Source: Streptomyces sp. BA2 (GTDB lineage: Bacteria; Actinomycetota; Actinomycetes; Streptomycetales; Streptomycetaceae). From it: a stretch of 64,000 nt of DNA. Below, one piece after another: positions 1-64,000 of this stretch (the first letter of the stretch is position 1; each line of letters starts with the position of its first letter). Both the position numbers and the translations under genes were made by a program. The stretch is taken from positions 2,802,001 through 2,866,000 of the forward strand of contig NZ_WSRO01000002.1 in assembly GCF_009769735.1 (NCBI RefSeq), read 5' to 3'. The notes under the pieces are model-generated. The model made no database searches. It saw nothing but the letters and a program-made list of their open reading frames with translations, and was not told where the DNA came from.

Positions 1-90
1 GCCGTGTCCGTCCACGGGCACACCGACAGCCCGGAGCTGCGGAAGATGGTCCGCGACTCCCTCCGCGACGAGATCCCCCAGCACGCCTGA
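1..90 (+). CDS. 3' end of an unidentified CDS (29 residues)
   Basis: An open frame runs from the window edge to a TGA at 88-90. The tail contains VHGHTDSPELR followed by an amphipathic stretch ending PQHA. The VHG-T...VR pattern faintly recalls the C-terminus of LamB/YcsF (PxpA, 5-oxoprolinase subunit A) proteins, but 29 residues cannot settle that. The gene is co-directional with ileS and lies about 70 bp upstream of the T-box leader. High-GC codon use fits a genuine Streptomyces gene. Confidence 0.5.
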   Translation, partial: AVSVHGHTDSPELRKMVRDSLRDEIPQHA

Positions 91-159
91 AGCCCCCGGC
101 CCGCCCGGAGGCCCGCGATAACCGGTCGGCCGGGTCCGCCCCGGCCCCGTACACTGGGC

Positions 160-442
160 GGAGCGAGAAGCGTGGATGGGGACGAGTAGCGGCGTACGCG
201 GCCATGAGCGACCCGGGGACGGTGTGAGCCCGGGGGCAGGCACGACGCGAAGATCACCCCGGAGCCGCCGGAAGAAAGCCGAAGCCCAGGCAGAGGCCAG
301 TAGACCCGGCATCGCGACCCCAATGAGGGGGCTTTCCCGAGCGCCACACGCGTGGGGAAGGCCAAGGAGGGTGGTACCGCGGGAGCGCGACAAGCGGCTC
401 TCGTCCCTCCGACGGAACGGAATCGTCCGCCGGAGGAAGCGC
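160..442 (+). promoter_or_regulatory. T-box riboswitch (tRNA-Ile sensing) of ileS
   Basis: The leader carries the conserved T-box core AGGGTGGTACCGCGG at 368-382, whose TGGT bulge pairs with the uncharged tRNA acceptor end. A candidate isoleucine specifier codon ATC lies at 253-255 in a GAAGATCA loop, and a GACGAGTAG-like stem I segment at 181-189. There is no U-run terminator. Instead CCTCC at 406-410 is complementary to the ileS Shine-Dalgarno GGAGG at 432-436, while CCCT in the same segment can pair with AGGG of the T-box. This matches the translational type of T-box known for actinobacterial ileS: uncharged tRNA-Ile would free the ribosome-binding site. Confidence 0.85.
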
Positions 443-443
443 G

Positions 444-3400
444 TTGAACACGCAGCCGCAGTACCGCCAGGTGCCCGCCCAGGTCGACCTGCCCGCCCTT
501 GAGCACGCCGTGCTCGACTTCTGGCGCGAGCAGAAGATCTTCGCCAAGAGCCTCGAACAGTCCGAGGGCCGCCCCGAGTGGGTCTTCTACGAGGGCCCGC
601 CCACCGCCAACGGCATGCCGGGCGCCCACCACATCGAGGCCCGCGTCTTCAAGGACGTCTTCCCGCGCTTCCGCACCATGCGGGGCTACCACGTCGCCCG
701 CAAGGCCGGCTGGGACTGCCACGGCCTCCCGGTCGAGCTCGCGGTCGAGAAGGAGCTCGGGTTCAACGGCAAGAAGGACATCGAGGCGTACGGCATCGCC
801 GAGTTCAACGCCAAGTGCCGCGAGTCCGTGACCCGGCACACCGACGCCTTCGCCGACCTCACGACCCGCATGGGCTACTGGACCGACCTCGACGGCGCAT
901 ACCGCACGATGAACCCCGAGTACATCGAGTCGGTCTGGTGGTCCCTGAAGGAGATCTTCAACAAGGACCTCCTGGTCCAGGACCACCGCGTCGCCCCTTG
1001 GTGCCCGCGCTGCGGCACCGGCCTCTCCGACCACGAGCTTGCGCAGGGGTACGAGACGGTCGTCGACCCGTCCGTCTTCGTCCGCTTCCCGCTCACCGGC
1101 GGCCCGCTGGCGGGCGAGGCGGCCCTCCTGGTGTGGACGACCACTCCGTGGACCCTCGTCTCCAACACGGCGGTCGCCGCGCACCCGGACGTCACGTACG
1201 TCGTCGCGTCGAACGGTGAAGAGAAGCTCGTGGTCGCCGAGCCGCTCGTCGAGAAGGCACTCGGCGAGGGCTGGGAGGTCACCGGGCAGAAGTTCACCGG
1301 CGCCGAGATGGAGCGCTGGAACTACCAACGCCCCTTCGAGCTGGTCGAGTTCCCGGCTCCGGCCCACTTCGTGGTCAACGCCGACTACGTGACCACCGAG
1401 GACGGCACCGGTCTGGTCCACCAGTCCCCCGCCTTCGGTGAGGACGACCTCAAGGTCTGCCGCTCGTACGGCCTCCCGGTCGTGAACCCGGTGCGCCCCG
1501 ACGGCACCTTCGAGGAGGACGTCCCGCTCGTAGGCGGTGTCTTCTTCAAGAAGGCCGACGAAAAGCTCACCGAGGACCTCCAGGACCGCGGTCTGCTCTT
1601 CAAGCACATCCCGTACGAGCACAGCTACCCGCACTGCTGGCGCTGCCACACGGCGCTCCTGTACTACGCGCAGCCGTCCTGGTACATCCGCACCACGGCC
1701 ATCAAGGACCGTCTCCTCCAGGAGAACGAGAAGACCAACTGGTTCCCCGACTCGGTCAAGCACGGCCGCTTCGGCGACTGGCTGAACAACAACGTCGACT
1801 GGGCGCTGTCCCGCAACCGCTACTGGGGCACCCCGCTGCCCATCTGGCGCTGCGAGGAAGGCCACTTGACGTGCGTGGGCTCGCGCGCCGAGCTCTCCGA
1901 CCTGACGGGCACCGACCAGTCGGAACTCGACCCGCACCGCCCGTACATCGACGCGGTCACCTTCCCCTGCCCGACCTGCCAGGAGACCGCGACGCGCGTC
2001 CCCGAGGTCATCGACGCCTGGTACGACTCCGGTTCGATGCCGTTCGCGCAGTGGGGATACCCGTACAAGAACAAGGAGCTCTTCGAGAGCCGGTACCCGG
2101 CGCAGTTCATCTCGGAGGCCATCGACCAGACCCGCGGCTGGTTCTACACGCTCATGGCGGTGGGCACCCTGGTCTTCGACAAGTCCTCGTACGAGAACGT
2201 CGTGTGCCTCGGCCACATCCTCGCCGAGGACGGCCGCAAGATGTCCAAGCACCTGGGCAACATCCTCCAGCCGATCCCGCTCATGGACCAGCACGGCGCC
2301 GACGCGGTGCGCTGGTTCATGGCGGCCGGCGGCTCCCCGTGGGCGGCGCGCCGCGTGGGTCACGGCACCATCCAGGAGGTCGTCCGCAAGACGCTCCTCA
2401 CGTACTGGAACACGGTCGCCTTCCAGGCCCTGTACGCCCGTACGTCGAAGTGGGCCCCCAGCGACGCCGACCCGGCGCCCGCCGACCGCCCGCTCCTGGA
2501 CCGCTGGCTGCTCAGCGAGCTGCACGCGCTCACCGACCAGGTCACCCAGGCCCTGGAGGGCTACGACACCCAGCGCGCGGGCAAGCTCCTGTCCACGTTC
2601 GTCGACAACCTCTCCAACTGGTACGTACGCCGTTCGCGCCGCCGCTTCTGGCAGGGCGACAAGGCGGCGCTGCGCACCCTGCACGAGGTCCTGGAGACGG
2701 TCACCCGCCTGATGGCCCCGCTGACGCCGTTCATCACGGAGCGCGTCTGGCAGGACCTGGTGGTGCCGGTCGCTCCGGACGCCCCGGAGTCGGTCCACCT
2801 GACGTCCTGGCCCGAGGCCGATCTGTCGGCGATCGACCCGGACCTGTCGAAGCAGATGGTCCTCGTGCGCCGCCTGGTGGAGCTGGGCCGCGCCACGCGC
2901 GCGGAGTCGGGCGTCAAGACCCGTCAGCCGCTGTCGCGCGCGCTGATCGCGGCCACGGGCTTCGAGTCGCTCAACCCCGAACTGCACGCCCAGATCACCG
3001 AGGAGCTCAATGTCTCCTCGCTCGCGTCGCTCTCCGAGGTCGGCGGCTCACTGGTCGACACGACCGCGAAGGCCAACTTCCGCGCGCTGGGCAAGCGGTT
3101 CGGCAAGGGCGTCCAGGCGGTCGCCAAGGCCGTCGCCGACGCCGACGCGGCCGCGCTGTCCCTGGCCCTGCGCGAGGGCACGGCTTCGGTCGAGGTCGAC
3201 GGCGAGACGGTGACGCTGGCCCCGGACGAGGTCATCATCACGGAGACCCCGCGCGAGGGCTGGTCGGTGGCGTCCGACTCCGGTGCCACGGTCGCCCTCG
3301 ACCTGGAGATCACGGAGGAGCTGCGCCGGGCAGGCCTTGCCCGTGACGCGATCCGCCTGATCCAGGAGGCCCGCAAGAACAGCGGCCTGGACGTCGCGGA

Positions 3401-3584
3401 CCGGATCGCCCTGCGCTGGACCTCCACGGACCCGGCCGTGATCACGGCCCTGTCCGACCACGACGGCCTCATCGCGGACGAGGTCCTCGCCACGGACTTC
3501 CAGCAGGGCGAGGCCGACGACGCGTACGGCGAGACGTTCACGGACGAGTCCCTGTCCCTGACGTTCCGCCTCCGCAAGGCATAG
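444..3584 (+). CDS. ileS: isoleucyl-tRNA synthetase, IleRS2-like
   Basis: Class I synthetase charging tRNA-Ile, 1046 aa, the long form. Visible parts: Rossmann start PPTANGMPG near residues 52-60, CP1 editing domain, KMSKH signature at 599-603, anticodon-binding domain and a long C-terminal region. The HxGH signature reads GAHH at 60-63, so the first and third residues are interchanged (GxHH). That change has been described for a mupirocin hyper-resistant subset of IleRS2 enzymes. TTG was chosen as start because GGAGGAA lies 5-6 bases upstream. Expression is probably set by the T-box just upstream. It ends before a strong hairpin and converges on divIVA. Confidence 0.97.
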   Translation: MNTQPQYRQVPAQVDLPALEHAVLDFWREQKIFAKSLEQSEGRPEWVFYEGPPTANGMPGAHHIEARVFKDVFPRFRTMRGYHVARKAGWDCHGLPVELAVEKELGFNGKKDIEAYGIAEFNAKCRESVTRHTDAFADLTTRMGYWTDLDGAYRTMNPEYIESVWWSLKEIFNKDLLVQDHRVAPWCPRCGTGLSDHELAQGYETVVDPSVFVRFPLTGGPLAGEAALLVWTTTPWTLVSNTAVAAHPDVTYVVASNGEEKLVVAEPLVEKALGEGWEVTGQKFTGAEMERWNYQRPFELVEFPAPAHFVVNADYVTTEDGTGLVHQSPAFGEDDLKVCRSYGLPVVNPVRPDGTFEEDVPLVGGVFFKKADEKLTEDLQDRGLLFKHIPYEHSYPHCWRCHTALLYYAQPSWYIRTTAIKDRLLQENEKTNWFPDSVKHGRFGDWLNNNVDWALSRNRYWGTPLPIWRCEEGHLTCVGSRAELSDLTGTDQSELDPHRPYIDAVTFPCPTCQETATRVPEVIDAWYDSGSMPFAQWGYPYKNKELFESRYPAQFISEAIDQTRGWFYTLMAVGTLVFDKSSYENVVCLGHILAEDGRKMSKHLGNILQPIPLMDQHGADAVRWFMAAGGSPWAARRVGHGTIQEVVRKTLLTYWNTVAFQALYARTSKWAPSDADPAPADRPLLDRWLLSELHALTDQVTQALEGYDTQRAGKLLSTFVDNLSNWYVRRSRRRFWQGDKAALRTLHEVLETVTRLMAPLTPFITERVWQDLVVPVAPDAPESVHLTSWPEADLSAIDPDLSKQMVLVRRLVELGRATRAESGVKTRQPLSRALIAATGFESLNPELHAQITEELNVSSLASLSEVGGSLVDTTAKANFRALGKRFGKGVQAVAKAVADADAAALSLALREGTASVEVDGETVTLAPDEVIITETPREGWSVASDSGATVALDLEITEELRRAGLARDAIRLIQEARKNSGLDVADRIALRWTSTDPAVITALSDHDGLIADEVLATDFQQGEADDAYGETFTDESLSLTFRLRKA

Positions 3585-3602
3585 CCGAACCGGGTAGCCA
3601 CG

Positions 3603-3643
3603 AAGGCCCGGTCCCGCCAAAGATCTTGGCGGGACCGGGCCTT
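3603..3643. terminator. strong hairpin after ileS
   Basis: A perfect 18-bp stem (3603-3620 with 3626-3643) closes a 5-base loop 18 bases after the ileS stop. It lies between the convergent ileS and divIVA genes and could terminate both. As usual in Streptomyces there is no long U-run. Confidence 0.85.
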
Positions 3644-3733
3644 CGGCGTTGTGTGCCCACGCACAGATGAACGTTTCTGCAAGCACCCGCCGGCGTGTAC
3701 CCGCCGGCAAGCACCCGCAAGCAGGCACACAAA

Positions 3734-3770
3734 AGGGCGAGGCCCCCAGAAGATCCGGGGGCCTCGCCCT
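3734..3770 (-). terminator. hairpin downstream of divIVA
   Basis: A 14-bp stem (3734-3747 with 3757-3770) lies 36 bases past the divIVA stop on the minus strand. Short CACCCGC/CCGGC repeats fill the space between it and the ileS hairpin. Confidence 0.75.
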
Positions 3771-3805
3771 GAACGCTGCCGACGCCTAAGGCGTGGAAAC
3801 GGCCG

Positions 3806-4909
3806 TCAGTTGTCGTCCTCGTCGATGAGGAAGCCACGCATCGGCGACGGAGCCTGCTGCATGGGCTGCGGGGCCTGCGGCCGCACGGGCGCCATCGGCT
3901 GGGTCATCGCCGGCGACATCTGCTGCTGGCCGCCGTAGGACGGACCGGCGTTCTGCTGGTTGCCGCCCATCGACTGCTGACCGCCGTACGACGGGGCGCC
4001 CGCGCCGGCCGGTGCCATGGAAGGCGCCGGGGACGGCGGAAGGGAAGCAGTCGCCGGGGTCCGCGGCGGGGCCAGCGAGTCGTCGGCCTGGGTCTCCAGC
4101 TGACGGAGCTGCGACTCCAGGTAGGACTTCAGACGCGTGCGGTACTCGCGCTCGAAGCCGCGCAGGTCCTCGACCTTGCGCTCCAGCGTGGCGCGTGCGG
4201 ACTCCAGGGAGCCCATCGCGACGCGGTGCTTCTCCTGCGCGTCCCGCTCCAGGGCGTCGGCCTTGGCACGGGCGTCACGCTCGAGGCCCTCGGCGCGCGA
4301 ACGGGCCTCGCCGACGATCTTGTTGGCCTCGGAACGGGCCTCCGCGATCGCCTGGTCCGCGGTCTGCTGGGCGAGGGAGAGCACGCGCGCGGCGCTGTCG
4401 CCACCGGGGCCCTGACCGGGCTGGGGCATCTGCGGACCGTGGCCGCCCATGGGACCACCCATGGGGCCGCCCATCGGGCCACCCTGACCCATCGGGCCGG
4501 GACCCTGCGGGCCACCCTGCTGGTGCTGCTGGCCGTGGCCGCTGGGGCCCGCGGGCAGCTGCGGCGCACCACCGGGCAGCTGCGGCGGACCGCCCATCTG
4601 CTGGTGCTGCGGGTGCTGCTGCGGCGGCACCGGCTGCGGACCTGATATTGCGGCGGGCACCGGGGCGCCGGGACCGCGCTGGTCCTGCGGTTCCGGAGGC
4701 TTGCGCATGCCGCCCTGCTGCTGGTTCTGCGCAGCGGCGCGGGTGGCTGCGGCCAGTTTGGCGCGCAGGTCCTCGTTCTCGCGGAGCAAGCGAGTCAGTT
4801 CGGCTTCGACCTCATCGAGGAAGGCATCGACCTCGTCCTCGTCATAGCCTTCTCGGAGGCGGACGGTCGTGAACTGCTTGTTCCGCACGTCCTCGGGGGT
4901 CAACGGCAT
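3806..4909 (-). CDS. divIVA: DivIVA polar growth/division protein
   Basis: Cytoplasmic coiled-coil scaffold that binds curved membrane at hyphal tips and directs apical growth. The N-terminus MPLTPEDVRNKQF is the conserved lipid-binding domain (about 1-60) and is followed by the first coiled coil. A Pro/Gln/Gly-rich linker of roughly 85 residues (about 80-165) interrupts it, then a long second coiled coil (about 168-260), then a second P/Q/G-rich tail ending FLIDEDDN. At 367 aa with two low-complexity segments it has the Streptomyces architecture rather than the shorter Bacillus one. GAGGTGAAG precedes the ATG. It is the last gene of the dcw block in transcription order. Confidence 0.97.
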   Translation of the reverse strand: MPLTPEDVRNKQFTTVRLREGYDEDEVDAFLDEVEAELTRLLRENEDLRAKLAAATRAAAQNQQQGGMRKPPEPQDQRGPGAPVPAAISGPQPVPPQQHPQHQQMGGPPQLPGGAPQLPAGPSGHGQQHQQGGPQGPGPMGQGGPMGGPMGGPMGGHGPQMPQPGQGPGGDSAARVLSLAQQTADQAIAEARSEANKIVGEARSRAEGLERDARAKADALERDAQEKHRVAMGSLESARATLERKVEDLRGFEREYRTRLKSYLESQLRQLETQADDSLAPPRTPATASLPPSPAPSMAPAGAGAPSYGGQQSMGGNQQNAGPSYGGQQQMSPAMTQPMAPVRPQAPQPMQQAPSPMRGFLIDEDDN

Positions 4910-4955
4910 CTCTTCACCTCAACGTAGTCGTCGGCATTCGGCAAGACCGTATCGT

Positions 4956-5246
4956 TCACACAGACACCGACCTGACGACGGTGATCAGGATGTAGACGAT
5001 GATCATCAGTACGAAGAAGGACAGGTCGAGCGCCACGCCCCCGAGACGCAGCGGCGGGATGAACCGCCGCAGAAGCTTGAGCGGTGGATCAGTGACAGTG
5101 TAGGTGGCCTCCAAAATGACCACCATCGCCTTGCCGGGTTGCCATGAGCGGGCGAACTGGAAGACGTAGTCCATGACCAACCGGAAGATCAGCACGATGA
5201 GGAAGCACATCAGCGCGATGTAAAGCACCTGCCAGACCACGCTCAT
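4956..5246 (-). CDS. YggT family membrane protein
   Basis: A 96-aa integral membrane protein with two hydrophobic helices (about 5-27 and 73-93) flanking a short loop that contains TVTDPPLKLLRRFIPP, the family signature. Its place between sepF and divIVA is conserved in actinobacteria and Firmicutes and suggests a role at the membrane during division or osmotic adaptation. The biochemical function is not established. GGGAGAGGG precedes the ATG. Confidence 0.92.
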   Translation of the reverse strand: MSVVWQVLYIALMCFLIVLIFRLVMDYVFQFARSWQPGKAMVVILEATYTVTDPPLKLLRRFIPPLRLGGVALDLSFFVLMIIVYILITVVRSVSV

Positions 5247-5316
5247 GTTCGCGGTTCCCTCTCCCCTGTTACTCGTGCTGCGTTTGCCGGTTCTGCGTTA
5301 CTGCTTCACTTACGTC

Positions 5317-5961
5317 TCAGCTCTGGTTGAAGAACCCGCCCTCTGCGATGCGAGCCTTGTCCTCCGCCGTTACATCGACGTTAGCAGGCGACAACAGGAA
5401 CACCTTCTGCGTCACTCGCTCAATGCTGCCATGGAGACCGAACACCAGACCGGCGGCAAAGTCGACAAGTCGCTTCGCATCCGTGTCATCCATCTCGGTC
5501 AGATTCATGATCACCGGGGTGCCTTCGCGGAAGTGTTCCCCGATGGTACGGGCCTCGTTGTACGTCCGCGGGTGCAGCGTGGTGATGCGGTAGGGCTCCC
5601 GCTCGGACACGACCTTGGGCATGATCACCGGTGCGTTCTTCTCCAGGCTCTGGCGTTCAGGTGTGATGGATGCCACGGGGGCGATTCGTGCCGGACGTCC
5701 GGATTCCGCGGCTAGCGAAGCGGAATGGGCGACCGGCTCACGCTGTGCGGGGGGCTGTACCACTCGTACCGATTCGTCCCGATCAGACGCGTGTGCCTGA
5801 CGGGACTGGTGCGACTGGTGTGGCGGATCGTGCCGCCTGCGGTCCCGCTCGGGCTCCGGCTCGGGTTCGAATTCGTCATCGGGGTCGAACCCCGGACCGT
5901 CGTACCCGTCGTCCTCCACGAGGCCGAGGTAGACCGCCATCTTGCGCATCGCGCCGGCCAT
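5317..5961 (-). CDS. sepF: SepF, FtsZ-associated division protein
   Basis: Membrane-associated FtsZ-bundling/anchoring protein, 214 aa. The N-terminal [18 protein letters not shown] matches the amphipathic membrane-targeting helix of actinobacterial SepF. An acidic then Arg/His-rich linker follows, and the DUF552 core (about 125-210) starts around HPRTYNEA and contains PVIMNLT and [10 protein letters not shown]. The frame stays open further upstream, but the start at 5961 is preferred: GGAGG lies 9 bases before it and the extension resembles no SepF. Because ftsA and zipA are absent, SepF is the likely FtsZ membrane tether here. Confidence 0.96.
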
Positions 5962-6085
5962 GCTCTGAGTCCTCCGCTCTGTGGTGGATCGGCTGTCGTC
6001 ACCAACTGCCCGCGATCCACGAGGTCTCCCCGCCCAACAGCGAGAATGACCATATTTTCTGCTGTGGTCCGACTTCTTGGCGACG

Positions 6086-6805
6086 TTACCCGAGCCCGGG
6101 TCGGACTCCGAGTACCGCCGTACCGACGCGCACATGTGTCGCTCCGGCCGCCACGGCCTGTTCGAGGTCCGCACTCATCCCTGCCGACACCATGTTCGCA
6201 GCCGGATGAGTCGCGCGCATGAGGGTTGAGAATTCCATCAGCCGCTCGAACGCCGCCTGTTGCCGCCCCGCGTACGGACCGGTGAGCGGCGCCACGGTCA
6301 TCAGACCGTCGAGCCGCAGCCCCGGAGCCTGCGCCACGAGTCCGGCCAACTCTTCGATGCCGCCGGGGCCCACGCCCCCGCGCTCGCCCCTGCCGTTCTC
6401 CTCGGCGTCGAGGGCGACCTGGATCAGGCAGCCGAGTTCCCGCTCGGCCCGCACGGCACCGTTCGACAGGGCCGTGACGAGCTTGGGGCGGTCCACGGAC
6501 TGGACCACATCGGCATAACTGACCACAGAACGGACCTTGTTGGTCTGCAATTGACCGACAAAGTGCCAAGCAAGGGGAAGATCCGAGCAGTCGGCGGCCT
6601 TGGGGGCCGCGTCCTGGTCACGGTTCTCGGCGACATGGCGCACACCGAGCTCCGAGAGGATCCGCACATCGCTCGCGGGGTAGGTCTTGGTGACCACGAT
6701 CAGGGTCACCTCCTCCCGCTTGCGCCCGGCCGCCGCGCACGCCGCGGCGATGCGCTCTTCGACCTTCGCCAGATTCGCGGCGAGTTGAGACTTACGGTCC
6801 GTCAT
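6086..6805 (-). CDS. yggS: YggS/PLPBP family PLP-homeostasis protein
   Basis: Single-domain alanine-racemase-fold protein that binds pyridoxal 5'-phosphate and helps control PLP and amino/keto-acid balance. It has no known catalytic activity. The Schiff-base lysine is K40 in [18 protein letters not shown] (near 83-92), GLMTVAP and [12 protein letters not shown] are family motifs. Length (239 aa) is typical. It follows pgeF by 6 bp and is probably co-transcribed with it; this position in dcw clusters is conserved. Confidence 0.95.
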
Positions 6806-6811
6806 GCCCTA

Positions 6812-7543
6812 TCAGTCCAGCCAGACATAGCCCGCGAGACGACCGGTGGTCCGGTCGCGGCGGTACGAGAAGTGGTCACCGGATTCCAGGGTGCACACCG
6901 GCGACTGCTCCCGGTCGCGCACCCCGAGCCGCTCCAGCTGGGCGTGCGCCCCCGCGGTCACGTCGACCGCCGGAGTGCCCCAGCTCGTCTCGGCGTACGC
7001 CGCCGGCTCGATCGCGGCGGCATCGGCGCGCATCGCCTCCGGCACTTCGTAGCAGCGGCCGCAGACGGCGGGCCCGGTGCGGGCGACGACGCGGGCCGGG
7101 TCGGCGCCCAGCTTCACCATCGCCTCGACGGCGGCGGGGACGACCCCCGCCAGCATGCCGGGCCGCCCCGCGTGAGCCGCCGCCGCGACCTTGGCGACCG
7201 GGTCGGCGAGCAGGACGGGCGTGCAGTCCGCGGTGAGGACCACCAGGGCGAGGCCACGGCGGGCGGTCACCACGGCGTCGACCGCCGGGATCTCGGCCTC
7301 GGAACCCCAGGGTCCATCGACCACCGCGACATCGGGGCCGTGCACCTGGTTCATCCAGACGACCCGCTCCGGTTTGATGCCCAGCGACTTGGCGGCCAGC
7401 GCGCGGTTGGCCCGCACGGCCTGTGGGTCGTCGCCGACCGCGCCGCCGAGATTGAGCTCTTCGTACGGAACGGCGCTCACCCCGCCCCACCTGTCGGTGA
7501 AGGCGAAGTGCGCGCCGCTCACGGTGCTGTGCTGGCTTATCAC
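6812..7543 (-). CDS. pgeF: PgeF/YfiH family peptidoglycan-editing factor
   Basis: CNF1/YfiH-like protein, 243 aa. In E. coli this family edits muropeptide composition by removing UDP-MurNAc carrying L-Ser; older names are laccase or polyphenol oxidase. [14 protein letters not shown] and the Cys/His pair after [11 protein letters not shown] supply the usual metal-site residues. The normally conserved HAGWRG reads HAGRPG, losing the Trp-Arg pair. The GTG start overlaps the ftsZ stop (GTGA at 7543-7540), which implies translational coupling to ftsZ. Confidence 0.9.
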
Positions 7544-8766
7544 TTCAGGAAGTCCGGCACGTCCAGCTCTTCGGCCTGGCTGTCCGAGTACGGACGGGCC
7601 GGCGGAACCTGCGGCGGGGCCACGGGCGCGGACGGGGTCTCGTTGACCGGAGTCGCCTCGACCGGCTCCGGAGCCGGCTTCTCCTCGTGCGGCGTGACGC
7701 TGCCGAGACCGCCGTACGTCGAACGGGACTCGGCCGGACGGCTCGTGGCCGACGGCTGCTCGTCACGCTGCTTGGTAGGCGAAGCCGAACCGAGGACGGT
7801 GTCGCGCTTGGACGGCGGCTGTCCCCCGTCGAAGCCCGCCGCGATGACGGTGACCCGGACCTCGTCGCCCAGGGCGTCGTCGATGACGGCGCCGAAGATG
7901 ATGTTGGCCTCGGGGTGGGCCGCCTCGCTGACCAGTTGGGCCGCTTCGTTGATCTCGAAGAGGCCGAGGTCGGAGCCGCCGGAGATGGAGAGCAGGACGC
8001 CCCGCGCTCCGTCGATGGACGCCTCCAGGAGTGGCGAGGAGATCGCCATCTCGGCGGCGGCCACCGCGCGGTCGTCGCCGCGCGCCGAACCGATGCCCAT
8101 CAGGGCCGAACCGGCCTCGGACATGACCGACTTGACGTCGGCGAAGTCGAGGTTGATCAGACCCGGGGTCGTGATGAGGTCGGTGATGCCCTGGACACCG
8201 GAGAGCAGGACCTGGTCCGCCGACTTGAAGGCGTCCAGAACGCTGACCTGGCGGTCCGAGATGGACAGGAGCCGGTCGTTGGGGATGACGATGAGGGTGT
8301 CGACCTCTTCGCGCAGCTCCGCGATCCCGTCCTCGGCCTGGTTGGCGCGACGACGGCCCTCGAAGGTGAACGGCCGGGTCACGACGCCGATGGTCAGGGC
8401 GCCCAGGGAGCGGGCGATGTTGGCGACGACAGGTGCGCCGCCGGTGCCGGTGCCGCCGCCTTCGCCGGCGGTGACGAAGACCATGTCGGCCCCCTTGAGG
8501 ACCTCCTCGATCTCCTCGCGGTGGTCCTCGGCCGCCTTGCGGCCGACTGCCGGGTTGGCTCCGGCGCCGAGGCCGCGGGTGAGTTCACGGCCGACGTCGA
8601 GCTTGACGTCGGCGTCGCTCATCAACAGGGCTTGCGCGTCGGTGTTGATGGCGATGAACTCGACGCCCTTGAGACCGACCTCGATCATCCGGTTGATGGC
8701 ATTGACACCACCGCCGCCGACACCGATGACTTTGATGACTGCGAGGTAGTTCTGCGGTGCTGCCAC
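7540..8766 (-). CDS. ftsZ: cell division GTPase FtsZ
   Basis: Tubulin-like GTPase forming Z-rings for cross-walls and sporulation septa, 408 aa. The N-terminal GTPase domain has [13 protein letters not shown] and the tubulin signature GGGTGTG at 103-109. The T7 region [11 protein letters not shown] follows. After about residue 315 comes a disordered P/E/S-rich linker, and the C-terminus LDVPDFLK is the conserved peptide that binds SepF-type anchors. The GTG start has GAGAGG upstream. The 274-bp non-coding leader carries two dyads and a candidate promoter, which agrees with ftsZ being separately and developmentally controlled in Streptomyces. Confidence 0.99.
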
Positions 8767-8784
8767 GTCGAAGGCCTCTCGCCT

Positions 8785-8813
8785 CGAGTTACGTGTCGCC
8801 GCCTCGCGGTCAA
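8785..8813 (-). promoter_or_regulatory. candidate ftsZ-proximal promoter
   Basis: On the minus strand TTGACC (8808-8813) is followed after 16 bases by TAACTC (8786-8791). Transcription would begin about 12 bases before the ftsZ GTG. The hexamers fit a housekeeping sigma factor only moderately. Several ftsZ promoters are known in Streptomyces; this one is assigned by pattern alone. Confidence 0.35.
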
Positions 8814-8860
8814 GCGCCGCGACGACTGATGCCGAATGGGACGGTCCGAACGCCGACCCG

Positions 8861-8885
8861 AACCCTAACGCTGAAGTTTAGGGTT
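8861..8885. repeat. 8-bp inverted repeat in ftsZ leader
   Basis: AACCCTAA (8861-8868) and TTAGGGTT (8878-8885) form a perfect dyad with a 9-base spacer, about 95 bp upstream of ftsZ. It could be an operator or an RNA hairpin in transcripts that start further upstream. It stands out because it is AT-rich for this genome. Confidence 0.6.
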
Positions 8886-8891
8886 ACCAGT

Positions 8892-8924
8892 GTGTCTGTT
8901 CCTTGGACTCTCCGAACAGGACAC
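8892..8924. promoter_or_regulatory. GTGTC/GACAC dyad upstream of ftsZ
   Basis: GTGTC-TGTTC (8892-8901) faces GAACA-G-GACAC (8914-8924), an inverted pair with one unpaired base. Both outer ends are GACAC, the core recognised by the sporulation regulator WhiA, and ftsZ is an established WhiA target in S. venezuelae. Assignment to WhiA is inferred from motif and gene identity. Confidence 0.5.
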
Positions 8925-9040
8925 TAAGTCGACAAGTGGCGCACGTTCAACGAACACGCCGAACCTCCCGTTTTTCTTTTCACCCTATGTGATCAGCCGT
9001 AGCGCTGCCGAACCAGGGTGCTGGCCTGCGACGATATGCG

Positions 9041-9829
9041 TCAACTCGCCGATGACGCAGGGGCGGTGGGGACACTCACATCGAAGTGCCGTGCCTTGGG
9101 GGCGGCTTTCATCAGGGCGGTGAGTGTGCTTGCCTTCGTCCGGCCCTTCTCACTGCTGCCCCACGCTACGGTGCGTCCGCCCCTCAACTCCAGCGAGATC
9201 GAGTCGTACGAACGGGCCTTGACGACACGTGTATCGCGGGCCACCACTGCGGGCAGCGCACCCGCGACCTGTACCGCCTCACGCCGCAGTCGGTGGGAGT
9301 CGAAACGGCGCAGACTCGCCGCCGCGTTCTCCTGATCCGGCCTCAATTCCAGCAGCGGAACACCCTTCGGCGCATGTCCGACCGTGGCGAATCGCACGCC
9401 CTTGGCGTCCACTTCGACGAACTTTCCGCCCTTTTCGATAAGGAGAACCGGCTTGCGTTCGGTCACTTTCAGACCGATTCCGTGCGGCCAGGAACGGACG
9501 ACGTCGACCGAATCGATACGCGGAAGTCTCTTCCGCAGCCGGTCCTCGATCGCGTCGGTGTCGACCGAGATCAGGGGCGCCCCGACCGGGGCCGCGGCGG
9601 CTTCGCGTACCTCGCCGGGCGTCAGAATCCGCGTCCCGGACGTCGTCACGCGCTCCAGGCGCAGATACTGCGAGCCGTAGAGCAGCCAGACTCCACCCGC
9701 GCCGAGCAGCACGAGCGCGATCAGCGAGAGGACCAGGGTGCGCGGCCGCGGCATGCGTACGCGGGAGCGCGGGGGGCGGGGCGGGCCGGAGTCGAGCTTC
9801 TGCCGTTCGGCGGTGGTCGGTCCGGCCAC
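9041..9829 (-). CDS. ftsQ: cell division protein FtsQ (POTRA)
   Basis: Bitopic divisome protein that links FtsL/DivIC to septal peptidoglycan synthesis. A basic cytoplasmic tail (1-30) precedes one membrane helix (about 31-52), a POTRA domain beginning near LRLERVTTSGTRILTPGEV (about 55-125) and the FtsQ/DivIB domain to residue 262. It starts with GTG and sits between murG and ftsZ. In many bacteria murC lies in this interval; here it does not. Confidence 0.95.
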   Translation of the reverse strand: MAGPTTAERQKLDSGPPRPPRSRVRMPRPRTLVLSLIALVLLGAGGVWLLYGSQYLRLERVTTSGTRILTPGEVREAAAAPVGAPLISVDTDAIEDRLRKRLPRIDSVDVVRSWPHGIGLKVTERKPVLLIEKGGKFVEVDAKGVRFATVGHAPKGVPLLELRPDQENAAASLRRFDSHRLRREAVQVAGALPAVVARDTRVVKARSYDSISLELRGGRTVAWGSSEKGRTKASTLTALMKAAPKARHFDVSVPTAPASSAS

Positions 9830-9861
9830 GGTCCCTGCCTTCTTTGCCTTCTAGTGCCGTC

Positions 9862-10956
9862 TCACCCGTTGCGGCGGGACGCGATCGCCTCGTACACCAT
9901 GCCGACGAGGAGGTCGTCGGCATCCCTGCGGCCGAACTCCGATGCGGCGCGGGACATCTCGTACAGCCGGTGCGGATCGGCGAGCACCGGGAGTACGTTG
10001 CCCTGCACCCACTCGGGCGTCAGTTCGGCGTCGTCCACGAGGAGTCCACCGCCCGCCTTGACCACCGGCTGGGCGTTCAGCCGCTGTTCGCCGTTGCCGA
10101 TGGGCAGCGGTACGTACGCGGCCGGAAGCCCGACGGCGGAGAGTTCGGCGACGGTCATCGCGCCCGCACGGCAGAGCATCATGTCCGCCGCGGCGTACGC
10201 GAGGTCCATCCGGTCCACGTACGGTACCGGGATGTAGGGCGGCATACCGGGCATGTTCTCGACGTACGGCATTTCGTTCTTCGGGCCGACCGCGTGCAGG
10301 ATCTGGATCCCGGCGCGCTGGAGCACCGGAGCGACCTGCTGGACGACCTCGTTGAGCCGCCGGGCGCCCTGCGAACCGCCGGAGACAAGGAGCGTCGGCA
10401 GGTTCGGGTCGAGGCCGAAGGCGGCGCGCGCCTCCGGGCGGACCCGGGCCCTGTCGAGCGTGGCGATGGTGTGGCGCAGCGGAATGCCGATGTAGCGGGA
10501 GTTGCGCAGCTTGCTGTCGGGGGTGGCAACGGCCACCCCGTGGGCGTACCGCGACCCGATCTTGTTGGCGAGGCCCGGACGCGCGTTGGCCTCGTGCACG
10601 ACGATCGGCGTACCGGTCCGCTTGGCCGCGAGGTACCCCGGCAGCGCGACATAGCCGCCGAAGCCGACCACGCAGTCCGCCTTCGTACGCTCCAGGATCT
10701 GCTCGGCCGCCTTGATCGTGCCGCGCAGCCGCCCCGGGACGGTGATCAGCTCAGGGGTTGGCTTGCGCGGCAGCGGTACGGCCGGGATCAGCGCGAGTTC
10801 GTAGCCCCGCTCCGGTACGAGCCGGGTCTCGAGTCCACGCTCCGTGCCCAGGGCCGTGATGCCCACGGTCGGGTCCTGCCTCCGCAGGGCGTCCGCGAGG
10901 GCGAGCGCGGGCTCGATGTGGCCGGCGGTCCCCCCACCGGCGAGTACGACATGCAC
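9862..10956 (-). CDS. murG: MurG, lipid II-forming GlcNAc transferase
   Basis: GT28 glycosyltransferase adding GlcNAc from UDP-GlcNAc to lipid I on the inner membrane face. The N-terminal GGGTAGHIEPALALADAL holds the first glycine-rich loop. GGSQGARRLNEVV and the later CRAGAMTVAELSAVGLP are the acceptor/UDP-binding motifs. Length 364 aa is normal. The GTG start lies 6 bp after the ftsW stop, so the two are probably co-translated. Confidence 0.98.
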   Translation of the reverse strand: MHVVLAGGGTAGHIEPALALADALRRQDPTVGITALGTERGLETRLVPERGYELALIPAVPLPRKPTPELITVPGRLRGTIKAAEQILERTKADCVVGFGGYVALPGYLAAKRTGTPIVVHEANARPGLANKIGSRYAHGVAVATPDSKLRNSRYIGIPLRHTIATLDRARVRPEARAAFGLDPNLPTLLVSGGSQGARRLNEVVQQVAPVLQRAGIQILHAVGPKNEMPYVENMPGMPPYIPVPYVDRMDLAYAAADMMLCRAGAMTVAELSAVGLPAAYVPLPIGNGEQRLNAQPVVKAGGGLLVDDAELTPEWVQGNVLPVLADPHRLYEMSRAASEFGRRDADDLLVGMVYEAIASRRNG

Positions 10957-10962
10957 CGAAAT

Positions 10963-12285
10963 TCACCGCTCTCCGGACGAACGCGCCTTGACGCGCCGTC
11001 TCATCGTGTTCCATCTCACCCGAGGTTGCCGCATGGCCAGGGCCGCCTTTGCCGCCGGCTCGTCCCGCGCGAAGGCGATGAGGAGTCCGATGGCGAACAT
11101 GGTCGGCAGCAGGGCTGACCCACCGTAGGAGAACAGCGGGAGCGGGACACCGGCGATCGGCAGCAGACCGAGCACCGCACCGACGTTGATCACGGCCTGC
11201 GCCGTGATCCAGGTGGTCACGCCTCCCGCGGCATACCGTACGAAGGGGTCCTCCGTGCGTCCGGCCACGCGGATACCCGCATAGCCTAGAGCCGCGAACA
11301 GAGCGAGCACCGACAGTGTCCCCGCCAGGCCGAGTTCCTCCCCGGTGATGGCGAAGATGAAGTCGGTGTGCGGTTCCGGCAGTTGACCCCATTTTTCCAC
11401 ACTGGCGCCGAGGCCGGAACCGAAGAATCCGCCGGACGCCAGGGCGTAGATCCCGTGCACGGCCTGCCAGCACTGGTCGCCGGGGCCGGGATCCGTCGCG
11501 CCGATGCAGGCGAGCCTCGCCATGCGGTTGGGGCTGGTCTTGATGAGGATCACGCCGAGCAGGGTCGCGATCGAGAGCACCCCCGCGAAGAGCCGCGTGG
11601 GCGCCCCCGCGAGCCAGAGCAGGCCGAAAAGGATCGCCGTGAGGATGATCGCCGTGCCCATGTCGCCGCCCAGCATGATCAGGCCGAGCAGCATGAAGGC
11701 GACGGGGACGAGCGGCACCAGCATGTGTTTCCACTGGGTCAGGAGGCGCTTGTCCTGTTTACGGGCGAGCAGGTCCGCGCCCCACAGGACGAGGGCGAGC
11801 TTGGCGAACTCACTGGGCTGGAGCTGGAAGGGGCCGCCCAGATAGATCCAGTTCTGGTTTCCGTTGACGCTGCGCCCTATCCCCGGGATCTGCACGAGGA
11901 CCATCAGGAAGACGGTCACCGCGAGGATGGGATAGGCGAGCGCCCGGTGCAGCTTGATGGGCATCCGCATGGCCACGAGCAGCAGGACCGAGCCCAGGAC
12001 GGCCGCGACGAACTGCTTGCGGAAGAAGTACGCGGCGGGCAGGTCGAGCTGCAGCGCCTGGATCATCGACGCCGAGTAGACCATCACCAGGCCGAGCACG
12101 GTGATCAGCAGGCTGCTGCCGAAGATGAGGTAGTACGCGGTCAGCGGCCGGTCCCAGGCGCGCTTGGCGCGGGTGTAGGACCGCCGTACCGGGTTCTCCC
12201 GCGGCGGGCGGGGTGCGCCCGCGGAACGGATCGGCGCGGGCCGCTTGGCGAGGCGCGTGGGCGCGCGCCCACTACTGCCGGCCAT
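10963..12285 (-). CDS. ftsW: FtsW, septal peptidoglycan polymerase
   Basis: SEDS-family lipid II polymerase that works with the class B PBP in septation, 440 aa with about ten membrane helices starting near residue 50. SEDS landmarks include ASMIQA after helix 1, the extracellular NWIYLGGPFQLQPSEFAKLAL segment and the C-terminal VPLPLFSYGGSALL. A 45-residue basic N-terminal extension precedes the first helix, as in other streptomycetes. Gene order murD-ftsW-murG is the classical dcw order. Confidence 0.97.
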   Translation of the reverse strand: MAGSSGRAPTRLAKRPAPIRSAGAPRPPRENPVRRSYTRAKRAWDRPLTAYYLIFGSSLLITVLGLVMVYSASMIQALQLDLPAAYFFRKQFVAAVLGSVLLLVAMRMPIKLHRALAYPILAVTVFLMVLVQIPGIGRSVNGNQNWIYLGGPFQLQPSEFAKLALVLWGADLLARKQDKRLLTQWKHMLVPLVPVAFMLLGLIMLGGDMGTAIILTAILFGLLWLAGAPTRLFAGVLSIATLLGVILIKTSPNRMARLACIGATDPGPGDQCWQAVHGIYALASGGFFGSGLGASVEKWGQLPEPHTDFIFAITGEELGLAGTLSVLALFAALGYAGIRVAGRTEDPFVRYAAGGVTTWITAQAVINVGAVLGLLPIAGVPLPLFSYGGSALLPTMFAIGLLIAFARDEPAAKAALAMRQPRVRWNTMRRRVKARSSGER

Positions 12286-12366
12286 CAGGACCCCCGAACG
12301 GCCACCACGACGCTGCCACGTGCCCTCCTAAGGGTGCCGGGCGCCCCCGGACCACCGGGGTCCGCG

Positions 12367-13791
12367 TCAGGCGCTCGCGCCGAGTTCGCGGACCGCGTCC
12401 GCGAACGCGTCACCACGCTTGTTGTAGTTGGTGAACATGTCCATCGACGCACAGGCCGGAGCCATCAGTACGGTGTCCCCCGGCTCGGCGAGCCGTGCCG
12501 CCTGCCGTACCGCCTCGGACATCGCCCCAGTGTCGGTCCGGTCGAGGTCGACGACCGGGACCTCGGGGGCGTGTCGCGCGAGGGCTTCGCGGATCAGCGC
12601 GCGGTCGGCGCCGATCAGGACAACACCCCGCAGCCGCTTGGCCGACTTGGTGACCAGCTCGTCGAAGGTGGCGCCCTTGGCGAGCCCGCCCGCGATCCAG
12701 ACGATGGATTCGTACGCCGCCAACGACGCTTCCGCGGCGTGGGTGTTGGTGGCCTTGGAGTCGTCGACGTACGCCACACCGGCCACGTCGGCGACGTGCT
12801 CGATGCGGTGGGCGTCGGGACGGAACGCGCGCAGACCGTCGCGTACGGCCGTCGCCGGGACGCCGTAGGCGCGCGCGAGAGCTGCCGCGGCCAGGGCGTT
12901 GGCGATGTTGTGCGGCGCGGGCGGCTGCACGTCGGAGATCTCGGCGAGCTCCTGCGCCTGCTTCTGACGGTCCGGCACGAAGGCACGGTCGACCAGAATG
13001 CCGTCCACGACGCCCAGTTGCGAGGGCGCGGGCGCATTCAGCGTGAAACCGACGGCCCGGCAGCCCTCTTCGACGTCGGCCTCGCGGACGAGGTCTTCCG
13101 TCGCCTTGTCGGCGACGTTGTAGACGCAGGCGATCTGATTGCCCTCGTAGATCCGGCCCTTGTCGGCGGCGTACGCCTCCATGGAGCCGTGCCAGTCCAG
13201 GTGGTCGGGCGCGAGGTTCAGGACGGTCGCGGAGTGGGCGCGCAGCGAGGGCGCCCAGTGCAGCTGGTAGCTGGAGAGCTCGACGGCGAGGACGTCGTAC
13301 GGCTCGTCGCCGGTGACGACGTCGAGCAGCGATACCCCGATGTTGCCGACGGCGGCGGTCCGCAGACCGGCCGCCTCCAGGATCGAGGCCAGCATGCGCA
13401 CGGTCGTGGTCTTGCCGTTCGTGCCGGTGACCGCGAGCCATGGCGCGGCGTCGGGGCCGCGCAGACGCCAGGCCAGCTCGACGTCGCCCCACACCTCGAC
13501 ACCGGCAGCCGCGGCCGCCGCGAAGAGCGGCTTGTCCGGCTGCCAGCCGGGCGTGGTGACGATGAGTTCGGTGCCTTCGGGCAGGGTGGCCCCGTCGCCG
13601 AGGCGGACGCTGATGCCCTCGGACCTCAGCTCATCGGCCTGCGTACGGGAGCGCTCGTCGTCGCCGTCGTTGACGACCGTGACGACGGCGCCCAGGCCGT
13701 TCAGCACGCGGGCCGCCGGGATTCCGGAGACGCCGAGCCCGGCGACGGTGACGTTCTTCCCCTGCCAGCTGGTCACTTCTTGGCTGCCCAT
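12367..13791 (-). CDS. murD: MurD, UDP-MurNAc-L-Ala:D-Glu ligase
   Basis: Cytoplasmic Mur ligase adding D-glutamate to UDP-MurNAc-L-alanine using ATP, 474 aa. The N-terminal Rossmann domain has VTVAGLGVSGIPAARVL. The central ATPase domain has VTGTNGKTTTVRML and NLAPDHLDWHGSMEAY; the C-terminal ligase domain has DDSKATNTHAA. The ATG at 13791 overlaps the mraY end by 19 bp. An in-frame GTG at 13776 that overlaps the mraY stop as GTGA is an equally coupled alternative start. Confidence 0.97.
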   Translation of the reverse strand: MGSQEVTSWQGKNVTVAGLGVSGIPAARVLNGLGAVVTVVNDGDDERSRTQADELRSEGISVRLGDGATLPEGTELIVTTPGWQPDKPLFAAAAAAGVEVWGDVELAWRLRGPDAAPWLAVTGTNGKTTTVRMLASILEAAGLRTAAVGNIGVSLLDVVTGDEPYDVLAVELSSYQLHWAPSLRAHSATVLNLAPDHLDWHGSMEAYAADKGRIYEGNQIACVYNVADKATEDLVREADVEEGCRAVGFTLNAPAPSQLGVVDGILVDRAFVPDRQKQAQELAEISDVQPPAPHNIANALAAAALARAYGVPATAVRDGLRAFRPDAHRIEHVADVAGVAYVDDSKATNTHAAEASLAAYESIVWIAGGLAKGATFDELVTKSAKRLRGVVLIGADRALIREALARHAPEVPVVDLDRTDTGAMSEAVRQAARLAEPGDTVLMAPACASMDMFTNYNKRGDAFADAVRELGASA

Positions 13792-14843
13792 CCTGCGTAG
13801 AAGAGGCCGAGTCCGACGATCACGCACATGCCCTGGATGATCCAGAAGCGGACCACCACAAGGACTTCGGACCACCCCTTGAGTTCGAAGTGGTGCTGCA
13901 GTGGCGCCATGCGGAAGACGCGCTTGCCGGTCATGCGGAACGAGCCGACCTGGATGACGACGGACATCGTGATCAGGACGAAGAGACCGCCGAGCAGGGC
14001 GAGCAGCATCTCGGTGCGCGAGCAGATCGCGAGTCCGGCGAGCGCGCCGCCGAGGGCGAGCGAGCCGGTGTCACCCATGAAGATCTTGGCGGGCGAGGTG
14101 TTCCACCACAGGAAGCCGAAGCAGGCGCCCATCAGCGCGGAGGCCACCACCGCGAGGTCGAGTGGGTCTCTGACCTCGAAACACGCCTGTGGGTTGGTCA
14201 GCGTGACCGCGTTGGCGCAGGACTCCTGGTACTGCCAGACACCGATGAAGGTGTACGCGCCGAAGACCATCACGGAGGCGCCCGTGGCGAGGCCGTCGAG
14301 GCCGTCGGTGAGGTTCACGCCGTTCGACATCGCGAGGATCATGAACAGCGCCCAGACCACGAAGAGCACCGGGCCGATCGACCAGCCGAAGTCCGTGACG
14401 AACGACAGCTTGGTGGAGGCCGGGGTCTGGTTGCGGTTGTCCGGCCAGTTCAGCGCGAGCACGGCGAAGCCGATGCCGACGATCAGCTGTCCGGCCATCT
14501 TCGCCTTGGCGCGCAGACCGAGCGAGCGCTGCTTCACGATCTTGATGTAGTCGTCGAGGAAGCCGACGAGGCCCATGCCCGCCATCAGGAAGAGCACGAG
14601 GAGACCGGAGAGCGTGGTCTCCGTGCCCGTGATGATCTTCGTGAGGAAGTACGCGATGAGCGTGGCGAGGATGAAGGCGATGCCACCCATGGTCGGCGTA
14701 CCGCGCTTGCTGTGGTGCTCGCGCGGGCCGTCGTCCCGGATGAACTGCCCATAGCCCTTGCGGGCAAGGAACTTGATAAGGAGCGGGGTTCCGACCAGGG
14801 TCAGGAAGAGCCCGATCACACCCGCGAAGAGGATCTGCCTCAT
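13773..14843 (-). CDS. mraY: MraY, lipid I synthase
   Basis: Phospho-MurNAc-pentapeptide transferase moving the muropeptide onto undecaprenyl phosphate, 356 aa with about ten helices. Diagnostic motifs are DDGPREHHSKRGTPTMGG near residue 38, the Asp pair in GFLDDYIKIVKQR, NLTDGLDGLATG with the catalytic Asp, and QHHFELKGWSE in the last cytoplasmic loop. Its ATG overlaps the murF stop by 4 bp (ATGA). Confidence 0.98.
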   Translation of the reverse strand: MRQILFAGVIGLFLTLVGTPLLIKFLARKGYGQFIRDDGPREHHSKRGTPTMGGIAFILATLIAYFLTKIITGTETTLSGLLVLFLMAGMGLVGFLDDYIKIVKQRSLGLRAKAKMAGQLIVGIGFAVLALNWPDNRNQTPASTKLSFVTDFGWSIGPVLFVVWALFMILAMSNGVNLTDGLDGLATGASVMVFGAYTFIGVWQYQESCANAVTLTNPQACFEVRDPLDLAVVASALMGACFGFLWWNTSPAKIFMGDTGSLALGGALAGLAICSRTEMLLALLGGLFVLITMSVVIQVGSFRMTGKRVFRMAPLQHHFELKGWSEVLVVVRFWIIQGMCVIVGLGLFYAGWAAKK

Positions 14844-16252
14844 CGGCCGGCGACCTGCCCCTCGGACGACGCGGAGTCATCGAGCAGCGCCGTGGCGACC
14901 CGCTCGAGACCGACCGATCTGGAAGCCTTCACCAGCACGACGTCTCCCGGGCGCAGCTCGCTGCGCAGCAGGTCGATCGCCGCCTGTGCGTCGGACACGT
15001 GCACCGACTCCTCACCCCACGAACCCTCGTTGTATGCGCCCAGTTGGAGCCAGGACGCTTCCCTGCCCCCGACTGCCACGAGCTTGCTCACGTTCAGCCG
15101 GACAGCGAGCCGTCCGACCGCGTCGTGTTCGGCGAGCCCGTCGTCACCGAGCTCGGCCATGTGACCGAGCACCGCCCACGTACGACGTCCCTTGGCCATG
15201 GCCGCGAGCGCGCGCAGGGCGGCTCGCATGGACTCGGGGTTCGCGTTGTAGGCGTCGTTGACGACCGTCACGCCGTCCGGGCGCTCGGTGACCTCCATCC
15301 GCCAGCGGGACAGCGTGCCCGCCTCGGAGAGCGCGCGGGCGATCTCGTCTGCGGACATGCCCAGCTCATGGGCGACGGCGGCCGCGGCAAGCGCGTTCGA
15401 CACGTGGTGCTCACCGTACAGCCGCAAGGTCACGTCGCTGCACCCGGAGGGTGTGTGCAGCGTAAAGGCGGGCTGTCCGATCTCCGTGAGCCGGACATTC
15501 TCGGCACGTACGTCGGCGTCGGCGGCCTCTCCGAAGAGCAGGACGCGCGCCTTCGTGCGCGAAGCCATGGCGCGGACGAGGGGGTCGTCGGCGTTGAGGA
15601 CGGCGGTGCCGTCGGCGGGGAGGCTCTCGACGAGTTCACCCTTCGCCACTGCGATCTGCTCGCGTCCGCCGAACTCGCCGATGTGGGCGGTCCCTACGTT
15701 GAGCACGAGGCCGATCTTCGGCGGGGTGAGGCCGGTGAGGTAGCGGATGTGGCCGATGCCGCGCGCGCCCATCTCCAGGACGAGGAAGCGCGTCTCGTCG
15801 GTGGCGCTGAGGGCGGTGAGCGGCAGGCCGATCTCGTTGTTGAGCGAGCCCGGCGTGAAGACCGTGGGCGCCTTGCTCCGCAGGACCTGGGCGAGCAGGT
15901 CCTTGGAGCTTGTCTTGCCGACGGAGCCGGTGAGCGCCACGAGCGTCGCGCCGAGCCGCTCCACGACGTGCCGCGCAAGGGCTCCGAGCGCCGCCTGCAC
16001 GTCGTCGACGACGATGGCGGGCACGCCGACGGGGCGCGAGGCGAGGACGGCGGCGGCGCCCGCTTCGACCACGGCGGACGCGTAGTCGTGGCCGTCGACG
16101 CGCTCGCCGGCGAAGGCGACGAAGAGGCTGCCGGGCTCCACTTCACGGGAGTCCCTGACGACCGGTCCGGTGACCTGGACGGACGGATCCGGTATGTCGT
16201 ACGTCTGCCCGCCGACGACAGTGGCGATCTCGGCGAGGGAGAGGGCGATCAC
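14840..16252 (-). CDS. murF: MurF, D-Ala-D-Ala adding ligase
   Basis: Mur ligase that completes the UDP-MurNAc-pentapeptide, 470 aa. The N-terminal MIALSLAEIATVVGG domain is followed by the P-loop in ALTGSVGKTSSKDLL, then LVLEMGARGIGHIRYL and NDAYNANPESMRAAL. The frame is open about 260 bp further upstream inside murE. The GTG at 16252 is chosen because it begins the family N-terminus right after the murE stop; the ATG at 16260 meets a stop after three codons in its own frame. Confidence 0.96.
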   Translation of the reverse strand: MIALSLAEIATVVGGQTYDIPDPSVQVTGPVVRDSREVEPGSLFVAFAGERVDGHDYASAVVEAGAAAVLASRPVGVPAIVVDDVQAALGALARHVVERLGATLVALTGSVGKTSSKDLLAQVLRSKAPTVFTPGSLNNEIGLPLTALSATDETRFLVLEMGARGIGHIRYLTGLTPPKIGLVLNVGTAHIGEFGGREQIAVAKGELVESLPADGTAVLNADDPLVRAMASRTKARVLLFGEAADADVRAENVRLTEIGQPAFTLHTPSGCSDVTLRLYGEHHVSNALAAAAVAHELGMSADEIARALSEAGTLSRWRMEVTERPDGVTVVNDAYNANPESMRAALRALAAMAKGRRTWAVLGHMAELGDDGLAEHDAVGRLAVRLNVSKLVAVGGREASWLQLGAYNEGSWGEESVHVSDAQAAIDLLRSELRPGDVVLVKASRSVGLERVATALLDDSASSEGQVAGR

Positions 16253-16256
16253 AGAT

Positions 16257-17909
16257 TCATCCCTGGGTTTGCTGGATTGCTTCGCGAAGTACCTGGCGGT
16301 CGTCGAAGGGACGCACCACCCCGGCGATGTCCTGTCCCTGCTCGTGGCCCTTGCCCGCGACGAGCACCGTGTCGCCCGGCTCGGCCCGTGCGACGGCCGC
16401 GCGGATGGCGGCGGCGCGGTCCTCGAACACGGCGACCTCGCCGCGCTCGTGGGCCGGCACGTCGGCGGCACCGGCGAGCATCGTGGCGAGGATCGCGAGG
16501 GGGTCCTCGCCACGGGGGTTGTCAGAGGTCAGTACGGCGGAGTCGGCGAGCCTGGCCGCCGCGGCGCCCATCGCCATCCGCTTGGTCTTGTCCCGGTCGC
16601 CGCCGCAGCCGAGGACGATGTGCAGCTTGTTGTCGGTGACCTTGCGCAGGGCGCGCAGGACCGATTCGACGGCGTCCGTCTTGTGGGCGTAGTCGACGAC
16701 CGCGAGGTAGGGCTGGCCCTCGTCGATGCGCTCCAGGCGGCCGGGGACGCCCGGCACGGCCGCGACGCCGTCGGCGGCCTGCTGCGGGTCGATCCCTGCG
16801 ACGGCGAGCGAGACGATCGCGGAGAGCGTGTTGGCGACGTTGAACGGCCCGGCCAGCGGGGACTTCGCGGTGATCCGCTCCCCCTGCGGGCCGACCACGA
16901 CGAACGTGGAGTCGAAGGGCGTGACTTCGACGCCTTCCGCGCGCCAGTCGGCGTCGGGGTGGCCCTCGGCGGAGAACGTGGTGACGGGCACCTCGGACTC
17001 GTCGATGAGCCGGCGCCCGTACTCGTCGTCGAAGTTGACCACTCCGACCTTGGATCGCAGCTTGGTGAACAGCTGCGCCTTGGCCTGGAAGTAGTCCTCC
17101 ATGTCGGAGTGGAATTCCATGTGCTCGGGGCTGAGGTTGTTGAAGACGGCAACGTCGAAGACGCAGCCGTCCACCCGGCCGAGCACGAGGGCGTGGGAGG
17201 AGACCTCCATGGCGACGGCCTCGACGCCGCGCTCGCGCATCACCGCGAACAGCGCCTGGAGGTCGGTCGCCTCGGGGGTCGTACGTTCGGACTTGATCCG
17301 CTCCTCGCCGATACGCATCTCGACCGTGCCGATGAGGCCGGTCGACTTGACGCCCTTGAGGCCGCCCTCGACGAGATACGCCGTGGTGGTCTTGCCGGAC
17401 GTACCGGTGATGCCGATCTGGAGCAGATCGCGCCCCGGGTGGCCGTAGACCGTGGCCGCGAGCTCCCCCATGGAGCCGCGCGGTTCGTCGACGACCAGGA
17501 CCGGCAGGCCCGTGACGGCCGCGCGCTCGGCGCCCGTCGGGTCGGTGAGGATCGCGGCGGCGCCGAGGTCGGCGGCCTGGGCGACGAAGTCGGCGCCGTG
17601 CAGCCGGGCGCCGGGCAGGGCGGCGTAGATGTCGCCGGGGCGGACCGCGCGGGAGTCGTGCGTGATGCCGCTGACCTCCCCCGTGCCCGGGGCGGCGACG
17701 CCCAGCTGATCGGCGATCCTGGCGAGCGGCGTCGCGGAGACCTGGACCGGCCTCGGCGGTCCCGGATATGTCACGGGAACGCCCTTCTGGGTGGTTTGGG
17801 ACTGATCAGCGTGTGGCACGGCGGTGAGCGTACCGGGCGCACCGGGCTCAGGGCGAAGCGGGCGGTGTGGCGGGGGCTGGTTCCCCGGCTTCGGGGTGAT
17901 CGTTGTCAC
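16257..17909 (-). CDS. murE: MurE, diaminopimelate-adding ligase
   Basis: UDP-MurNAc-tripeptide synthetase, 550 aa. P-loop GITGTSGKTTTAYLV, the substrate motif ERTTPEATDL and the DNPR motif (in SDNPRGEDPLAI) are visible. DNPR marks diaminopimelate rather than lysine enzymes; Streptomyces walls contain LL-DAP. A disordered Pro-rich N-terminal extension of about 55 residues precedes the catalytic core. It starts with GTG, 19 bp after pbpB. Confidence 0.96.
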   Translation of the reverse strand: MTTITPKPGNQPPPHRPLRPEPGAPGTLTAVPHADQSQTTQKGVPVTYPGPPRPVQVSATPLARIADQLGVAAPGTGEVSGITHDSRAVRPGDIYAALPGARLHGADFVAQAADLGAAAILTDPTGAERAAVTGLPVLVVDEPRGSMGELAATVYGHPGRDLLQIGITGTSGKTTTAYLVEGGLKGVKSTGLIGTVEMRIGEERIKSERTTPEATDLQALFAVMRERGVEAVAMEVSSHALVLGRVDGCVFDVAVFNNLSPEHMEFHSDMEDYFQAKAQLFTKLRSKVGVVNFDDEYGRRLIDESEVPVTTFSAEGHPDADWRAEGVEVTPFDSTFVVVGPQGERITAKSPLAGPFNVANTLSAIVSLAVAGIDPQQAADGVAAVPGVPGRLERIDEGQPYLAVVDYAHKTDAVESVLRALRKVTDNKLHIVLGCGGDRDKTKRMAMGAAAARLADSAVLTSDNPRGEDPLAILATMLAGAADVPAHERGEVAVFEDRAAAIRAAVARAEPGDTVLVAGKGHEQGQDIAGVVRPFDDRQVLREAIQQTQG

Positions 17910-17928
17910 GGGCTTGTCCTGGTGGGGC

Positions 17929-19887
17929 TCAGGGTTCGAAGGTGACGGGGAGCCTGGCCGCGCCCTTGCCGGTGGGCGGGACCTGGAGCGTCTTGAGGGC
18001 GAACTGCATGACTTCCTTGTAGATGGGACCGCAGATCTGGCCGCCGAAGTAGCTGCCCTTGGTGGCGTTCTGGATGGCGCAGTAGACGGTGACGCGCGGC
18101 TTGTCGGCGGGCGCGAACCCGGCGAACGACGAGGTGTAGCCCTTGTACTTGCCGGTCTGAGGGTCGACCCGGTTGGCCGTACCCGTCTTGCCCGCGACCC
18201 GGTAGCCGGCGATGCGGGCCTTGGTACCGGTGCCCTCTTCGTCGTCGACGACGGACTCCAGCATCCGCGACAGCGTCTTGGCGGTCTTCGCGCTCACCAC
18301 GCGGGTCTTCTTGGGCTTGGGAGCGGGCGTGAAGCGGCCGTCGGGGCCCTTGGTGCCGCGCACCAGCGTGGGCTCGACGCGTACGCCGTCGTTGGCGATG
18401 GTCGAGTAGACGGAGGTCGCCTGCATCGCGTTGATCGAGAAGCCCTGGCCGAAGGGGATCGTGTACTGCTGCGAGGTGGACCACTTGTCGGCGGGCGCGA
18501 AGATCCCGGACGTCTCGCCGGGGAAGCCGAGCCCGGTCTCTCTGCCGATGCCGAACTTCCGCAGGTACGAGTAGAGCGACCGGTTGGCTTCCTTCTGGGT
18601 CTTGCCCAGCTCGCCGGTGGCCAGGATCGTGCCGATGTTGCTGGACTTGGCGAGCACGCCGTTGAGCGTGAGATGCCAGGTCGGGTGGTCGATGTCGTCC
18701 TGGAAGAGCCGGTCGCCGCGGTGCAGCCGGTTGGGGACCGTCACCCGCGTCGCGGGCGTGGCCGCGTTCTCCTCCAGGACGGCGGCCATCGACATGACCT
18801 TGGCGGTCGAACCCGGCTCGAAGGCGTCCTGGAGCGAGGCGTTGCCCAGTGCCGTGCCGTCGGCCTGCGAGAGGTCGTTCGGGTCGAAGCCCGGGGAGTT
18901 GGCCATCGCGAGGATCTCGCCGGTCTTGTTGTCCTGCACTATCACGTAGCCGCGGTCCGCCTCGGACTTCTCCACCTGCTCGGTGATGGCGTTCTGCGCG
19001 GCCCACTGGATGTCGCGGTCGATGGTGAGCTCGACGTCGGAGCCGGGCACGGCGGGCGTCTCCGTGCTCCCCGCGGTGGGCACCTGGTGGCCGCCGGACT
19101 GGGCGTACCTGATCTTGCCGTCCTTGCCCGCGAGCTCCTTGTTGAGCTGCTGCTCAAGGCCGCCCGCGCCCTTGCCCTCGGCGTTGACCCAGCCCAGTAT
19201 CCCGGCGGCCAGGCTGTCGTTCGGGTACACGCGCTTGCTGCTGGGGTCCTGGAAGACGCCCGCCAGGACGTTGGCGCTCTTCTTGTCGGTGCTCGCCTTG
19301 TCCTCGAGCGCGCCGCGCAGGTCCTTGATCTGCTTCCAGACCTGCGGGGTCTGCCGGCGGGCCAGCAGGACGTAACGCGTCTTGGGGGTCTTCAGCTGCT
19401 CGGTGAGCCGGTCGACGTCCTTGTCGAGGATCGGGGCGAGGAGCGCGGCGGCCTGCTCGGGCGCGTCCTTGATGCCCATCTCCTTCGCGGTGAACAACGT
19501 GGGGTCGGCCGTGATGTCGTACGCGTCCACGCTGGCGGCCAGTTCGACGCCGCGCCGGTCGGTGATGCCGCCGCGCTCGGCGGTCAGGACATGGCTGAAG
19601 TAGCGGTTCTTCTCGGCCTTGCTGGTGTAAACACTGGCGTCGACCGCCTGCACCTGGAGGAGGCGTACGACGAAGGCCAGCATCACCAGGGTCAGACCGA
19701 GGCTCACCATGCGAAGCCGTGGCCGCGGGCTGCCGAGCCGGATGGTGCGGGCCTTGGTCGTGGTGCGCGGGCGGCGGGCGGCGGGGCGGGATCCCGCTCC
19801 CGGGCGGCGCTGCTGGCCGGGGCGGGCGGGGCGCGAGGGCCGCGCGGGACCCGGGACCCTGCGTCGCGGGGGTTGGCGGTCCGTCAC
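17929..19887 (-). CDS. ftsI: FtsI/PBP3, class B septal transpeptidase
   Basis: Membrane-anchored class B penicillin-binding protein that cross-links septal peptidoglycan with FtsW, 652 aa. A basic Pro/Arg-rich cytoplasmic tail (1-58) and one helix (about 60-80) precede the pedestal domain. The transpeptidase has STAK at 360-363 (nucleophile S360), SSN at 415-417 and KTG at 567-569, all intact. It follows ftsL by 5 bp. Loss of ftsI in Streptomyces is tolerated in growth but blocks sporulation septation, which is family knowledge. Confidence 0.97.
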   Translation of the reverse strand: MTDRQPPRRRVPGPARPSRPARPGQQRRPGAGSRPAARRPRTTTKARTIRLGSPRPRLRMVSLGLTLVMLAFVVRLLQVQAVDASVYTSKAEKNRYFSHVLTAERGGITDRRGVELAASVDAYDITADPTLFTAKEMGIKDAPEQAAALLAPILDKDVDRLTEQLKTPKTRYVLLARRQTPQVWKQIKDLRGALEDKASTDKKSANVLAGVFQDPSSKRVYPNDSLAAGILGWVNAEGKGAGGLEQQLNKELAGKDGKIRYAQSGGHQVPTAGSTETPAVPGSDVELTIDRDIQWAAQNAITEQVEKSEADRGYVIVQDNKTGEILAMANSPGFDPNDLSQADGTALGNASLQDAFEPGSTAKVMSMAAVLEENAATPATRVTVPNRLHRGDRLFQDDIDHPTWHLTLNGVLAKSSNIGTILATGELGKTQKEANRSLYSYLRKFGIGRETGLGFPGETSGIFAPADKWSTSQQYTIPFGQGFSINAMQATSVYSTIANDGVRVEPTLVRGTKGPDGRFTPAPKPKKTRVVSAKTAKTLSRMLESVVDDEEGTGTKARIAGYRVAGKTGTANRVDPQTGKYKGYTSSFAGFAPADKPRVTVYCAIQNATKGSYFGGQICGPIYKEVMQFALKTLQVPPTGKGAARLPVTFEP

Positions 19888-19892
19888 TTACG

Positions 19893-20444
19893 TCACCTGC
19901 CGGAGGTCGTGGGGCCGGGCGTCGCGGAGAGGCCGGGCGCGGGCGGGCCGTCCGCGGCCGGGGCGGAGGGCGCCGGGGACGCCTGGGGCTCCGAGGGCGC
20001 GGGCAGCACCGGGATCGAGACGGAGGGCGCCGGGGACGCCACCTCCTGGGGGCGCGGGTCGGGCTCCAGCGCGGAGGACTGCTCGGCGGCTCCGGGAACG
20101 CCGCGCACGGTGCCGTCAGGGTTCAGGAAGGCCGGGTCGCCGCCCGGCACCATGCCGAGCTCACGGGCGCGGCGCTGGAGGGCGTCAGGAGCGGCGTAGG
20201 CGTCCACGTCCCGCTGGAGCTCCTGCTCCTGGTCGGTGAGCTCCGTCGTCTCCTTCTTGAGCTCGCTCAGCTGGAACGAGCCTTCGTTGAGCGAGGAGTT
20301 CAGGATGAGCAGCGTGATCAGACCGCCGCCGAGCAGCAGCACGACGAGGAGCACGAACGGCGTGCGCGCCGCCTGGCTCGGCCCCGACGGCAGCAGCCGC
20401 GCGAGCCGGGCCGCCCTCCCCCGCAGCTCGGGCTTCTTGCTCAT
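19893..20444 (-). CDS. ftsL: FtsL-like divisome protein
   Basis: Small bitopic membrane protein, 183 aa: basic N-terminus, one helix (about 28-50), a leucine-zipper coiled coil (about 55-100) ending ARELGMVPGGDPAFL, then an 80-residue disordered Pro/Ser/Ala tail. FtsL and DivIC form the scaffold that activates FtsW/FtsI. Identity rests on topology and position between rsmH and ftsI, because FtsL sequences diverge quickly. GGAGGCCCC precedes the ATG. Confidence 0.88.
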   Translation of the reverse strand: MSKKPELRGRAARLARLLPSGPSQAARTPFVLLVVLLLGGGLITLLILNSSLNEGSFQLSELKKETTELTDQEQELQRDVDAYAAPDALQRRARELGMVPGGDPAFLNPDGTVRGVPGAAEQSSALEPDPRPQEVASPAPSVSIPVLPAPSEPQASPAPSAPAADGPPAPGLSATPGPTTSGR

Positions 20445-20492
20445 GGGGCCTCCTCAGGGACGCCGTTCACGGGTCCTCCCGGCGGGCGCGCT

Positions 20493-21449
20493 TCACAGCG
20501 TCTCCTCGCGGATGCGCTGCGCACCCCGCAGCCGTGCCGGGGCCGCCCGGCGGTTCTCGGCGACCTCTTCCTCGGTGGGGAGCTCCGCGCCGCGCGTGAG
20601 CAGCTTGAGCCGGGGCTGGTAGCGCTCGGGGACGACGGGCAGGCCGGGCGGCGCGGTCGTCGCGGCGCCGGCCGCGAAGACCTGCTTGACCAGCCGGTCC
20701 TCAAGGGAGTGGTACGACAGGACGGCGATGCGGCCGCCGACGGCGAGGGCCTTCACGGCGGCCGGGATGGCCGCCTCCAGGACGCTCAGCTCGCCGTTGA
20801 CCTCGATGCGCAGGGCCTGGAAGGTGCGCTTGGCGGGGTTGCCGCCGGTGCGCTTGGCGGCCTGCGGCAGCGAGTCACGGATCAGCTCGACGAGCCGGGC
20901 GCTGTTGCTGAACGGCTCCTTCTCGCGCTCGCGGACGACGGCGCTCACGATCCGCTTGGCCTGCTTCTCCTCGCCGTACTGGCGCAGGATGCGCACCAGT
21001 TCGCCCGGTGCGTACGTGTTGAGGACCTCGGCGGCGCTCATGCCGGTCGTCTGGTCCATGCGCATGTCCAGGGGCGCGTCCTGGGCGTAGGCGAAGCCCC
21101 GGTCCGCCTCGTCGAGTTGCATCGAGGAGACGCCGAGGTCGAAGAGCACGCCCTGGACCTTCGCGATGCCGAGCCGGTCGAGCACGTCGGGCAGTTCGTC
21201 GTAGACCGCGTGCACCAGTTCGGCGCGGTCGCCGAAGGGGGCGAGCCGCTCTCCGGAGAGCCGCAGCGCTTCCTTGTCGCGGTCGAGGCCGATGAGGCGG
21301 GCCGACGGGAAGGTCGACAGGAGCGCCTCGCTGTGGCCGCCGAGTCCGAGGGTGCAGTCGACGACGACCGCGCCCGGCTGGGCGAGCGCGGGGGCCAACA
21401 GGTCCAGGCATCGCTGGAGCATCACCGGGACGTGTCGGGTCTGGCTCAA
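20493..21449 (-). CDS. rsmH: 16S rRNA (C1402-N4)-methyltransferase RsmH
   Basis: SAM-dependent methyltransferase (MraW) modifying C1402 of 16S rRNA at the decoding centre, 318 aa. The N-terminus [13 protein letters not shown], the SAM motif [28 protein letters not shown] and [14 protein letters not shown] [13 protein letters not shown] are family signatures. The start is TTG with GAGAGGG upstream. It is the first gene of the dcw operon; no mraZ lies in front of it. Confidence 0.97.
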
Positions 21450-21869
21450 AGGGCCCTCTCAGGTCCGGCGCGGAGCGCTGTGCGCACGGCCGGGTCCCCG
21501 CCCGCTCGAGAAGGGGAATGGCCTGCTGGCGCCGGGGAAGTGGCGTCAGCCGACCGGGAGCGGGAGGAGGCCGAGCCGTACGTACGCGCCGCGCACGTGG
21601 GGGGATTCAGGGAATCTCCGGGTGAACAGTCCAGCTGGGAGCAGGGTCACGGCTCCCACTTCGCGTCACTTTAGTCCACCGTGTCGCCCGGTCAATCAAC
21701 TGGCCTGCGCGTCGCGTACGGGTCGTCGGCGGGCCGCGAAAGACGCCTCGTCACCCGTTCGGGGGTAGGCGCCGCACCCCTGTGGGTTAGCTCACAACAA
21801 GCCTCATTGACGTTCTTTGTCCCTTCTCACAGCGGGCCCGGGCGATCAGTGCCGACTACCGTCATAGCC
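21450..21869. other. 420-bp divergent intergenic region (dcw / carbonic anhydrase)
   Basis: The interval separates rsmH (minus) from the carbonic anhydrase gene (plus). It holds the probable dcw promoter at 21668-21695, leaving a 5' leader of about 210 bases for rsmH, and a TACCGT -10-like hexamer just before the carbonic anhydrase ATG. I saw no convincing small ORF, terminator or riboswitch in the long rsmH leader. Confidence 0.6.
21668..21695 (-). promoter_or_regulatory. probable dcw operon promoter
   Basis: On the minus strand TTGACC (21690-21695) and TAAAGT (21668-21673) are separated by 16 bases, the best sigma-70-type match in this intergenic region. The spacer contains GACAC, the WhiA core. 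Transcription would start near 21661, about 210 bases before the TTG of rsmH. Confidence 0.55.
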
Positions 21870-22430
21870 ATGTCGACTTCCGCATCCTCCACGGGCAGCT
21901 CCCCCGCAGAGCCGAACGGTGGGATAACCGCCGACGGCACCGTCACCGATCGCCTCGTCGAGGCGAACAAGCGGTACGCAAAGGCATTCACGGATCCTGG
22001 TATGGACGCACGCCCCGTCCTCGGGGTCGCCGTCGTCGCCTGCATGGACGCCCGCATCGATCTCCACGACGCGCTCGGCCTCGAACTGGGCGACTGCCAC
22101 ACCATCCGCAACGCGGGCGGCGTAGTCACCGACGACGTCATGCGTTCTCTGACGATCAGCCAGCGCGCCCTCGGCACCCGCAGCGTCGTACTGATCCACC
22201 ACACCAGCTGCGGCCTGGAGAGCCTCACCGAGGAGTTCCGGCACGAGCTGGAGCTCGAGGTCGGCCAGCGGCCCGCCTGGGCGGTGGAGGCCTTCCGCGA
22301 CGTCGACCAGGACGTACGGCAGTCGATGCAGCGGGTACGGACCTCGCCGTTCCTTCTGCACACCGACGATGTGCGGGGATTCGTCTTCGATGTCACCACA
22401 GGTCTGCTGCGGGAGATCGACCCTGCGTGA
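21870..22430 (+). CDS. beta-class carbonic anhydrase-like protein
   Basis: Zinc enzyme interconverting CO2 and bicarbonate, 186 aa, of the short actinobacterial beta-CA type. The zinc ligands are visible: C58 in ACMDAR, with D60 and R62 forming the catalytic dyad, H111 and C114 in HHTSCG. IRNAGGVVTDDVMRSL is the conserved dimer/active-site segment. The ATG at 21870 follows TACCGT by 7 bases and has no Shine-Dalgarno, so it may be leaderless. An upstream in-frame extension is possible but resembles no CA. Confidence 0.9.
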   Translation: MSTSASSTGSSPAEPNGGITADGTVTDRLVEANKRYAKAFTDPGMDARPVLGVAVVACMDARIDLHDALGLELGDCHTIRNAGGVVTDDVMRSLTISQRALGTRSVVLIHHTSCGLESLTEEFRHELELEVGQRPAWAVEAFRDVDQDVRQSMQRVRTSPFLLHTDDVRGFVFDVTTGLLREIDPA

Positions 22431-22433
22431 CGG

Positions 22434-22458
22434 GGTCCGGACCGGACCTTTCCGGACC
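22434..22458 (+). terminator. possible terminator after carbonic anhydrase
   Basis: GGTCCGGA (22434-22441) pairs with TCCGGACC (22451-22458) across a 9-base loop, 4 bases after the stop codon. There is no U-run, so it is a modest candidate. Confidence 0.4.
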
Positions 22459-22656
22459 GGCTCGGCTGCCAAAAGGCCGTAAGACCCGACATATCGCCGC
22501 CAGTTATCCGCGGGCGAGTGACACAACCCGGTATGCCCAACAAGAATGCGGGGTGGGGCATCACGTTGAACCATTCACGCGTGGTGTCCGTGATTCGGGG
22601 TGGGCCGGGCCGCACACAAATGCGTCGGCCCGGAGAACGTGTCCGAGGAGGGCCGG

Positions 22657-23676
22657 GTGACGACCTATGACGATCGAGCGAGCCTCACAGATCTGACCGC
22701 CACAGCGGAACGTGTCCGCAGGTCGGTCGAGGGTGTGATCGAGGGCAAGCCAGAGGTCGTACGGCTTTCGCTGACCGTGCTCCTCGCCGAGGGGCATTTG
22801 CTGATCGAGGATGTACCGGGCGTGGGCAAGACCATGCTCGCCAAGGCGCTCGCGCGGTCCATCGACTGCTCCGTGCGGCGCATCCAGTTCACGCCCGACC
22901 TGCTGCCGTCGGACATCACTGGTGTGTCCATTTTCGACCAGCAGCGCCGGGACTTCGAGTTCAAGCCCGGCGCGATCTTCGCGCAGATCGTGATCGGCGA
23001 CGAGATCAACCGCGCGTCTCCCAAGACGCAGTCCGCGCTCCTGGAGTCCATGGAGGAGCGCCAGGTCACCATCGACGGGCAGACCTACGAACTGCCGAGC
23101 CCCTTCATGGTGGTGGCGACGCAGAACCCCGTCGAGATGGAGGGGACCTATCCCCTGCCCGAGGCGCAGCGCGACCGCTTCATGGCGCGCGTCTCGATCG
23201 GCTATCCGAACGCGGAGGCCGAGCTGCAGATGCTGGACGTGCACGGCGGTGTCTCGCCGCTGGACGACCTCCAGCCGGTGGCGCACGCACACGACATCGT
23301 GAAGCTCATCGACGCGGTCCGCACGGTCCACGTCGCCGACTCCGTGCGGCGGTACGCCGTGGACCTGGTGGGGGCGACCCGCAACCACCCGGACCTGAGA
23401 CTCGGGGCGTCGCCGCGCGCGACGCTGCACCTGCTCCGTGCGGCCAAGGCCTCCGCGGCGCTCAGCGGCCGGGAGTTCGCCCTGCCGGACGACGTCCAGG
23501 CCCTCGCCGTGGCGGTGCTCGCGCACCGGCTGCTGCCCACGGCCCAGGCCCAGTTGAACCGGCGTACGGCTGAGTCGGTCGTCCTGGAGATCCTCCAGCG
23601 CACGCCCGTCCCCGCCGCCGCCCAGCCGAACAGCGGCTACTTCAACCAGCAGCCGCCCGGCGCACGGAGGCTGTGA
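22657..23676 (+). CDS. MoxR family AAA+ ATPase
   Basis: Chaperone-like AAA+ ATPase, 339 aa. P-loop GVGKT at 55-59 in IEDVPGVGKTMLAKAL, Walker B GDEINRA, sensor-1 region VVATQNPVEMEGTYPLPEAQRDRF and a C-terminal lid. The MoxR branch usually works with DUF58 and transglutaminase or VWA partners on assembly or activation of protein complexes, and the next two genes are exactly those partners. GAGGAGG lies 6 bases before the chosen GTG; another in-frame GTG lies 18 bases upstream. Confidence 0.93.
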   Translation: MTTYDDRASLTDLTATAERVRRSVEGVIEGKPEVVRLSLTVLLAEGHLLIEDVPGVGKTMLAKALARSIDCSVRRIQFTPDLLPSDITGVSIFDQQRRDFEFKPGAIFAQIVIGDEINRASPKTQSALLESMEERQVTIDGQTYELPSPFMVVATQNPVEMEGTYPLPEAQRDRFMARVSIGYPNAEAELQMLDVHGGVSPLDDLQPVAHAHDIVKLIDAVRTVHVADSVRRYAVDLVGATRNHPDLRLGASPRATLHLLRAAKASAALSGREFALPDDVQALAVAVLAHRLLPTAQAQLNRRTAESVVLEILQRTPVPAAAQPNSGYFNQQPPGARRL

Positions 23677-25043
23677 TGGCGGCCGGGGGGCCGCAGCCGG
23701 CGCAGGCCGAGGAGGGCAAGGGCGGACTGCGGACCGCGCTCGCGGGTCTCACCACACGCGGGCGTTCGTTCCTCGCGGCCGGGGTCGCCGCCGCCATCTG
23801 CGCGTACGTCCTGGGGCAGAGTGATCTGCTCCGGGTCGGGCTGCTGCTCGCCGTCCTTCCGCTGGTGTGCGCGACGGTGCTCTACCGCACCCGCTACCGC
23901 GTCGCGGGCAGCCGCAGGCTCTCCCCCGCGCGCGTGCCCGCCAGTTCGGAGGCGCGTGTCCATCTGCGGATGGACAACGTCTCGCGGCTGCCCACGGGGT
24001 TGCTCATGCTCCAGGACCGGGTGCCTTACGTCCTGGGGCCGCGGCCCCGGTTCGTGCTCGACCGGGTGGAGGCGGGGGGCCGCCGTGAGGTGTCCTACCG
24101 CGTCCGCTCGGATCTGCGGGGGCGCTATCCGCTGGGGCCGCTGCAACTGCGCCTGACGGACCCGTTCGGGATGTGCGAACTGACCCGCTCCTTCTCGACG
24201 TACGACACCTTGACGGTCATCCCGCGGGTGGAGGCGCTGCCTCCGGTGCGGCTCACCGGCGAGGCCAAGGGGTACGGCGACGGGCGGCACCGCTCGCTGG
24301 CCCTCGCCGGCGAGGACGACGTGATCCCGCGGGGCTACCGCCACGGCGACGACCTGCGCCGCGTCCACTGGCGCTCCACGGCCCGCTATGGAGAGCTGAT
24401 GGTGCGCCGCGAGGAGCAGCCGCAGCGGGCCCGCTGCACGGTGCTCCTGGACACCCGGGCGCACGCCTTCCGGGGCGCAGGGCCCGACTCGGCCTTCGAG
24501 TGGGCGGTGTCGGGCACGGCGTCCGCCCTGGTGCACATGCTCGAACGGGGCTTTTCGGTACGGCTGTTGACCGACACCGGCAACTCCGTGCCCGGGGAGG
24601 GCTCGGACGGTTTCGCGGGCGCGAGCCAGGAGTCGGCGGACGCGGCGGGACTGATGATGGACACCCTCGCGGTGATCGACCACTCGGACGGCGCGGGGCT
24701 CTCACCCGCGTACGACGTGCTGCGCGGGGGCAACGAAGGCCTGCTGATCGCCTTCCTCGGCGACCTCGACGAGGAGCAGGCGACGGTGGCCGCCAAGATG
24801 CGGCAGCGCAGCGGCGCCGCGGTCGCCTTCGTCCTGGACAGCACGGCCTGGGCCCAGGGCCCCGGCGGCGCTCTGCCGGGCCCCGGCGACGAGCGGGTCC
24901 GGATGCTGCGCGAGGCGGGCTGGACGGCCGTGGCGGTGCCTCCTGGGGTCCCTCTGGTGGACCTGTGGCGCCAGGCGGACCATCTGCGGGCCGGCACGGG
25001 CCCGGCTCCGGCGGCGGGGACGACGACCGGGGGCTGGGGATGA
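23676..25043 (+). CDS. DUF58 domain membrane protein
   Basis: Membrane-anchored DUF58 protein, 455 aa. Two adjacent helices (about 32-70) are followed by a beta-rich region and the DUF58 core with GYRHGDDLRRVHWRSTARYGELMVRREEQP-type residues near 215-245, a VWA-like fold that lacks a full MIDAS. The partner relation to MoxR is conserved; the substrate is unknown. ATG overlaps the moxR stop (TGATG); the GTG three bases earlier sits too close to the CGGAGG site at 23665-23670. Confidence 0.9.
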   Translation: MAAGGPQPAQAEEGKGGLRTALAGLTTRGRSFLAAGVAAAICAYVLGQSDLLRVGLLLAVLPLVCATVLYRTRYRVAGSRRLSPARVPASSEARVHLRMDNVSRLPTGLLMLQDRVPYVLGPRPRFVLDRVEAGGRREVSYRVRSDLRGRYPLGPLQLRLTDPFGMCELTRSFSTYDTLTVIPRVEALPPVRLTGEAKGYGDGRHRSLALAGEDDVIPRGYRHGDDLRRVHWRSTARYGELMVRREEQPQRARCTVLLDTRAHAFRGAGPDSAFEWAVSGTASALVHMLERGFSVRLLTDTGNSVPGEGSDGFAGASQESADAAGLMMDTLAVIDHSDGAGLSPAYDVLRGGNEGLLIAFLGDLDEEQATVAAKMRQRSGAAVAFVLDSTAWAQGPGGALPGPGDERVRMLREAGWTAVAVPPGVPLVDLWRQADHLRAGTGPAPAAGTTTGGWG

Positions 25044-25092
25044 GCGGCTGCCGGTCCGGCAGGACGACAGCCACGACAACAGGGGGACGTTC

Positions 25093-27534
25093 ATGAGTGG
25101 GCGCGCGCGACTCGCGCTCTGTGCCACGGCGGCCACGCTGATGGCATCCGGGGCGCTGCTGCCGCTCGTCGATCCGGCGACGTGGTTCATCCAGGCGGCG
25201 ATCCTGCTCGCGCTGCAGAGCGGCGTGGGCGCGCTGACCCGGCGGGTCCCGCTGGCCCGGCCGGTCACGGTCGCCGTGCAGGCCCTGGTGACGCTGCTGC
25301 TCCTGACGCTGGTGTTCGCCCGTGAGCAGGCGATCGGCGGGGTGCTTCCGGGCCCCGACGTGTTCCGGGAGTTCGGGCTGCTCCTCGAGGCGGGCGGCAA
25401 CGACGTCGGGCGGTACGCGATCCCGGCGCCGCTCAGTGAGGGCATCCGGCTGATGCTGGTCGGCGGCGTCCTGGTGATCGGCCTCGCGGTGGACGCCCTC
25501 GCGGTGACGTTCCGTACGGCGGCGCCAGCGGGTCTTCCGCTGCTCGCGCTGTACTCGGTCGCCGCGGGGCTCTCCGGGGACGGGGCCGGGTGGCTGTGGT
25601 TCCTGCTCGCGGCCGCCGGGTATCTGCTGCTGCTCCTGGCGGAGGGACGGGACCGGCTCTCCCAGTGGGGGCGGGTCTTCGGGGGCGCCGCGCGTGCGCC
25701 CGGCCGGATCTCAGGGGGCCTGGAGACCGACAGCGGCGCGATCGCGCCGGTCCGCACAGGGCGGCGCATCGGCGCGGTGGCCCTGGGCATCGCCCTGGTG
25801 GTGCCGCTCGCGCTGCCCGCCCTGGACGGCGGGCTCCTGGACGGTTCCGGTGGCGCCGGAGGTTCGGGTTCCGGCGGTGGCGGCACGATCTCCGCGGTGA
25901 ATCCGCTGGTCGCGCTCCAGGACAGCCTGAACGAACCGGACGACCGCGAGGTCATCTCGTACAAGACGAACGCCAAGGAGACCGAGAACCTCTACCTGCG
26001 GATCGTCTCCCTCGACCAGTTCGACGGCACGACCTGGAAGACCACGGTCCGCAGCATCGAGGACGTACCGCCGCGCCTGGAGGACCCGCCGGGGCTCTAT
26101 CCGGACGTCCGCAGGAGCGAGATCCAGACGAACATCTCGGCCGCCGACAGCTACGCCCAGAACTGGCTGCCGATGCCCTATCCGGCGAGCGAGGTGAAGA
26201 TCAACGGCCGCTGGCGGTACGAGCCGGTGGGGCGCGCCCTGGTGGGTGACCGCGGGCAGACGACGCGCGGCGCGCAGTACGAGGTCAAGAGCCTCATCGT
26301 GGAGCCCACGGCCGAGCAGCTCGCGAACGCGTCCGAGCCGCCCAGGCAGATCGCGGAGGAGTTCACCAAGGTGCCCGGCTCTCTGCCGCCCGTGGTGGCC
26401 TCCGAGGCCCGGAAGATCACCAAGGGCGCCTCGAACGACTACGAGAAGGCGGTCAAGCTCCAGGACTGGTTCGCCTCGGAGGGCGGCTTCACGTACAACA
26501 CGCAGGTACGGGCGGGCAGCGGCCCGGCGGCGATCGCCCGCTTCCTGGAGCAGAAGGAAGGCTTCTGCGTCCACTTCTCGTTCGCGATGGCCTCGATGGC
26601 GCGGACGCTGGACATCCCGGCGCGCGTCGCGGTGGGCTTCACACCGGGCGCCGCGCAGGCGGACGGTTCGATGTCGGTCGGTCTGCGGGACGCGCACGCC
26701 TGGCCCGAGCTGTACTTCGAGGGCGTGGGCTGGACCCGCTTCGAGCCGACCCCGAACCGCGGCACGGTGCCGGACTACACGCGCCCGGACACCCCGTCCG
26801 ACGGCGCGAGCGACCCGGCGGCGCCCGAGTCGAGCTCGTCGGCGGCGCCGTCCGACGAGCCATCGGCCTCCGCGAGCTGCCCGCCCGACCAGCAGAAGCA
26901 GGGCGGCTGCGCGAGCACGGCCCCGGCGATCGCGGGCGGCTCGGGCGGTGATGGACCGCCGATCGGCATGATCGTGTCCGTGACTCTCGGAGCCCTGGTG
27001 GCCCTGGGCCTGCCCCTGCTGCCGATGCTGTGGCGCAAGCGGGTCCGGGCGGTGCGCCTGGGCTCGCCGGGCCGTACGGAGGCGGACGCGGCCGCGCGGA
27101 CTCTCGCCGCCTGGCTGGAGGTGACCGATACGGCCTGGGACCACGGGATCACGCCGGACGAGTCGCAGACCCCGCGCAAGGCGGCGGCCCGAATCGTACG
27201 CATCGGGCAGCTCGCCGCGGCGCCCGCGGAGTCCGTCCATCGCCTGGCGGCCGCGGTCGAACAGGTGCTCTACGCGCCACGGCCCCAGCCGACGGCGGGC
27301 CTGGCCGACGACGTGCACCGCGTGTCCGAGGGGCTGTGGGCCACGTCGAACCGTTCGGCCCGGCTGCGGGCGACGTTCGCCCCGCGTTCGGCCGCACGAG
27401 TGGTGTGGGCGGTCTCGGACCGCTGGACGGCGGTCAAGCAGCGGTGGTCCGAGCGGATCGCCAAGCGGTGGGCGGCACTGCGGGGGCCTTCGGGACCGTC
27501 GCAGCCGTCGCAGCCCTCGCAGCAGGAGGGCTAG
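25093..27534 (+). CDS. TgpA-like transglutaminase-domain membrane protein
   Basis: Membrane protein of 813 aa. Five to seven N-terminal helices (about 1-260) lead, after a Gly/Ser-rich hinge, to an extracellular DUF3488 and transglutaminase-like domain. Catalytic Cys492 (GFCVHFSFAMASMAR) and His535 (RDAHAWPELY) are intact, followed by WTRFEPTP. A Ser/Pro/Ala linker, one more helix (about 628-650) and a cytoplasmic DUF4129-type tail end the protein. Together with the MoxR and DUF58 genes this is a standard three-gene unit. It may process or cross-link extracytoplasmic proteins, but no substrate is visible nearby. AGGGGGA precedes the ATG. Confidence 0.92.
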   Translation: MSGRARLALCATAATLMASGALLPLVDPATWFIQAAILLALQSGVGALTRRVPLARPVTVAVQALVTLLLLTLVFAREQAIGGVLPGPDVFREFGLLLEAGGNDVGRYAIPAPLSEGIRLMLVGGVLVIGLAVDALAVTFRTAAPAGLPLLALYSVAAGLSGDGAGWLWFLLAAAGYLLLLLAEGRDRLSQWGRVFGGAARAPGRISGGLETDSGAIAPVRTGRRIGAVALGIALVVPLALPALDGGLLDGSGGAGGSGSGGGGTISAVNPLVALQDSLNEPDDREVISYKTNAKETENLYLRIVSLDQFDGTTWKTTVRSIEDVPPRLEDPPGLYPDVRRSEIQTNISAADSYAQNWLPMPYPASEVKINGRWRYEPVGRALVGDRGQTTRGAQYEVKSLIVEPTAEQLANASEPPRQIAEEFTKVPGSLPPVVASEARKITKGASNDYEKAVKLQDWFASEGGFTYNTQVRAGSGPAAIARFLEQKEGFCVHFSFAMASMARTLDIPARVAVGFTPGAAQADGSMSVGLRDAHAWPELYFEGVGWTRFEPTPNRGTVPDYTRPDTPSDGASDPAAPESSSSAAPSDEPSASASCPPDQQKQGGCASTAPAIAGGSGGDGPPIGMIVSVTLGALVALGLPLLPMLWRKRVRAVRLGSPGRTEADAAARTLAAWLEVTDTAWDHGITPDESQTPRKAAARIVRIGQLAAAPAESVHRLAAAVEQVLYAPRPQPTAGLADDVHRVSEGLWATSNRSARLRATFAPRSAARVVWAVSDRWTAVKQRWSERIAKRWAALRGPSGPSQPSQPSQQEG

Positions 27535-27541
27535 AGAGCAC

Positions 27542-27575
27542 GTAAGGGGTGACCGCCTGGGCGGTCACCCCTTAC
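27542..27575 (+). terminator. terminator of the MoxR-DUF58-TgpA operon
   Basis: A perfect 15-bp stem (27542-27556 with 27561-27575) with a 4-base loop begins 8 bases after the stop codon. It also faces the end of the convergent DUF3040 gene. Confidence 0.85.
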
Positions 27576-27576
27576 A

Positions 27577-27607
27577 CACTGCTGAAAAGTCAAGCACTGC
27601 TGAAAAG
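27577..27607. repeat. 13-bp tandem-like direct repeat
   Basis: CACTGCTGAAAAG occurs at 27577-27589 and 27595-27607, an 18-base period, in the gap between two convergent genes. No function is evident. Confidence 0.7.
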
Positions 27608-27615
27608 CTGAGAAC

Positions 27616-28026
27616 TCATTGGCCCTGTTCGTCGCGGCGGCGCTGCCAACGCTGCTCGATCCGGTCCATCATCGACTTTCGCTGCCGGGTCTGCCGACGG
27701 GCCGGGGTGCCGCCCTGTGTCGTGGGCGTGCCGGCGGCCGGCTGTTCACCTGGCTTGGGCGCTTTGCGCCATCCGGTGACGGCGAGCACCGCACATCCCA
27801 GCATGACGAGGAATCCCACCACGCTCACCCAGATCTGCTGGGCGACCATTCCGGCCATGAGAAGGGCGATACCCACAAGGAAGCCCGCGACCGCTTGGTA
27901 GACCCGTCGCCGGGTGTACGTACGCAGCCCGCTTCCCTCGAGCGCTGTCGCGAACTTGGGATCTTCGGCGTACAGCGCTCGCTCCATCTGCTCGAGCATG
28001 CGCTGCTCGTGCTCCGAGAGCGGCAC
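27616..28026 (-). CDS. sepX: DUF3040 membrane protein, SepX-like
   Basis: Small integral membrane protein, 136 aa. The N-terminus MPLSEHEQRMLEQMERALYA is the DUF3040 hallmark. Two close helices (about 42-62 and 64-86) are followed by a Thr/Gln/Arg-rich basic tail. DUF3040 genes next to the dcw cluster are actinobacteria-specific. As I recall, the S. coelicolor/S. venezuelae member (SepX) is needed for normal cross-wall formation and sporulation. The GTG at 28026 is preferred over the open upstream frame because GAGGAGGA lies just before it. Assignment to SepX rests on family and position. Confidence 0.82.
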   Translation of the reverse strand: MPLSEHEQRMLEQMERALYAEDPKFATALEGSGLRTYTRRRVYQAVAGFLVGIALLMAGMVAQQIWVSVVGFLVMLGCAVLAVTGWRKAPKPGEQPAAGTPTTQGGTPARRQTRQRKSMMDRIEQRWQRRRDEQGQ

Positions 28027-28299
28027 GGAGTCCTCCTCATCGTGCAGTCGCCGGGGCGACCGGGGGTCCCCTTCAGGATAGGCAGGGAATCGCCCCCGTG
28101 AAACCCGCCCCTCTGCGCCAACTTCGCCAAACCGGACCACCCTGCCGCTCCGGCTCGCTGAAGCGTGCATTCCCCAGCAGCCGGCCCGGCATGCCGGACG
28201 GTCTGCCTCGATCATACGGCGCCCATAGCCCGTTCGGGGGGTATGTGCCGTACTCCATGTGCGGCTGCGTCGCTGATCAGCGGGCGGCGGGGCCGGACA

Positions 28300-29076
28300 T
28301 CAGGTCTCGTCGGCATCCCGGGTCTCACCGAGCACATGCAGCTGGGTGGCCACGGAGTGGAAGGCGGCGAGCTCGGCGGCGGCCGCCTCCAGCTTGAGCA
28401 GGGCCTCCAGGGCGCCGGGCTCCGTGTCCACCAGAACCCCGGGAACCAGGTCGGCGAAGACCCGCACCCCGTGCACCGCGTCGACCCTGACGCCCGCGCC
28501 CTCGACCAGCTCGGTGAGCTGCTCGGCGGTGAAGCGCCGGGGCACGGGGTCGCCGTCGCCCCAGCGTCCGGCCGGGTCGCCGAGGGCCTGCCTGGCCTCG
28601 GTGAAGTGCCCGGCGAGCGCCCTGGCGAGCACGGCTCCGCCGAGTCCCGCGGCGAGCAGGCTGAGGGTGCCGGAGGGGCGCAGCGCGCTGACCGCGTTGC
28701 GCACGCCCTCGGCGGGGTCGTCCACGTACTCCAGGACGCCGTGGCACAGGACGGCGTCGAACCCGGCGCGCTCCACGACGTCGAAGAGGCCGTGTACGTC
28801 GCCCTGGACGCCGCGCACCCGGTCGGCGACGCCCGCCTCGGCGGCCCGGCGCTCGAGGGCGAAGAGGGCGTTCGGGCTGGGGTCGACGACGGTGACGCGG
28901 TGGCCGAGGCGGGCGACGGGCACGGCGAAGTTGCCGCTGCCGCCTCCGGTGTCGAGCACGTCGAGGGAGTGTGACTCCCGGCCCGTGGCCTTGACCCGGC
29001 GGTCGAGAGCGTCCTTGAGGACCTCCCAGACCACGGCGGTACGGAGAGAAGCGCGGGGGCGCATCGGGTCCGACAC
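28300..29076 (-). CDS. class I SAM-dependent methyltransferase
   Basis: A 258-aa Rossmann methyltransferase. Motif I is VLDTGGGSGNFAVPVARLG (about 39-57), followed by VTVVDPSP and a motif IV-like FDAVLCHGVLEYVDDP. The C-terminal part has PRRFTAEQLTELVEGAG, as in UbiE/SmtA-like small-molecule methyltransferases. The substrate cannot be told. GTG start with AGGAG upstream. It lies 127 bp downstream of the HEPN gene on the same strand and may share its transcript. Confidence 0.85.
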   Translation of the reverse strand: MSDPMRPRASLRTAVVWEVLKDALDRRVKATGRESHSLDVLDTGGGSGNFAVPVARLGHRVTVVDPSPNALFALERRAAEAGVADRVRGVQGDVHGLFDVVERAGFDAVLCHGVLEYVDDPAEGVRNAVSALRPSGTLSLLAAGLGGAVLARALAGHFTEARQALGDPAGRWGDGDPVPRRFTAEQLTELVEGAGVRVDAVHGVRVFADLVPGVLVDTEPGALEALLKLEAAAAELAAFHSVATQLHVLGETRDADET

Positions 29077-29203
29077 GGCAGTTGACTCCTCGGCGCGTCC
29101 ACCGCATGTCCGCGGCGGAGCTAGGGGGTTCCCTCCCCCTGCTCTTGCGGCAGCCGGGAGGGTGCGGGCGCTCCCACCCTATTGCCTTCGGCCGACTGCC
29201 CCG

Positions 29204-29740
29204 TCATCCGTCTCGGCCTGCGTCCGGCGGCTCCTGCCTGGGCTGGGGCAGCACGGGCTGGAGCACCAGCATCCGCTCGACGAGGCGTAAGAACATCGCC
29301 ACGTCACGCAGCAGGTCGTCCGCGTCCCGGACGGTGGCCGCGCCCTGTATGCCCGCCTCCGCGCGGGCCCTGCGCGGCGCGCCGGAGGCGAACAGGGCGC
29401 TCCACTCGGTCAGTTCGGGTGCTATCTCGGGGAGCACTTCCCAGGCGCTGCGGATCCGCTGCCTGCGTCGCGGGGACGTCTCGGGCCTGCCGCGGGCGGC
29501 GAGGACGGCGGCCGCGGTGCGCAGGGCCGCGAGGTGGGCCGTGGCGTAGCGCTCGTTCGGAGTCTCCAGGTGCGCGGCCTCGTCGATGCCGGCGCGGGCC
29601 TGGGCGAGCAGTTCGAGTGCGGCGGGCGGGGCCGTGGCCCGGCGGAGGACGGGATGGACGTCGCTCGCGGGACCGGTCGTTACGGGGGTAGGGCCGACGG
29701 GGCGGTGGCGACGTGCGGCTGCTGCGGAAGTGCTGGCCAT
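29204..29740 (-). CDS. SAV_6107 family HEPN protein
   Basis: A 178-aa, mostly alpha-helical soluble protein. The region about 35-150, with ALELLAQARAGIDEAAHLETPNERYATAHLAALRTAAAVL-like helices, fits the actinobacterial SAV_6107 HEPN domain family. The catalytic RxxxxH of toxin HEPN RNases is not obvious, so an RNase role is doubtful. N- and C-termini are disordered. It is divergent from the ABC/YhgE operon; AGGAGG precedes the ATG. Confidence 0.75.
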   Translation of the reverse strand: MASTSAAAARRHRPVGPTPVTTGPASDVHPVLRRATAPPAALELLAQARAGIDEAAHLETPNERYATAHLAALRTAAAVLAARGRPETSPRRRQRIRSAWEVLPEIAPELTEWSALFASGAPRRARAEAGIQGAATVRDADDLLRDVAMFLRLVERMLVLQPVLPQPRQEPPDAGRDG

Positions 29741-29856
29741 GACGAACCTCCTGTCGTCGCGTAACGGCTATGTGGCCGTATGTGCACATCGTGTAGTACG
29801 CCACTGACAATCGGCTCTGACCTGCTCTTTTGCCTCGATCGCCGGTTCGCGTTAGT

Positions 29857-29882
29857 TTTTGCACTGACCAGTCAGTTCAAAA
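29857..29882. promoter_or_regulatory. probable TetR operator of the ABC-YhgE-TetR operon
   Basis: Two 12-bp half-sites (29857-29868 and 29871-29882) are inverted around a 2-bp centre and differ at one position. The inner part is ACTGAC-CA-GTCAGT and the outer part TTTTG/CAAAA. It lies 21 bp before the first gene of an operon that ends with a TetR gene. This suggests an autoregulated, effector-inducible operon. The same site also lies 117 bp upstream of the divergent HEPN gene. Confidence 0.8.
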
Positions 29883-29903
29883 GAGTGGGTGCGAGGGGGA
29901 ACT

Positions 29904-30665
29904 GTGGACGGGCCGAACGACGGCGCGCGGGGAGCCGCCGTCACAGCGCGGGAGTTGGGGCTCAAGGGACCGCGGGGCTGGGCGTTCCGCGGGGTCGGGG
30001 TCGAAGCCGAGCCGGGGTCGCTGATCGCGATCGAGGGGGCTTCGGGGTCGGGCCGGACCTGTCTGCTGCTCGCGCTCACCGGGCGGATGCGCCCCACGGA
30101 TGGCGAGGCCTCCGTGGGGGGCTTCCGGCTGCCCAAGCAGCTCGCGGCGGTCCGCCGGATCAGCGCGCTCGGGCCCGTGCCCGGCGTGACGGATCTCGAT
30201 CCGGCGCTGACCGTCGCCGAGCATCTGCACGAACGGGCGCTTCTGGAGCGGCGGTTCGGCGGCTCGCTGCGGGGTCTGCTGAGGCCGCGCGCCGAGCGGG
30301 CCGCCGAGGCCCGGCTGCGGATCGACACGGCGCTGTCCGCCGCCGGGCTCGACATGGAGTCGCTGCCCAAGGGGCGGCGGACCTCCGTACGCGATCTGGA
30401 GCGCCTGGAGGCGCTGCGGCTCTCCGTGGCCCTGGCCCTGATCGGGCGGCCCCGGCTCCTTGCCGTGGACGACGTCGACCTCAAGCTGTCGGACGCCGAA
30501 CGGGGCGAGGCCTGGGCCCTGTTGAGGTCTCTCACGGAGAGCGGCATCACCGTCGTGGCCGTGTGCAACGAAGCCCCCACGGGTGCGATCGCCGTGTCCA
30601 CCGACCGCAGCAACGACGACGACAAGGAGACGGCAGATGCGCTCGCCGAAGCTGGCCGCGCTTGA
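29904..30665 (+). CDS. degenerate ABC-type ATP-binding protein
   Basis: ABC ATPase-like protein of 253 aa, the likely soluble partner of the YhgE membrane protein that follows. The P-loop GASGSGRT (45-52) has Arg51 in place of the invariant Lys. Walker B LLAVDD ends in Asp190 where the catalytic Glu should be. The LSGGQ signature is replaced by RDLERLEA near 163-170. ATP hydrolysis is therefore doubtful. The GTG at 29904, next to GAGGGGGA, is preferred to one at 29889. It overlaps the next gene by 29 bp. Confidence 0.8.
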   Translation: MDGPNDGARGAAVTARELGLKGPRGWAFRGVGVEAEPGSLIAIEGASGSGRTCLLLALTGRMRPTDGEASVGGFRLPKQLAAVRRISALGPVPGVTDLDPALTVAEHLHERALLERRFGGSLRGLLRPRAERAAEARLRIDTALSAAGLDMESLPKGRRTSVRDLERLEALRLSVALALIGRPRLLAVDDVDLKLSDAERGEAWALLRSLTESGITVVAVCNEAPTGAIAVSTDRSNDDDKETADALAEAGRA

Positions 30666-32721
30666 GCTCAAGCGGTTCGGCAGGGGGAAGCTCCCGCGCA
30701 TGGCGCTCGTCGCGCTCCTGCTGCTGCCCCTGCTGTACGGCGCGCTGTACCTCTGCTCGTTCTGGGACCCGTACGGCCGTCTCGATCGCATACCCGTGGC
30801 GCTCGTCAACGACGACAAGGGAGCCACGGCCGCGGGCAAGAAGCTCGCGGTGGGCGACGGCATCGTCGACGGGCTCGAGGACAGCAAGACCTTCGACTGG
30901 CACGAGGTGAGTTCCGCCGAGGCGCGCAAGGGTGTCGAGGACGGGACGTACTACCTGTCCCTGAGGATGCCGTCCGACTTCAGCGAGCGCGTCGCGTCGA
31001 GTTCCGGCGACTCTCCGGAGACGGGCGCTCTCCAGGTCCGGACGAACGACGCCAACAACTACATCGTCGGGCAGATCTCCCGGACGGTCTTCTCCGAAGT
31101 GCGCACCGCGGCCTCGACCAAGGCCTCGCGCTCCTTCCTCGACAAGATCTTCATCTCGTTCTCCGACATCCACGGGGCGACCGAGAAGGCCGCCAAGGGG
31201 GCGGACAAGCTCGACAGCGGCATCGGCGAGGCCAAGAAGGGCTCGAAGAAGCTCGCGACCGGCCTCAAGGACGCCAAGAACGGCAGCAGTGACCTGGCCG
31301 GGGGCATCAAGAAGCTCGACAAGGGCGCCGGCAAGCTGGAGACCGGCTCGAAGAAGGTCTCGGACGGCACCCAGAAGCTGGCCGACAAGGTCAACGGCAC
31401 CGCGGACCAGGTGCGGCCCTTCCTGAAGGACAACGGCAAGACCATCGGGGACACGGCCCGGCTCGTCGCCGACTCCTCCAAGGCTCTGCGGGGCAACCTG
31501 GACACCTGGGTCAAGCTCGCACCCGTGGCGGCCGACGGTGCCAAGAAGGGCTCCGAGACCATCAGCGGCCTCTACACGGAGCGCTGCGTGGACCTCCCCG
31601 TGCCCGACCCGGCCTGCCCGCAGCTCAAGAAGGCCAAGACGGCCGCGGAGAACGTGTCGACCATCGCGGACGACATGAACACCGTGGTCGAGGACCAGAA
31701 CAGCGACGTCAAGAAGCTCGACAAGCACCTCGCCACGCTGCAGAAGAAGTCCCAGGCACTCGCCGAACGCGCACCGCACCTCGACGAGGACCTGAACAAG
31801 GCCGTCACCCAGATCAACGACCTCAACACGGGCGCGGGGAAGGTCGCCGACGGCGCCAAGAAGCTGCACACGGGCCTCGGCACCGCCAAGACCGGCGCCA
31901 CGGACCTCGACACGGGTATCGGCAAGCTGGAGACGGGCGCGACCGACCTGAAGGGCGGCATGTTCAAGCTGGCCGACGGCTCCGAGAAGCTGTCCGGCGG
32001 GCTGCACGACGGCGTCAAGAAGATCCCCGACTACGACAAGAAGGACCGCGACCAGCGCACCGACGTCATGGCCGACCCGGTGCAACTCGCCTCCCAGTCG
32101 ATGCACAAGGCGCCCAACTACGGCACGGGCTTCGCCCCGTACTTCATCCCGCTGTCCCTGTGGGTCGGCGCGATGGTGGCGTACATGCTGATCCAGCCGC
32201 TCAACCGGCGCGCACTCGCCGCGGGCGCTTCCGCCTGGCGGATCGCGTTCGCGGGCTGGCTGCCGGTCGCCGCCCTCGGTGTGCTCCAGACGGCCGCCCT
32301 GATGTCGGTCCTGCACTGGGGACTTGGCCTGCAGATGGCGCGGGCCGCCGGGACGGTGGGCTTCCTCTGCCTGGTGACGGGCTGCTTCGCGGCGATCGTG
32401 CAGTGGCTGAACGCGCGCTTCGGAGCGGCGGGCCGGATCCTCGTCCTCGCGGCCTTGATGCTCCAGCTGACCTCGGCCGGCGGCACGTACCCCGTCCAGA
32501 CGAGTCCGTCCTTCTTCAGCTGGATCCACCCCTTCTTGCCGATGAGTTACGTCGTCGACGCCCTGAGGAGGCTCATCACGGGCGGCGGGCTCGGCCCCGT
32601 ATGGCAGGCGTGCGTGGTCCTGACGGCCTTCACGGCGGGCGCCCTGGCGCTCACCGCGCTCTCCGCGCGCCAGAAGCAGGTGTGGACCCTGGACCGTCTG
32701 CACCCGGAGCTGACCCTGTGA
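30637..32721 (+). CDS. YhgE/Pip family membrane protein
   Basis: 694-aa membrane protein of the YhgE/Pip (ABC-2-like, ESX/phage-receptor related) family. One N-terminal helix (about 20-40) is followed by a roughly 450-residue extracytoplasmic region, with repeated heptad-like segments of the LDxG...L..G type between about 185 and 450, and five to six C-terminal helices (about 500-680). Such proteins often pair with an ATPase and a TetR regulator and are linked to export or multidrug tolerance. AAGGAGA lies 6 bases before the ATG. Confidence 0.9.
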   Translation: MRSPKLAALELKRFGRGKLPRMALVALLLLPLLYGALYLCSFWDPYGRLDRIPVALVNDDKGATAAGKKLAVGDGIVDGLEDSKTFDWHEVSSAEARKGVEDGTYYLSLRMPSDFSERVASSSGDSPETGALQVRTNDANNYIVGQISRTVFSEVRTAASTKASRSFLDKIFISFSDIHGATEKAAKGADKLDSGIGEAKKGSKKLATGLKDAKNGSSDLAGGIKKLDKGAGKLETGSKKVSDGTQKLADKVNGTADQVRPFLKDNGKTIGDTARLVADSSKALRGNLDTWVKLAPVAADGAKKGSETISGLYTERCVDLPVPDPACPQLKKAKTAAENVSTIADDMNTVVEDQNSDVKKLDKHLATLQKKSQALAERAPHLDEDLNKAVTQINDLNTGAGKVADGAKKLHTGLGTAKTGATDLDTGIGKLETGATDLKGGMFKLADGSEKLSGGLHDGVKKIPDYDKKDRDQRTDVMADPVQLASQSMHKAPNYGTGFAPYFIPLSLWVGAMVAYMLIQPLNRRALAAGASAWRIAFAGWLPVAALGVLQTAALMSVLHWGLGLQMARAAGTVGFLCLVTGCFAAIVQWLNARFGAAGRILVLAALMLQLTSAGGTYPVQTSPSFFSWIHPFLPMSYVVDALRRLITGGGLGPVWQACVVLTAFTAGALALTALSARQKQVWTLDRLHPELTL

Positions 32722-32771
32722 GACCCGCGACCGCGCCTGTGCGGGCGCCAAGACCTGTGAGAATCGGGCCC

Positions 32772-33389
32772 ATGGACAGCAGCGCAACCAGCACCCGGCG
32801 TGAGGCCACCCGGCAGAAGCTCTACGAAGCGGCCGTCACCCTCATCGCGGAGCAGGGCTTCTCGGCCACGACGGTCGACGAGATCGCCGAGCGGGCCGGG
32901 GTCGCGAAGGGCACGGTCTACTACAACTTCGCGAGCAAGTCGGTCCTCTTCGAAGAGCTCCTTCGGCACGGCGTCGGCCTGCTCACCGCCTCCCTGAAGG
33001 AGGCGTCCGAGAAGGTGGCGGGGGGCGGCGGCAGCCAGGTCGACGCGCTGGACGCGATGATCCGGGCGGGTCTGGTCTTCATCGACCGCTATCCGGCCTT
33101 CACCCAGCTGTACGTCGCCGAACTGTGGCGCACCAACCGCGCCTGGCAGTCCACCCTGATGGTGGTCAGGCAGCAGGCGGTCGCCGTCGTGGAGGACGTC
33201 CTGCGCGCGGGCGTCGAGAACGGCGAGCTCAGCGAGGAGATCGACATCCCCCTGACAGCCGCCGCGCTCGTCGGGATGGTCCTGGTGGCGGCGCTCGACT
33301 GGCAGGCCTTCCAGCCGGAGCGTTCCCTCGACGACGTGCACTCGGCGCTCTCGCGGCTGCTGCAGGGCCGGGTGAGCGGCGGGCGCTGA
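32772..33389 (+). CDS. TetR family regulator
   Basis: 205-aa TetR repressor. The N-terminal helix-turn-helix reads ATTVDEIAERAGVAKGTVYYNF (about 32-55), followed by a helical ligand-binding domain. It is the last gene of the ABC/YhgE operon, 50 bp after yhgE, and the 26-bp dyad at 29857-29882 is its likely binding site. The inducing ligand is unknown; the operon probably exports or responds to it. Confidence 0.93.
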   Translation: MDSSATSTRREATRQKLYEAAVTLIAEQGFSATTVDEIAERAGVAKGTVYYNFASKSVLFEELLRHGVGLLTASLKEASEKVAGGGGSQVDALDAMIRAGLVFIDRYPAFTQLYVAELWRTNRAWQSTLMVVRQQAVAVVEDVLRAGVENGELSEEIDIPLTAAALVGMVLVAALDWQAFQPERSLDDVHSALSRLLQGRVSGGR

Positions 33390-33769
33390 GCCGCCCCCCG
33401 ACCCGCACACACAAAGGCGCCGGGCCGGTGTCACCTGATCTCCAGGTGGCACCGGCCCGGCGCTTCTTGCGTTCCCCCGCAGTCCCCCGTTCGGCCCCTC
33501 GGGTGGTCATCTCCCGAGCGGCCGCCCGTCTCCCCGTGTCTCGCTCCCACCTTCGGCGGGGTGGGAGGAGCGGCCAAGGGCGCCGCGCCGTTCCGCCGCC
33601 CCGTGTCGGCGGTACGGGCGCTGCGCCCTTCTCCGTGTCCCTCACTCTTCCGTCTTCGCAGGTCGGGACCCATCCGCGCTGATACTCATCTCCATCACTA
33701 GGTACGGATACTCAGGCCTGGGTGCTCATCCCCAGGCCGAGCCGTTCCCGACTGGTTACGATCGCGTCC
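33390..33769. other. 380-bp non-coding interval
   Basis: It contains the terminator at 33417-33463, then about 290 bp in which I see no gene, repeat or RNA structure, and near its end a TACGAT -10-like hexamer (33757-33762) for the DUF4126 gene. Confidence 0.55.
33417..33463 (+). terminator. terminator of the ABC-YhgE-TetR operon
   Basis: A 20-bp stem (33417-33436 with 33444-33463, one G-U pair) with a 7-base loop starts 27 bases after the TetR stop and is followed by TTCTTG. Confidence 0.88.
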
Positions 33770-34384
33770 GTGTCCGTACTCCCCCTGGTCTTCACCAGCG
33801 GCTGGGCAAGCGGGATCAACGCGTACGCCGTGGTCCTGCTGCTCGGTGTCTTCGGCGCGACCGGGATCTCCGACGAGGTGCCCGAGGCGCTGCAACGTCC
33901 TGATGTGCTGATCGTCGCCGGTGTCCTCTTCGCCTGCGAGGCCGTCGCCGACAAGATCCCTTACGTCGACTCGGTGTGGGACACGGCGCACACCGTGATC
34001 CGGCCGGTGTCCGGCGCCGTGGTGGGCGCGCTGCTCGCCGGGCAGAGCGGTTCGCTGTCCGACCTGGCCGCGGGCGCGGTGGGCGGTTCGACGGCGCTGG
34101 CGAGCCACTTCGTGAAGGCCGGGACGCGGATGGCGATCAACACCTCGCCGGAGCCGTTCAGCAACGTCATCGTGAGCACGGCGGAGGATCTCGGGGTCGG
34201 CGGGATCGTCAGCTTCGCGATGTTCTATCCGGAGGCGGCGGCGATCATCGCGGCCGTGCTGCTGGTGCTCGGTCTGATCCTGCTGTACTTCCTGATCTCG
34301 CGGATCCGGCGGTTCCTGCGGCGCAGGGCGCAACGGCGCGAGGAGAAACGGCTGGCTGCGCACTCGGGTCGGCCGCCGGACTGA
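33770..34384 (+). CDS. DUF4126 family membrane protein
   Basis: 204-aa integral membrane protein with about five helices and a basic Arg-rich C-terminal tail. LPLVFTSGWASGINAYAVVLLLG at the start and GGSTALASHFVKAGTRMAINTSPEP in the middle fit DUF4126, a family of unknown function. GTG at 33770 is taken as start because TACGAT lies 7 bases upstream and no Shine-Dalgarno is present, the pattern of a leaderless transcript. An upstream in-frame start at 33722 is possible. Confidence 0.8.
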   Translation: MSVLPLVFTSGWASGINAYAVVLLLGVFGATGISDEVPEALQRPDVLIVAGVLFACEAVADKIPYVDSVWDTAHTVIRPVSGAVVGALLAGQSGSLSDLAAGAVGGSTALASHFVKAGTRMAINTSPEPFSNVIVSTAEDLGVGGIVSFAMFYPEAAAIIAAVLLVLGLILLYFLISRIRRFLRRRAQRREEKRLAAHSGRPPD

Positions 34385-34429
34385 GGGCTCCCGGCGTGAC
34401 TGTCAGTGGTGGCCGATAAAGTCCCTCGC

Positions 34430-35956
34430 ATGGCACGGATTGTGGTGATCGGCGCCGGGATGGGCGCGATGGCGGCCGCGGCCCGGCTGGCCGTCGCGGG
34501 CCACCGGGTGGTGGTCCACGAGCGGTCGGGGACGTACGGCGGCGCGCTCGGCAGCGTCGAGCGGGACGGCTTCGCCTTCGACACGGGTCCGGGTCTCCTC
34601 CAGCTCCCGGCCGTCTATCGCGACTTGTTCGTCAAGACGGGCAAGGAGCCGCTGGAGAAGTGCGTCGATCTCTCCCAGGTGGAGCCCGCCGTGCGGCACG
34701 TCTTCGCGGACGGCACGACGGCCGATCTGCCGAACGCCTCTCGCGCGGGCGTCGGCGATGCCCTCGACGCGGCGCTCGGCAGCGGCGCGGGCGCCCGCTG
34801 GTCGGCGTACATGAACCGCGCCCGTGAGGCGTGGGACCGCACCCGGCGCCCCCTCCTGGAAGAGCCGCTCTGGCCGAACTGGCAGGTCCTGGCCGAGCGC
34901 GAGCCCTACCCCTCGGTGCCGCACAAGCGCCTCCTGCGGCGCGAGCGGCGCGCGAGAACCCTCACCGAAGTCGCTGAACTCGAACTGGGCGGCGACGCAC
35001 GCCTCCTGGCGCTCCTGGAGCAGTACGCCCTCGTGTGCGGCCTGGACCCCCGGGCGACCCCGGCGAGCGCGGCCGTCCTGCCGTACATGGAGCACACCTT
35101 CGGCGCCTGGTCCGTGCGCGGCGGGATGCGCGCGCTCGCCCGGGCCGTGTACGAGCGATGCCTGGCCCGGCGGGTCGAGTTCGCGTTCGACTCCCACGTC
35201 ACCCGGATCATCGAGAAGGACGGCCGCGCGGCGGGCGTCGAGCTCGCGGACGGCACGGCGCACGAGGCGGACTTCGTGGTCGCCGGTGTCACGCCCGGCG
35301 CACTGGACGGCTTGCTGTCCGGTGTATCCGCCTTGCCCGGCGGATCCGGTGTGAACATACGGCCGGAGGGTGAGGTGCAGCCCCGTTCCGGACTGCCCAG
35401 CCGCCTCATGGTCTTCCTGGCGCTGACCGGCGCGAGGCCCGAGGGCACACCCCACCGCACGGTGCTGCACACACCCGACCGCGGGGACGAGCTCGACCGG
35501 CTCTTCGGGGACCGCCCCGGACTGCCCGCCGCCCCCACCCTGACGGTGCTGCGCCCGGCCGACCCGGCCCTCACGCCCGACGCCGGGCACGAGGCGGTCA
35601 CGCTCACGGTCACGGTGCCCGCGCACACGGAGGTCACCGAAGCGGACGTGCAGCGGTTGCTCGGCCGTGCCGAGGCGGTGGTGCCCGGACTCCGTGGCCG
35701 CCTGCTGTGGCACGAGGTCCGCACCCCCGCCGACATCGCGGAGGCCACCGGCGCCGACGGCGGCGCGGTCCCGCCCCCGTCCCTCGCCGCGGGAGGGGGC
35801 CGGCTGCTCCACCCGGCCAACAGCACACGCCTGCCGGGGCTCTTCGCGGTCGGCGGCTGGGCGCATCCCGGCGGCGGTCTTCCGCACGCGGGCATGTCCG
35901 GCACGCTGGTCGCCGGACTGATCGTGGAGGGACCGGAGTTCCGGGGCTCGCAGTGA
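34430..35956 (+). CDS. CrtI-like FAD-dependent oxidoreductase
   Basis: 508-aa flavoprotein of the phytoene desaturase/amine oxidase superfamily. N-terminal dinucleotide-binding motif VIGAGMGAMAAAARLAVAGHRVVVHE and GGALGSVERDGFAFDTGPGLLQLP; C-terminal FAD motif LFAVGGWAHPGGGLPHAGMSGTLVAGLI. No carotenoid genes (crtE, crtB) lie nearby, so a carotenoid substrate cannot be assumed; a lipid or isoprenoid is possible. TAAAGT lies 7 bases before the ATG, suggesting a leaderless mRNA. Confidence 0.85.
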   Translation: MARIVVIGAGMGAMAAAARLAVAGHRVVVHERSGTYGGALGSVERDGFAFDTGPGLLQLPAVYRDLFVKTGKEPLEKCVDLSQVEPAVRHVFADGTTADLPNASRAGVGDALDAALGSGAGARWSAYMNRAREAWDRTRRPLLEEPLWPNWQVLAEREPYPSVPHKRLLRRERRARTLTEVAELELGGDARLLALLEQYALVCGLDPRATPASAAVLPYMEHTFGAWSVRGGMRALARAVYERCLARRVEFAFDSHVTRIIEKDGRAAGVELADGTAHEADFVVAGVTPGALDGLLSGVSALPGGSGVNIRPEGEVQPRSGLPSRLMVFLALTGARPEGTPHRTVLHTPDRGDELDRLFGDRPGLPAAPTLTVLRPADPALTPDAGHEAVTLTVTVPAHTEVTEADVQRLLGRAEAVVPGLRGRLLWHEVRTPADIAEATGADGGAVPPPSLAAGGGRLLHPANSTRLPGLFAVGGWAHPGGGLPHAGMSGTLVAGLIVEGPEFRGSQ

Positions 35957-35964
35957 GCGGCAGC

Positions 35965-35994
35965 GGCCTGCGGCGCCGACCGGCACCGCAGGCC
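35965..35994. terminator. bidirectional terminator
   Basis: GGCCTGCGG (35965-35973) pairs with CCGCAGGCC (35986-35994) over a 12-base loop, located between the convergent CrtI-like gene and the Tyr-rich membrane protein gene. Confidence 0.7.
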
Positions 35995-35999
35995 CCGGA

Positions 36000-36872
36000 T
36001 CAGTACCGGTACTGCTCGTTGTACCCCGGGTCGTAACCGTTCCCCGGGGCCTGCTCGCCCTGGTAGGGGTAGGGCTGCTCCGGCGGTAGTTCGCCGCCGT
36101 ACTGGCCGTAGGGGTCCTCGACGCTGCGCTGCTGGGGCACCCAGACCCCGCCGGGCGGCGTCTCGTTGTACGTCCCGGCTCCGCTGCCGTAGGGATCGGC
36201 GGCGGGATAGGGCGCGTACTGCTGCTGGTCGCCGTACGTGTCGTAGCTCTGCTGGCCGCCGTACGTCTGCGTCCCGATGTACGGGTCGGAGTACGCGGCG
36301 TACTGCTGCTGCCCCGTCTCGCCGTACGCGTACGGCTGCTGGGGGTCATAGCCCGCGGTGGCGTACGTGTCGTAGCCGTAGCCGCTGTCCGCGGAGGCCG
36401 GCTCCTGCTGTGCGTACGCCGTGTCGCTGTAGATGCCGTACTGCCCGGTGTCGTCGGGCAGCGGCTCCGGCGCGTAGACCCCGGCGCCGGGCGGCGTCTC
36501 GGGCGGCGGCCCTGCCGGGCCCGCCGCCTCGTACTCCAGGTCGGAGACCTGGAGCGTCGGGTCCTGCGAGGCTTCGGTGCCGCGCGGATTCGTCTTGCGG
36601 CGCTTGCTCAGGCCGGGCTGGCCGCCGAGCGCCCAGCCGGTCGAGAAGCCGCGGCGGAACGACAGCGTCACGTACGTCTGCCCCGTGGCGAAGGCGATCG
36701 CGCCCGCCCCGATGACGATCACCGACGGCAGCAGCACGCCGATCACGACGCCGAGGAAGCCGCCGAAGGCGAGCAGCCGCCAGCGCAGCCGTGCCTTGTA
36801 CTGCAGCAGTACCTCGCCGAGCAGCCACAGCGCGACGCATCCGAACGCGATGTAGAGGACCGTCCAGCCCAT
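36000..36872 (-). CDS. membrane protein with Tyr/Gln/Gly-rich low-complexity tail
   Basis: 290 aa. Two or three N-terminal helices (about 4-22, 28-50 and 50-68) are followed by a short basic linker. From about residue 115 to the end the sequence is dominated by Tyr, Gln, Gly, Pro, Asp and Ser with many YG, YD, QQ and PYG units, like prion-like or phase-separating tails. Actinobacterial membrane proteins with such tails are common but poorly characterised. No function can be assigned. The ATG at 36872 has GGAGAGGGG upstream; an in-frame ATG-like start 18 bp earlier is less likely. Confidence 0.8.
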   Translation of the reverse strand: MGWTVLYIAFGCVALWLLGEVLLQYKARLRWRLLAFGGFLGVVIGVLLPSVIVIGAGAIAFATGQTYVTLSFRRGFSTGWALGGQPGLSKRRKTNPRGTEASQDPTLQVSDLEYEAAGPAGPPPETPPGAGVYAPEPLPDDTGQYGIYSDTAYAQQEPASADSGYGYDTYATAGYDPQQPYAYGETGQQQYAAYSDPYIGTQTYGGQQSYDTYGDQQQYAPYPAADPYGSGAGTYNETPPGGVWVPQQRSVEDPYGQYGGELPPEQPYPYQGEQAPGNGYDPGYNEQYRY

Positions 36873-36916
36873 GTACGCCCCTCTCCCCACGGCCGCCGCC
36901 CCAGGGGTACGGCCGG

Positions 36917-37846
<930 letters not shown>

Positions 37847-37926
37847 TTAGCCACGGGGCACCGATACCGGCTAATCCCCGTCCACCCTGCGGACAGCCTC
37901 CCCGAAGGTTGGCCGAAGATCGCCGA

Positions 37927-38583
37927 TCAGGCCGTACGCAGCCGCTTCGCGAAGTCGGCCGCCGCGGCCCCCGGGTCGTCCGCCTCCGTGATCGCCCGTA
38001 CGACGACGACGCGGCGGGCGCCCGCTTCGAGCACCTCGTCGAGGTTGCCCGCGTCGATGCCGCCGATGGCGAACCACGGGCGGTCCGTGCCGAGCGAGGC
38101 CGTGTACCGGACGAGGTCGAGCCCGGGGGCGTGGCGGCCCGGCTTGGTGGGGGTCGGCCAGCAGGGGCCCGTGCAGAAGTAGTCCACGCCGTCCTGCGTC
38201 GCCGCAGCCGCGGCCTCGGTGTCGGCGTGGGTGGACCGGCCGATGAGGACGTCGTCACGGCCGCCGAGGATCGCGCGGGCCGCGGGGACGGGCAGGTCGC
38301 CCTGGCCGAGGTGCAGCACGTCGGCGCCGATGGCGTGCGCGATGTCCGCGCGGTCGTTCACCGCGAGGAGCTTGCCGTGTCGGCGGGCGGCGTCGGCGAA
38401 GACCTGGAGGTGTTCGAGCTCCTCGGCCGCCTCCATGCCCTTGTCCCGCAGCTGCACGATGTCGACGCCGCCGCCGAGGACCGCGTCGAGGAACTCGGGG
38501 AGGTCTCCCTGGCGCTTGCGGGCGTCCACACACAGGTAGAGACGGGCGTCGGCGAGCTGCTCGCGGGCAGGCTTGGTGGCCAT
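37927..38583 (-). CDS. thiE: thiamine-phosphate synthase
   Basis: TIM-barrel enzyme joining HMP-pyrophosphate and thiazole phosphate to thiamine monophosphate, 218 aa. [48 protein letters not shown] and WFAIGGI are conserved pyrophosphate- and substrate-binding motifs. The thiazole-branch genes thiO, thiS and thiG lie 2 kb away on the opposite strand. I found no TPP riboswitch in front of thiE itself. Confidence 0.97.
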
Positions 38584-38612
38584 GAAGAGGTCCCCCCGGG
38601 TCGTCGGTGGCC

Positions 38613-38648
38613 TACGGACCGCGTGTCCCCGGGGACACGCGGTCCGTA
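38613..38648 (-). terminator. 36-bp perfect palindrome / terminator
   Basis: An 18-bp half (38613-38630) is the exact reverse complement of the next 18 bases (38631-38648), with no spacer. It lies 52 bases after the Rv2175c-like stop and 30 bases upstream of thiE. A terminator is the simplest reading, though the RNA hairpin would need to open a few central pairs. Confidence 0.65.
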
Positions 38649-38699
38649 CGCAACGGTTTTCCGTTTCGGTCAGACGTGATTCCGTCGGACGCGTTCCGG

Positions 38700-39065
38700 T
38701 CAGACGGCGAGCGCCTGGGCGCGGCGCTTCACCTCCGTGCCGCGATTCTCGCTCAGGGCCTGCGCGGGGGTGCCGGGCAGGGTCGGGTCAGGAGTGAAGA
38801 GCCACTCCAGCATCTCTTCGTCGTTGAAGCCGTCGTCCCTCAGGAGCGTCAAGGTGCCGGTGAGGCCCTTGACGATCTTGTCGCCGTCGATGAAGGCGGC
38901 CGGCACCTGAAGCGCGCGGTTCTCACCACGGCGTACGGCGATCAGCTGGCCCTCCTTGACCAGCTGGCGCACACGCGTCACCTCGACGTCGAGCATTTCT
39001 GCGATGTCGGGGAGGTGGAGCCACTCGGGGACGAGAGCATCAGTCTTTGCGTCAATCTCGGTCAC
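38700..39065 (-). CDS. Rv2175c-like DNA-binding protein
   Basis: 121-aa small DNA-binding protein. A winged-helix/HTH region, [33 protein letters not shown] (about 15-47), is followed by a C-terminal domain with [29 protein letters not shown]. This matches mycobacterial Rv2175c, which binds DNA and is phosphorylated by the kinase PknL. GTG at 39065 begins the conserved N-terminus; a PASTA kinase gene lies 3.8 kb away, parallel to the mycobacterial layout. Confidence 0.87.
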
Positions 39066-39116
39066 GGGGTCAAGCGTATCCCCGGGCACCGACAGCGGCC
39101 GGGCAGCGGCCCTCGG

Positions 39117-40337
39117 TCAGGGCAGTACGGCCTTCTTCAGGGGCACTGCGGGGTCCGACGCCAGCTCGGCCGACAGGTGGGCGCCCGCCACGATCAGCTT
39201 GCGGCCCTGCGCCAGGTCCCTGGGGCGGCCCACCGCGAGGACGGCCACCAGGGCGCCCCGGCGCAGCCAGCACACGGTCCAGGCAGCGCCCGCGGGGTCG
39301 CCGCGCCACACCAGCTCGTCGGCGGAGGCGTGGTGTCCCGCGTACTGGACGAAGCGGCCGAACTGCTCGGACCAGAAGTACGGGACGGGGTCGTACGCGG
39401 CGGGGGCCTCGCCGATGATGTTGGCCGCCACCGTGCGCGGGCCCTGGAGGGCGTTGTCCCAGTGGTGGACGAGAAGGCGCTCGCCATACCTTCCCGAAGG
39501 GAAGGAGGAGCAGTCTCCGACCGCGTACACATCGGGTTCCGACGTCCGCAGGTGGTCGTCGGCGACGATCTCCCGGTGGGCGCCCAGGGTGATGCCGGAG
39601 TCCGCGAGCCAGCCCGTGGCGGGGCGGGCTCCGATGCCGACGACGACCGCGTCCGCGGCCAGCCGGGTGCCGTCGGCAAGGAGGACGCTGCCGGGCTCGA
39701 CGCGGTCCACGCGCGCGTGGGTGCGCAGTTCGGCTCCGGAGTCGGCGTACCAGCCCGTCATGGGCGCCGCGACCTCCGCGGGCAGCGCACCGGCGAGCGG
39801 CCGCTCGGCGGCCTCGACGACGGTGACCGAGCAGCCCGCCTCGCGCGCGGCGGTCGCGAACTCGGCGCCGATCCAGCCCGCGCCGACGACCACGATGCGG
39901 TGCTGCTCGGCGAGCACGGGCCGCAGCCGCTCGGCGTCGTCGAGGGTGCGCAGCAGATGGACGCCGGGGACTCCGGCCGCGCCGGGCAGCCGGATCGGCT
40001 CGGCGCCGGTGGCGATGACGAGGGCGTCGTACGGAACCGGGCCCCGCTCCGTGTCCAGTTCGTGGTCCGCGGGGCGGACGCCCGTGACCTCGTGGCCCAG
40101 GCTCAGCTCGATGCCGAGCGCCTCGAAGTCGATGTCGAAGGCGGAGCCCTCCGCCTTGCCGAGCAGGACGGCCTTGGACAACGGCGGCCTGTCGTACGGC
40201 TGGTGGGGCTCCGCGCCGATCAGGGTGACCGCACCGGCGAACCCCTGCTCGCGCAGGGCCACGGCGGTCTGCACCCCGGCCATCCCGGCGCCCGCGATGA
40301 CGACCCTGCGCTCTTCCTGCCTCCGCTGCTCACTCAC
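39117..40337 (-). CDS. ferredoxin reductase-type FAD/NAD(P) oxidoreductase
   Basis: 406-aa flavoprotein of the rubredoxin/ferredoxin reductase class (BphA4/CamA-like). FAD motif VVIAGAGMAGVQTAVALRE, the YDRPPLSK segment, the second Rossmann motif IVVVGAGWIGAEFATAARE for NAD(P)H and DVYAVGDCSSF for FAD are all visible. A C-terminal reductase domain follows (WSEQFGRFVQYAGH). A partner ferredoxin or oxygenase is not nearby. It is divergent from the thiO operon. Confidence 0.9.
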   Translation of the reverse strand: MSEQRRQEERRVVIAGAGMAGVQTAVALREQGFAGAVTLIGAEPHQPYDRPPLSKAVLLGKAEGSAFDIDFEALGIELSLGHEVTGVRPADHELDTERGPVPYDALVIATGAEPIRLPGAAGVPGVHLLRTLDDAERLRPVLAEQHRIVVVGAGWIGAEFATAAREAGCSVTVVEAAERPLAGALPAEVAAPMTGWYADSGAELRTHARVDRVEPGSVLLADGTRLAADAVVVGIGARPATGWLADSGITLGAHREIVADDHLRTSEPDVYAVGDCSSFPSGRYGERLLVHHWDNALQGPRTVAANIIGEAPAAYDPVPYFWSEQFGRFVQYAGHHASADELVWRGDPAGAAWTVCWLRRGALVAVLAVGRPRDLAQGRKLIVAGAHLSAELASDPAVPLKKAVLP

Positions 40338-40470
40338 CCGATCACTGTAGGGCGGCGGGTGATGCGCGCCTGAGGGCGCGGCGAGGAGATCTCTGACACA
40401 CCGTCACTGCCCATGACCGCACAGCTGCCCTACCTATCCCGGGGCGCCAACGGCTAGGGTTGCCGTGCAG

Positions 40471-40567
40471 AGCACTCGCGGGAGCCCGGACGCACCGGGC
40501 TGAGAGGGAGGCTGGACGGCCTCCGACCGTACGAACCTGATCCGGGTCATGCCGGCGAAGGGAGGGG
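40471..40567 (+). promoter_or_regulatory. TPP riboswitch (THI element)
   Basis: Conserved TPP aptamer segments occur in order: GCGGGAGCCCGG near 40478, CTGAGAGGGA at 40500-40509, the variable P3 helix, ACCTGATC near 40535-40542 and CATGCCGGCGAAGGGAG at 40548-40564. The 3' end contains AAGGGAGGGG, the Shine-Dalgarno of thiO, 11 bases before its ATG. No terminator follows, so control is probably by hiding the ribosome-binding site when thiamine pyrophosphate is bound. A TAGGGT hexamer at 40455-40460 could be the -10. Confidence 0.93.
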
Positions 40568-40577
40568 CTGGACACCC

Positions 40578-41777
40578 ATGCATCCACATACACCACCCCA
40601 CGAGACGACGCGGACGACCGACGTCCTTGTCGTCGGGGGCGGCATCATCGGCCTGGTCACGGCCTGGCGGGCGGCCCAGCGCGGCCTGTCCGTGGCGGTC
40701 GTGGACCCCGAGCCCGGCGGCGGCGCGGCGCAGGTCGCCGCGGGCATGCTGGCCGCCGTCACCGAGCTGCACTACGGGGAGCAGACGCTGCTCGCCCTGA
40801 ATGTGGCCTCCGCACAGCGCTATCCCGACTTCGCGGCCGAGCTGACGGAGGCGAGCGGCCGCGATCTCGGCTACCGCGCGTGCGGCACGCTCGCCGTCGC
40901 GCTCGACTCCGACGACCGCGCCCACCTGCGGGAGCTGCACACCCTTCAGCAGCAGTCGGGACTCGCGTCGGAGTGGCTGAGCGGGCGCGAGTGCCGCCGC
41001 CTGGAGCCGATGCTCGCGCCGGGCGTCCGGGGCGGCCTTCGGGTCGACGGCGATCACCAGATCGACCCGCGCAGGCTCTCCGCGGCACTCCTCGTGGCCT
41101 GCGAGCGCGCGGGCGTGATCTTCCACCACGCGTGGGCGGAGCGCCTCTCGGCCGCGGGCAACCGGGCCACCGGGGTCGTCCTCGCCGACGGCACCGCGCT
41201 GGAGGCCGGTCAGACCGTGCTCGCCGCGGGCAGCCTCAGCGGGCGCATCGCCGGGGTCCCGGAGGGCGTTCTGCCGCCCGTGCGCCCCGTGAAGGGGCAG
41301 GTCCTTCGGCTCACGGTGCCGGAGCGGTACGCGCCGTTCCTGAGCCGCACCGTGCGCGCCGTCGTGCGCGGCAGCGACGTCTACCTGGTGCCGCGCGAGA
41401 ACGGCGAGCTCGTCGTCGGCGCGACCAGTGAGGAGCTCGGCTGGGACACGACGGTCACGGCCGGCGGCGTGTACGAGCTCCTTCGGGACGCCCACGAGCT
41501 CGTACCGGGCATCACGGAACTGCCGCTGACGGAGACCCGCGCGGGCCTGCGCCCCGGCTCCCCCGACAACGCGCCGATGCTCGGCCCGACCGCGCTCCCC
41601 GGCCTCCAGCTGGCCACCGGGCACTTCCGCAACGGCGTTCTCCTGACGCCGGTCACCGGTGACGTGATGGCGCACGCCCTGACCACCGGTGAACTGCCCG
41701 ACGAGGCGCGGGGGTTCACCCCTCTGCGCTTCGCCCGCACCCCCCTTACGCAGCGCTTCATGGAGCAGCCCGCATGA
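40578..41777 (+). CDS. thiO: glycine oxidase ThiO
   Basis: FAD-dependent amine oxidase making dehydroglycine (iminoacetate) for the thiazole moiety of thiamine, 399 aa. VLVVGGGIIGLVTAWRAAQRG near 17-37 binds FAD. AAGMLAAVTE, VKGQVLRL, YLVPRENGELVVGATSEE, ETRAGLRPGSPDNAPMLG and ATGHFRNGVLL are DAO-family motifs. It is the first gene of thiO-thiS-thiG under the TPP riboswitch and overlaps thiS by 4 bp (ATGA). Confidence 0.96.
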   Translation: MHPHTPPHETTRTTDVLVVGGGIIGLVTAWRAAQRGLSVAVVDPEPGGGAAQVAAGMLAAVTELHYGEQTLLALNVASAQRYPDFAAELTEASGRDLGYRACGTLAVALDSDDRAHLRELHTLQQQSGLASEWLSGRECRRLEPMLAPGVRGGLRVDGDHQIDPRRLSAALLVACERAGVIFHHAWAERLSAAGNRATGVVLADGTALEAGQTVLAAGSLSGRIAGVPEGVLPPVRPVKGQVLRLTVPERYAPFLSRTVRAVVRGSDVYLVPRENGELVVGATSEELGWDTTVTAGGVYELLRDAHELVPGITELPLTETRAGLRPGSPDNAPMLGPTALPGLQLATGHFRNGVLLTPVTGDVMAHALTTGELPDEARGFTPLRFARTPLTQRFMEQPA

Positions 41778-41992
41778 CTCTCCCAGCCGTTACCGCCGTC
41801 TCCGTGAACGGAGAAGCACGCGACGTGGCCGCGGGCACCACGCTCGAAGCCCTCGTCGCCACCCTCACCGCGGCCCCTTCCGGAGTCGCCGCCGCACTCA
41901 ACGAAACCGTGGTCCCGCGCGCGCGGTGGTCCACCACACCGCTGACCGACGGGGACCGCGTCGAGGTCCTCACCGCAGTCCAGGGAGGCTGA
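41774..41992 (+). CDS. thiS: sulfur carrier protein ThiS
   Basis: 72-aa ubiquitin-like carrier ending in the required Gly-Gly (VQGG), which is activated to a thiocarboxylate and delivers sulfur to ThiG. VNGEARDVAAGTTLEALV and ALNETVVPRARW match the family. It is translationally coupled to thiO and followed by thiG after 6 bp. No thiF is present in this cluster. Confidence 0.96.
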   Translation: MTLPAVTAVSVNGEARDVAAGTTLEALVATLTAAPSGVAAALNETVVPRARWSTTPLTDGDRVEVLTAVQGG

Positions 41993-42793
<801 letters not shown>

Positions 42794-42884
42794 GCGTCGC
42801 ACGCCTGTTACAGCTCGGCTGCAGTCGGGGCCCGAGCCAACCCGGGCGGGCGACCGTGTCAGCGGTGGCTCGTAGACTCCCTGC

Positions 42885-44849
<1,965 letters not shown>

Positions 44850-44944
44850 TCTTGGCCGGGGGCCTGTGGCATACGTCCCGGGCCTCCGGCGCGGGCCCGC
44901 GGACGTGCGGGGGCGGCCTGCATGTTCCGATCTGCGGGACGTCT

Positions 44945-44980
44945 GTGGCTGGTCGCGCAGTTCCCCGCGCCCCTGCGGGG
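44945..44980. repeat. Streptomyces REP-like intergenic element (short form)
   Basis: The stretch GTGGCTGGTCGCGCAGTTCC, followed by CCGCGCCCCTGCGGGG, is an intergenic sequence widely repeated in Streptomyces genomes. A related, longer copy is at 54408-54478. Its last part can form a small hairpin, and it lies just after the PASTA kinase gene. Confidence 0.65.
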
Positions 44981-45038
44981 CCCGGCCGACCGGGATCCGC
45001 CGGCGAACCCTTCGCGCTCACGTGCCACCCTTGAGCGC

Positions 45039-45938
45039 GTGAGCAGCAACAAGTCCCCCAGCACCCCGCCCCGCGTCGCCTCGTCCCGCAACCCCGTCGG
45101 CGGCCACGTCCCCGTGGCCGGCGGCCTCGCCTCCGTCGGACTCTCGTACGCCCGCGACCTGGGCGCCGAGGCCGTCCAGGTCTTCGTGGCCAATCCGCGG
45201 GGCTGGGCCACGCCGCCCGGCAACCCGAAGCAGGACGAGGAGTTCCGCGCGGCCTGTGCCGCCGAGGGGATTCCCGCGTACGTCCACGCGCCCTACCTCA
45301 TCAACTTCGGCTCGCACACCGAGGCGACCGTCGAGAAGTCCGTGGAGTCCCTGCGCCACTCGCTGCGCCGGGGCCGTGAGATCGGCGCGCTCGGGGTCGT
45401 CGTGCACACCGGCTCCGCGACCGGCGGCCGGGACCGCGCCGTCGCGCTGAAGCAGGTGCGCGACCGGATGCTGCCGCTGCTCGACGAGCTGACGCACGAC
45501 GACGACCCGTTCCTCCTCCTGGAGTCGACCGCAGGCCAGGGCTTCTCGCTCTGCTCCCGCACGTGGGACTTCGGGCCGTACTTCGACGCACTCGACGCCC
45601 ACCCGAAGCTGGGCGTCTGCCTGGACACCTGCCACATCTTCGCGGCGGGCCACGATCTTGCCGGTCCCGGCGGCATGAAGCAGACGCTGGACCTCCTTGT
45701 CGACACCGTCGGCGAGGGGCGCCTGAAGCTGGTGCACGCCAACGACTCCAAGGACGTGGTCGGCGCCCACAAGGACCGCCACGAGAACATCGGCACCGGC
45801 CACATCGGCGAGGAGCCCTTCCGCGAGCTGATGGCCCACGCCGCGACCGAGAACGTACCCCTGATCATCGAGACGCCCGGCGGCAAGGAGGGGCACGCGG
45901 CGGACGTGGCGCGGCTGAAGGAGCTCAGGAGCAGCTAG
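45039..45938 (+). CDS. nfo: deoxyribonuclease IV (AP endonuclease family 2)
   Basis: Zn-dependent TIM-barrel AP endonuclease for base-excision repair, 299 aa. AP2 family motifs are present: YVHAPYLINFGS, VVVHTGSATG, LLLESTAGQG, GVCLDTCHIFAAG, VHANDSKDVVGAHKDRHENIGTGHIG and IIETPGG, which supply the His/Glu/Asp metal ligands. GTG at 45039 is a provisional start; a weak CACCCT hexamer 7 bases upstream would allow a leaderless mRNA. Confidence 0.93.
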   Translation: MSSNKSPSTPPRVASSRNPVGGHVPVAGGLASVGLSYARDLGAEAVQVFVANPRGWATPPGNPKQDEEFRAACAAEGIPAYVHAPYLINFGSHTEATVEKSVESLRHSLRRGREIGALGVVVHTGSATGGRDRAVALKQVRDRMLPLLDELTHDDDPFLLLESTAGQGFSLCSRTWDFGPYFDALDAHPKLGVCLDTCHIFAAGHDLAGPGGMKQTLDLLVDTVGEGRLKLVHANDSKDVVGAHKDRHENIGTGHIGEEPFRELMAHAATENVPLIIETPGGKEGHAADVARLKELRSS

Positions 45939-45960
45939 AGACCCAGAGATCCCTTGAGGA

Positions 45961-45977
45961 ATACCCCCTAGGGGTAT
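45961..45977. promoter_or_regulatory. CsoR-type copper operator
   Basis: ATACCCC (45961-45967) and GGGGTAT (45971-45977) form a perfect dyad around CTA. This pattern of G/C tracts with AT ends is typical of CsoR-family copper-sensor operators, including those of Streptomyces. It lies 50 bp upstream of the His-rich DUF4396 gene and partly overlaps a TATACG -10-like element. Confidence 0.78.
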
Positions 45978-46027
45978 ACGGTTCTTGTCGAGCGACAGAA
46001 ACCGTCATCCGACGTTGGGGGCTTCTC

Positions 46028-46552
46028 ATGCAGCACGGTCACGACACTCATGAAGGCCACGGGACGCACGCCGAGCACGCGCACCACGGCCACGAAGGGC
46101 ATCACGGCATGGGCAAGGTCAGCTGGCGCACGGCGGCCCAGGCGACCCTGCACTGCCTCACCGGCTGTGCCATCGGCGAGGTCCTCGGCATGATCATCGG
46201 TACCGCACTCGGCTGGGGCAACGTGCAGACGATGATCCTCGCGATCACCCTGGCCTTCTTCTTCGGATACGCCCTGACCCTGCGCGGCATCCTCAAGGCG
46301 GGCGTCGATTTCAGGACGGCGTTCCGGGTCGCGCTCGCCGCGGACACCCTGTCCATCGCGGTGATGGAGCTGATCGACAACGGCGTGATCGCGTTCTGGC
46401 CGGGAGCCATGGACGCCCACCTCTCGGACCCGATGTTCTGGTGGATCCTCGCCATCGCGCTGGCCGCCGCGTTCGTGATCACGGTCCCGGTCAACAAGTG
46501 GATGATCGGCCGCGGCAAGGGCCACGCCGTGGTGCACCAGTACCACCACTGA
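46028..46552 (+). CDS. His-rich DUF4396 membrane protein, likely copper-responsive
   Basis: 174-aa membrane protein. The first 26 residues contain 11 histidines in HGH/HHGHE units, a probable metal-binding tail. Four helices follow (about 40-60, 66-84, 100-118 and 135-158), with the conserved DUF4396 segments TLHCLTGCAIGEVLGM and ADTLSIAVMELIDN. A CsoR-type operator precedes it, so copper handling is the best guess; the transport or binding mechanism is unknown. Confidence 0.85.
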   Translation: MQHGHDTHEGHGTHAEHAHHGHEGHHGMGKVSWRTAAQATLHCLTGCAIGEVLGMIIGTALGWGNVQTMILAITLAFFFGYALTLRGILKAGVDFRTAFRVALAADTLSIAVMELIDNGVIAFWPGAMDAHLSDPMFWWILAIALAAAFVITVPVNKWMIGRGKGHAVVHQYHH

Positions 46553-46588
46553 GCACAGCTACCACCACTGACCACAGCCGCCAGGAGA

Positions 46589-47221
46589 TCAGAGCTCGGG
46601 GCCGTCCCCGGGCTCTTCCTGGTACGAGTAGCGCTGCTCGGTCCAGGGGTCGCCGACGTTGTGATAGCCGCGCTCCTCCCAGAAGCCGCGGCGGTCGGCG
46701 GTCATGTACTCGACGCCGCGGACCCACTTGGGGCCCTTCCAGGCGTACAGGTGGGGCACCACGAGCCGCAGCGGGAATCCGTGCTCCGCGGTCAGCAGCT
46801 CGCCCCCTTTGTGGGTGGCGAAAAGCGTGCGCTCGTCCATGAAGTCGGCCATGCGCAGATTGGAGCTGAAGCCGTACTCGGCCCAGACCATCACATGGGT
46901 GGCGTCGGGCGCGGGCGGGGCGATCTCGAGCAGCGCTCGCGCGGGCACACCGCCCCATTCGGCGCCGAGCATGCTGAACTTCGTGACGCAGTGCAGATCG
47001 CCGACCACGGTGGCGTACGGAAGAGCCGAGAACTCCTCGTGCGTCCAGCAGTGCTTGGCCCCGTCGGCGGTGGCCCCGAAGACCCTGAACTCCCAGCGCT
47101 CCGGGCGGAACTTCGGCACCGGGCCGTAGTGGGTGACCGGCCAGCCCCTCTGCAGTCGCTGCCCCGGTGGGAGCTCCGGCTCCACTGCTTCCCGAGATGC
47201 GCGATCCGCCGACTGACCCAT
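46589..47221 (-). CDS. sulfite oxidase-like molybdopterin oxidoreductase
   Basis: 210-aa cytoplasmic protein of the oxidoreductase molybdopterin-binding (SUOX/YedY) family. The Mo-coordinating Cys is probably C78 in VVGDLHCVTKFS. WGGVPARALLEIAPP, VMVWAEYGFSSNL and PLRLVVPHLYAWKGPKWVRGVEY follow the family fold. No Tat signal and no heme domain are visible. The ATG at 47221 has AGGATGG before it. It is divergent from bfr. Confidence 0.88.
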   Translation of the reverse strand: MGQSADRASREAVEPELPPGQRLQRGWPVTHYGPVPKFRPERWEFRVFGATADGAKHCWTHEEFSALPYATVVGDLHCVTKFSMLGAEWGGVPARALLEIAPPAPDATHVMVWAEYGFSSNLRMADFMDERTLFATHKGGELLTAEHGFPLRLVVPHLYAWKGPKWVRGVEYMTADRRGFWEERGYHNVGDPWTEQRYSYQEEPGDGPEL

Positions 47222-47395
47222 GTGTCCATCCTGACAGACCCGGGTAGGTGGACGTGACCAGGAGGCCGCCGACAGAGGCCGCCCGGACGCCGATTGGGGC
47301 AACTCCTACTAAGCGTGCACTTACTGGACGGTCTCTCGCACCGGTGCAAGGATGCGCGGAACCTGCCCAGTTACCACGTGGAAGGAGCCTCTGCG

Positions 47396-47875
47396 ATGCA
47401 GGGCGACCCCGAGGTCATCGAGTTTCTCAACGAGCAGCTGACCGCCGAGCTCACGGCGATCAACCAGTACTTTCTCCACGCCAAGATGCAGGAGAACTTC
47501 GGCTGGCCCAAGCTCGCCAAATACACCCGGTCCGAGTCGATCGACGAGATGAAGCACGCGGAGATCCTGACCGACCGGATTCTCTTCCTCGACGGCCTGC
47601 CCAATTACCAGCGGCTCTTCCACGTACGCGTGGGTCAGACCGTCACGGAGATGTTCCAGGCCGACCGGCAGATCGAGGCTGAGGCGATCGACCGCCTCAA
47701 GCGCGGGATCGAGGTGATGCGCGGCAAGGGAGACATCACTTCCGCGAACATCTTCGAGTCGATCCTGGAGGACGAGGAGCACCACATCGACTACCTCGAC
47801 ACTCAGCTCGAACTGGTCGAGAAGCTGGGCGAGCCGCTGTACATCTCGCAGCTCATCGAGCAGCCGGAGAGCTGA
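47396..47875 (+). CDS. bfr: bacterioferritin
   Basis: 159-aa four-helix iron-storage subunit forming a 24-mer cage. The diiron ferroxidase residues E18, E51 and H54 and the later EDEEHHIDYL are present. M52 (in DEMKHAE) is the heme axial ligand, which identifies bacterioferritin rather than ferritin. GGAAGGAG precedes the ATG. It converges on bfd, the ferredoxin that reduces Bfr to release iron. Confidence 0.97.
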   Translation: MQGDPEVIEFLNEQLTAELTAINQYFLHAKMQENFGWPKLAKYTRSESIDEMKHAEILTDRILFLDGLPNYQRLFHVRVGQTVTEMFQADRQIEAEAIDRLKRGIEVMRGKGDITSANIFESILEDEEHHIDYLDTQLELVEKLGEPLYISQLIEQPES

Positions 47876-47890
47876 CGCGGGCCAGGCGGG

Positions 47891-48151
47891 CTAGGCGGCC
47901 TCGTCCAGGCCTGTGTCCAGGCCGGTATCCGGGCCTGCGTCCAAGCCGGTGAGGACGGGCTGGCCCTGGTCGGCCAGCTCCCTGCGGGGGCACGCGCCCC
48001 GGCCCAGGAGCGCCTGAATGCTCCGTACGCACGAACCGCAGTCGGTGCCCGCCTTGCTGGCGGACGCTATCTGGCGGGGTGTGCAGGCACCGTCGGCCGC
48101 GTGCTGCTTCACCTGCGCCTCGGTGACCCCGAAGCAGTTGCAGACGTACAC
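47891..48151 (-). CDS. bfd: bacterioferritin-associated ferredoxin
   Basis: 86-aa BFD-like [2Fe-2S] protein. Cysteines in YVCNC (C4, C6) and GTDCGSC (C38, C41) make the cluster site. It donates electrons to bacterioferritin heme to mobilise stored iron. The GTG at 48151 is chosen because GGAGGTG lies 6 bases upstream; the GTG at 48160 would sit inside that site. An Asp/Leu/Gly-rich tail, with a repeated GLD(A/T)G unit, extends the protein beyond the usual ~65 aa. A DmdR/IdeR-type iron box lies upstream. Confidence 0.92.
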   Translation of the reverse strand: MYVCNCFGVTEAQVKQHAADGACTPRQIASASKAGTDCGSCVRSIQALLGRGACPRRELADQGQPVLTGLDAGPDTGLDTGLDEAA

Positions 48152-48191
48152 GCGGTTCACCTCCCGGACAGGATTTATCGGCGGCGCCGTC

Positions 48192-48203
48192 CCGATTAAT
48201 CGG
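48192..48203. repeat. 12-bp perfect palindrome next to iron box
   Basis: CCGATTAATCGG is a perfect palindrome directly abutting the iron box in the bfd promoter region. It may be a second regulator site or part of the promoter. Confidence 0.5.
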
Positions 48204-48222
48204 TGAGGCTAACCTAACCTTA
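48204..48222 (-). promoter_or_regulatory. iron box (DmdR1/IdeR type) of bfd
   Basis: The minus strand reads TAAGGTTAGGTTAGCCTCA, agreeing at 14 of 19 positions with the actinobacterial iron-box consensus TTAGGTTAGGCTCACCTAA. It lies 53 bp upstream of the bfd GTG. Fe-loaded DmdR1 would repress bfd, so iron release from bacterioferritin would be switched on in iron starvation. Confidence 0.75.
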
Positions 48223-48260
48223 CCCACGCCCCCGGGTCCACAAAAGCCCCGATACGCCGG

Positions 48261-48291
48261 TGGGGCACGGATCACATGGATCCGTGCCCCA
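48261..48291 (-). terminator. terminator of aroH
   Basis: A perfect 13-bp stem (48261-48273 with 48279-48291) with a 5-base loop lies 23 bases after the aroH stop on the minus strand. Confidence 0.85.
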
Positions 48292-48313
48292 CCGCCGCGT
48301 CCTACGGGAATAC

Positions 48314-50631
<2,318 letters not shown>

Positions 50632-50640
50632 CGCGCACCT

Positions 50641-50680
50641 CCATACGCTGGCGTATGGTCGACCATACGGTACCGTATGG
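50641..50680. promoter_or_regulatory. tandem TetR operators (four CCATACG half-sites)
   Basis: CCATACGC-TG-GCGTATGG (50641-50658) and the perfect 18-bp palindrome 50663-50680 (CCATACGG-TA-CCGTATGG) lie 22 bp centre to centre. The inner halves form another perfect 18-bp palindrome at 50653-50670. The array fills the gap between the divergent SRPBCC and TetR genes and covers the TACCGT -10-like element of the TetR gene. Confidence 0.88.
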
Positions 50681-50682
50681 CC

Positions 50683-51270
50683 ATGGTGCAACGGCAGCAG
50701 AAGAAGCCCGCGGCGAAGCCCCGCCTCACCGCTCAGGACTGGGCGGACGCCGCCCTCACCGCGATCGGCGAGGGCGGTATCGCCGCCGTCGCCGTGGAAC
50801 CCCTGGCCGTCCGCCTCGGCACCACCAAGGGGAGCTTCTACTGGCACTTCGCCAACCGTGCCGCGCTCATCGAGGCCGCCCTGAACCGCTGGGCGGAGAC
50901 CAACACCGAGGAGATGATCGAGGAGGTCGAGGCCGAGCCCGACCCCCGGCGGCGCATCCGCCTCCTCTTCGGCGAGGCCATCGCGTCGGCCACCTCCGAC
51001 CCCCTGGAGGTCGCCCTCCTCGCGACCGCGTCACACCCCCAGGTCGCCGAGGTCCTGCGCCGCGTGACCGAGCGCCGGGTGGCGTACGTCGCCGGGCTCT
51101 TCGCCGGGCTCGGCTTCCCCGAACCTGAGGCACGGCGCCGCGGGCTGCTCGCGTACACGGTCTATCTGGGGCACGCGCAGCTCGGGCACGCGGCGCCGTC
51201 GGCGCTGCCCGCATCCGACGAGTTCGACGCGTATCTGGACGAGGCCCTGGACGTCCTGATGATGCGCTAG
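50683..51270 (+). CDS. TetR family regulator
   Basis: 195-aa TetR repressor. N-terminal HTH AVEPLAVRLGTTKGSFYWHFANRAALIEAAL (about 37-67), then a helical domain. The ATG at 50683 is preferred: TACCGT ends 6 bases upstream (leaderless type), whereas the in-frame ATG at 50677 lies inside the operator palindrome. It probably represses itself and the SRPBCC gene through that site. The ligand is unknown. Confidence 0.9.
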   Translation: MVQRQQKKPAAKPRLTAQDWADAALTAIGEGGIAAVAVEPLAVRLGTTKGSFYWHFANRAALIEAALNRWAETNTEEMIEEVEAEPDPRRRIRLLFGEAIASATSDPLEVALLATASHPQVAEVLRRVTERRVAYVAGLFAGLGFPEPEARRRGLLAYTVYLGHAQLGHAAPSALPASDEFDAYLDEALDVLMMR

Positions 51271-51280
51271 GGTGCGGAAC

Positions 51281-51337
51281 ATGCACGCGCAGACGATTCG
51301 TAACTGGTGGTGGCCCGCTCATCCGGCGGCCCACTGA
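51281..51337 (+). CDS. trpL: trp leader peptide with three Trp codons
   Basis: An 18-codon ORF reads MHAQTIRNWWWPAHPAAH and stops. Three consecutive TGG codons and a downstream terminator hairpin are the hallmark of a trp attenuation leader. TAGGGT ends 7 bases before the ATG, so the leader mRNA is probably leaderless. It starts 10 bases after the TetR stop. It is too short for routine gene finders. Confidence 0.93.
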   Translation: MHAQTIRNWWWPAHPAAH

Positions 51338-51359
51338 TTCTGCGCGTATCGAGACTCGC

Positions 51360-51384
51360 GAAGGCCGCCCGAGGGGCGGCCTTC
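51360..51384 (+). terminator. trp attenuator terminator
   Basis: GAAGGCCGCC (51360-51369) pairs with GGCGGCCTTC (51375-51384), followed by AGTGTTTTCC. It begins 23 bases after the leader-peptide stop. Ribosome stalling at the Trp codons would be expected to prevent its formation and let trpEG be transcribed. Confidence 0.88.
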
Positions 51385-51450
51385 AGTGTTTTCCGGAGCA
51401 GGTTCTCCGGGCCGGGCCGTTCCTCTCCGAGTGAGAAGGAACAAGACCCG

Positions 51451-53313
51451 ATGGACATCCCGAACCAGCTCGCGGGACTGCTGACGGACGACCGTCCGTT
51501 CGCCGTGCTCCGCCGCCGCACGCCCGGCCACGACCACGACACGGTCGAGGTCCTGATCGGCGCCGTCGGCACGTACGACCGGCTCGCCGACATCCCCGAC
51601 CAGGGCCTCGCCCTGATCCCCTTCCGGCAGATCAGAGAGCGCGGATTCGACGTACGCGACGACGGCACGCCGCTCGCGGTCCTGACCCCCGACGAGACGT
51701 ACGAACTCCCGCTCGCCGAAGCCCTGTCGACGCTGCCCACCCATGACGTGCGCGTCGAGGGCGGGGCCTTCGACGTCGACGACACCGCGTACGGAGAGAT
51801 CGTCGGACGGGTGCTGCGCGAGGAGATCGGGCGCGGCGAGGGCGCGAACTTCGTCATCCGGCGTACGTACGAGGGCGAGATCCCCGGCTTCTCCAGGGCG
51901 GACGCCCTGGCCCTCTTCCGCAGGCTGCTCGTGGGCGAGCGTGGCGCCTACTGGACGTACGTCGTGCACACCGGCGACCGGACGCTCGTCGGGGCGAGCC
52001 CCGAGGTGCATGTGCGGATGTCCGGCGGGACGGTCGTGATGAACCCGATCAGCGGGACCTACCGCTACCCGGCCGAAGGGCCCACGGCGGACGATCTGCT
52101 CGGCTTCCTCGCCGACGGCAAGGAGACCGAGGAGCTGTCGATGGTCGTCGACGAGGAGCTCAAGATGATGTGCACCGTCGGCGACATGGGCGGTGTCGTC
52201 GTCGGGCCGAGGCTCAAGGAGATGGCCCATCTCGCGCACACCGAGTACGAGTTGCGGGGCAAGTCCTCGCTGGACGTGCGGGAGGTCCTGAAGGAGACGA
52301 TGTTCGCGGCGACCGTCACGGGCTCGCCCGTGCAGAACGCCTGCCGCGTCATCGAGCGCCACGAGGCGGGCGGGCGCGGCTACTACGCGGGCGCCCTGGC
52401 CCTCATCGGCCGCGACGCGGGCGGCGCCCAGACCCTCGACTCCCCCATCCTGATCCGCACCGCCGACATCTCCGCCGACGGAAAGCTGCGGGTCCCGGTC
52501 GGCGCGACGCTGGTGCGGGGCTCGGACCCGGCGGGCGAGGTGGCCGAGACGCACGCGAAGGCGGCGGGCGTCCTCGCCGCCCTCGGGGTGCGGCCAGGGC
52601 GCCCCCGCGACGAACACGTACGCCCTGCTCTGGCCGACGATCCGCGGGTGCGGGCAGCCCTGGACAGCCGACGGGCCGGGCTCGCGCCGTTCTGGCTGCG
52701 GATGCAGGAACAGATGGCTGAACTGACCGGGCACGCGCTGGTGATCGACGGCGAGGACACGTTCACGGCGATGCTGGCGCATCTGCTGCGCTCATCGGGC
52801 CTCACCGTCTCCGTACGCCGCTACGACGAGCCGGGCCTGCGGGAAGCGGCGCTCGCCCACGAGGGCCCACTGGTCCTGGGGCCCGGCCCCGGCGACCCGT
52901 CGGACCCCGCCGACCCGAAGATGACCTTCCTGCGCTCGCTGACCGCCGAGGTGATCAGCGGCCACCGCCACGGCGTCCTCGGTGTCTGCCTCGGCCATGA
53001 GCTCCTGGCCGCCGAACTGGGCCTGGAGATCGTCCGCAAGGAGGTCCCGTACCAGGGCGCCCAGACGCGCATCGACCTGTTCGGGCGGCCGGAGACGGTC
53101 GGCTTCTACAACAGCTTCGTGGCCCACTGCGACGAGGAGACGGCGCTGGAACTGGCCGCGCACGGTATCGAGGTCAGCAGGGACACGGCCACGGGAGAGG
53201 TGCACGCGCTGCGGGGTCCCGGTTTCGCGGGCGTCCAGTTCCACCCGGAGTCGGTGCTCTCGCTGCGTGGGACGGCGATCGTGCGGGAGCTGCTGTCCGG
53301 CGTACTGGTCTAG
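51451..53313 (+). CDS. trpEG: fused anthranilate synthase TrpE-TrpG
   Basis: 620-aa fusion converting chorismate and glutamine to anthranilate. The N-terminal ~430 residues are the chorismate-binding TrpE part (NPISGTYRYPAEGPT, MVVDEELKMMCTVGD, TVTGSPVQNACRVIERHE, GALALIGRD). The C-terminal part is a class I glutamine amidotransferase with nucleophile C513 (GVCLGHE) and H598/E600 (QFHPES). The fusion order is normal for Streptomyces. It is controlled by the trp leader and attenuator upstream. ATG with GAGAAGGA upstream. It converges with the dehydrogenase gene 7 bp away. Confidence 0.96.
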   Translation: MDIPNQLAGLLTDDRPFAVLRRRTPGHDHDTVEVLIGAVGTYDRLADIPDQGLALIPFRQIRERGFDVRDDGTPLAVLTPDETYELPLAEALSTLPTHDVRVEGGAFDVDDTAYGEIVGRVLREEIGRGEGANFVIRRTYEGEIPGFSRADALALFRRLLVGERGAYWTYVVHTGDRTLVGASPEVHVRMSGGTVVMNPISGTYRYPAEGPTADDLLGFLADGKETEELSMVVDEELKMMCTVGDMGGVVVGPRLKEMAHLAHTEYELRGKSSLDVREVLKETMFAATVTGSPVQNACRVIERHEAGGRGYYAGALALIGRDAGGAQTLDSPILIRTADISADGKLRVPVGATLVRGSDPAGEVAETHAKAAGVLAALGVRPGRPRDEHVRPALADDPRVRAALDSRRAGLAPFWLRMQEQMAELTGHALVIDGEDTFTAMLAHLLRSSGLTVSVRRYDEPGLREAALAHEGPLVLGPGPGDPSDPADPKMTFLRSLTAEVISGHRHGVLGVCLGHELLAAELGLEIVRKEVPYQGAQTRIDLFGRPETVGFYNSFVAHCDEETALELAAHGIEVSRDTATGEVHALRGPGFAGVQFHPESVLSLRGTAIVRELLSGVLV

Positions 53314-53320
53314 GACCGGG

Positions 53321-54325
53321 CTAGGAGGCGGGGGCCGCCGGGACCAGCACGTTCTCGCTGCGGCGGCCCTCCTTGTAGTCCAGGACGTTCTGCACCGTGG
53401 TGTCGATGATCTGGCCGACCGCGTCCACGGTGTAGTACGCCTGGTGCGAGGTGACCACGACGTTCGGGAACGTCACCAGGCGGGCCAGGGTGTCGTCCTC
53501 GATGGCTTCCAGCGACTTGTCGAGGAAGAAGAGTCCGGCCTCCGCCTCGTACACGTCGAGCCCGACGCCCGCGAAGCGCCCCATCCGCAGCTCCGAGACC
53601 AGGGCATCGGTGTCGATCAGGCCGCCGCGGCTGGAGTTCACCAGGATCGCGTCGTCCTTCATCATCCGCAGCGCGTCGGCGCCGATGATGTGCTGCGTCG
53701 CGGGGAGCAGCGGGACGTGCAGGCTGATCAGGTCGGCCTCCGCGAAGAGCTCGTCCTTCGGGACGTACTTCATGCCGAGTTCGACGCACGCGGGGTTCTG
53801 GGCGACGTCCCAGCCGAGCAGCTTCATCCCGAAGCCGTGCGCGATGCGGGTGAACGCCTCGCCGATCTTCCCGGTGCCGAGCACGCCGACCGTGCGGCCC
53901 CGCAGATCCCGGCCCATGAGTCCGTCGAGCCTGAAGTCGAAGTCGCGGGTTCGGTTGCTGGCGCGGACGATGCGGCGGTTGACGGCCATCGCGAGGGTCC
54001 AGGCGAACTCCGCGACGGAGTACGGCGAGTAGTACGAGACGCGGGCGATGGTGAAGCCGAGGCGCTCGGCGACCAGGAGATCGATGTTGTTGAACCCGGT
54101 GGAACGCTGGGCGATCATCTGCGTCCCGCCCGCCGCGAGGGTCTGCAGGACACGGTTGCCGAGATCGGCGTTGACGCTGGTGGAGACGATCTCGTAGCCG
54201 GCGGCGATGGGGGCGGTGTCCTCGGTGAGGAAGACGTCCAGACAGCGGACGTCGTGGTGCGCCTCGAAGGCCTTCTCGATCAGCGGCTTCTCATCGGCCT
54301 GCACGCCGAACGCCAGGATCTCCAT
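53321..54325 (-). CDS. D-2-hydroxyacid dehydrogenase (D-lactate dehydrogenase type)
   Basis: 334-aa NAD-dependent dehydrogenase, LdhA-like. GVLGTGKIGEAFTRIAHGFGMKLLGWD binds NAD; the catalytic Arg (NSSRGGLID), Glu (VYEAEAGLFF region) and His (VTSHQAYYT) segments are present. FFLDKS and the short C-terminus match fermentative D-LDHs, so pyruvate to D-lactate is likely. ATG at 54325 has TACACT 6 bases upstream and no Shine-Dalgarno. Confidence 0.9.
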   Translation of the reverse strand: MEILAFGVQADEKPLIEKAFEAHHDVRCLDVFLTEDTAPIAAGYEIVSTSVNADLGNRVLQTLAAGGTQMIAQRSTGFNNIDLLVAERLGFTIARVSYYSPYSVAEFAWTLAMAVNRRIVRASNRTRDFDFRLDGLMGRDLRGRTVGVLGTGKIGEAFTRIAHGFGMKLLGWDVAQNPACVELGMKYVPKDELFAEADLISLHVPLLPATQHIIGADALRMMKDDAILVNSSRGGLIDTDALVSELRMGRFAGVGLDVYEAEAGLFFLDKSLEAIEDDTLARLVTFPNVVVTSHQAYYTVDAVGQIIDTTVQNVLDYKEGRRSENVLVPAAPAS

Positions 54326-54407
54326 GCGCCGAGTGTATGTACCGCCCGGTGGGACGGCACCCGGGAGCGTGAGCCGGCCGGGAGCCGTCCTGTCGTGGTT
54401 CTTCTGC

Positions 54408-54478
54408 GGGTTGTGGGGGCTGGTCGCGCCCACGCGGCGGAGCCGCAAATGTCACAGCCCCGCGCCCCTTCGGGGCGC
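54408..54478. repeat. Streptomyces REP-like intergenic element (long form)
   Basis: GGGGCTGGTCGCGCCCACGC, then GGCGGAGCCGC and an ACAGCCCCGCGCCCC block, is a long version of the element at 44945-44980. Both share CTGGTCGCGC and CCCGCGCCCCT. Such units are scattered between Streptomyces genes; this one contains the hairpin that ends pfkA. Confidence 0.65.
54462..54478 (-). terminator. terminator of pfkA (within the repeat)
   Basis: GCGCCCC and GGGGCGC form a 7-bp stem with a TTC loop, starting 6 bases after the pfkA stop on the minus strand. Confidence 0.6.
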
Positions 54479-54483
54479 TCAGC

Positions 54484-55521
54484 TCAGCCGAAGAAGACCC
54501 CGACCTCCTGGTACAGCGCCGGGTCCACCGTCTTCAGACGGGCCGTCGCCTCCGCGATAGGAACCCGCACGATGTCCGTCCCCTGCAGCGCGACCATCTT
54601 CCCGAAGTCGCCGTCCCGCACGGCCTCGATCGCGTGCAGCCCGAAGCGCGTGGCCAGCCAGCGGTCGAAGGCGCTGGGCGTCCCGCCGCGCTGGACGTGC
54701 CCGAGGACGGTGGTCCTTGCCTCCTTGCCGGTCCGCCCCTCGATCTCCTTGGCCAGCCACTCCCCCACACCCGAGAGCCGCACATGCCCGAAGGAGTCCT
54801 GCGTCCCGTCCTTGAGGACCATCTCGCCGTCCTTGGGCATGGCCCCTTCAGCGACGACGACGATCGGCGCGTACGACGCCTTGAACCGCGAGGTCACCCA
54901 GGCACACACCTGCTCCACGTCGAAGCGCTGCTCGGGGATGAGGATGACGTTCGCGCCCCCGGCGAGCCCGGAGTGCAGCGCGATCCAGCCCGCGTGCCGC
55001 CCCATGACCTCGACCACCAGGACCCGCATGTGCGACTCGGCGGTCGTGTGCAGCCGGTCGATCGCCTCGGTAGCGATGCCCACCGCGGTGTCGAAGCCGA
55101 AGGTGTAGTCCGTGGCGGAGAGGTCGTTGTCGATGGTCTTGGGTACGCCGACGACATTGATGCCGTACTCGTCGGTGAGCCGCGCGGCGACGCCGAGGGT
55201 GTCCTCGCCACCGATGGCGATGAGGGACTCGACCTCGTACTTGGCGAGGTTCTCCTTGATCCGGCGGATGCCGTTCTCCGCCTTGAGCGGGTTGGTGCGC
55301 GAGGAGCCGAGGATGGTGCCGCCCCGGGGCAGGATGCCCCGCACGGCCGGGATGTCGAGCGGGACGGTGTCGCCCTCAAGCGGACCGCGCCAGCCGTCCC
55401 GGAAGCCGACGAAGTCATAGCCGTACTCCTGCACGCCCTTGCGGACGATGCCCCGGATGACGGCGTTGAGCCCGGGGCAGTCGCCGCCTCCGGTCAGTAC
55501 TCCGATTTTCTTGGCCGCCAT
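54484..55521 (-). CDS. pfkA: 6-phosphofructokinase, PPi-type signature residues
   Basis: 345-aa phosphofructokinase of the actinobacterial group. GVLTGGGDCPGLNAVIRG, PKTIDNDL, GFDTAVGIATEAIDRLHTTAESH, MGRHAGWIAL and LGHVQRGGTPSAFDR are conserved. The nucleotide-site motif is GGED (104-107) and the following Lys128 is in PKTIDND. An Asp and a Lys at these two positions are associated with pyrophosphate-dependent enzymes; ATP enzymes such as that of E. coli have Gly at both. GAAGGGA precedes the ATG. A 12-bp inverted repeat lies 20 bp upstream. Confidence 0.95.
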   Translation of the reverse strand: MAAKKIGVLTGGGDCPGLNAVIRGIVRKGVQEYGYDFVGFRDGWRGPLEGDTVPLDIPAVRGILPRGGTILGSSRTNPLKAENGIRRIKENLAKYEVESLIAIGGEDTLGVAARLTDEYGINVVGVPKTIDNDLSATDYTFGFDTAVGIATEAIDRLHTTAESHMRVLVVEVMGRHAGWIALHSGLAGGANVILIPEQRFDVEQVCAWVTSRFKASYAPIVVVAEGAMPKDGEMVLKDGTQDSFGHVRLSGVGEWLAKEIEGRTGKEARTTVLGHVQRGGTPSAFDRWLATRFGLHAIEAVRDGDFGKMVALQGTDIVRVPIAEATARLKTVDPALYQEVGVFFG

Positions 55522-55540
55522 GGAAACGTCCCTTCGCCTC

Positions 55541-55583
55541 AGTGACCTGTATGCGAGCCACGCTAATGGTGATACAGGTCACT
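55541..55583. promoter_or_regulatory. long dyad upstream of pfkA
   Basis: AGTGACCTGTAT (55541-55552) and ATACAGGTCACT (55572-55583) are perfect 12-bp inverted repeats with a 19-base spacer, about three helical turns centre to centre. The dyad ends 20 bp before the pfkA ATG, where the promoter should be. The regulator is not identified. Confidence 0.7.
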
Positions 55584-55680
55584 CAGGGACGGTCCGTATG
55601 GTCAATTCCTGGCCGGTACAGGGGAGTTGATCACGCGAGTTCACCCTTATGAGGGGTCGGCCGAGGGGCTGCCCGAGGGC

Positions 55681-56379
55681 TCACGCGTCGTCGAGACCCC
55701 GCTCGATCGCGTACCGCACGAGCTCCACGCGGTTGTGGAGCTGGAGCTTGCCCAGGGTGTTCTGCACGTGGTTCTGCACGGTGCGGTGCGAGATGACCAG
55801 GCGCTCGGCGATCTGCTTGTAGCTCAGCCCCTTGGCGACAAGACGCAGCACCTCGGTCTCGCGGTCGGTCAGCTGCGGTGCCTTCGGCTCGTCCGGGGCG
55901 CCGGGCGCCGGATCGGACGCCAGACGGCGGTACTCGCCGAGGACGAGGCCCGCGAGGCCCGGGGTGAAGACCGTGTCGCCGACGGCCGTGCGGCGCACCG
56001 CGTCGGTCAGCTCGGCGGTGGAGGCCGACTTCAGGAGATAGCCGGTGGCGCCGGACTTGACCGCCTCCAGGACATCCGCGTGCTCGCCGCTCGCCGAGAG
56101 GACGAGGACGCGCAGGGCGGGGTTGGCGCCGACGAGTTCCTTGCAGACCTGGACGCCCGGCTTCAGGGGCAGGTTCAGGTCGAGTACGAGGACGTCGGGT
56201 GCGGCGGCCTGTGCGCGGCGCACGGCCTGGTCGCCGTCGCCCGCCGTGGCGACCACGTCGAACCCTGCCTCGGCGAGGTCGCGGGCGACCGCGTCCCGCC
56301 ACATCGGGTGGTCGTCGACGACCATGACCTTGACCGGGTCCGTGCCGCCGTCGGCACCCCGCAGTCGCTGCTCGTTCAT
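55681..56379 (-). CDS. macR: NarL-family response regulator, MacR-like
   Basis: 232-aa response regulator. Receiver domain 15-135 with acidic pair D22/D23, phospho-acceptor D67 (VLVLDLNLP) and the K of LLKSAS. A LuxR-type HTH lies at about 168-226 (LTDRETEVLRLVAKGLSYKQIAERLVISHRTVQNHVQ). It overlaps the sensor kinase stop by 4 bp. By position it corresponds to S. coelicolor MacR (SCO2120), reported to affect development and actinorhodin. I found no TGAGTAC-type MacR site here. Confidence 0.92.
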   Translation of the reverse strand: MNEQRLRGADGGTDPVKVMVVDDHPMWRDAVARDLAEAGFDVVATAGDGDQAVRRAQAAAPDVLVLDLNLPLKPGVQVCKELVGANPALRVLVLSASGEHADVLEAVKSGATGYLLKSASTAELTDAVRRTAVGDTVFTPGLAGLVLGEYRRLASDPAPGAPDEPKAPQLTDRETEVLRLVAKGLSYKQIAERLVISHRTVQNHVQNTLGKLQLHNRVELVRYAIERGLDDA

Positions 56380-57596
56380 CGTTCCTTTCCTGCCTTCCCC
56401 CGTGGGACTCTCAGTTCTACTTCCGTGCCCTGGCCCGGCACCGAGATCAGCTCCGCCGTGCCGCCGATGTCCCGCAGCCGGCCCCTGATCGACAGGGCGA
56501 CACCGAGCCGCCCCTCGCCCTCGGCCTCGGCGAGACGGCCCTCGGGGATGCCGGGGCCGTCGTCCCGCACCGTCACGATCACGGCGTCCGGCTCGTCCTC
56601 GACCAGGATCCAGGCCGCGGCGTCCGGGCCCGCGTGCCGGTGGACGTTGTCCAGGGCGGCGCCGACCGCGGCGGCCAGTTCCCGCGCGGCCTTCGACTCG
56701 AGGGTGACCGGAGCGCCCGGCTCCGAGACGGTCACCCGGGCGCCCGCGTACGGGAAGAGCAGGGACCTCAGGTCACAGATGTCTCCGTCGTCGGCGTCGC
56801 CGTCCGGCTCCTCCACCGCGCGGACGACGGCCCCCATCGAGGCGTCCTCCGACTCGTGCGACGTCCTGACCAGGCCGCCCGCCACCAGCGTGCGCAGTGC
56901 GACCTCCTGCTCGCCCGCCATCCTGCCGAGCTCCGCCGCCTCGCCGCCGATCGCGCTGCCGCGCCGCTGCACCATCGCGAGGACCTGGAGCACGCTGTCG
57001 TGGATGTCGCGCGCCAGGCGCTCCCGCTCGCGGGTCGCGGCCTCGATCTCCAGGGCGCGGGCGAGGGTGCGCTCGGAGGCGCGGGCCACCTCGACGACGT
57101 ATCCGATGGCGATGGAGGCGATGCACACGAGCAGGACGTTGTGGAGCGTGTCCTGGGTGGGCCTGCCGCGCTGCGCGATGTTGGCGGCGCCGACGAGCGC
57201 CGAGGCGAACGCCGCCCACCGCCAACCACCCTTGATCGCGAAGGCGAGCACCGCGCCCGCCGTCCATATCGACGGCAGCGTCGGGCCGTCGTGGACGATC
57301 CGCTGGTGCGAGTCGGCGACCGGCGTGAGCAGGATGCCGACCAGCGCGATGGTCAGGTCGGCGATCAGGAACCGCTTGGTGCAGCTGGCCGCGTTCGCGA
57401 CCTTCGGCAGCGTGCCGATGGTCCATCCCGCGAGCACCACGTAGTACCCGATGGCCACCCAGGGGCGGTCGAACTTCTGGTGCGCCGCCACGAAGAGGCC
57501 GATCGCGTACAGCATCGTCAGTACGCGGTAGCCGGTCAGGGCACGCCACAGCGGCTGCTCCACCGACATCCTCATGACGCGAACGCGCTTGGTCAT
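56376..57596 (-). CDS. macS: sensor histidine kinase, MacS-like
   Basis: 406-aa membrane histidine kinase. Four to six N-terminal helices (about 20-175) form a sensor without a clear extracellular domain. A coiled coil leads to the HisKA_3 box RERERLARDIHDSVLQVL with the phospho-acceptor His, then the ATPase N-box DNVHRHAG and G-box DDGPGIPEGRL. It is translationally coupled to the regulator. The ATG at 57596 has GGTGGGGGA upstream and is preferred to a GTG 9 bp earlier. Confidence 0.92.
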   Translation of the reverse strand: MTKRVRVMRMSVEQPLWRALTGYRVLTMLYAIGLFVAAHQKFDRPWVAIGYYVVLAGWTIGTLPKVANAASCTKRFLIADLTIALVGILLTPVADSHQRIVHDGPTLPSIWTAGAVLAFAIKGGWRWAAFASALVGAANIAQRGRPTQDTLHNVLLVCIASIAIGYVVEVARASERTLARALEIEAATRERERLARDIHDSVLQVLAMVQRRGSAIGGEAAELGRMAGEQEVALRTLVAGGLVRTSHESEDASMGAVVRAVEEPDGDADDGDICDLRSLLFPYAGARVTVSEPGAPVTLESKAARELAAAVGAALDNVHRHAGPDAAAWILVEDEPDAVIVTVRDDGPGIPEGRLAEAEGEGRLGVALSIRGRLRDIGGTAELISVPGQGTEVELRVPRGKAGKER

Positions 57597-57662
57597 GTCC
57601 CCCACCCCCTTGGGTCGCCCGGCCGTTCCCCCCGCACCCGGCTCCCCTTCACAGCGACGCGA

Positions 57663-58424
57663 TTACGCGCCGGACCGTTCCTTCTCGGCCGCCGCGGCCG
57701 CCTTCTCCGCCTTCTTCTCCGCTTCCTTCTCGGCCTTCGCCGCGTCCGAGAGCCGGCGCTTGGCGGCCGTCGCGTACTCGTCGACGTACTCCTGGCCGGA
57801 CAGCTTCATGATCTCGTACATGACCTCGTCGGTGACCGCCCGCAGGACGAACCGGTCGTGCTCCATGCCGTGGTACCGGCTGAAGTCGAGCGGCTTGCCG
57901 ATCTTGATGCCGGGCCGCATCAGCTTCGGCACCACCTTGCCCGGCGGCTGGATCTTCTCCGTGTCGATCATCGCCACGGGGAGCACGGGCGCCCCGGTGG
58001 CGAGGGCCACGCGCGCGAGGCCGCCGGGCTTGCCACGGTAGAGCCTCCCGTCGGGCGAACGCGTGCCTTCCGGGTAGATGCCGAAGAGCTCGCCGCGCTC
58101 CAGGACCTCGATGCCGCTCTTGATGGCCGCCTCGCCCGCGCCGCGGCCGCCGGAGCGGTCCACGGGCAGCTGGCCCACGCCCTTGAAGAAGGCGGCCGTG
58201 AGCTTGCCCTTCACGCCCGGAGACGTGAAGTACTCCGCCTTCGCGATGAAGGTGACCTTGCGGTCGATGACCGCGGGCAGGAAGAAGGAGTCCGAGAAGG
58301 AGAGATGGTTGCTCGCCAGGATGGCCGGTCCATCGGCGGGTACGTTCTCAAGGCCTTCCACCCAGGGCCTGAAGCCGAGCTTCAGCGGCCCTCCGATGGC
58401 GACCTTCATTGCGCCGTAGATCAA
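57663..58424 (-). CDS. 1-acylglycerol-3-phosphate O-acyltransferase
   Basis: PlsC-family membrane-associated acyltransferase making phosphatidic acid, 253 aa. Block I NHLSFSD (HX4D), block III-like YPEGTRSPDG and VLPVAMIDTEK are present. The C-terminal 30 residues are an Ala/Lys/Glu-rich charged helix. TTG is taken as start because AGGAGG lies 8 bases upstream; an in-frame ATG lies 15 bp downstream. Confidence 0.92.
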   Translation of the reverse strand: MIYGAMKVAIGGPLKLGFRPWVEGLENVPADGPAILASNHLSFSDSFFLPAVIDRKVTFIAKAEYFTSPGVKGKLTAAFFKGVGQLPVDRSGGRGAGEAAIKSGIEVLERGELFGIYPEGTRSPDGRLYRGKPGGLARVALATGAPVLPVAMIDTEKIQPPGKVVPKLMRPGIKIGKPLDFSRYHGMEHDRFVLRAVTDEVMYEIMKLSGQEYVDEYATAAKRRLSDAAKAEKEAEKKAEKAAAAAEKERSGA

Positions 58425-58565
58425 ACCGTGTGCCTCCTGTTATGTGTGGATCAGACCTTAACCCGCAGTAGGCCCAAAGGGCCCGACGGCCCTGGTCGGT
58501 GTCAGTCCGGTCGCGTACGGTGAAGTACTCCCACCCCGCAGCCACATCTCACGAAGGAGACCGAA

Positions 58566-59345
58566 GTGCCGGTCCTCCCCGGAGCCGAGCCGTACCGCCA
58601 CGAGGGCGGCGAGGTCGGCGTCCTCCTCTGTCACGGCTTCACCGGATCCCCGCAGTCCCTGCGCCCCTGGGCGGAGTACCTCGCGGGGCAGGGCCTGACC
58701 GTCTCGCTCCCGCTGCTTCCCGGGCACGGCACGCGCTGGGAGGACCTCCAGGTCACCGGCTGGCAGGACTGGTACGCGGAGGTGGAGCGCGAGCTGCGCG
58801 GGCTCCTCGAGCGGTGCACGGATGTCTTCGTCTTCGGCCTCTCCATGGGCGGCGCGCTGGCCCTGCGGCTCGCCTCGAAGCACGGCGACGAGGTGCGTGG
58901 CCTGGTCCTGGTGAACCCGGCGAACAAGGTGCACGGCCTGGCCGCGTACGCCCTGCCGTTCGCCCGGCATCTGGTGCCCACGACGCCGGGCATCGCCAGC
59001 GACATCGCCCTGGAGGGCTCGAAGGAACTCGCGTACGACCGGGTGCCGCTGCACGCCGCCCACTCGTTGCGCCGGTTCTTCCAGCGGCTCGACCGTGAAC
59101 TGCCGCAGGTGACACAGCCGTTGCTGGTGCTGCACAGCCCTCAGGACCATGTGGTGCCGCCGGCCGACTCGGCCAGGATCCTCAGCCGGGTGTCGTCCGC
59201 GGACGTCACCGAGACCATCCTGGAACAGAGCTACCACGTCGCGACGTTGGACCACGATGCGGACCGGATCTTCGAGGAGAGCTACGCGTTCATCGGCCGG
59301 CTCGCCCCCAGTGTCGGTAAGGAAGGGACGGCCACCGGTGGCTGA
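58566..59345 (+). CDS. alpha/beta-hydrolase, Est30-like carboxylesterase
   Basis: 259-aa serine hydrolase. Oxyanion region LLCHGFTGSPQSL, nucleophile in VFGLSMGGALAL, Asp in HSPQDHVVPP and catalytic His in SYHVATLD. This arrangement is that of thermostable Est30/monoacylglycerol lipase-type esterases acting on short acyl esters. AAGGAG precedes the GTG. The next gene overlaps its end. Confidence 0.9.
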   Translation: MPVLPGAEPYRHEGGEVGVLLCHGFTGSPQSLRPWAEYLAGQGLTVSLPLLPGHGTRWEDLQVTGWQDWYAEVERELRGLLERCTDVFVFGLSMGGALALRLASKHGDEVRGLVLVNPANKVHGLAAYALPFARHLVPTTPGIASDIALEGSKELAYDRVPLHAAHSLRRFFQRLDRELPQVTQPLLVLHSPQDHVVPPADSARILSRVSSADVTETILEQSYHVATLDHDADRIFEESYAFIGRLAPSVGKEGTATGG

Positions 59346-59976
59346 GCAGGACCGAATCGAACCCGACGGCGACGAGAGCCGCGAGCCCGAGAAGCGCCAG
59401 GAGCCCTCCGAGGGCCAGGGCCTGCCGCTCGACGAGGACGCGGCCTGGCAGGCGATCGTCGCGGGGTACGGCCAGGAGCCGGCGGACCCGCCGGGTGCCA
59501 AGCCGTTCAAGTCCATCGAGGACCTGGCGCTGCTCGAACCGGAGACGAACGAGAAGCCCGGCTCGGGCGACACGAGCGTGAAGAACCCCACGGCCCCCGA
59601 GAACCCGGACGACTCCGGGTCCAAGAAGCCGCTCGGCGGCTCCGTCTCCTTCGCCCCCGGCGTCGGCAGCGGCCCGCGTGACTACGACGCCCCCGAGGCG
59701 TCGGACGACGACCTGGGCGCGGACGACGAGGGCCACTTCGTCCCGCCGGAGCCGCCGCCGCTGCCCGCCGCGGACGTCACGGCGAAGTTCGCCTGGCTCG
59801 CCGTGCTCGGCGGCCCGCTGCTGCTCCTGCTCGCGGTGCTGCTCGGCTGGCAGATGACGTGGTGGCTGACGACGCTCAGCATCGGCGGCTTCCTCGGCGG
59901 CTTCGGCACGCTGGTGGCGCGGATGAAGGGTGACGACGACGAGGAGGACGACCCGGGCCGCGGCGCGGTGGTCTGA
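59338..59976 (+). CDS. acidic membrane protein of unknown function
   Basis: 212 aa. Residues 1-140 are disordered and rich in Glu, Asp, Pro and Ser. Two helices follow (about 148-168 and 173-192), and a short acidic tail ends the protein. The conserved segment DEDAAWQAIVAGYG (about 33-46) is the only ordered N-terminal element. The GTG start overlaps the esterase stop by 8 bp, so the two are co-translated. I do not recognise the family. Confidence 0.75.
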   Translation: MAEQDRIEPDGDESREPEKRQEPSEGQGLPLDEDAAWQAIVAGYGQEPADPPGAKPFKSIEDLALLEPETNEKPGSGDTSVKNPTAPENPDDSGSKKPLGGSVSFAPGVGSGPRDYDAPEASDDDLGADDEGHFVPPEPPPLPAADVTAKFAWLAVLGGPLLLLLAVLLGWQMTWWLTTLSIGGFLGGFGTLVARMKGDDDEEDDPGRGAVV

Positions 59977-59981
59977 AGGGG

Positions 59982-60737
59982 CTAGGCGCCCTGGGTGGCG
60001 GGAATCCTGAGGGCGGCGAGCACCGGCAGGTGGTCGGTGGCCGCCCGCAGATCCGCCTCGCTGACCCCGTCGAGCTCCAACGGCACGCCGCAGCCGAGCA
60101 CTTCGACCCCCGGCGTGGTGAAGACGGCGTCGATGCGCTGATGCGGGTCGCCCGGCGTCGAGGTGTTCTCGCCGCCCCAGGGCGCGGTCGCCCAGCAGTC
60201 CCGCAGCTCCGAGGCGATCCTGCGGAACGTACGGCCCTTGGGCCTTTCGTTGAGGTCACCGCCCGCGACGGCGTGCTCCACGCCCATCCCGGCAAGACGG
60301 TCGAGCAGCATCCCGCCCTGTTCGTACCGCTCGTCGGTCTGCAGGCTCAGATGGCAGCTCAGGACGCCGAGCCGGGCGCCGCCGAACCGCACGACGGCGG
60401 TGGCGAAGCCGCGCCGGTGCAGTCCCGGCGTCAGCGGAAGGAGCACGTCCTCGGTCCGCTCGACGGTGGCCCGCAGCGAGCAGAGCAGCGCGGGCCCGGA
60501 CGCGGTGGCGCCGCCCGAGAGCATCACCAGATCGGCGGCGCGGGCGAGCCGCGCCAGCTTCTTGCGCCACCGGAAGAACCGGGGCGCTTCCTGGACGAGT
60601 ACGAGGTCGGGCGCGCAGGCGGCGATGACCCGCGCCAGCGCGTCGGTGTCGTCCCGCATGGACCGGATGTTGTAACTGAGCACCCGGACCACGGCTGAAC
60701 CGTCGTCTTCGGTCCGGGAGTTGGGCAGCGTCACCAT
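59982..60737 (-). CDS. endonuclease/exonuclease/phosphatase family protein
   Basis: 251-aa EEP-fold metal-dependent hydrolase. VLSYNIRSM, LVLVQEAPRF (catalytic Glu), CHLSLQTDERYEQG, GGDLNERP (Asp/Asn) and ATDHLPVLA (Asp/His) are the family motifs. No secretion signal. The substrate (DNA, nucleotide or lipid phosphate) cannot be told. ATG at 60737 has TATCTT 7 bases upstream and no Shine-Dalgarno, a leaderless pattern. Confidence 0.88.
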   Translation of the reverse strand: MVTLPNSRTEDDGSAVVRVLSYNIRSMRDDTDALARVIAACAPDLVLVQEAPRFFRWRKKLARLARAADLVMLSGGATASGPALLCSLRATVERTEDVLLPLTPGLHRRGFATAVVRFGGARLGVLSCHLSLQTDERYEQGGMLLDRLAGMGVEHAVAGGDLNERPKGRTFRRIASELRDCWATAPWGGENTSTPGDPHQRIDAVFTTPGVEVLGCGVPLELDGVSEADLRAATDHLPVLAALRIPATQGA

Positions 60738-60836
60738 GGAGATCAAGATACGCGCTGCGGGGTGCCGTCACGACGAAACCCGCCGCCCCCGGAAGGGGAC
60801 AGCGGGCCTCGTACGAAACGCGGGATCAGCAGCGAC

Positions 60837-61778
60837 TCAGCCCTGCCGAGCCAGGTCAGCGGCGCCCACGAGCCCCGCCTTATTACCCAGCTGAGCTGCA
60901 AGCACTTGCGCATGCGGACGCCACTGCCCGCCGATGAGCCACCGGCGGAAAGACTTGCGGATCGGGTCGAGCACCAGTTCGCCCTCGTCGGAGAGGCCGC
61001 CGCCCACGATGAACGCGGAGGGGTCGAAGAGCGAGGCCAGGTCGGCCAGGCCCGCGCCGACCCAGCGGGCCAGCTCGCGGTAGGAGTCGACGGCGACGGG
61101 GTCACCCTGCCGGGCCGCCTCGCTGATGTGCTTGCCCTCGATGCCCTCGACGGTGCCGTCGCCCAGGCCGAGGAGCAGCTCCGCGGCCTCCGGCGTGGCA
61201 TTGGCCCGCTGTCGTCCGTACCGGACGAGGGCGCGCCCCGACGCGTACTGCTCCCAGCAGCCCTGGCTTCCGCAGCCGCACAGGAGCCCGTCCGGCACGA
61301 CCCGGATGTGCCCGAACTCGGCGGCCACGCCGAAGCGTCCGCGCCGCAGCTTGTTGCCGATGATGATGCCGCCGCCGAGGCCCGTGCCCAGCGTGATGAC
61401 GATGACGTCCTCGTGGCCCGCGCCCGCGCCGAAGCGGTACTCGCCCCAGGCCGCGGCGTTCGCGTCGTTCTCCACGACGACCGGAAGGCCGACCCGCTGC
61501 TCGACCTTGTCCTTGAGCGGCTCGTGGCGCCAGTCGATGTTCGGTGCGAAGAGAACGGTGGCGCGCTTGTCGTCCACGTAACCGGCGGCGCCGATGCCGA
61601 CGGCCTCCACGTCGTTCCCCTTGCCGGCCCCGGACACGGCGGCACAGATCGCGTCCACGATGCCTTCGGCGGTCGGCGGCGTGGGCACCTTGTGGGTGTC
61701 GAGAATGGTGCCCTCTTCGTCGACCACTCCGGCCGCGATCTTCGTGCCGCCGATATCGACGCCGATGGTGAGTCCCAT
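60837..61778 (-). CDS. glkA: glucokinase, ROK family
   Basis: ATP-dependent glucose kinase, 313 aa. GVDIGGTKIAAGVVD binds phosphate; NDANAAAWGE and EFGHIRV are glucose-site motifs; CGCGSQGCWEQYASG is the ROK zinc motif. In S. coelicolor the corresponding gene (SCO2126, from memory) is the main glucokinase and is required for carbon catabolite repression. GAGGGACAC precedes the ATG. The small gene upstream on the same strand is the counterpart of SCO2127. Confidence 0.96.
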   Translation of the reverse strand: MGLTIGVDIGGTKIAAGVVDEEGTILDTHKVPTPPTAEGIVDAICAAVSGAGKGNDVEAVGIGAAGYVDDKRATVLFAPNIDWRHEPLKDKVEQRVGLPVVVENDANAAAWGEYRFGAGAGHEDVIVITLGTGLGGGIIIGNKLRRGRFGVAAEFGHIRVVPDGLLCGCGSQGCWEQYASGRALVRYGRQRANATPEAAELLLGLGDGTVEGIEGKHISEAARQGDPVAVDSYRELARWVGAGLADLASLFDPSAFIVGGGLSDEGELVLDPIRKSFRRWLIGGQWRPHAQVLAAQLGNKAGLVGAADLARQG

Positions 61779-61832
61779 GTGTCCCTCAGTTTCGGTCGAG
61801 CCCCGCTATGGGCAACCGTACCCGAGGGGTAG

Positions 61833-62303
61833 TCAGTCCAGGTCGATGTGTTCCGCGGGACCAGGGCCCTCGTCCCGCGGGTCGGGACCCTTCGCCGCGT
61901 CGCTCCCGCGGGTCCAGCGGCCCTCCTGGCCCTCGACCGCGGAGCGGTACGCGGCGAGCAGTTCGCCCCCGGCGGCGGCGAGGTGGTCGAAGACGTCGGG
62001 GTTGCGCTCGATGACCGGTTCGACGGCGGCCTTCGCCTGCTGGACGACCTGCCGGACGGTCTGCTCGACGGCGCCCTGGGCGACCGCGCCGAGCAACGGC
62101 GTCTGAAGTCCGGACAGCTTCTCCGACACGGCGTCGACGAGCTTGCGCAGCTCCTCGCCGGCCGAGCCGGGCGGCGGCCCGTACTGGGCACGGCGCCGGG
62201 CCTTCTCCGCCGCGAGGTCCTCGGCGCACGCCTTCGCCCACGCGTCGGCGTCGGCGCTGGCCGCTTCGGGTTCGGGCACTTCGCGCTCGCTGGCATCGCT
62301 CAT
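61833..62303 (-). CDS. conserved protein next to glkA (SCO2127-like)
   Basis: 156 aa, hydrophilic. An acidic N-terminus, a central amphipathic helical region (about 45-120) and a charged disordered tail with DPRDEGPGPAEH; no membrane segment. It corresponds by position to S. coelicolor SCO2127, which has been linked to glkA expression and glucose repression; I believe the family is DUF5304. The molecular function is unknown. Its stop is 54 bp before the glkA ATG, so co-transcription is likely. Confidence 0.75.
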   Translation of the reverse strand: MSDASEREVPEPEAASADADAWAKACAEDLAAEKARRRAQYGPPPGSAGEELRKLVDAVSEKLSGLQTPLLGAVAQGAVEQTVRQVVQQAKAAVEPVIERNPDVFDHLAAAGGELLAAYRSAVEGQEGRWTRGSDAAKGPDPRDEGPGPAEHIDLD

Positions 62304-62375
62304 GACGGACAGACTCCCGCGGAGGACGGTCTATGGATTCGTACTCTCGACGTTACCCGAACGGCGGTAGCCCGT

Positions 62376-63506
62376 TCACCGTGTCCGCGGCCACAGATCG
62401 GGGTCCGGCGCGAACCGCACCCGCAGCTCGCCCTCGCGCAGCCCGGCCCCCTCGACGGTGCAGCGGCGCAGGGCGGACGGCAGGGTCACCATGCGCCGGA
62501 AGGGTCCCGCGGTGACGACGAGTTCGTCCCCGCGCCGGATCAGACCGAGCTCCTCGCGTACGGCGCCGGGGAGAGGGATGTGCCAGATCAGTACGCCGTC
62601 GTCGGCGAGGGCGTCGACGACGGGCCACCGCACGGCCTCCGGGGCCGCGGCGGGAGCGGGCACGCCGAGGGCGGCCAGGTCGTCGGCGCCGCGGGCATCG
62701 CGGCCCAGGTGCGGGAGCGGGAGAAGGCCGTCGCCGTACGTCTCTTCCCACTCGGCCAGCGTCTTGCGCTGCTGGGCGATGAGCTCGGCGAGCCAGGTGT
62801 CGGGGGTGTCGTCGGGCAGGACGCGGTTGGCGTGCACGGCGTCGGTGCGCAGGCCCTGCAGCGCGAGGCCGGTGGCGGCGGCGCGCACGGCGTCGGCGCC
62901 GGCGGGTCCTGGCTCGGCGACCAGGCGGACCGTCGTTCGCGGGTCCTCGATCACGGCCTGCGCGGCGGCGAGTTCGGTGTCCCAGCGGTCCGCGGTCTCG
63001 TACAGCCAGGAGGCGGGCATCGGGACGCCCGCGATGCGGCCGAGCATGGGCCGCAGGGCGCGGGCCGCCTGCCGCTCGGGGGGCAGCAGCCTGCGGAGGT
63101 AGCGGCGCAGCTGCTCGGGGAGCGCGAGGAGCGAGAGGGCGCGGGGCGCCGGGGGCAGGTCCACCACCACGGTGTCGTACGCGGCCTGACCCGCGTCGCG
63201 CAGGGCGCGCAGCAGGGCCAGTTCGTCGCTGCCGGGCAGGGGCGTGAGCTCCTCGCCTTCGAGGCGTCCGGCGCCGAGCAGGTCCAGCGCGGAGGCGGCA
63301 CGGTTCTGCAGGGCCAGGAGGTCGTCCCGGAACTCCTCGCCGGGGGTGAGCCGCTGGACGGTGAGGCCTTGCTCTTCGCCGGTGTCGACCCGGTCGGCCG
63401 TGATCAGCAGGGCCCGGCGTCCCTCGCGGGCGGCGGACAGCGCCGTGGCCGCGGCGACAGTGGTTCGGCCGGAGCCGCCGGGGCCGGTGACGAGGAGTGT
63501 GCGCAT
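62376..63506 (-). CDS. ArsA/GET3-like P-loop ATPase
   Basis: 376-aa protein of the ArsA/MinD-like ATPase fold. The P-loop GPGGSGRTT lacks both the 'deviant' KGG start and the invariant Lys (Arg instead). YDTVVVDLPPAPRALSLL is Walker B-like, and a C-terminal beta domain with LPLPGAVREELGLIRRGDELVV resembles the ArsA HSP20-like domain. No arsenic genes are nearby, so arsenite transport is unlikely. It starts 27 bases after the SRPBCC stop region on the same strand. Confidence 0.82.
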   Translation of the reverse strand: MRTLLVTGPGGSGRTTVAAATALSAAREGRRALLITADRVDTGEEQGLTVQRLTPGEEFRDDLLALQNRAASALDLLGAGRLEGEELTPLPGSDELALLRALRDAGQAAYDTVVVDLPPAPRALSLLALPEQLRRYLRRLLPPERQAARALRPMLGRIAGVPMPASWLYETADRWDTELAAAQAVIEDPRTTVRLVAEPGPAGADAVRAAATGLALQGLRTDAVHANRVLPDDTPDTWLAELIAQQRKTLAEWEETYGDGLLPLPHLGRDARGADDLAALGVPAPAAAPEAVRWPVVDALADDGVLIWHIPLPGAVREELGLIRRGDELVVTAGPFRRMVTLPSALRRCTVEGAGLREGELRVRFAPDPDLWPRTR

Positions 63507-63533
63507 AAGGGTGAACGTTAACCCCCCGTGGTC

Positions 63534-63977
63534 TCAGGCCTTGGGGCCCGACTCCACCCGCTTCTTCAGGCCCGCCAACGCCCGGTCGATGATGACCTTC
63601 TCCGCCTTGCGCTTGATCATCCCGAGCATGGGGATCTTGACGTCGACGGTCAGCTTGTACGTGACCTCGGTGCCGGTACCCGCGGGCCTCAGGAGGTACG
63701 AGCCGTCCAGCGACCGCAGCATCTGCGACTTGACGAGGGTCCAGCTGACCTCGTTCTCGCCGGTCCACGTGTACCCGAGGGTCTGGTCGTCCTTGATCGC
63801 GCCCGCGTCCATGACGAGGCGGACCTGCTTGGCGCGGCCCTGGTCGTCGGTGTCGAGGACCTCCGCCTCCTTCACCTCACCCGTCCAGTCCGGGTAGCGC
63901 GCGAAGTCGGCGATCACTCCCATCACCTCGGCCGGTGCCGCCTCGATCGTGATGCTCGAGCTGGTGTGTTCCGCCAT
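63534..63977 (-). CDS. SRPBCC family protein
   Basis: 147-aa START-like lipid/ligand-binding protein (polyketide cyclase/dehydrase superfamily). SSSITIEAAPAEVMGVIADFARYPDWTGEV is the typical start, followed by a curved beta-sheet pattern and a C-terminal helix (AEKVIIDRALAGLKKRVE). Soluble; ligand unknown. GGAGGAG precedes the ATG by 9 bases. It is upstream of the ArsA-like gene on the same strand and may be co-transcribed. Confidence 0.9.
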   Translation of the reverse strand: MAEHTSSSITIEAAPAEVMGVIADFARYPDWTGEVKEAEVLDTDDQGRAKQVRLVMDAGAIKDDQTLGYTWTGENEVSWTLVKSQMLRSLDGSYLLRPAGTGTEVTYKLTVDVKIPMLGMIKRKAEKVIIDRALAGLKKRVESGPKA

Positions 63978-64000
63978 CGCTGTGGCTCCTCCAGATGCGG

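Follow-up and report, generated by a model that had tools for sequence, protein, structure and literature searches.

A housekeeping type 2 isoleucyl-tRNA synthetase of Streptomyces sp. BA2 with a natural GXHH signature, expected mupirocin insensitivity at the target, and a probable T-box leader

The window, a stretch of 64,000 nucleotides from Streptomyces sp. BA2, belongs to a genome of 10.04 Mb in 2 contigs that is estimated to be 100% complete. Near its beginning lies ileS, the gene for isoleucyl-tRNA synthetase (IleRS), whose TTG start is preceded by a Shine-Dalgarno sequence, GGAGG, at positions 432–436; the features of the gene and its leader are collected in Table 1. The translated protein scored 905.4 bits against the ileS equivalog model TIGR00392, which has a cut-off of 621.4 and thereby places it among the isoleucyl-tRNA synthetases, and the Pfam domains tRNA-synt_1, Anticodon_1, and DUF5915 were found within it. 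The protein is of type 2 (IleRS2), scoring 903 bits to structure 1ile and 899 bits to 8c8w as against 347 bits to 1ffy, and its position in the phylogenetic tree described below, far from the IleRS1-like sequences, agrees with this assignment.

Table 1. Features of ileS and its leader in the window
Feature	Position	Strand	Remarks
Predicted T-box leader RNA of ileS, RF00230	164..411	+	50.6 bits, below gathering score 93
AUC isoleucine specifier codon, stem I	253..255	+	by eye on Rfam alignment
T-box hairpin with GGGUGGUACCGCGG, anti-sequestor state	366..410	+	outer helix 366–371/405–410
Alternative hairpin over Shine-Dalgarno sequence 432–436, sequestor state	406..436	+	CCUCCG 406–411 with CGGAGG 431–436
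ileS, isoleucyl-tRNA synthetase type 2, 1046 aa	444..3584	+	TTG start, stop included; TIGR00392
GAHH, HXGH to GXHH swap	621..632	+	residues 60–63; codons ggc gcc cac cac
KMSKH, second class I signature, last Ser to His	2238..2252	+	codon reading of ileS frame

The initial annotation of this DNA had read Gly-Ala-His-His in the place of the class I signature HxGH and had proposed an alignment that could have located a true HxGH at another site. Both the codons and alignments to solved structures confirmed the reading: GAHH of the window protein falls in the same column as HVGH of 1ile and GVHH of 8c8w, so the true HxGH does not lie elsewhere. With Gly in the first and His in the third position of that column, GAHH is an instance of the IleRS2 G/AXHH motif, which is defined by Gly or Ala first and His third. 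PDB entry 8c8w is listed by its depositors as mut-GVHH-PmIleRS2, a mutant of the Priestia megaterium IleRS2; GVHH was engineered into that protein, the natural form of which has HVGH, whereas GAHH of the window protein is natural.

At least 587 confirmed relatives of the window protein were present in GTDB genomes, and the best 80 of these were taken together with the window to give 81 loci. By title, 79 of the 80 related loci are from Streptomyces and 1 is from an "Actinobacteria bacterium," with identities of up to 94%. The motif was found in the context EGPPTANGMPGAHH in all 81 loci; GAHH is therefore neither a chance occurrence nor a sequencing slip, and a frame or sequence error as its source was ruled out. 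That a misalignment or sequence error conceals a genuine HxGH at another site is accordingly extremely improbable, as the structure-based alignments also speak against it and nothing was found in its favour. The second signature, in the form AEDGRKMSKH, was present in 80 of the 81 loci, the exception being a locus (L091) with a frame that ends before that point. This locus, on a contig of Streptomyces jumonjinensis, has an ileS frame that stops at 285 amino acids, reflecting either an assembly error or a broken gene. GAHH was likewise found in all of the best 120 of 8000 protein matches to the window protein, and it is what the housekeeping IleRS of the genus usually carries, not a peculiarity of the species in the window. 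One assembly (G233) contained two related GXHH ileS genes (L212 and L213), one of which has a TAG in frame; with 7% contamination listed for this assembly, the two possibly do not derive from one organism.

The annotation's further claim that this is the only ileS was borne out, as a single place in the genome, the window ileS itself, scored over the TIGR00392 cut-off, and the next two places by score are valyl-tRNA synthetase (ValRS) genes. These runners-up, an alt_ValS-type ValRS (L008) and a standard ValRS (L009), were rejected as candidates for a second ileS. The alt_ValS-type gene, at G000:C2:7815091-7817484, represents a second valyl-tRNA synthetase of this genome beside the standard one. 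Across the genus, one ileS-level match (E up to 1e-90) was obtained in 60 of 61 genomes, that of the window included. The sole genome with two such matches (G515) carries a second ileS (L218, G515:C1:6674900-6681000) of the canonical type, with HYGH and KMSKS. A plasmid origin of the window ileS was considered and rejected, the match in the plasmid collection being one 11.85-Mb Nonomuraea record (74.8% identity over 86% of the query) that its size suggests to be a chromosome. The window protein is also recognised by the MupA/MupB models NF000257 and NF000258 at 781.6 and 751.1 bits, but these scores are far under the cut-offs of 1900, and the window gene lies on the chromosome as the sole ileS.

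Upstream of ileS, a T-box leader was recovered by a relaxed search of bases 100–480 (381 bases) with an E value of 2.4e-10 at a score under the Rfam gathering score (Table 1), and a search of the whole window at the gathering score missed it. The T-box hairpin folds at −26.0 kcal/mol (z −2.77), with 1 of 200 shuffles as good; the sequestor hairpin folds at −20.3 kcal/mol (z −1.71) and is weakly better than shuffles, of which 13 of 200 are at least as good. Bases 406–410 are common to both folds, so in the window the two hairpins exclude each other, and a T-box core combined with a Shine-Dalgarno hairpin that excludes the T-box hairpin is the arrangement of a translational T-box. The core, GGGTGGTACCGCGG, was found within 700 bases upstream of the signature motif in 81 of 81 loci. 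Judged from sequence, the amount of enzyme is probably set by such a translational T-box, in which uncharged tRNA-Ile, read via the AUC specifier, would free the Shine-Dalgarno sequence, a mode of action that published comparative work also suggests. A prediction of translational T-boxes before ileS in Actinobacteria dates from 2005 (PMC1262725). Like the window leader, those described there combine a T-box before ileS with a hairpin hiding the Shine-Dalgarno sequence, and at the sequence level no difference between them and the window leader is evident. Elsewhere in the window, at 40468–40580, a TPP riboswitch scored 63.1 bits, over its Rfam gathering score.

The initial annotation had referred to a report that the GxHH exchange causes extreme mupirocin resistance in IleRS2; the report exists (Brkic et al. 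2023, PMC10485003) and fits the window enzyme. That paper attributes the hyper-resistance of IleRS2 enzymes to mupirocin to G/AXHH, which raises the Ki by ~1000-fold at most, and a tree of 379 IleRS is reported to contain 86 G/AXHH IleRS2 and no such sequence of type 1. Swapping the motif either way linked it to hyper-resistance: the Ki of DrIleRS2 fell from 6600 μM with ALHH to 8.1 μM with HVGH, and motif exchange raised the Ki from 0.20 to 35 μM for TtIleRS2 and from 1.08 to 460 μM for PmIleRS2. In the P. megaterium enzyme, the third-position His replaces the missing first His and was modelled to clash with mupirocin (PMC10485003). The IleRS2 of Streptomyces griseus is named in the same paper as a carrier of the motif, and its Ki for mupirocin was given as high as 10 mM, compared with 28 μM for yeast (PMC4861432). 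In open-licence literature, judged by title and term counts, no treatment of the GXHH motif was found besides PMC10485003.

Of the characterised systems, the S. griseus enzyme is very close to that of the window. Two S. griseus loci encode proteins with 89% (L090) and 91% (L080) identity to the window protein over the best segment, both with EGPPTANGMPGAHH, and S. griseus IleRS2 is of type 2 like the window enzyme (PMC4861432 and PMC10485003). As far as those papers describe it, no difference of substance separates the two, with the proviso that the millimolar Ki in print is that of SgIleRS, possibly from a strain other than those of L090 and L080. The IleRS2 of Deinococcus radiodurans (PMC10485003) has a swapped signature like that of the window and a Ki of its own of 6.6 mM, but the signature is ALHH, with Ala first, and the species belongs to another phylum.

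With high confidence, then, the window ileS is a housekeeping synthetase of the IleRS2 type with a natural GXHH signature that should confer mupirocin insensitivity at the level of the target and with probable T-box control. Because the mechanism is in print for relatives, we infer for this strain that the third His of GAHH would take over the role of the first and clash with mupirocin; in the published work, the natural and exchanged motifs explain a Ki in the millimolar range. Since the window enzyme is the only ileS-level gene, the cell should be intrinsically insensitive at the target, and a published resistance motif that is usual in the genus would explain such insensitivity without an acquired gene. 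The link between GXHH and mupirocin has been published even for this genus, and the window ileS is a housekeeping gene whose resistance motif is on record; as motif and effect are described for a very close relative, the initial reading is right but unremarkable within Streptomyces. Resistance of the species could instead arise mainly from other causes, such as poor uptake or efflux, leaving the target motif with small practical weight. For Pseudomonas, efflux has been described as one such route (PMC13188873), but the S. griseus enzyme expressed in a laboratory strain of Escherichia coli rescued growth on 100 μM mupirocin (PMC4861432), and we regard this explanation as unlikely.

Within the phylum, both signature motifs were examined in 98 rows, comprising the window and 97 loci picked for spread and not drawn at random, and a tree of these rows was built under LG+G4 by quick search, with SH-aLRT as its only support measure and a midpoint root. 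By first signature, 70 rows are GXHH, 21 are HXGH, and 7 are other. One supported group consists of 67 GXHH rows, the window included, and a second of the 21 HXGH rows and one HFGN row, the branch joining these two large groups having 83% support; the 3 remaining GXHH rows join two AVHT rows outside both. Furthest in the tree are four HLGT rows, which were labelled IleRS1-like from their length and an identity of 31–32%. HLGT thus stands for HXGH in all 4 of the IleRS1-like rows examined (L186–L189, family f20). In the class of the window, 32 of the 42 sampled rows are GXHH and 10 are HXGH, which means that not every member of the class has GXHH. Outside this class, genome G154 has GXHH and HXGH IleRS2-type genes together (L184 and L185).

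The end of the second signature differs along with the first. In the 32 GXHH rows of the class, it reads KMSKH in 26, RMSKH in 5, and KMSKN in 1, with the final Ser in none, and all 10 HXGH rows of the class have KMSKS. The 38 other GXHH rows comprise 32 with KMSKS, 2 with EMHYS, and 1 each with RMSKS, KMSKR, KMSKH, and EFSKS. Placing His at the final KMSKS position on the tree takes 3 changes; on a putative reading, it arose at the root of the class-level group, was lost in the KMSKN row, and arose separately in L190. Judged by titles, no open-licence paper was found to treat KMSKH in synthetases, and KMSKH is absent from the main text of PMC10485003, which presents a KMSKS alignment in its Figure 2b. 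His or Asn at the KMSKS end of the sampled GXHH enzymes of the class looks less known than GXHH itself.

These distributions bear on whether mupirocin has anything to do with the present maintenance of the motif. GXHH could be an old fixed trait of an IleRS2 lineage, with mupirocin insensitivity as a by-product that is not currently selected: the swap is old, since the single supported group of 67 sampled GXHH rows extends far beyond the genus, and all 32 class-level GXHH rows carry the further change at the KMSKS end. Set against this are the 10 of 42 class rows of the canonical type and, as stated in PMC10485003, the observations that the canonical motif works about equally in IleRS2, DrIleRS2 with HVGH keeping its kcat/KM, and that a Deinococcus-Thermus clade was inferred to have reverted, so catalysis does not demand GXHH. 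We consider the by-product explanation quite possible without being probable.

A distant IleRS2-like branch, made up of families f43 and f44, departs further from both signatures. Family f44 corresponds to the Gaiellaceae by name, since P0122, titled "Gaiellaceae bacterium," is 100% identical to the protein of L182. In f43, GVHH is accompanied by EFSKS or EMHYS (L178–L180) or by DMHYS (L233), and in f44, AVHT is accompanied by EMHGS (L182–L183). In the best 120 of 8000 protein matches for this branch, a set biased by being nearest to the query, the first signature was xVHT or xLHT throughout and the second EMHG or EMHS. Among 14 further f44 genes, 7 have GVHH or GIHH, 3 GVHT, 2 AAHH, and 2 AVHT; at the KMSKS position, the first Lys has become Glu and Ser has become His in all 14, the second Lys is kept in 5 (EMHKS), and Arg stands there in 2. 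The motifs at this position across the branch are EMHKS, EMHGS, EMHRS, EMHSS, EMHYS, DMHYS, and EFSKS, so that the first lysine is gone in every branch gene examined and both lysines are gone in many. Open-licence literature yielded nothing on Gaiella together with isoleucyl-tRNA synthetase and, among the matches listed, nothing on a lost KMSKS in Thermoleophilia and no title on EMHKS, EMHGS, EMHYS, or EMHRS on synthetases. About as likely as not, the class I signatures of IleRS2 have loosened more broadly and GXHH is a single part of that process, accompanied in the class of the window by the change at the KMSKS end and in f43 and f44 by the departures just described. A minor IleRS2 clade is described in PMC10485003, to which this branch may correspond. 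The observations on the KMSKS end and on f43 and f44 are distinct from the main finding, look less known, and merit specialist attention; they would carry more weight than it if the Gaiellaceae-type enzymes proved active.

With respect to copy number in this branch, one ileS-level match (E up to 1e-90) was obtained in 25 of 26 f44 genomes and none in 1, with 22 of the 25 matches over the ileS cut-off and 3 below it, one of these being partial; all 4 f43 genomes had one such match, over the cut-off. Because a second ileS-level gene was not found in these 30 genomes and the matches are mostly over the cut-off, the branch genes are likely the working IleRS of their genomes. Were the extreme members active, they would charge isoleucine with neither of the textbook class I motifs, and active enzymes of the Gaiellaceae type would make it testable how far both signatures can decay in an essential synthetase. 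The protein of Gaiella occulta (P0197) scored 619.6 bits, against the TIGR00392 cut-off of 621.4.
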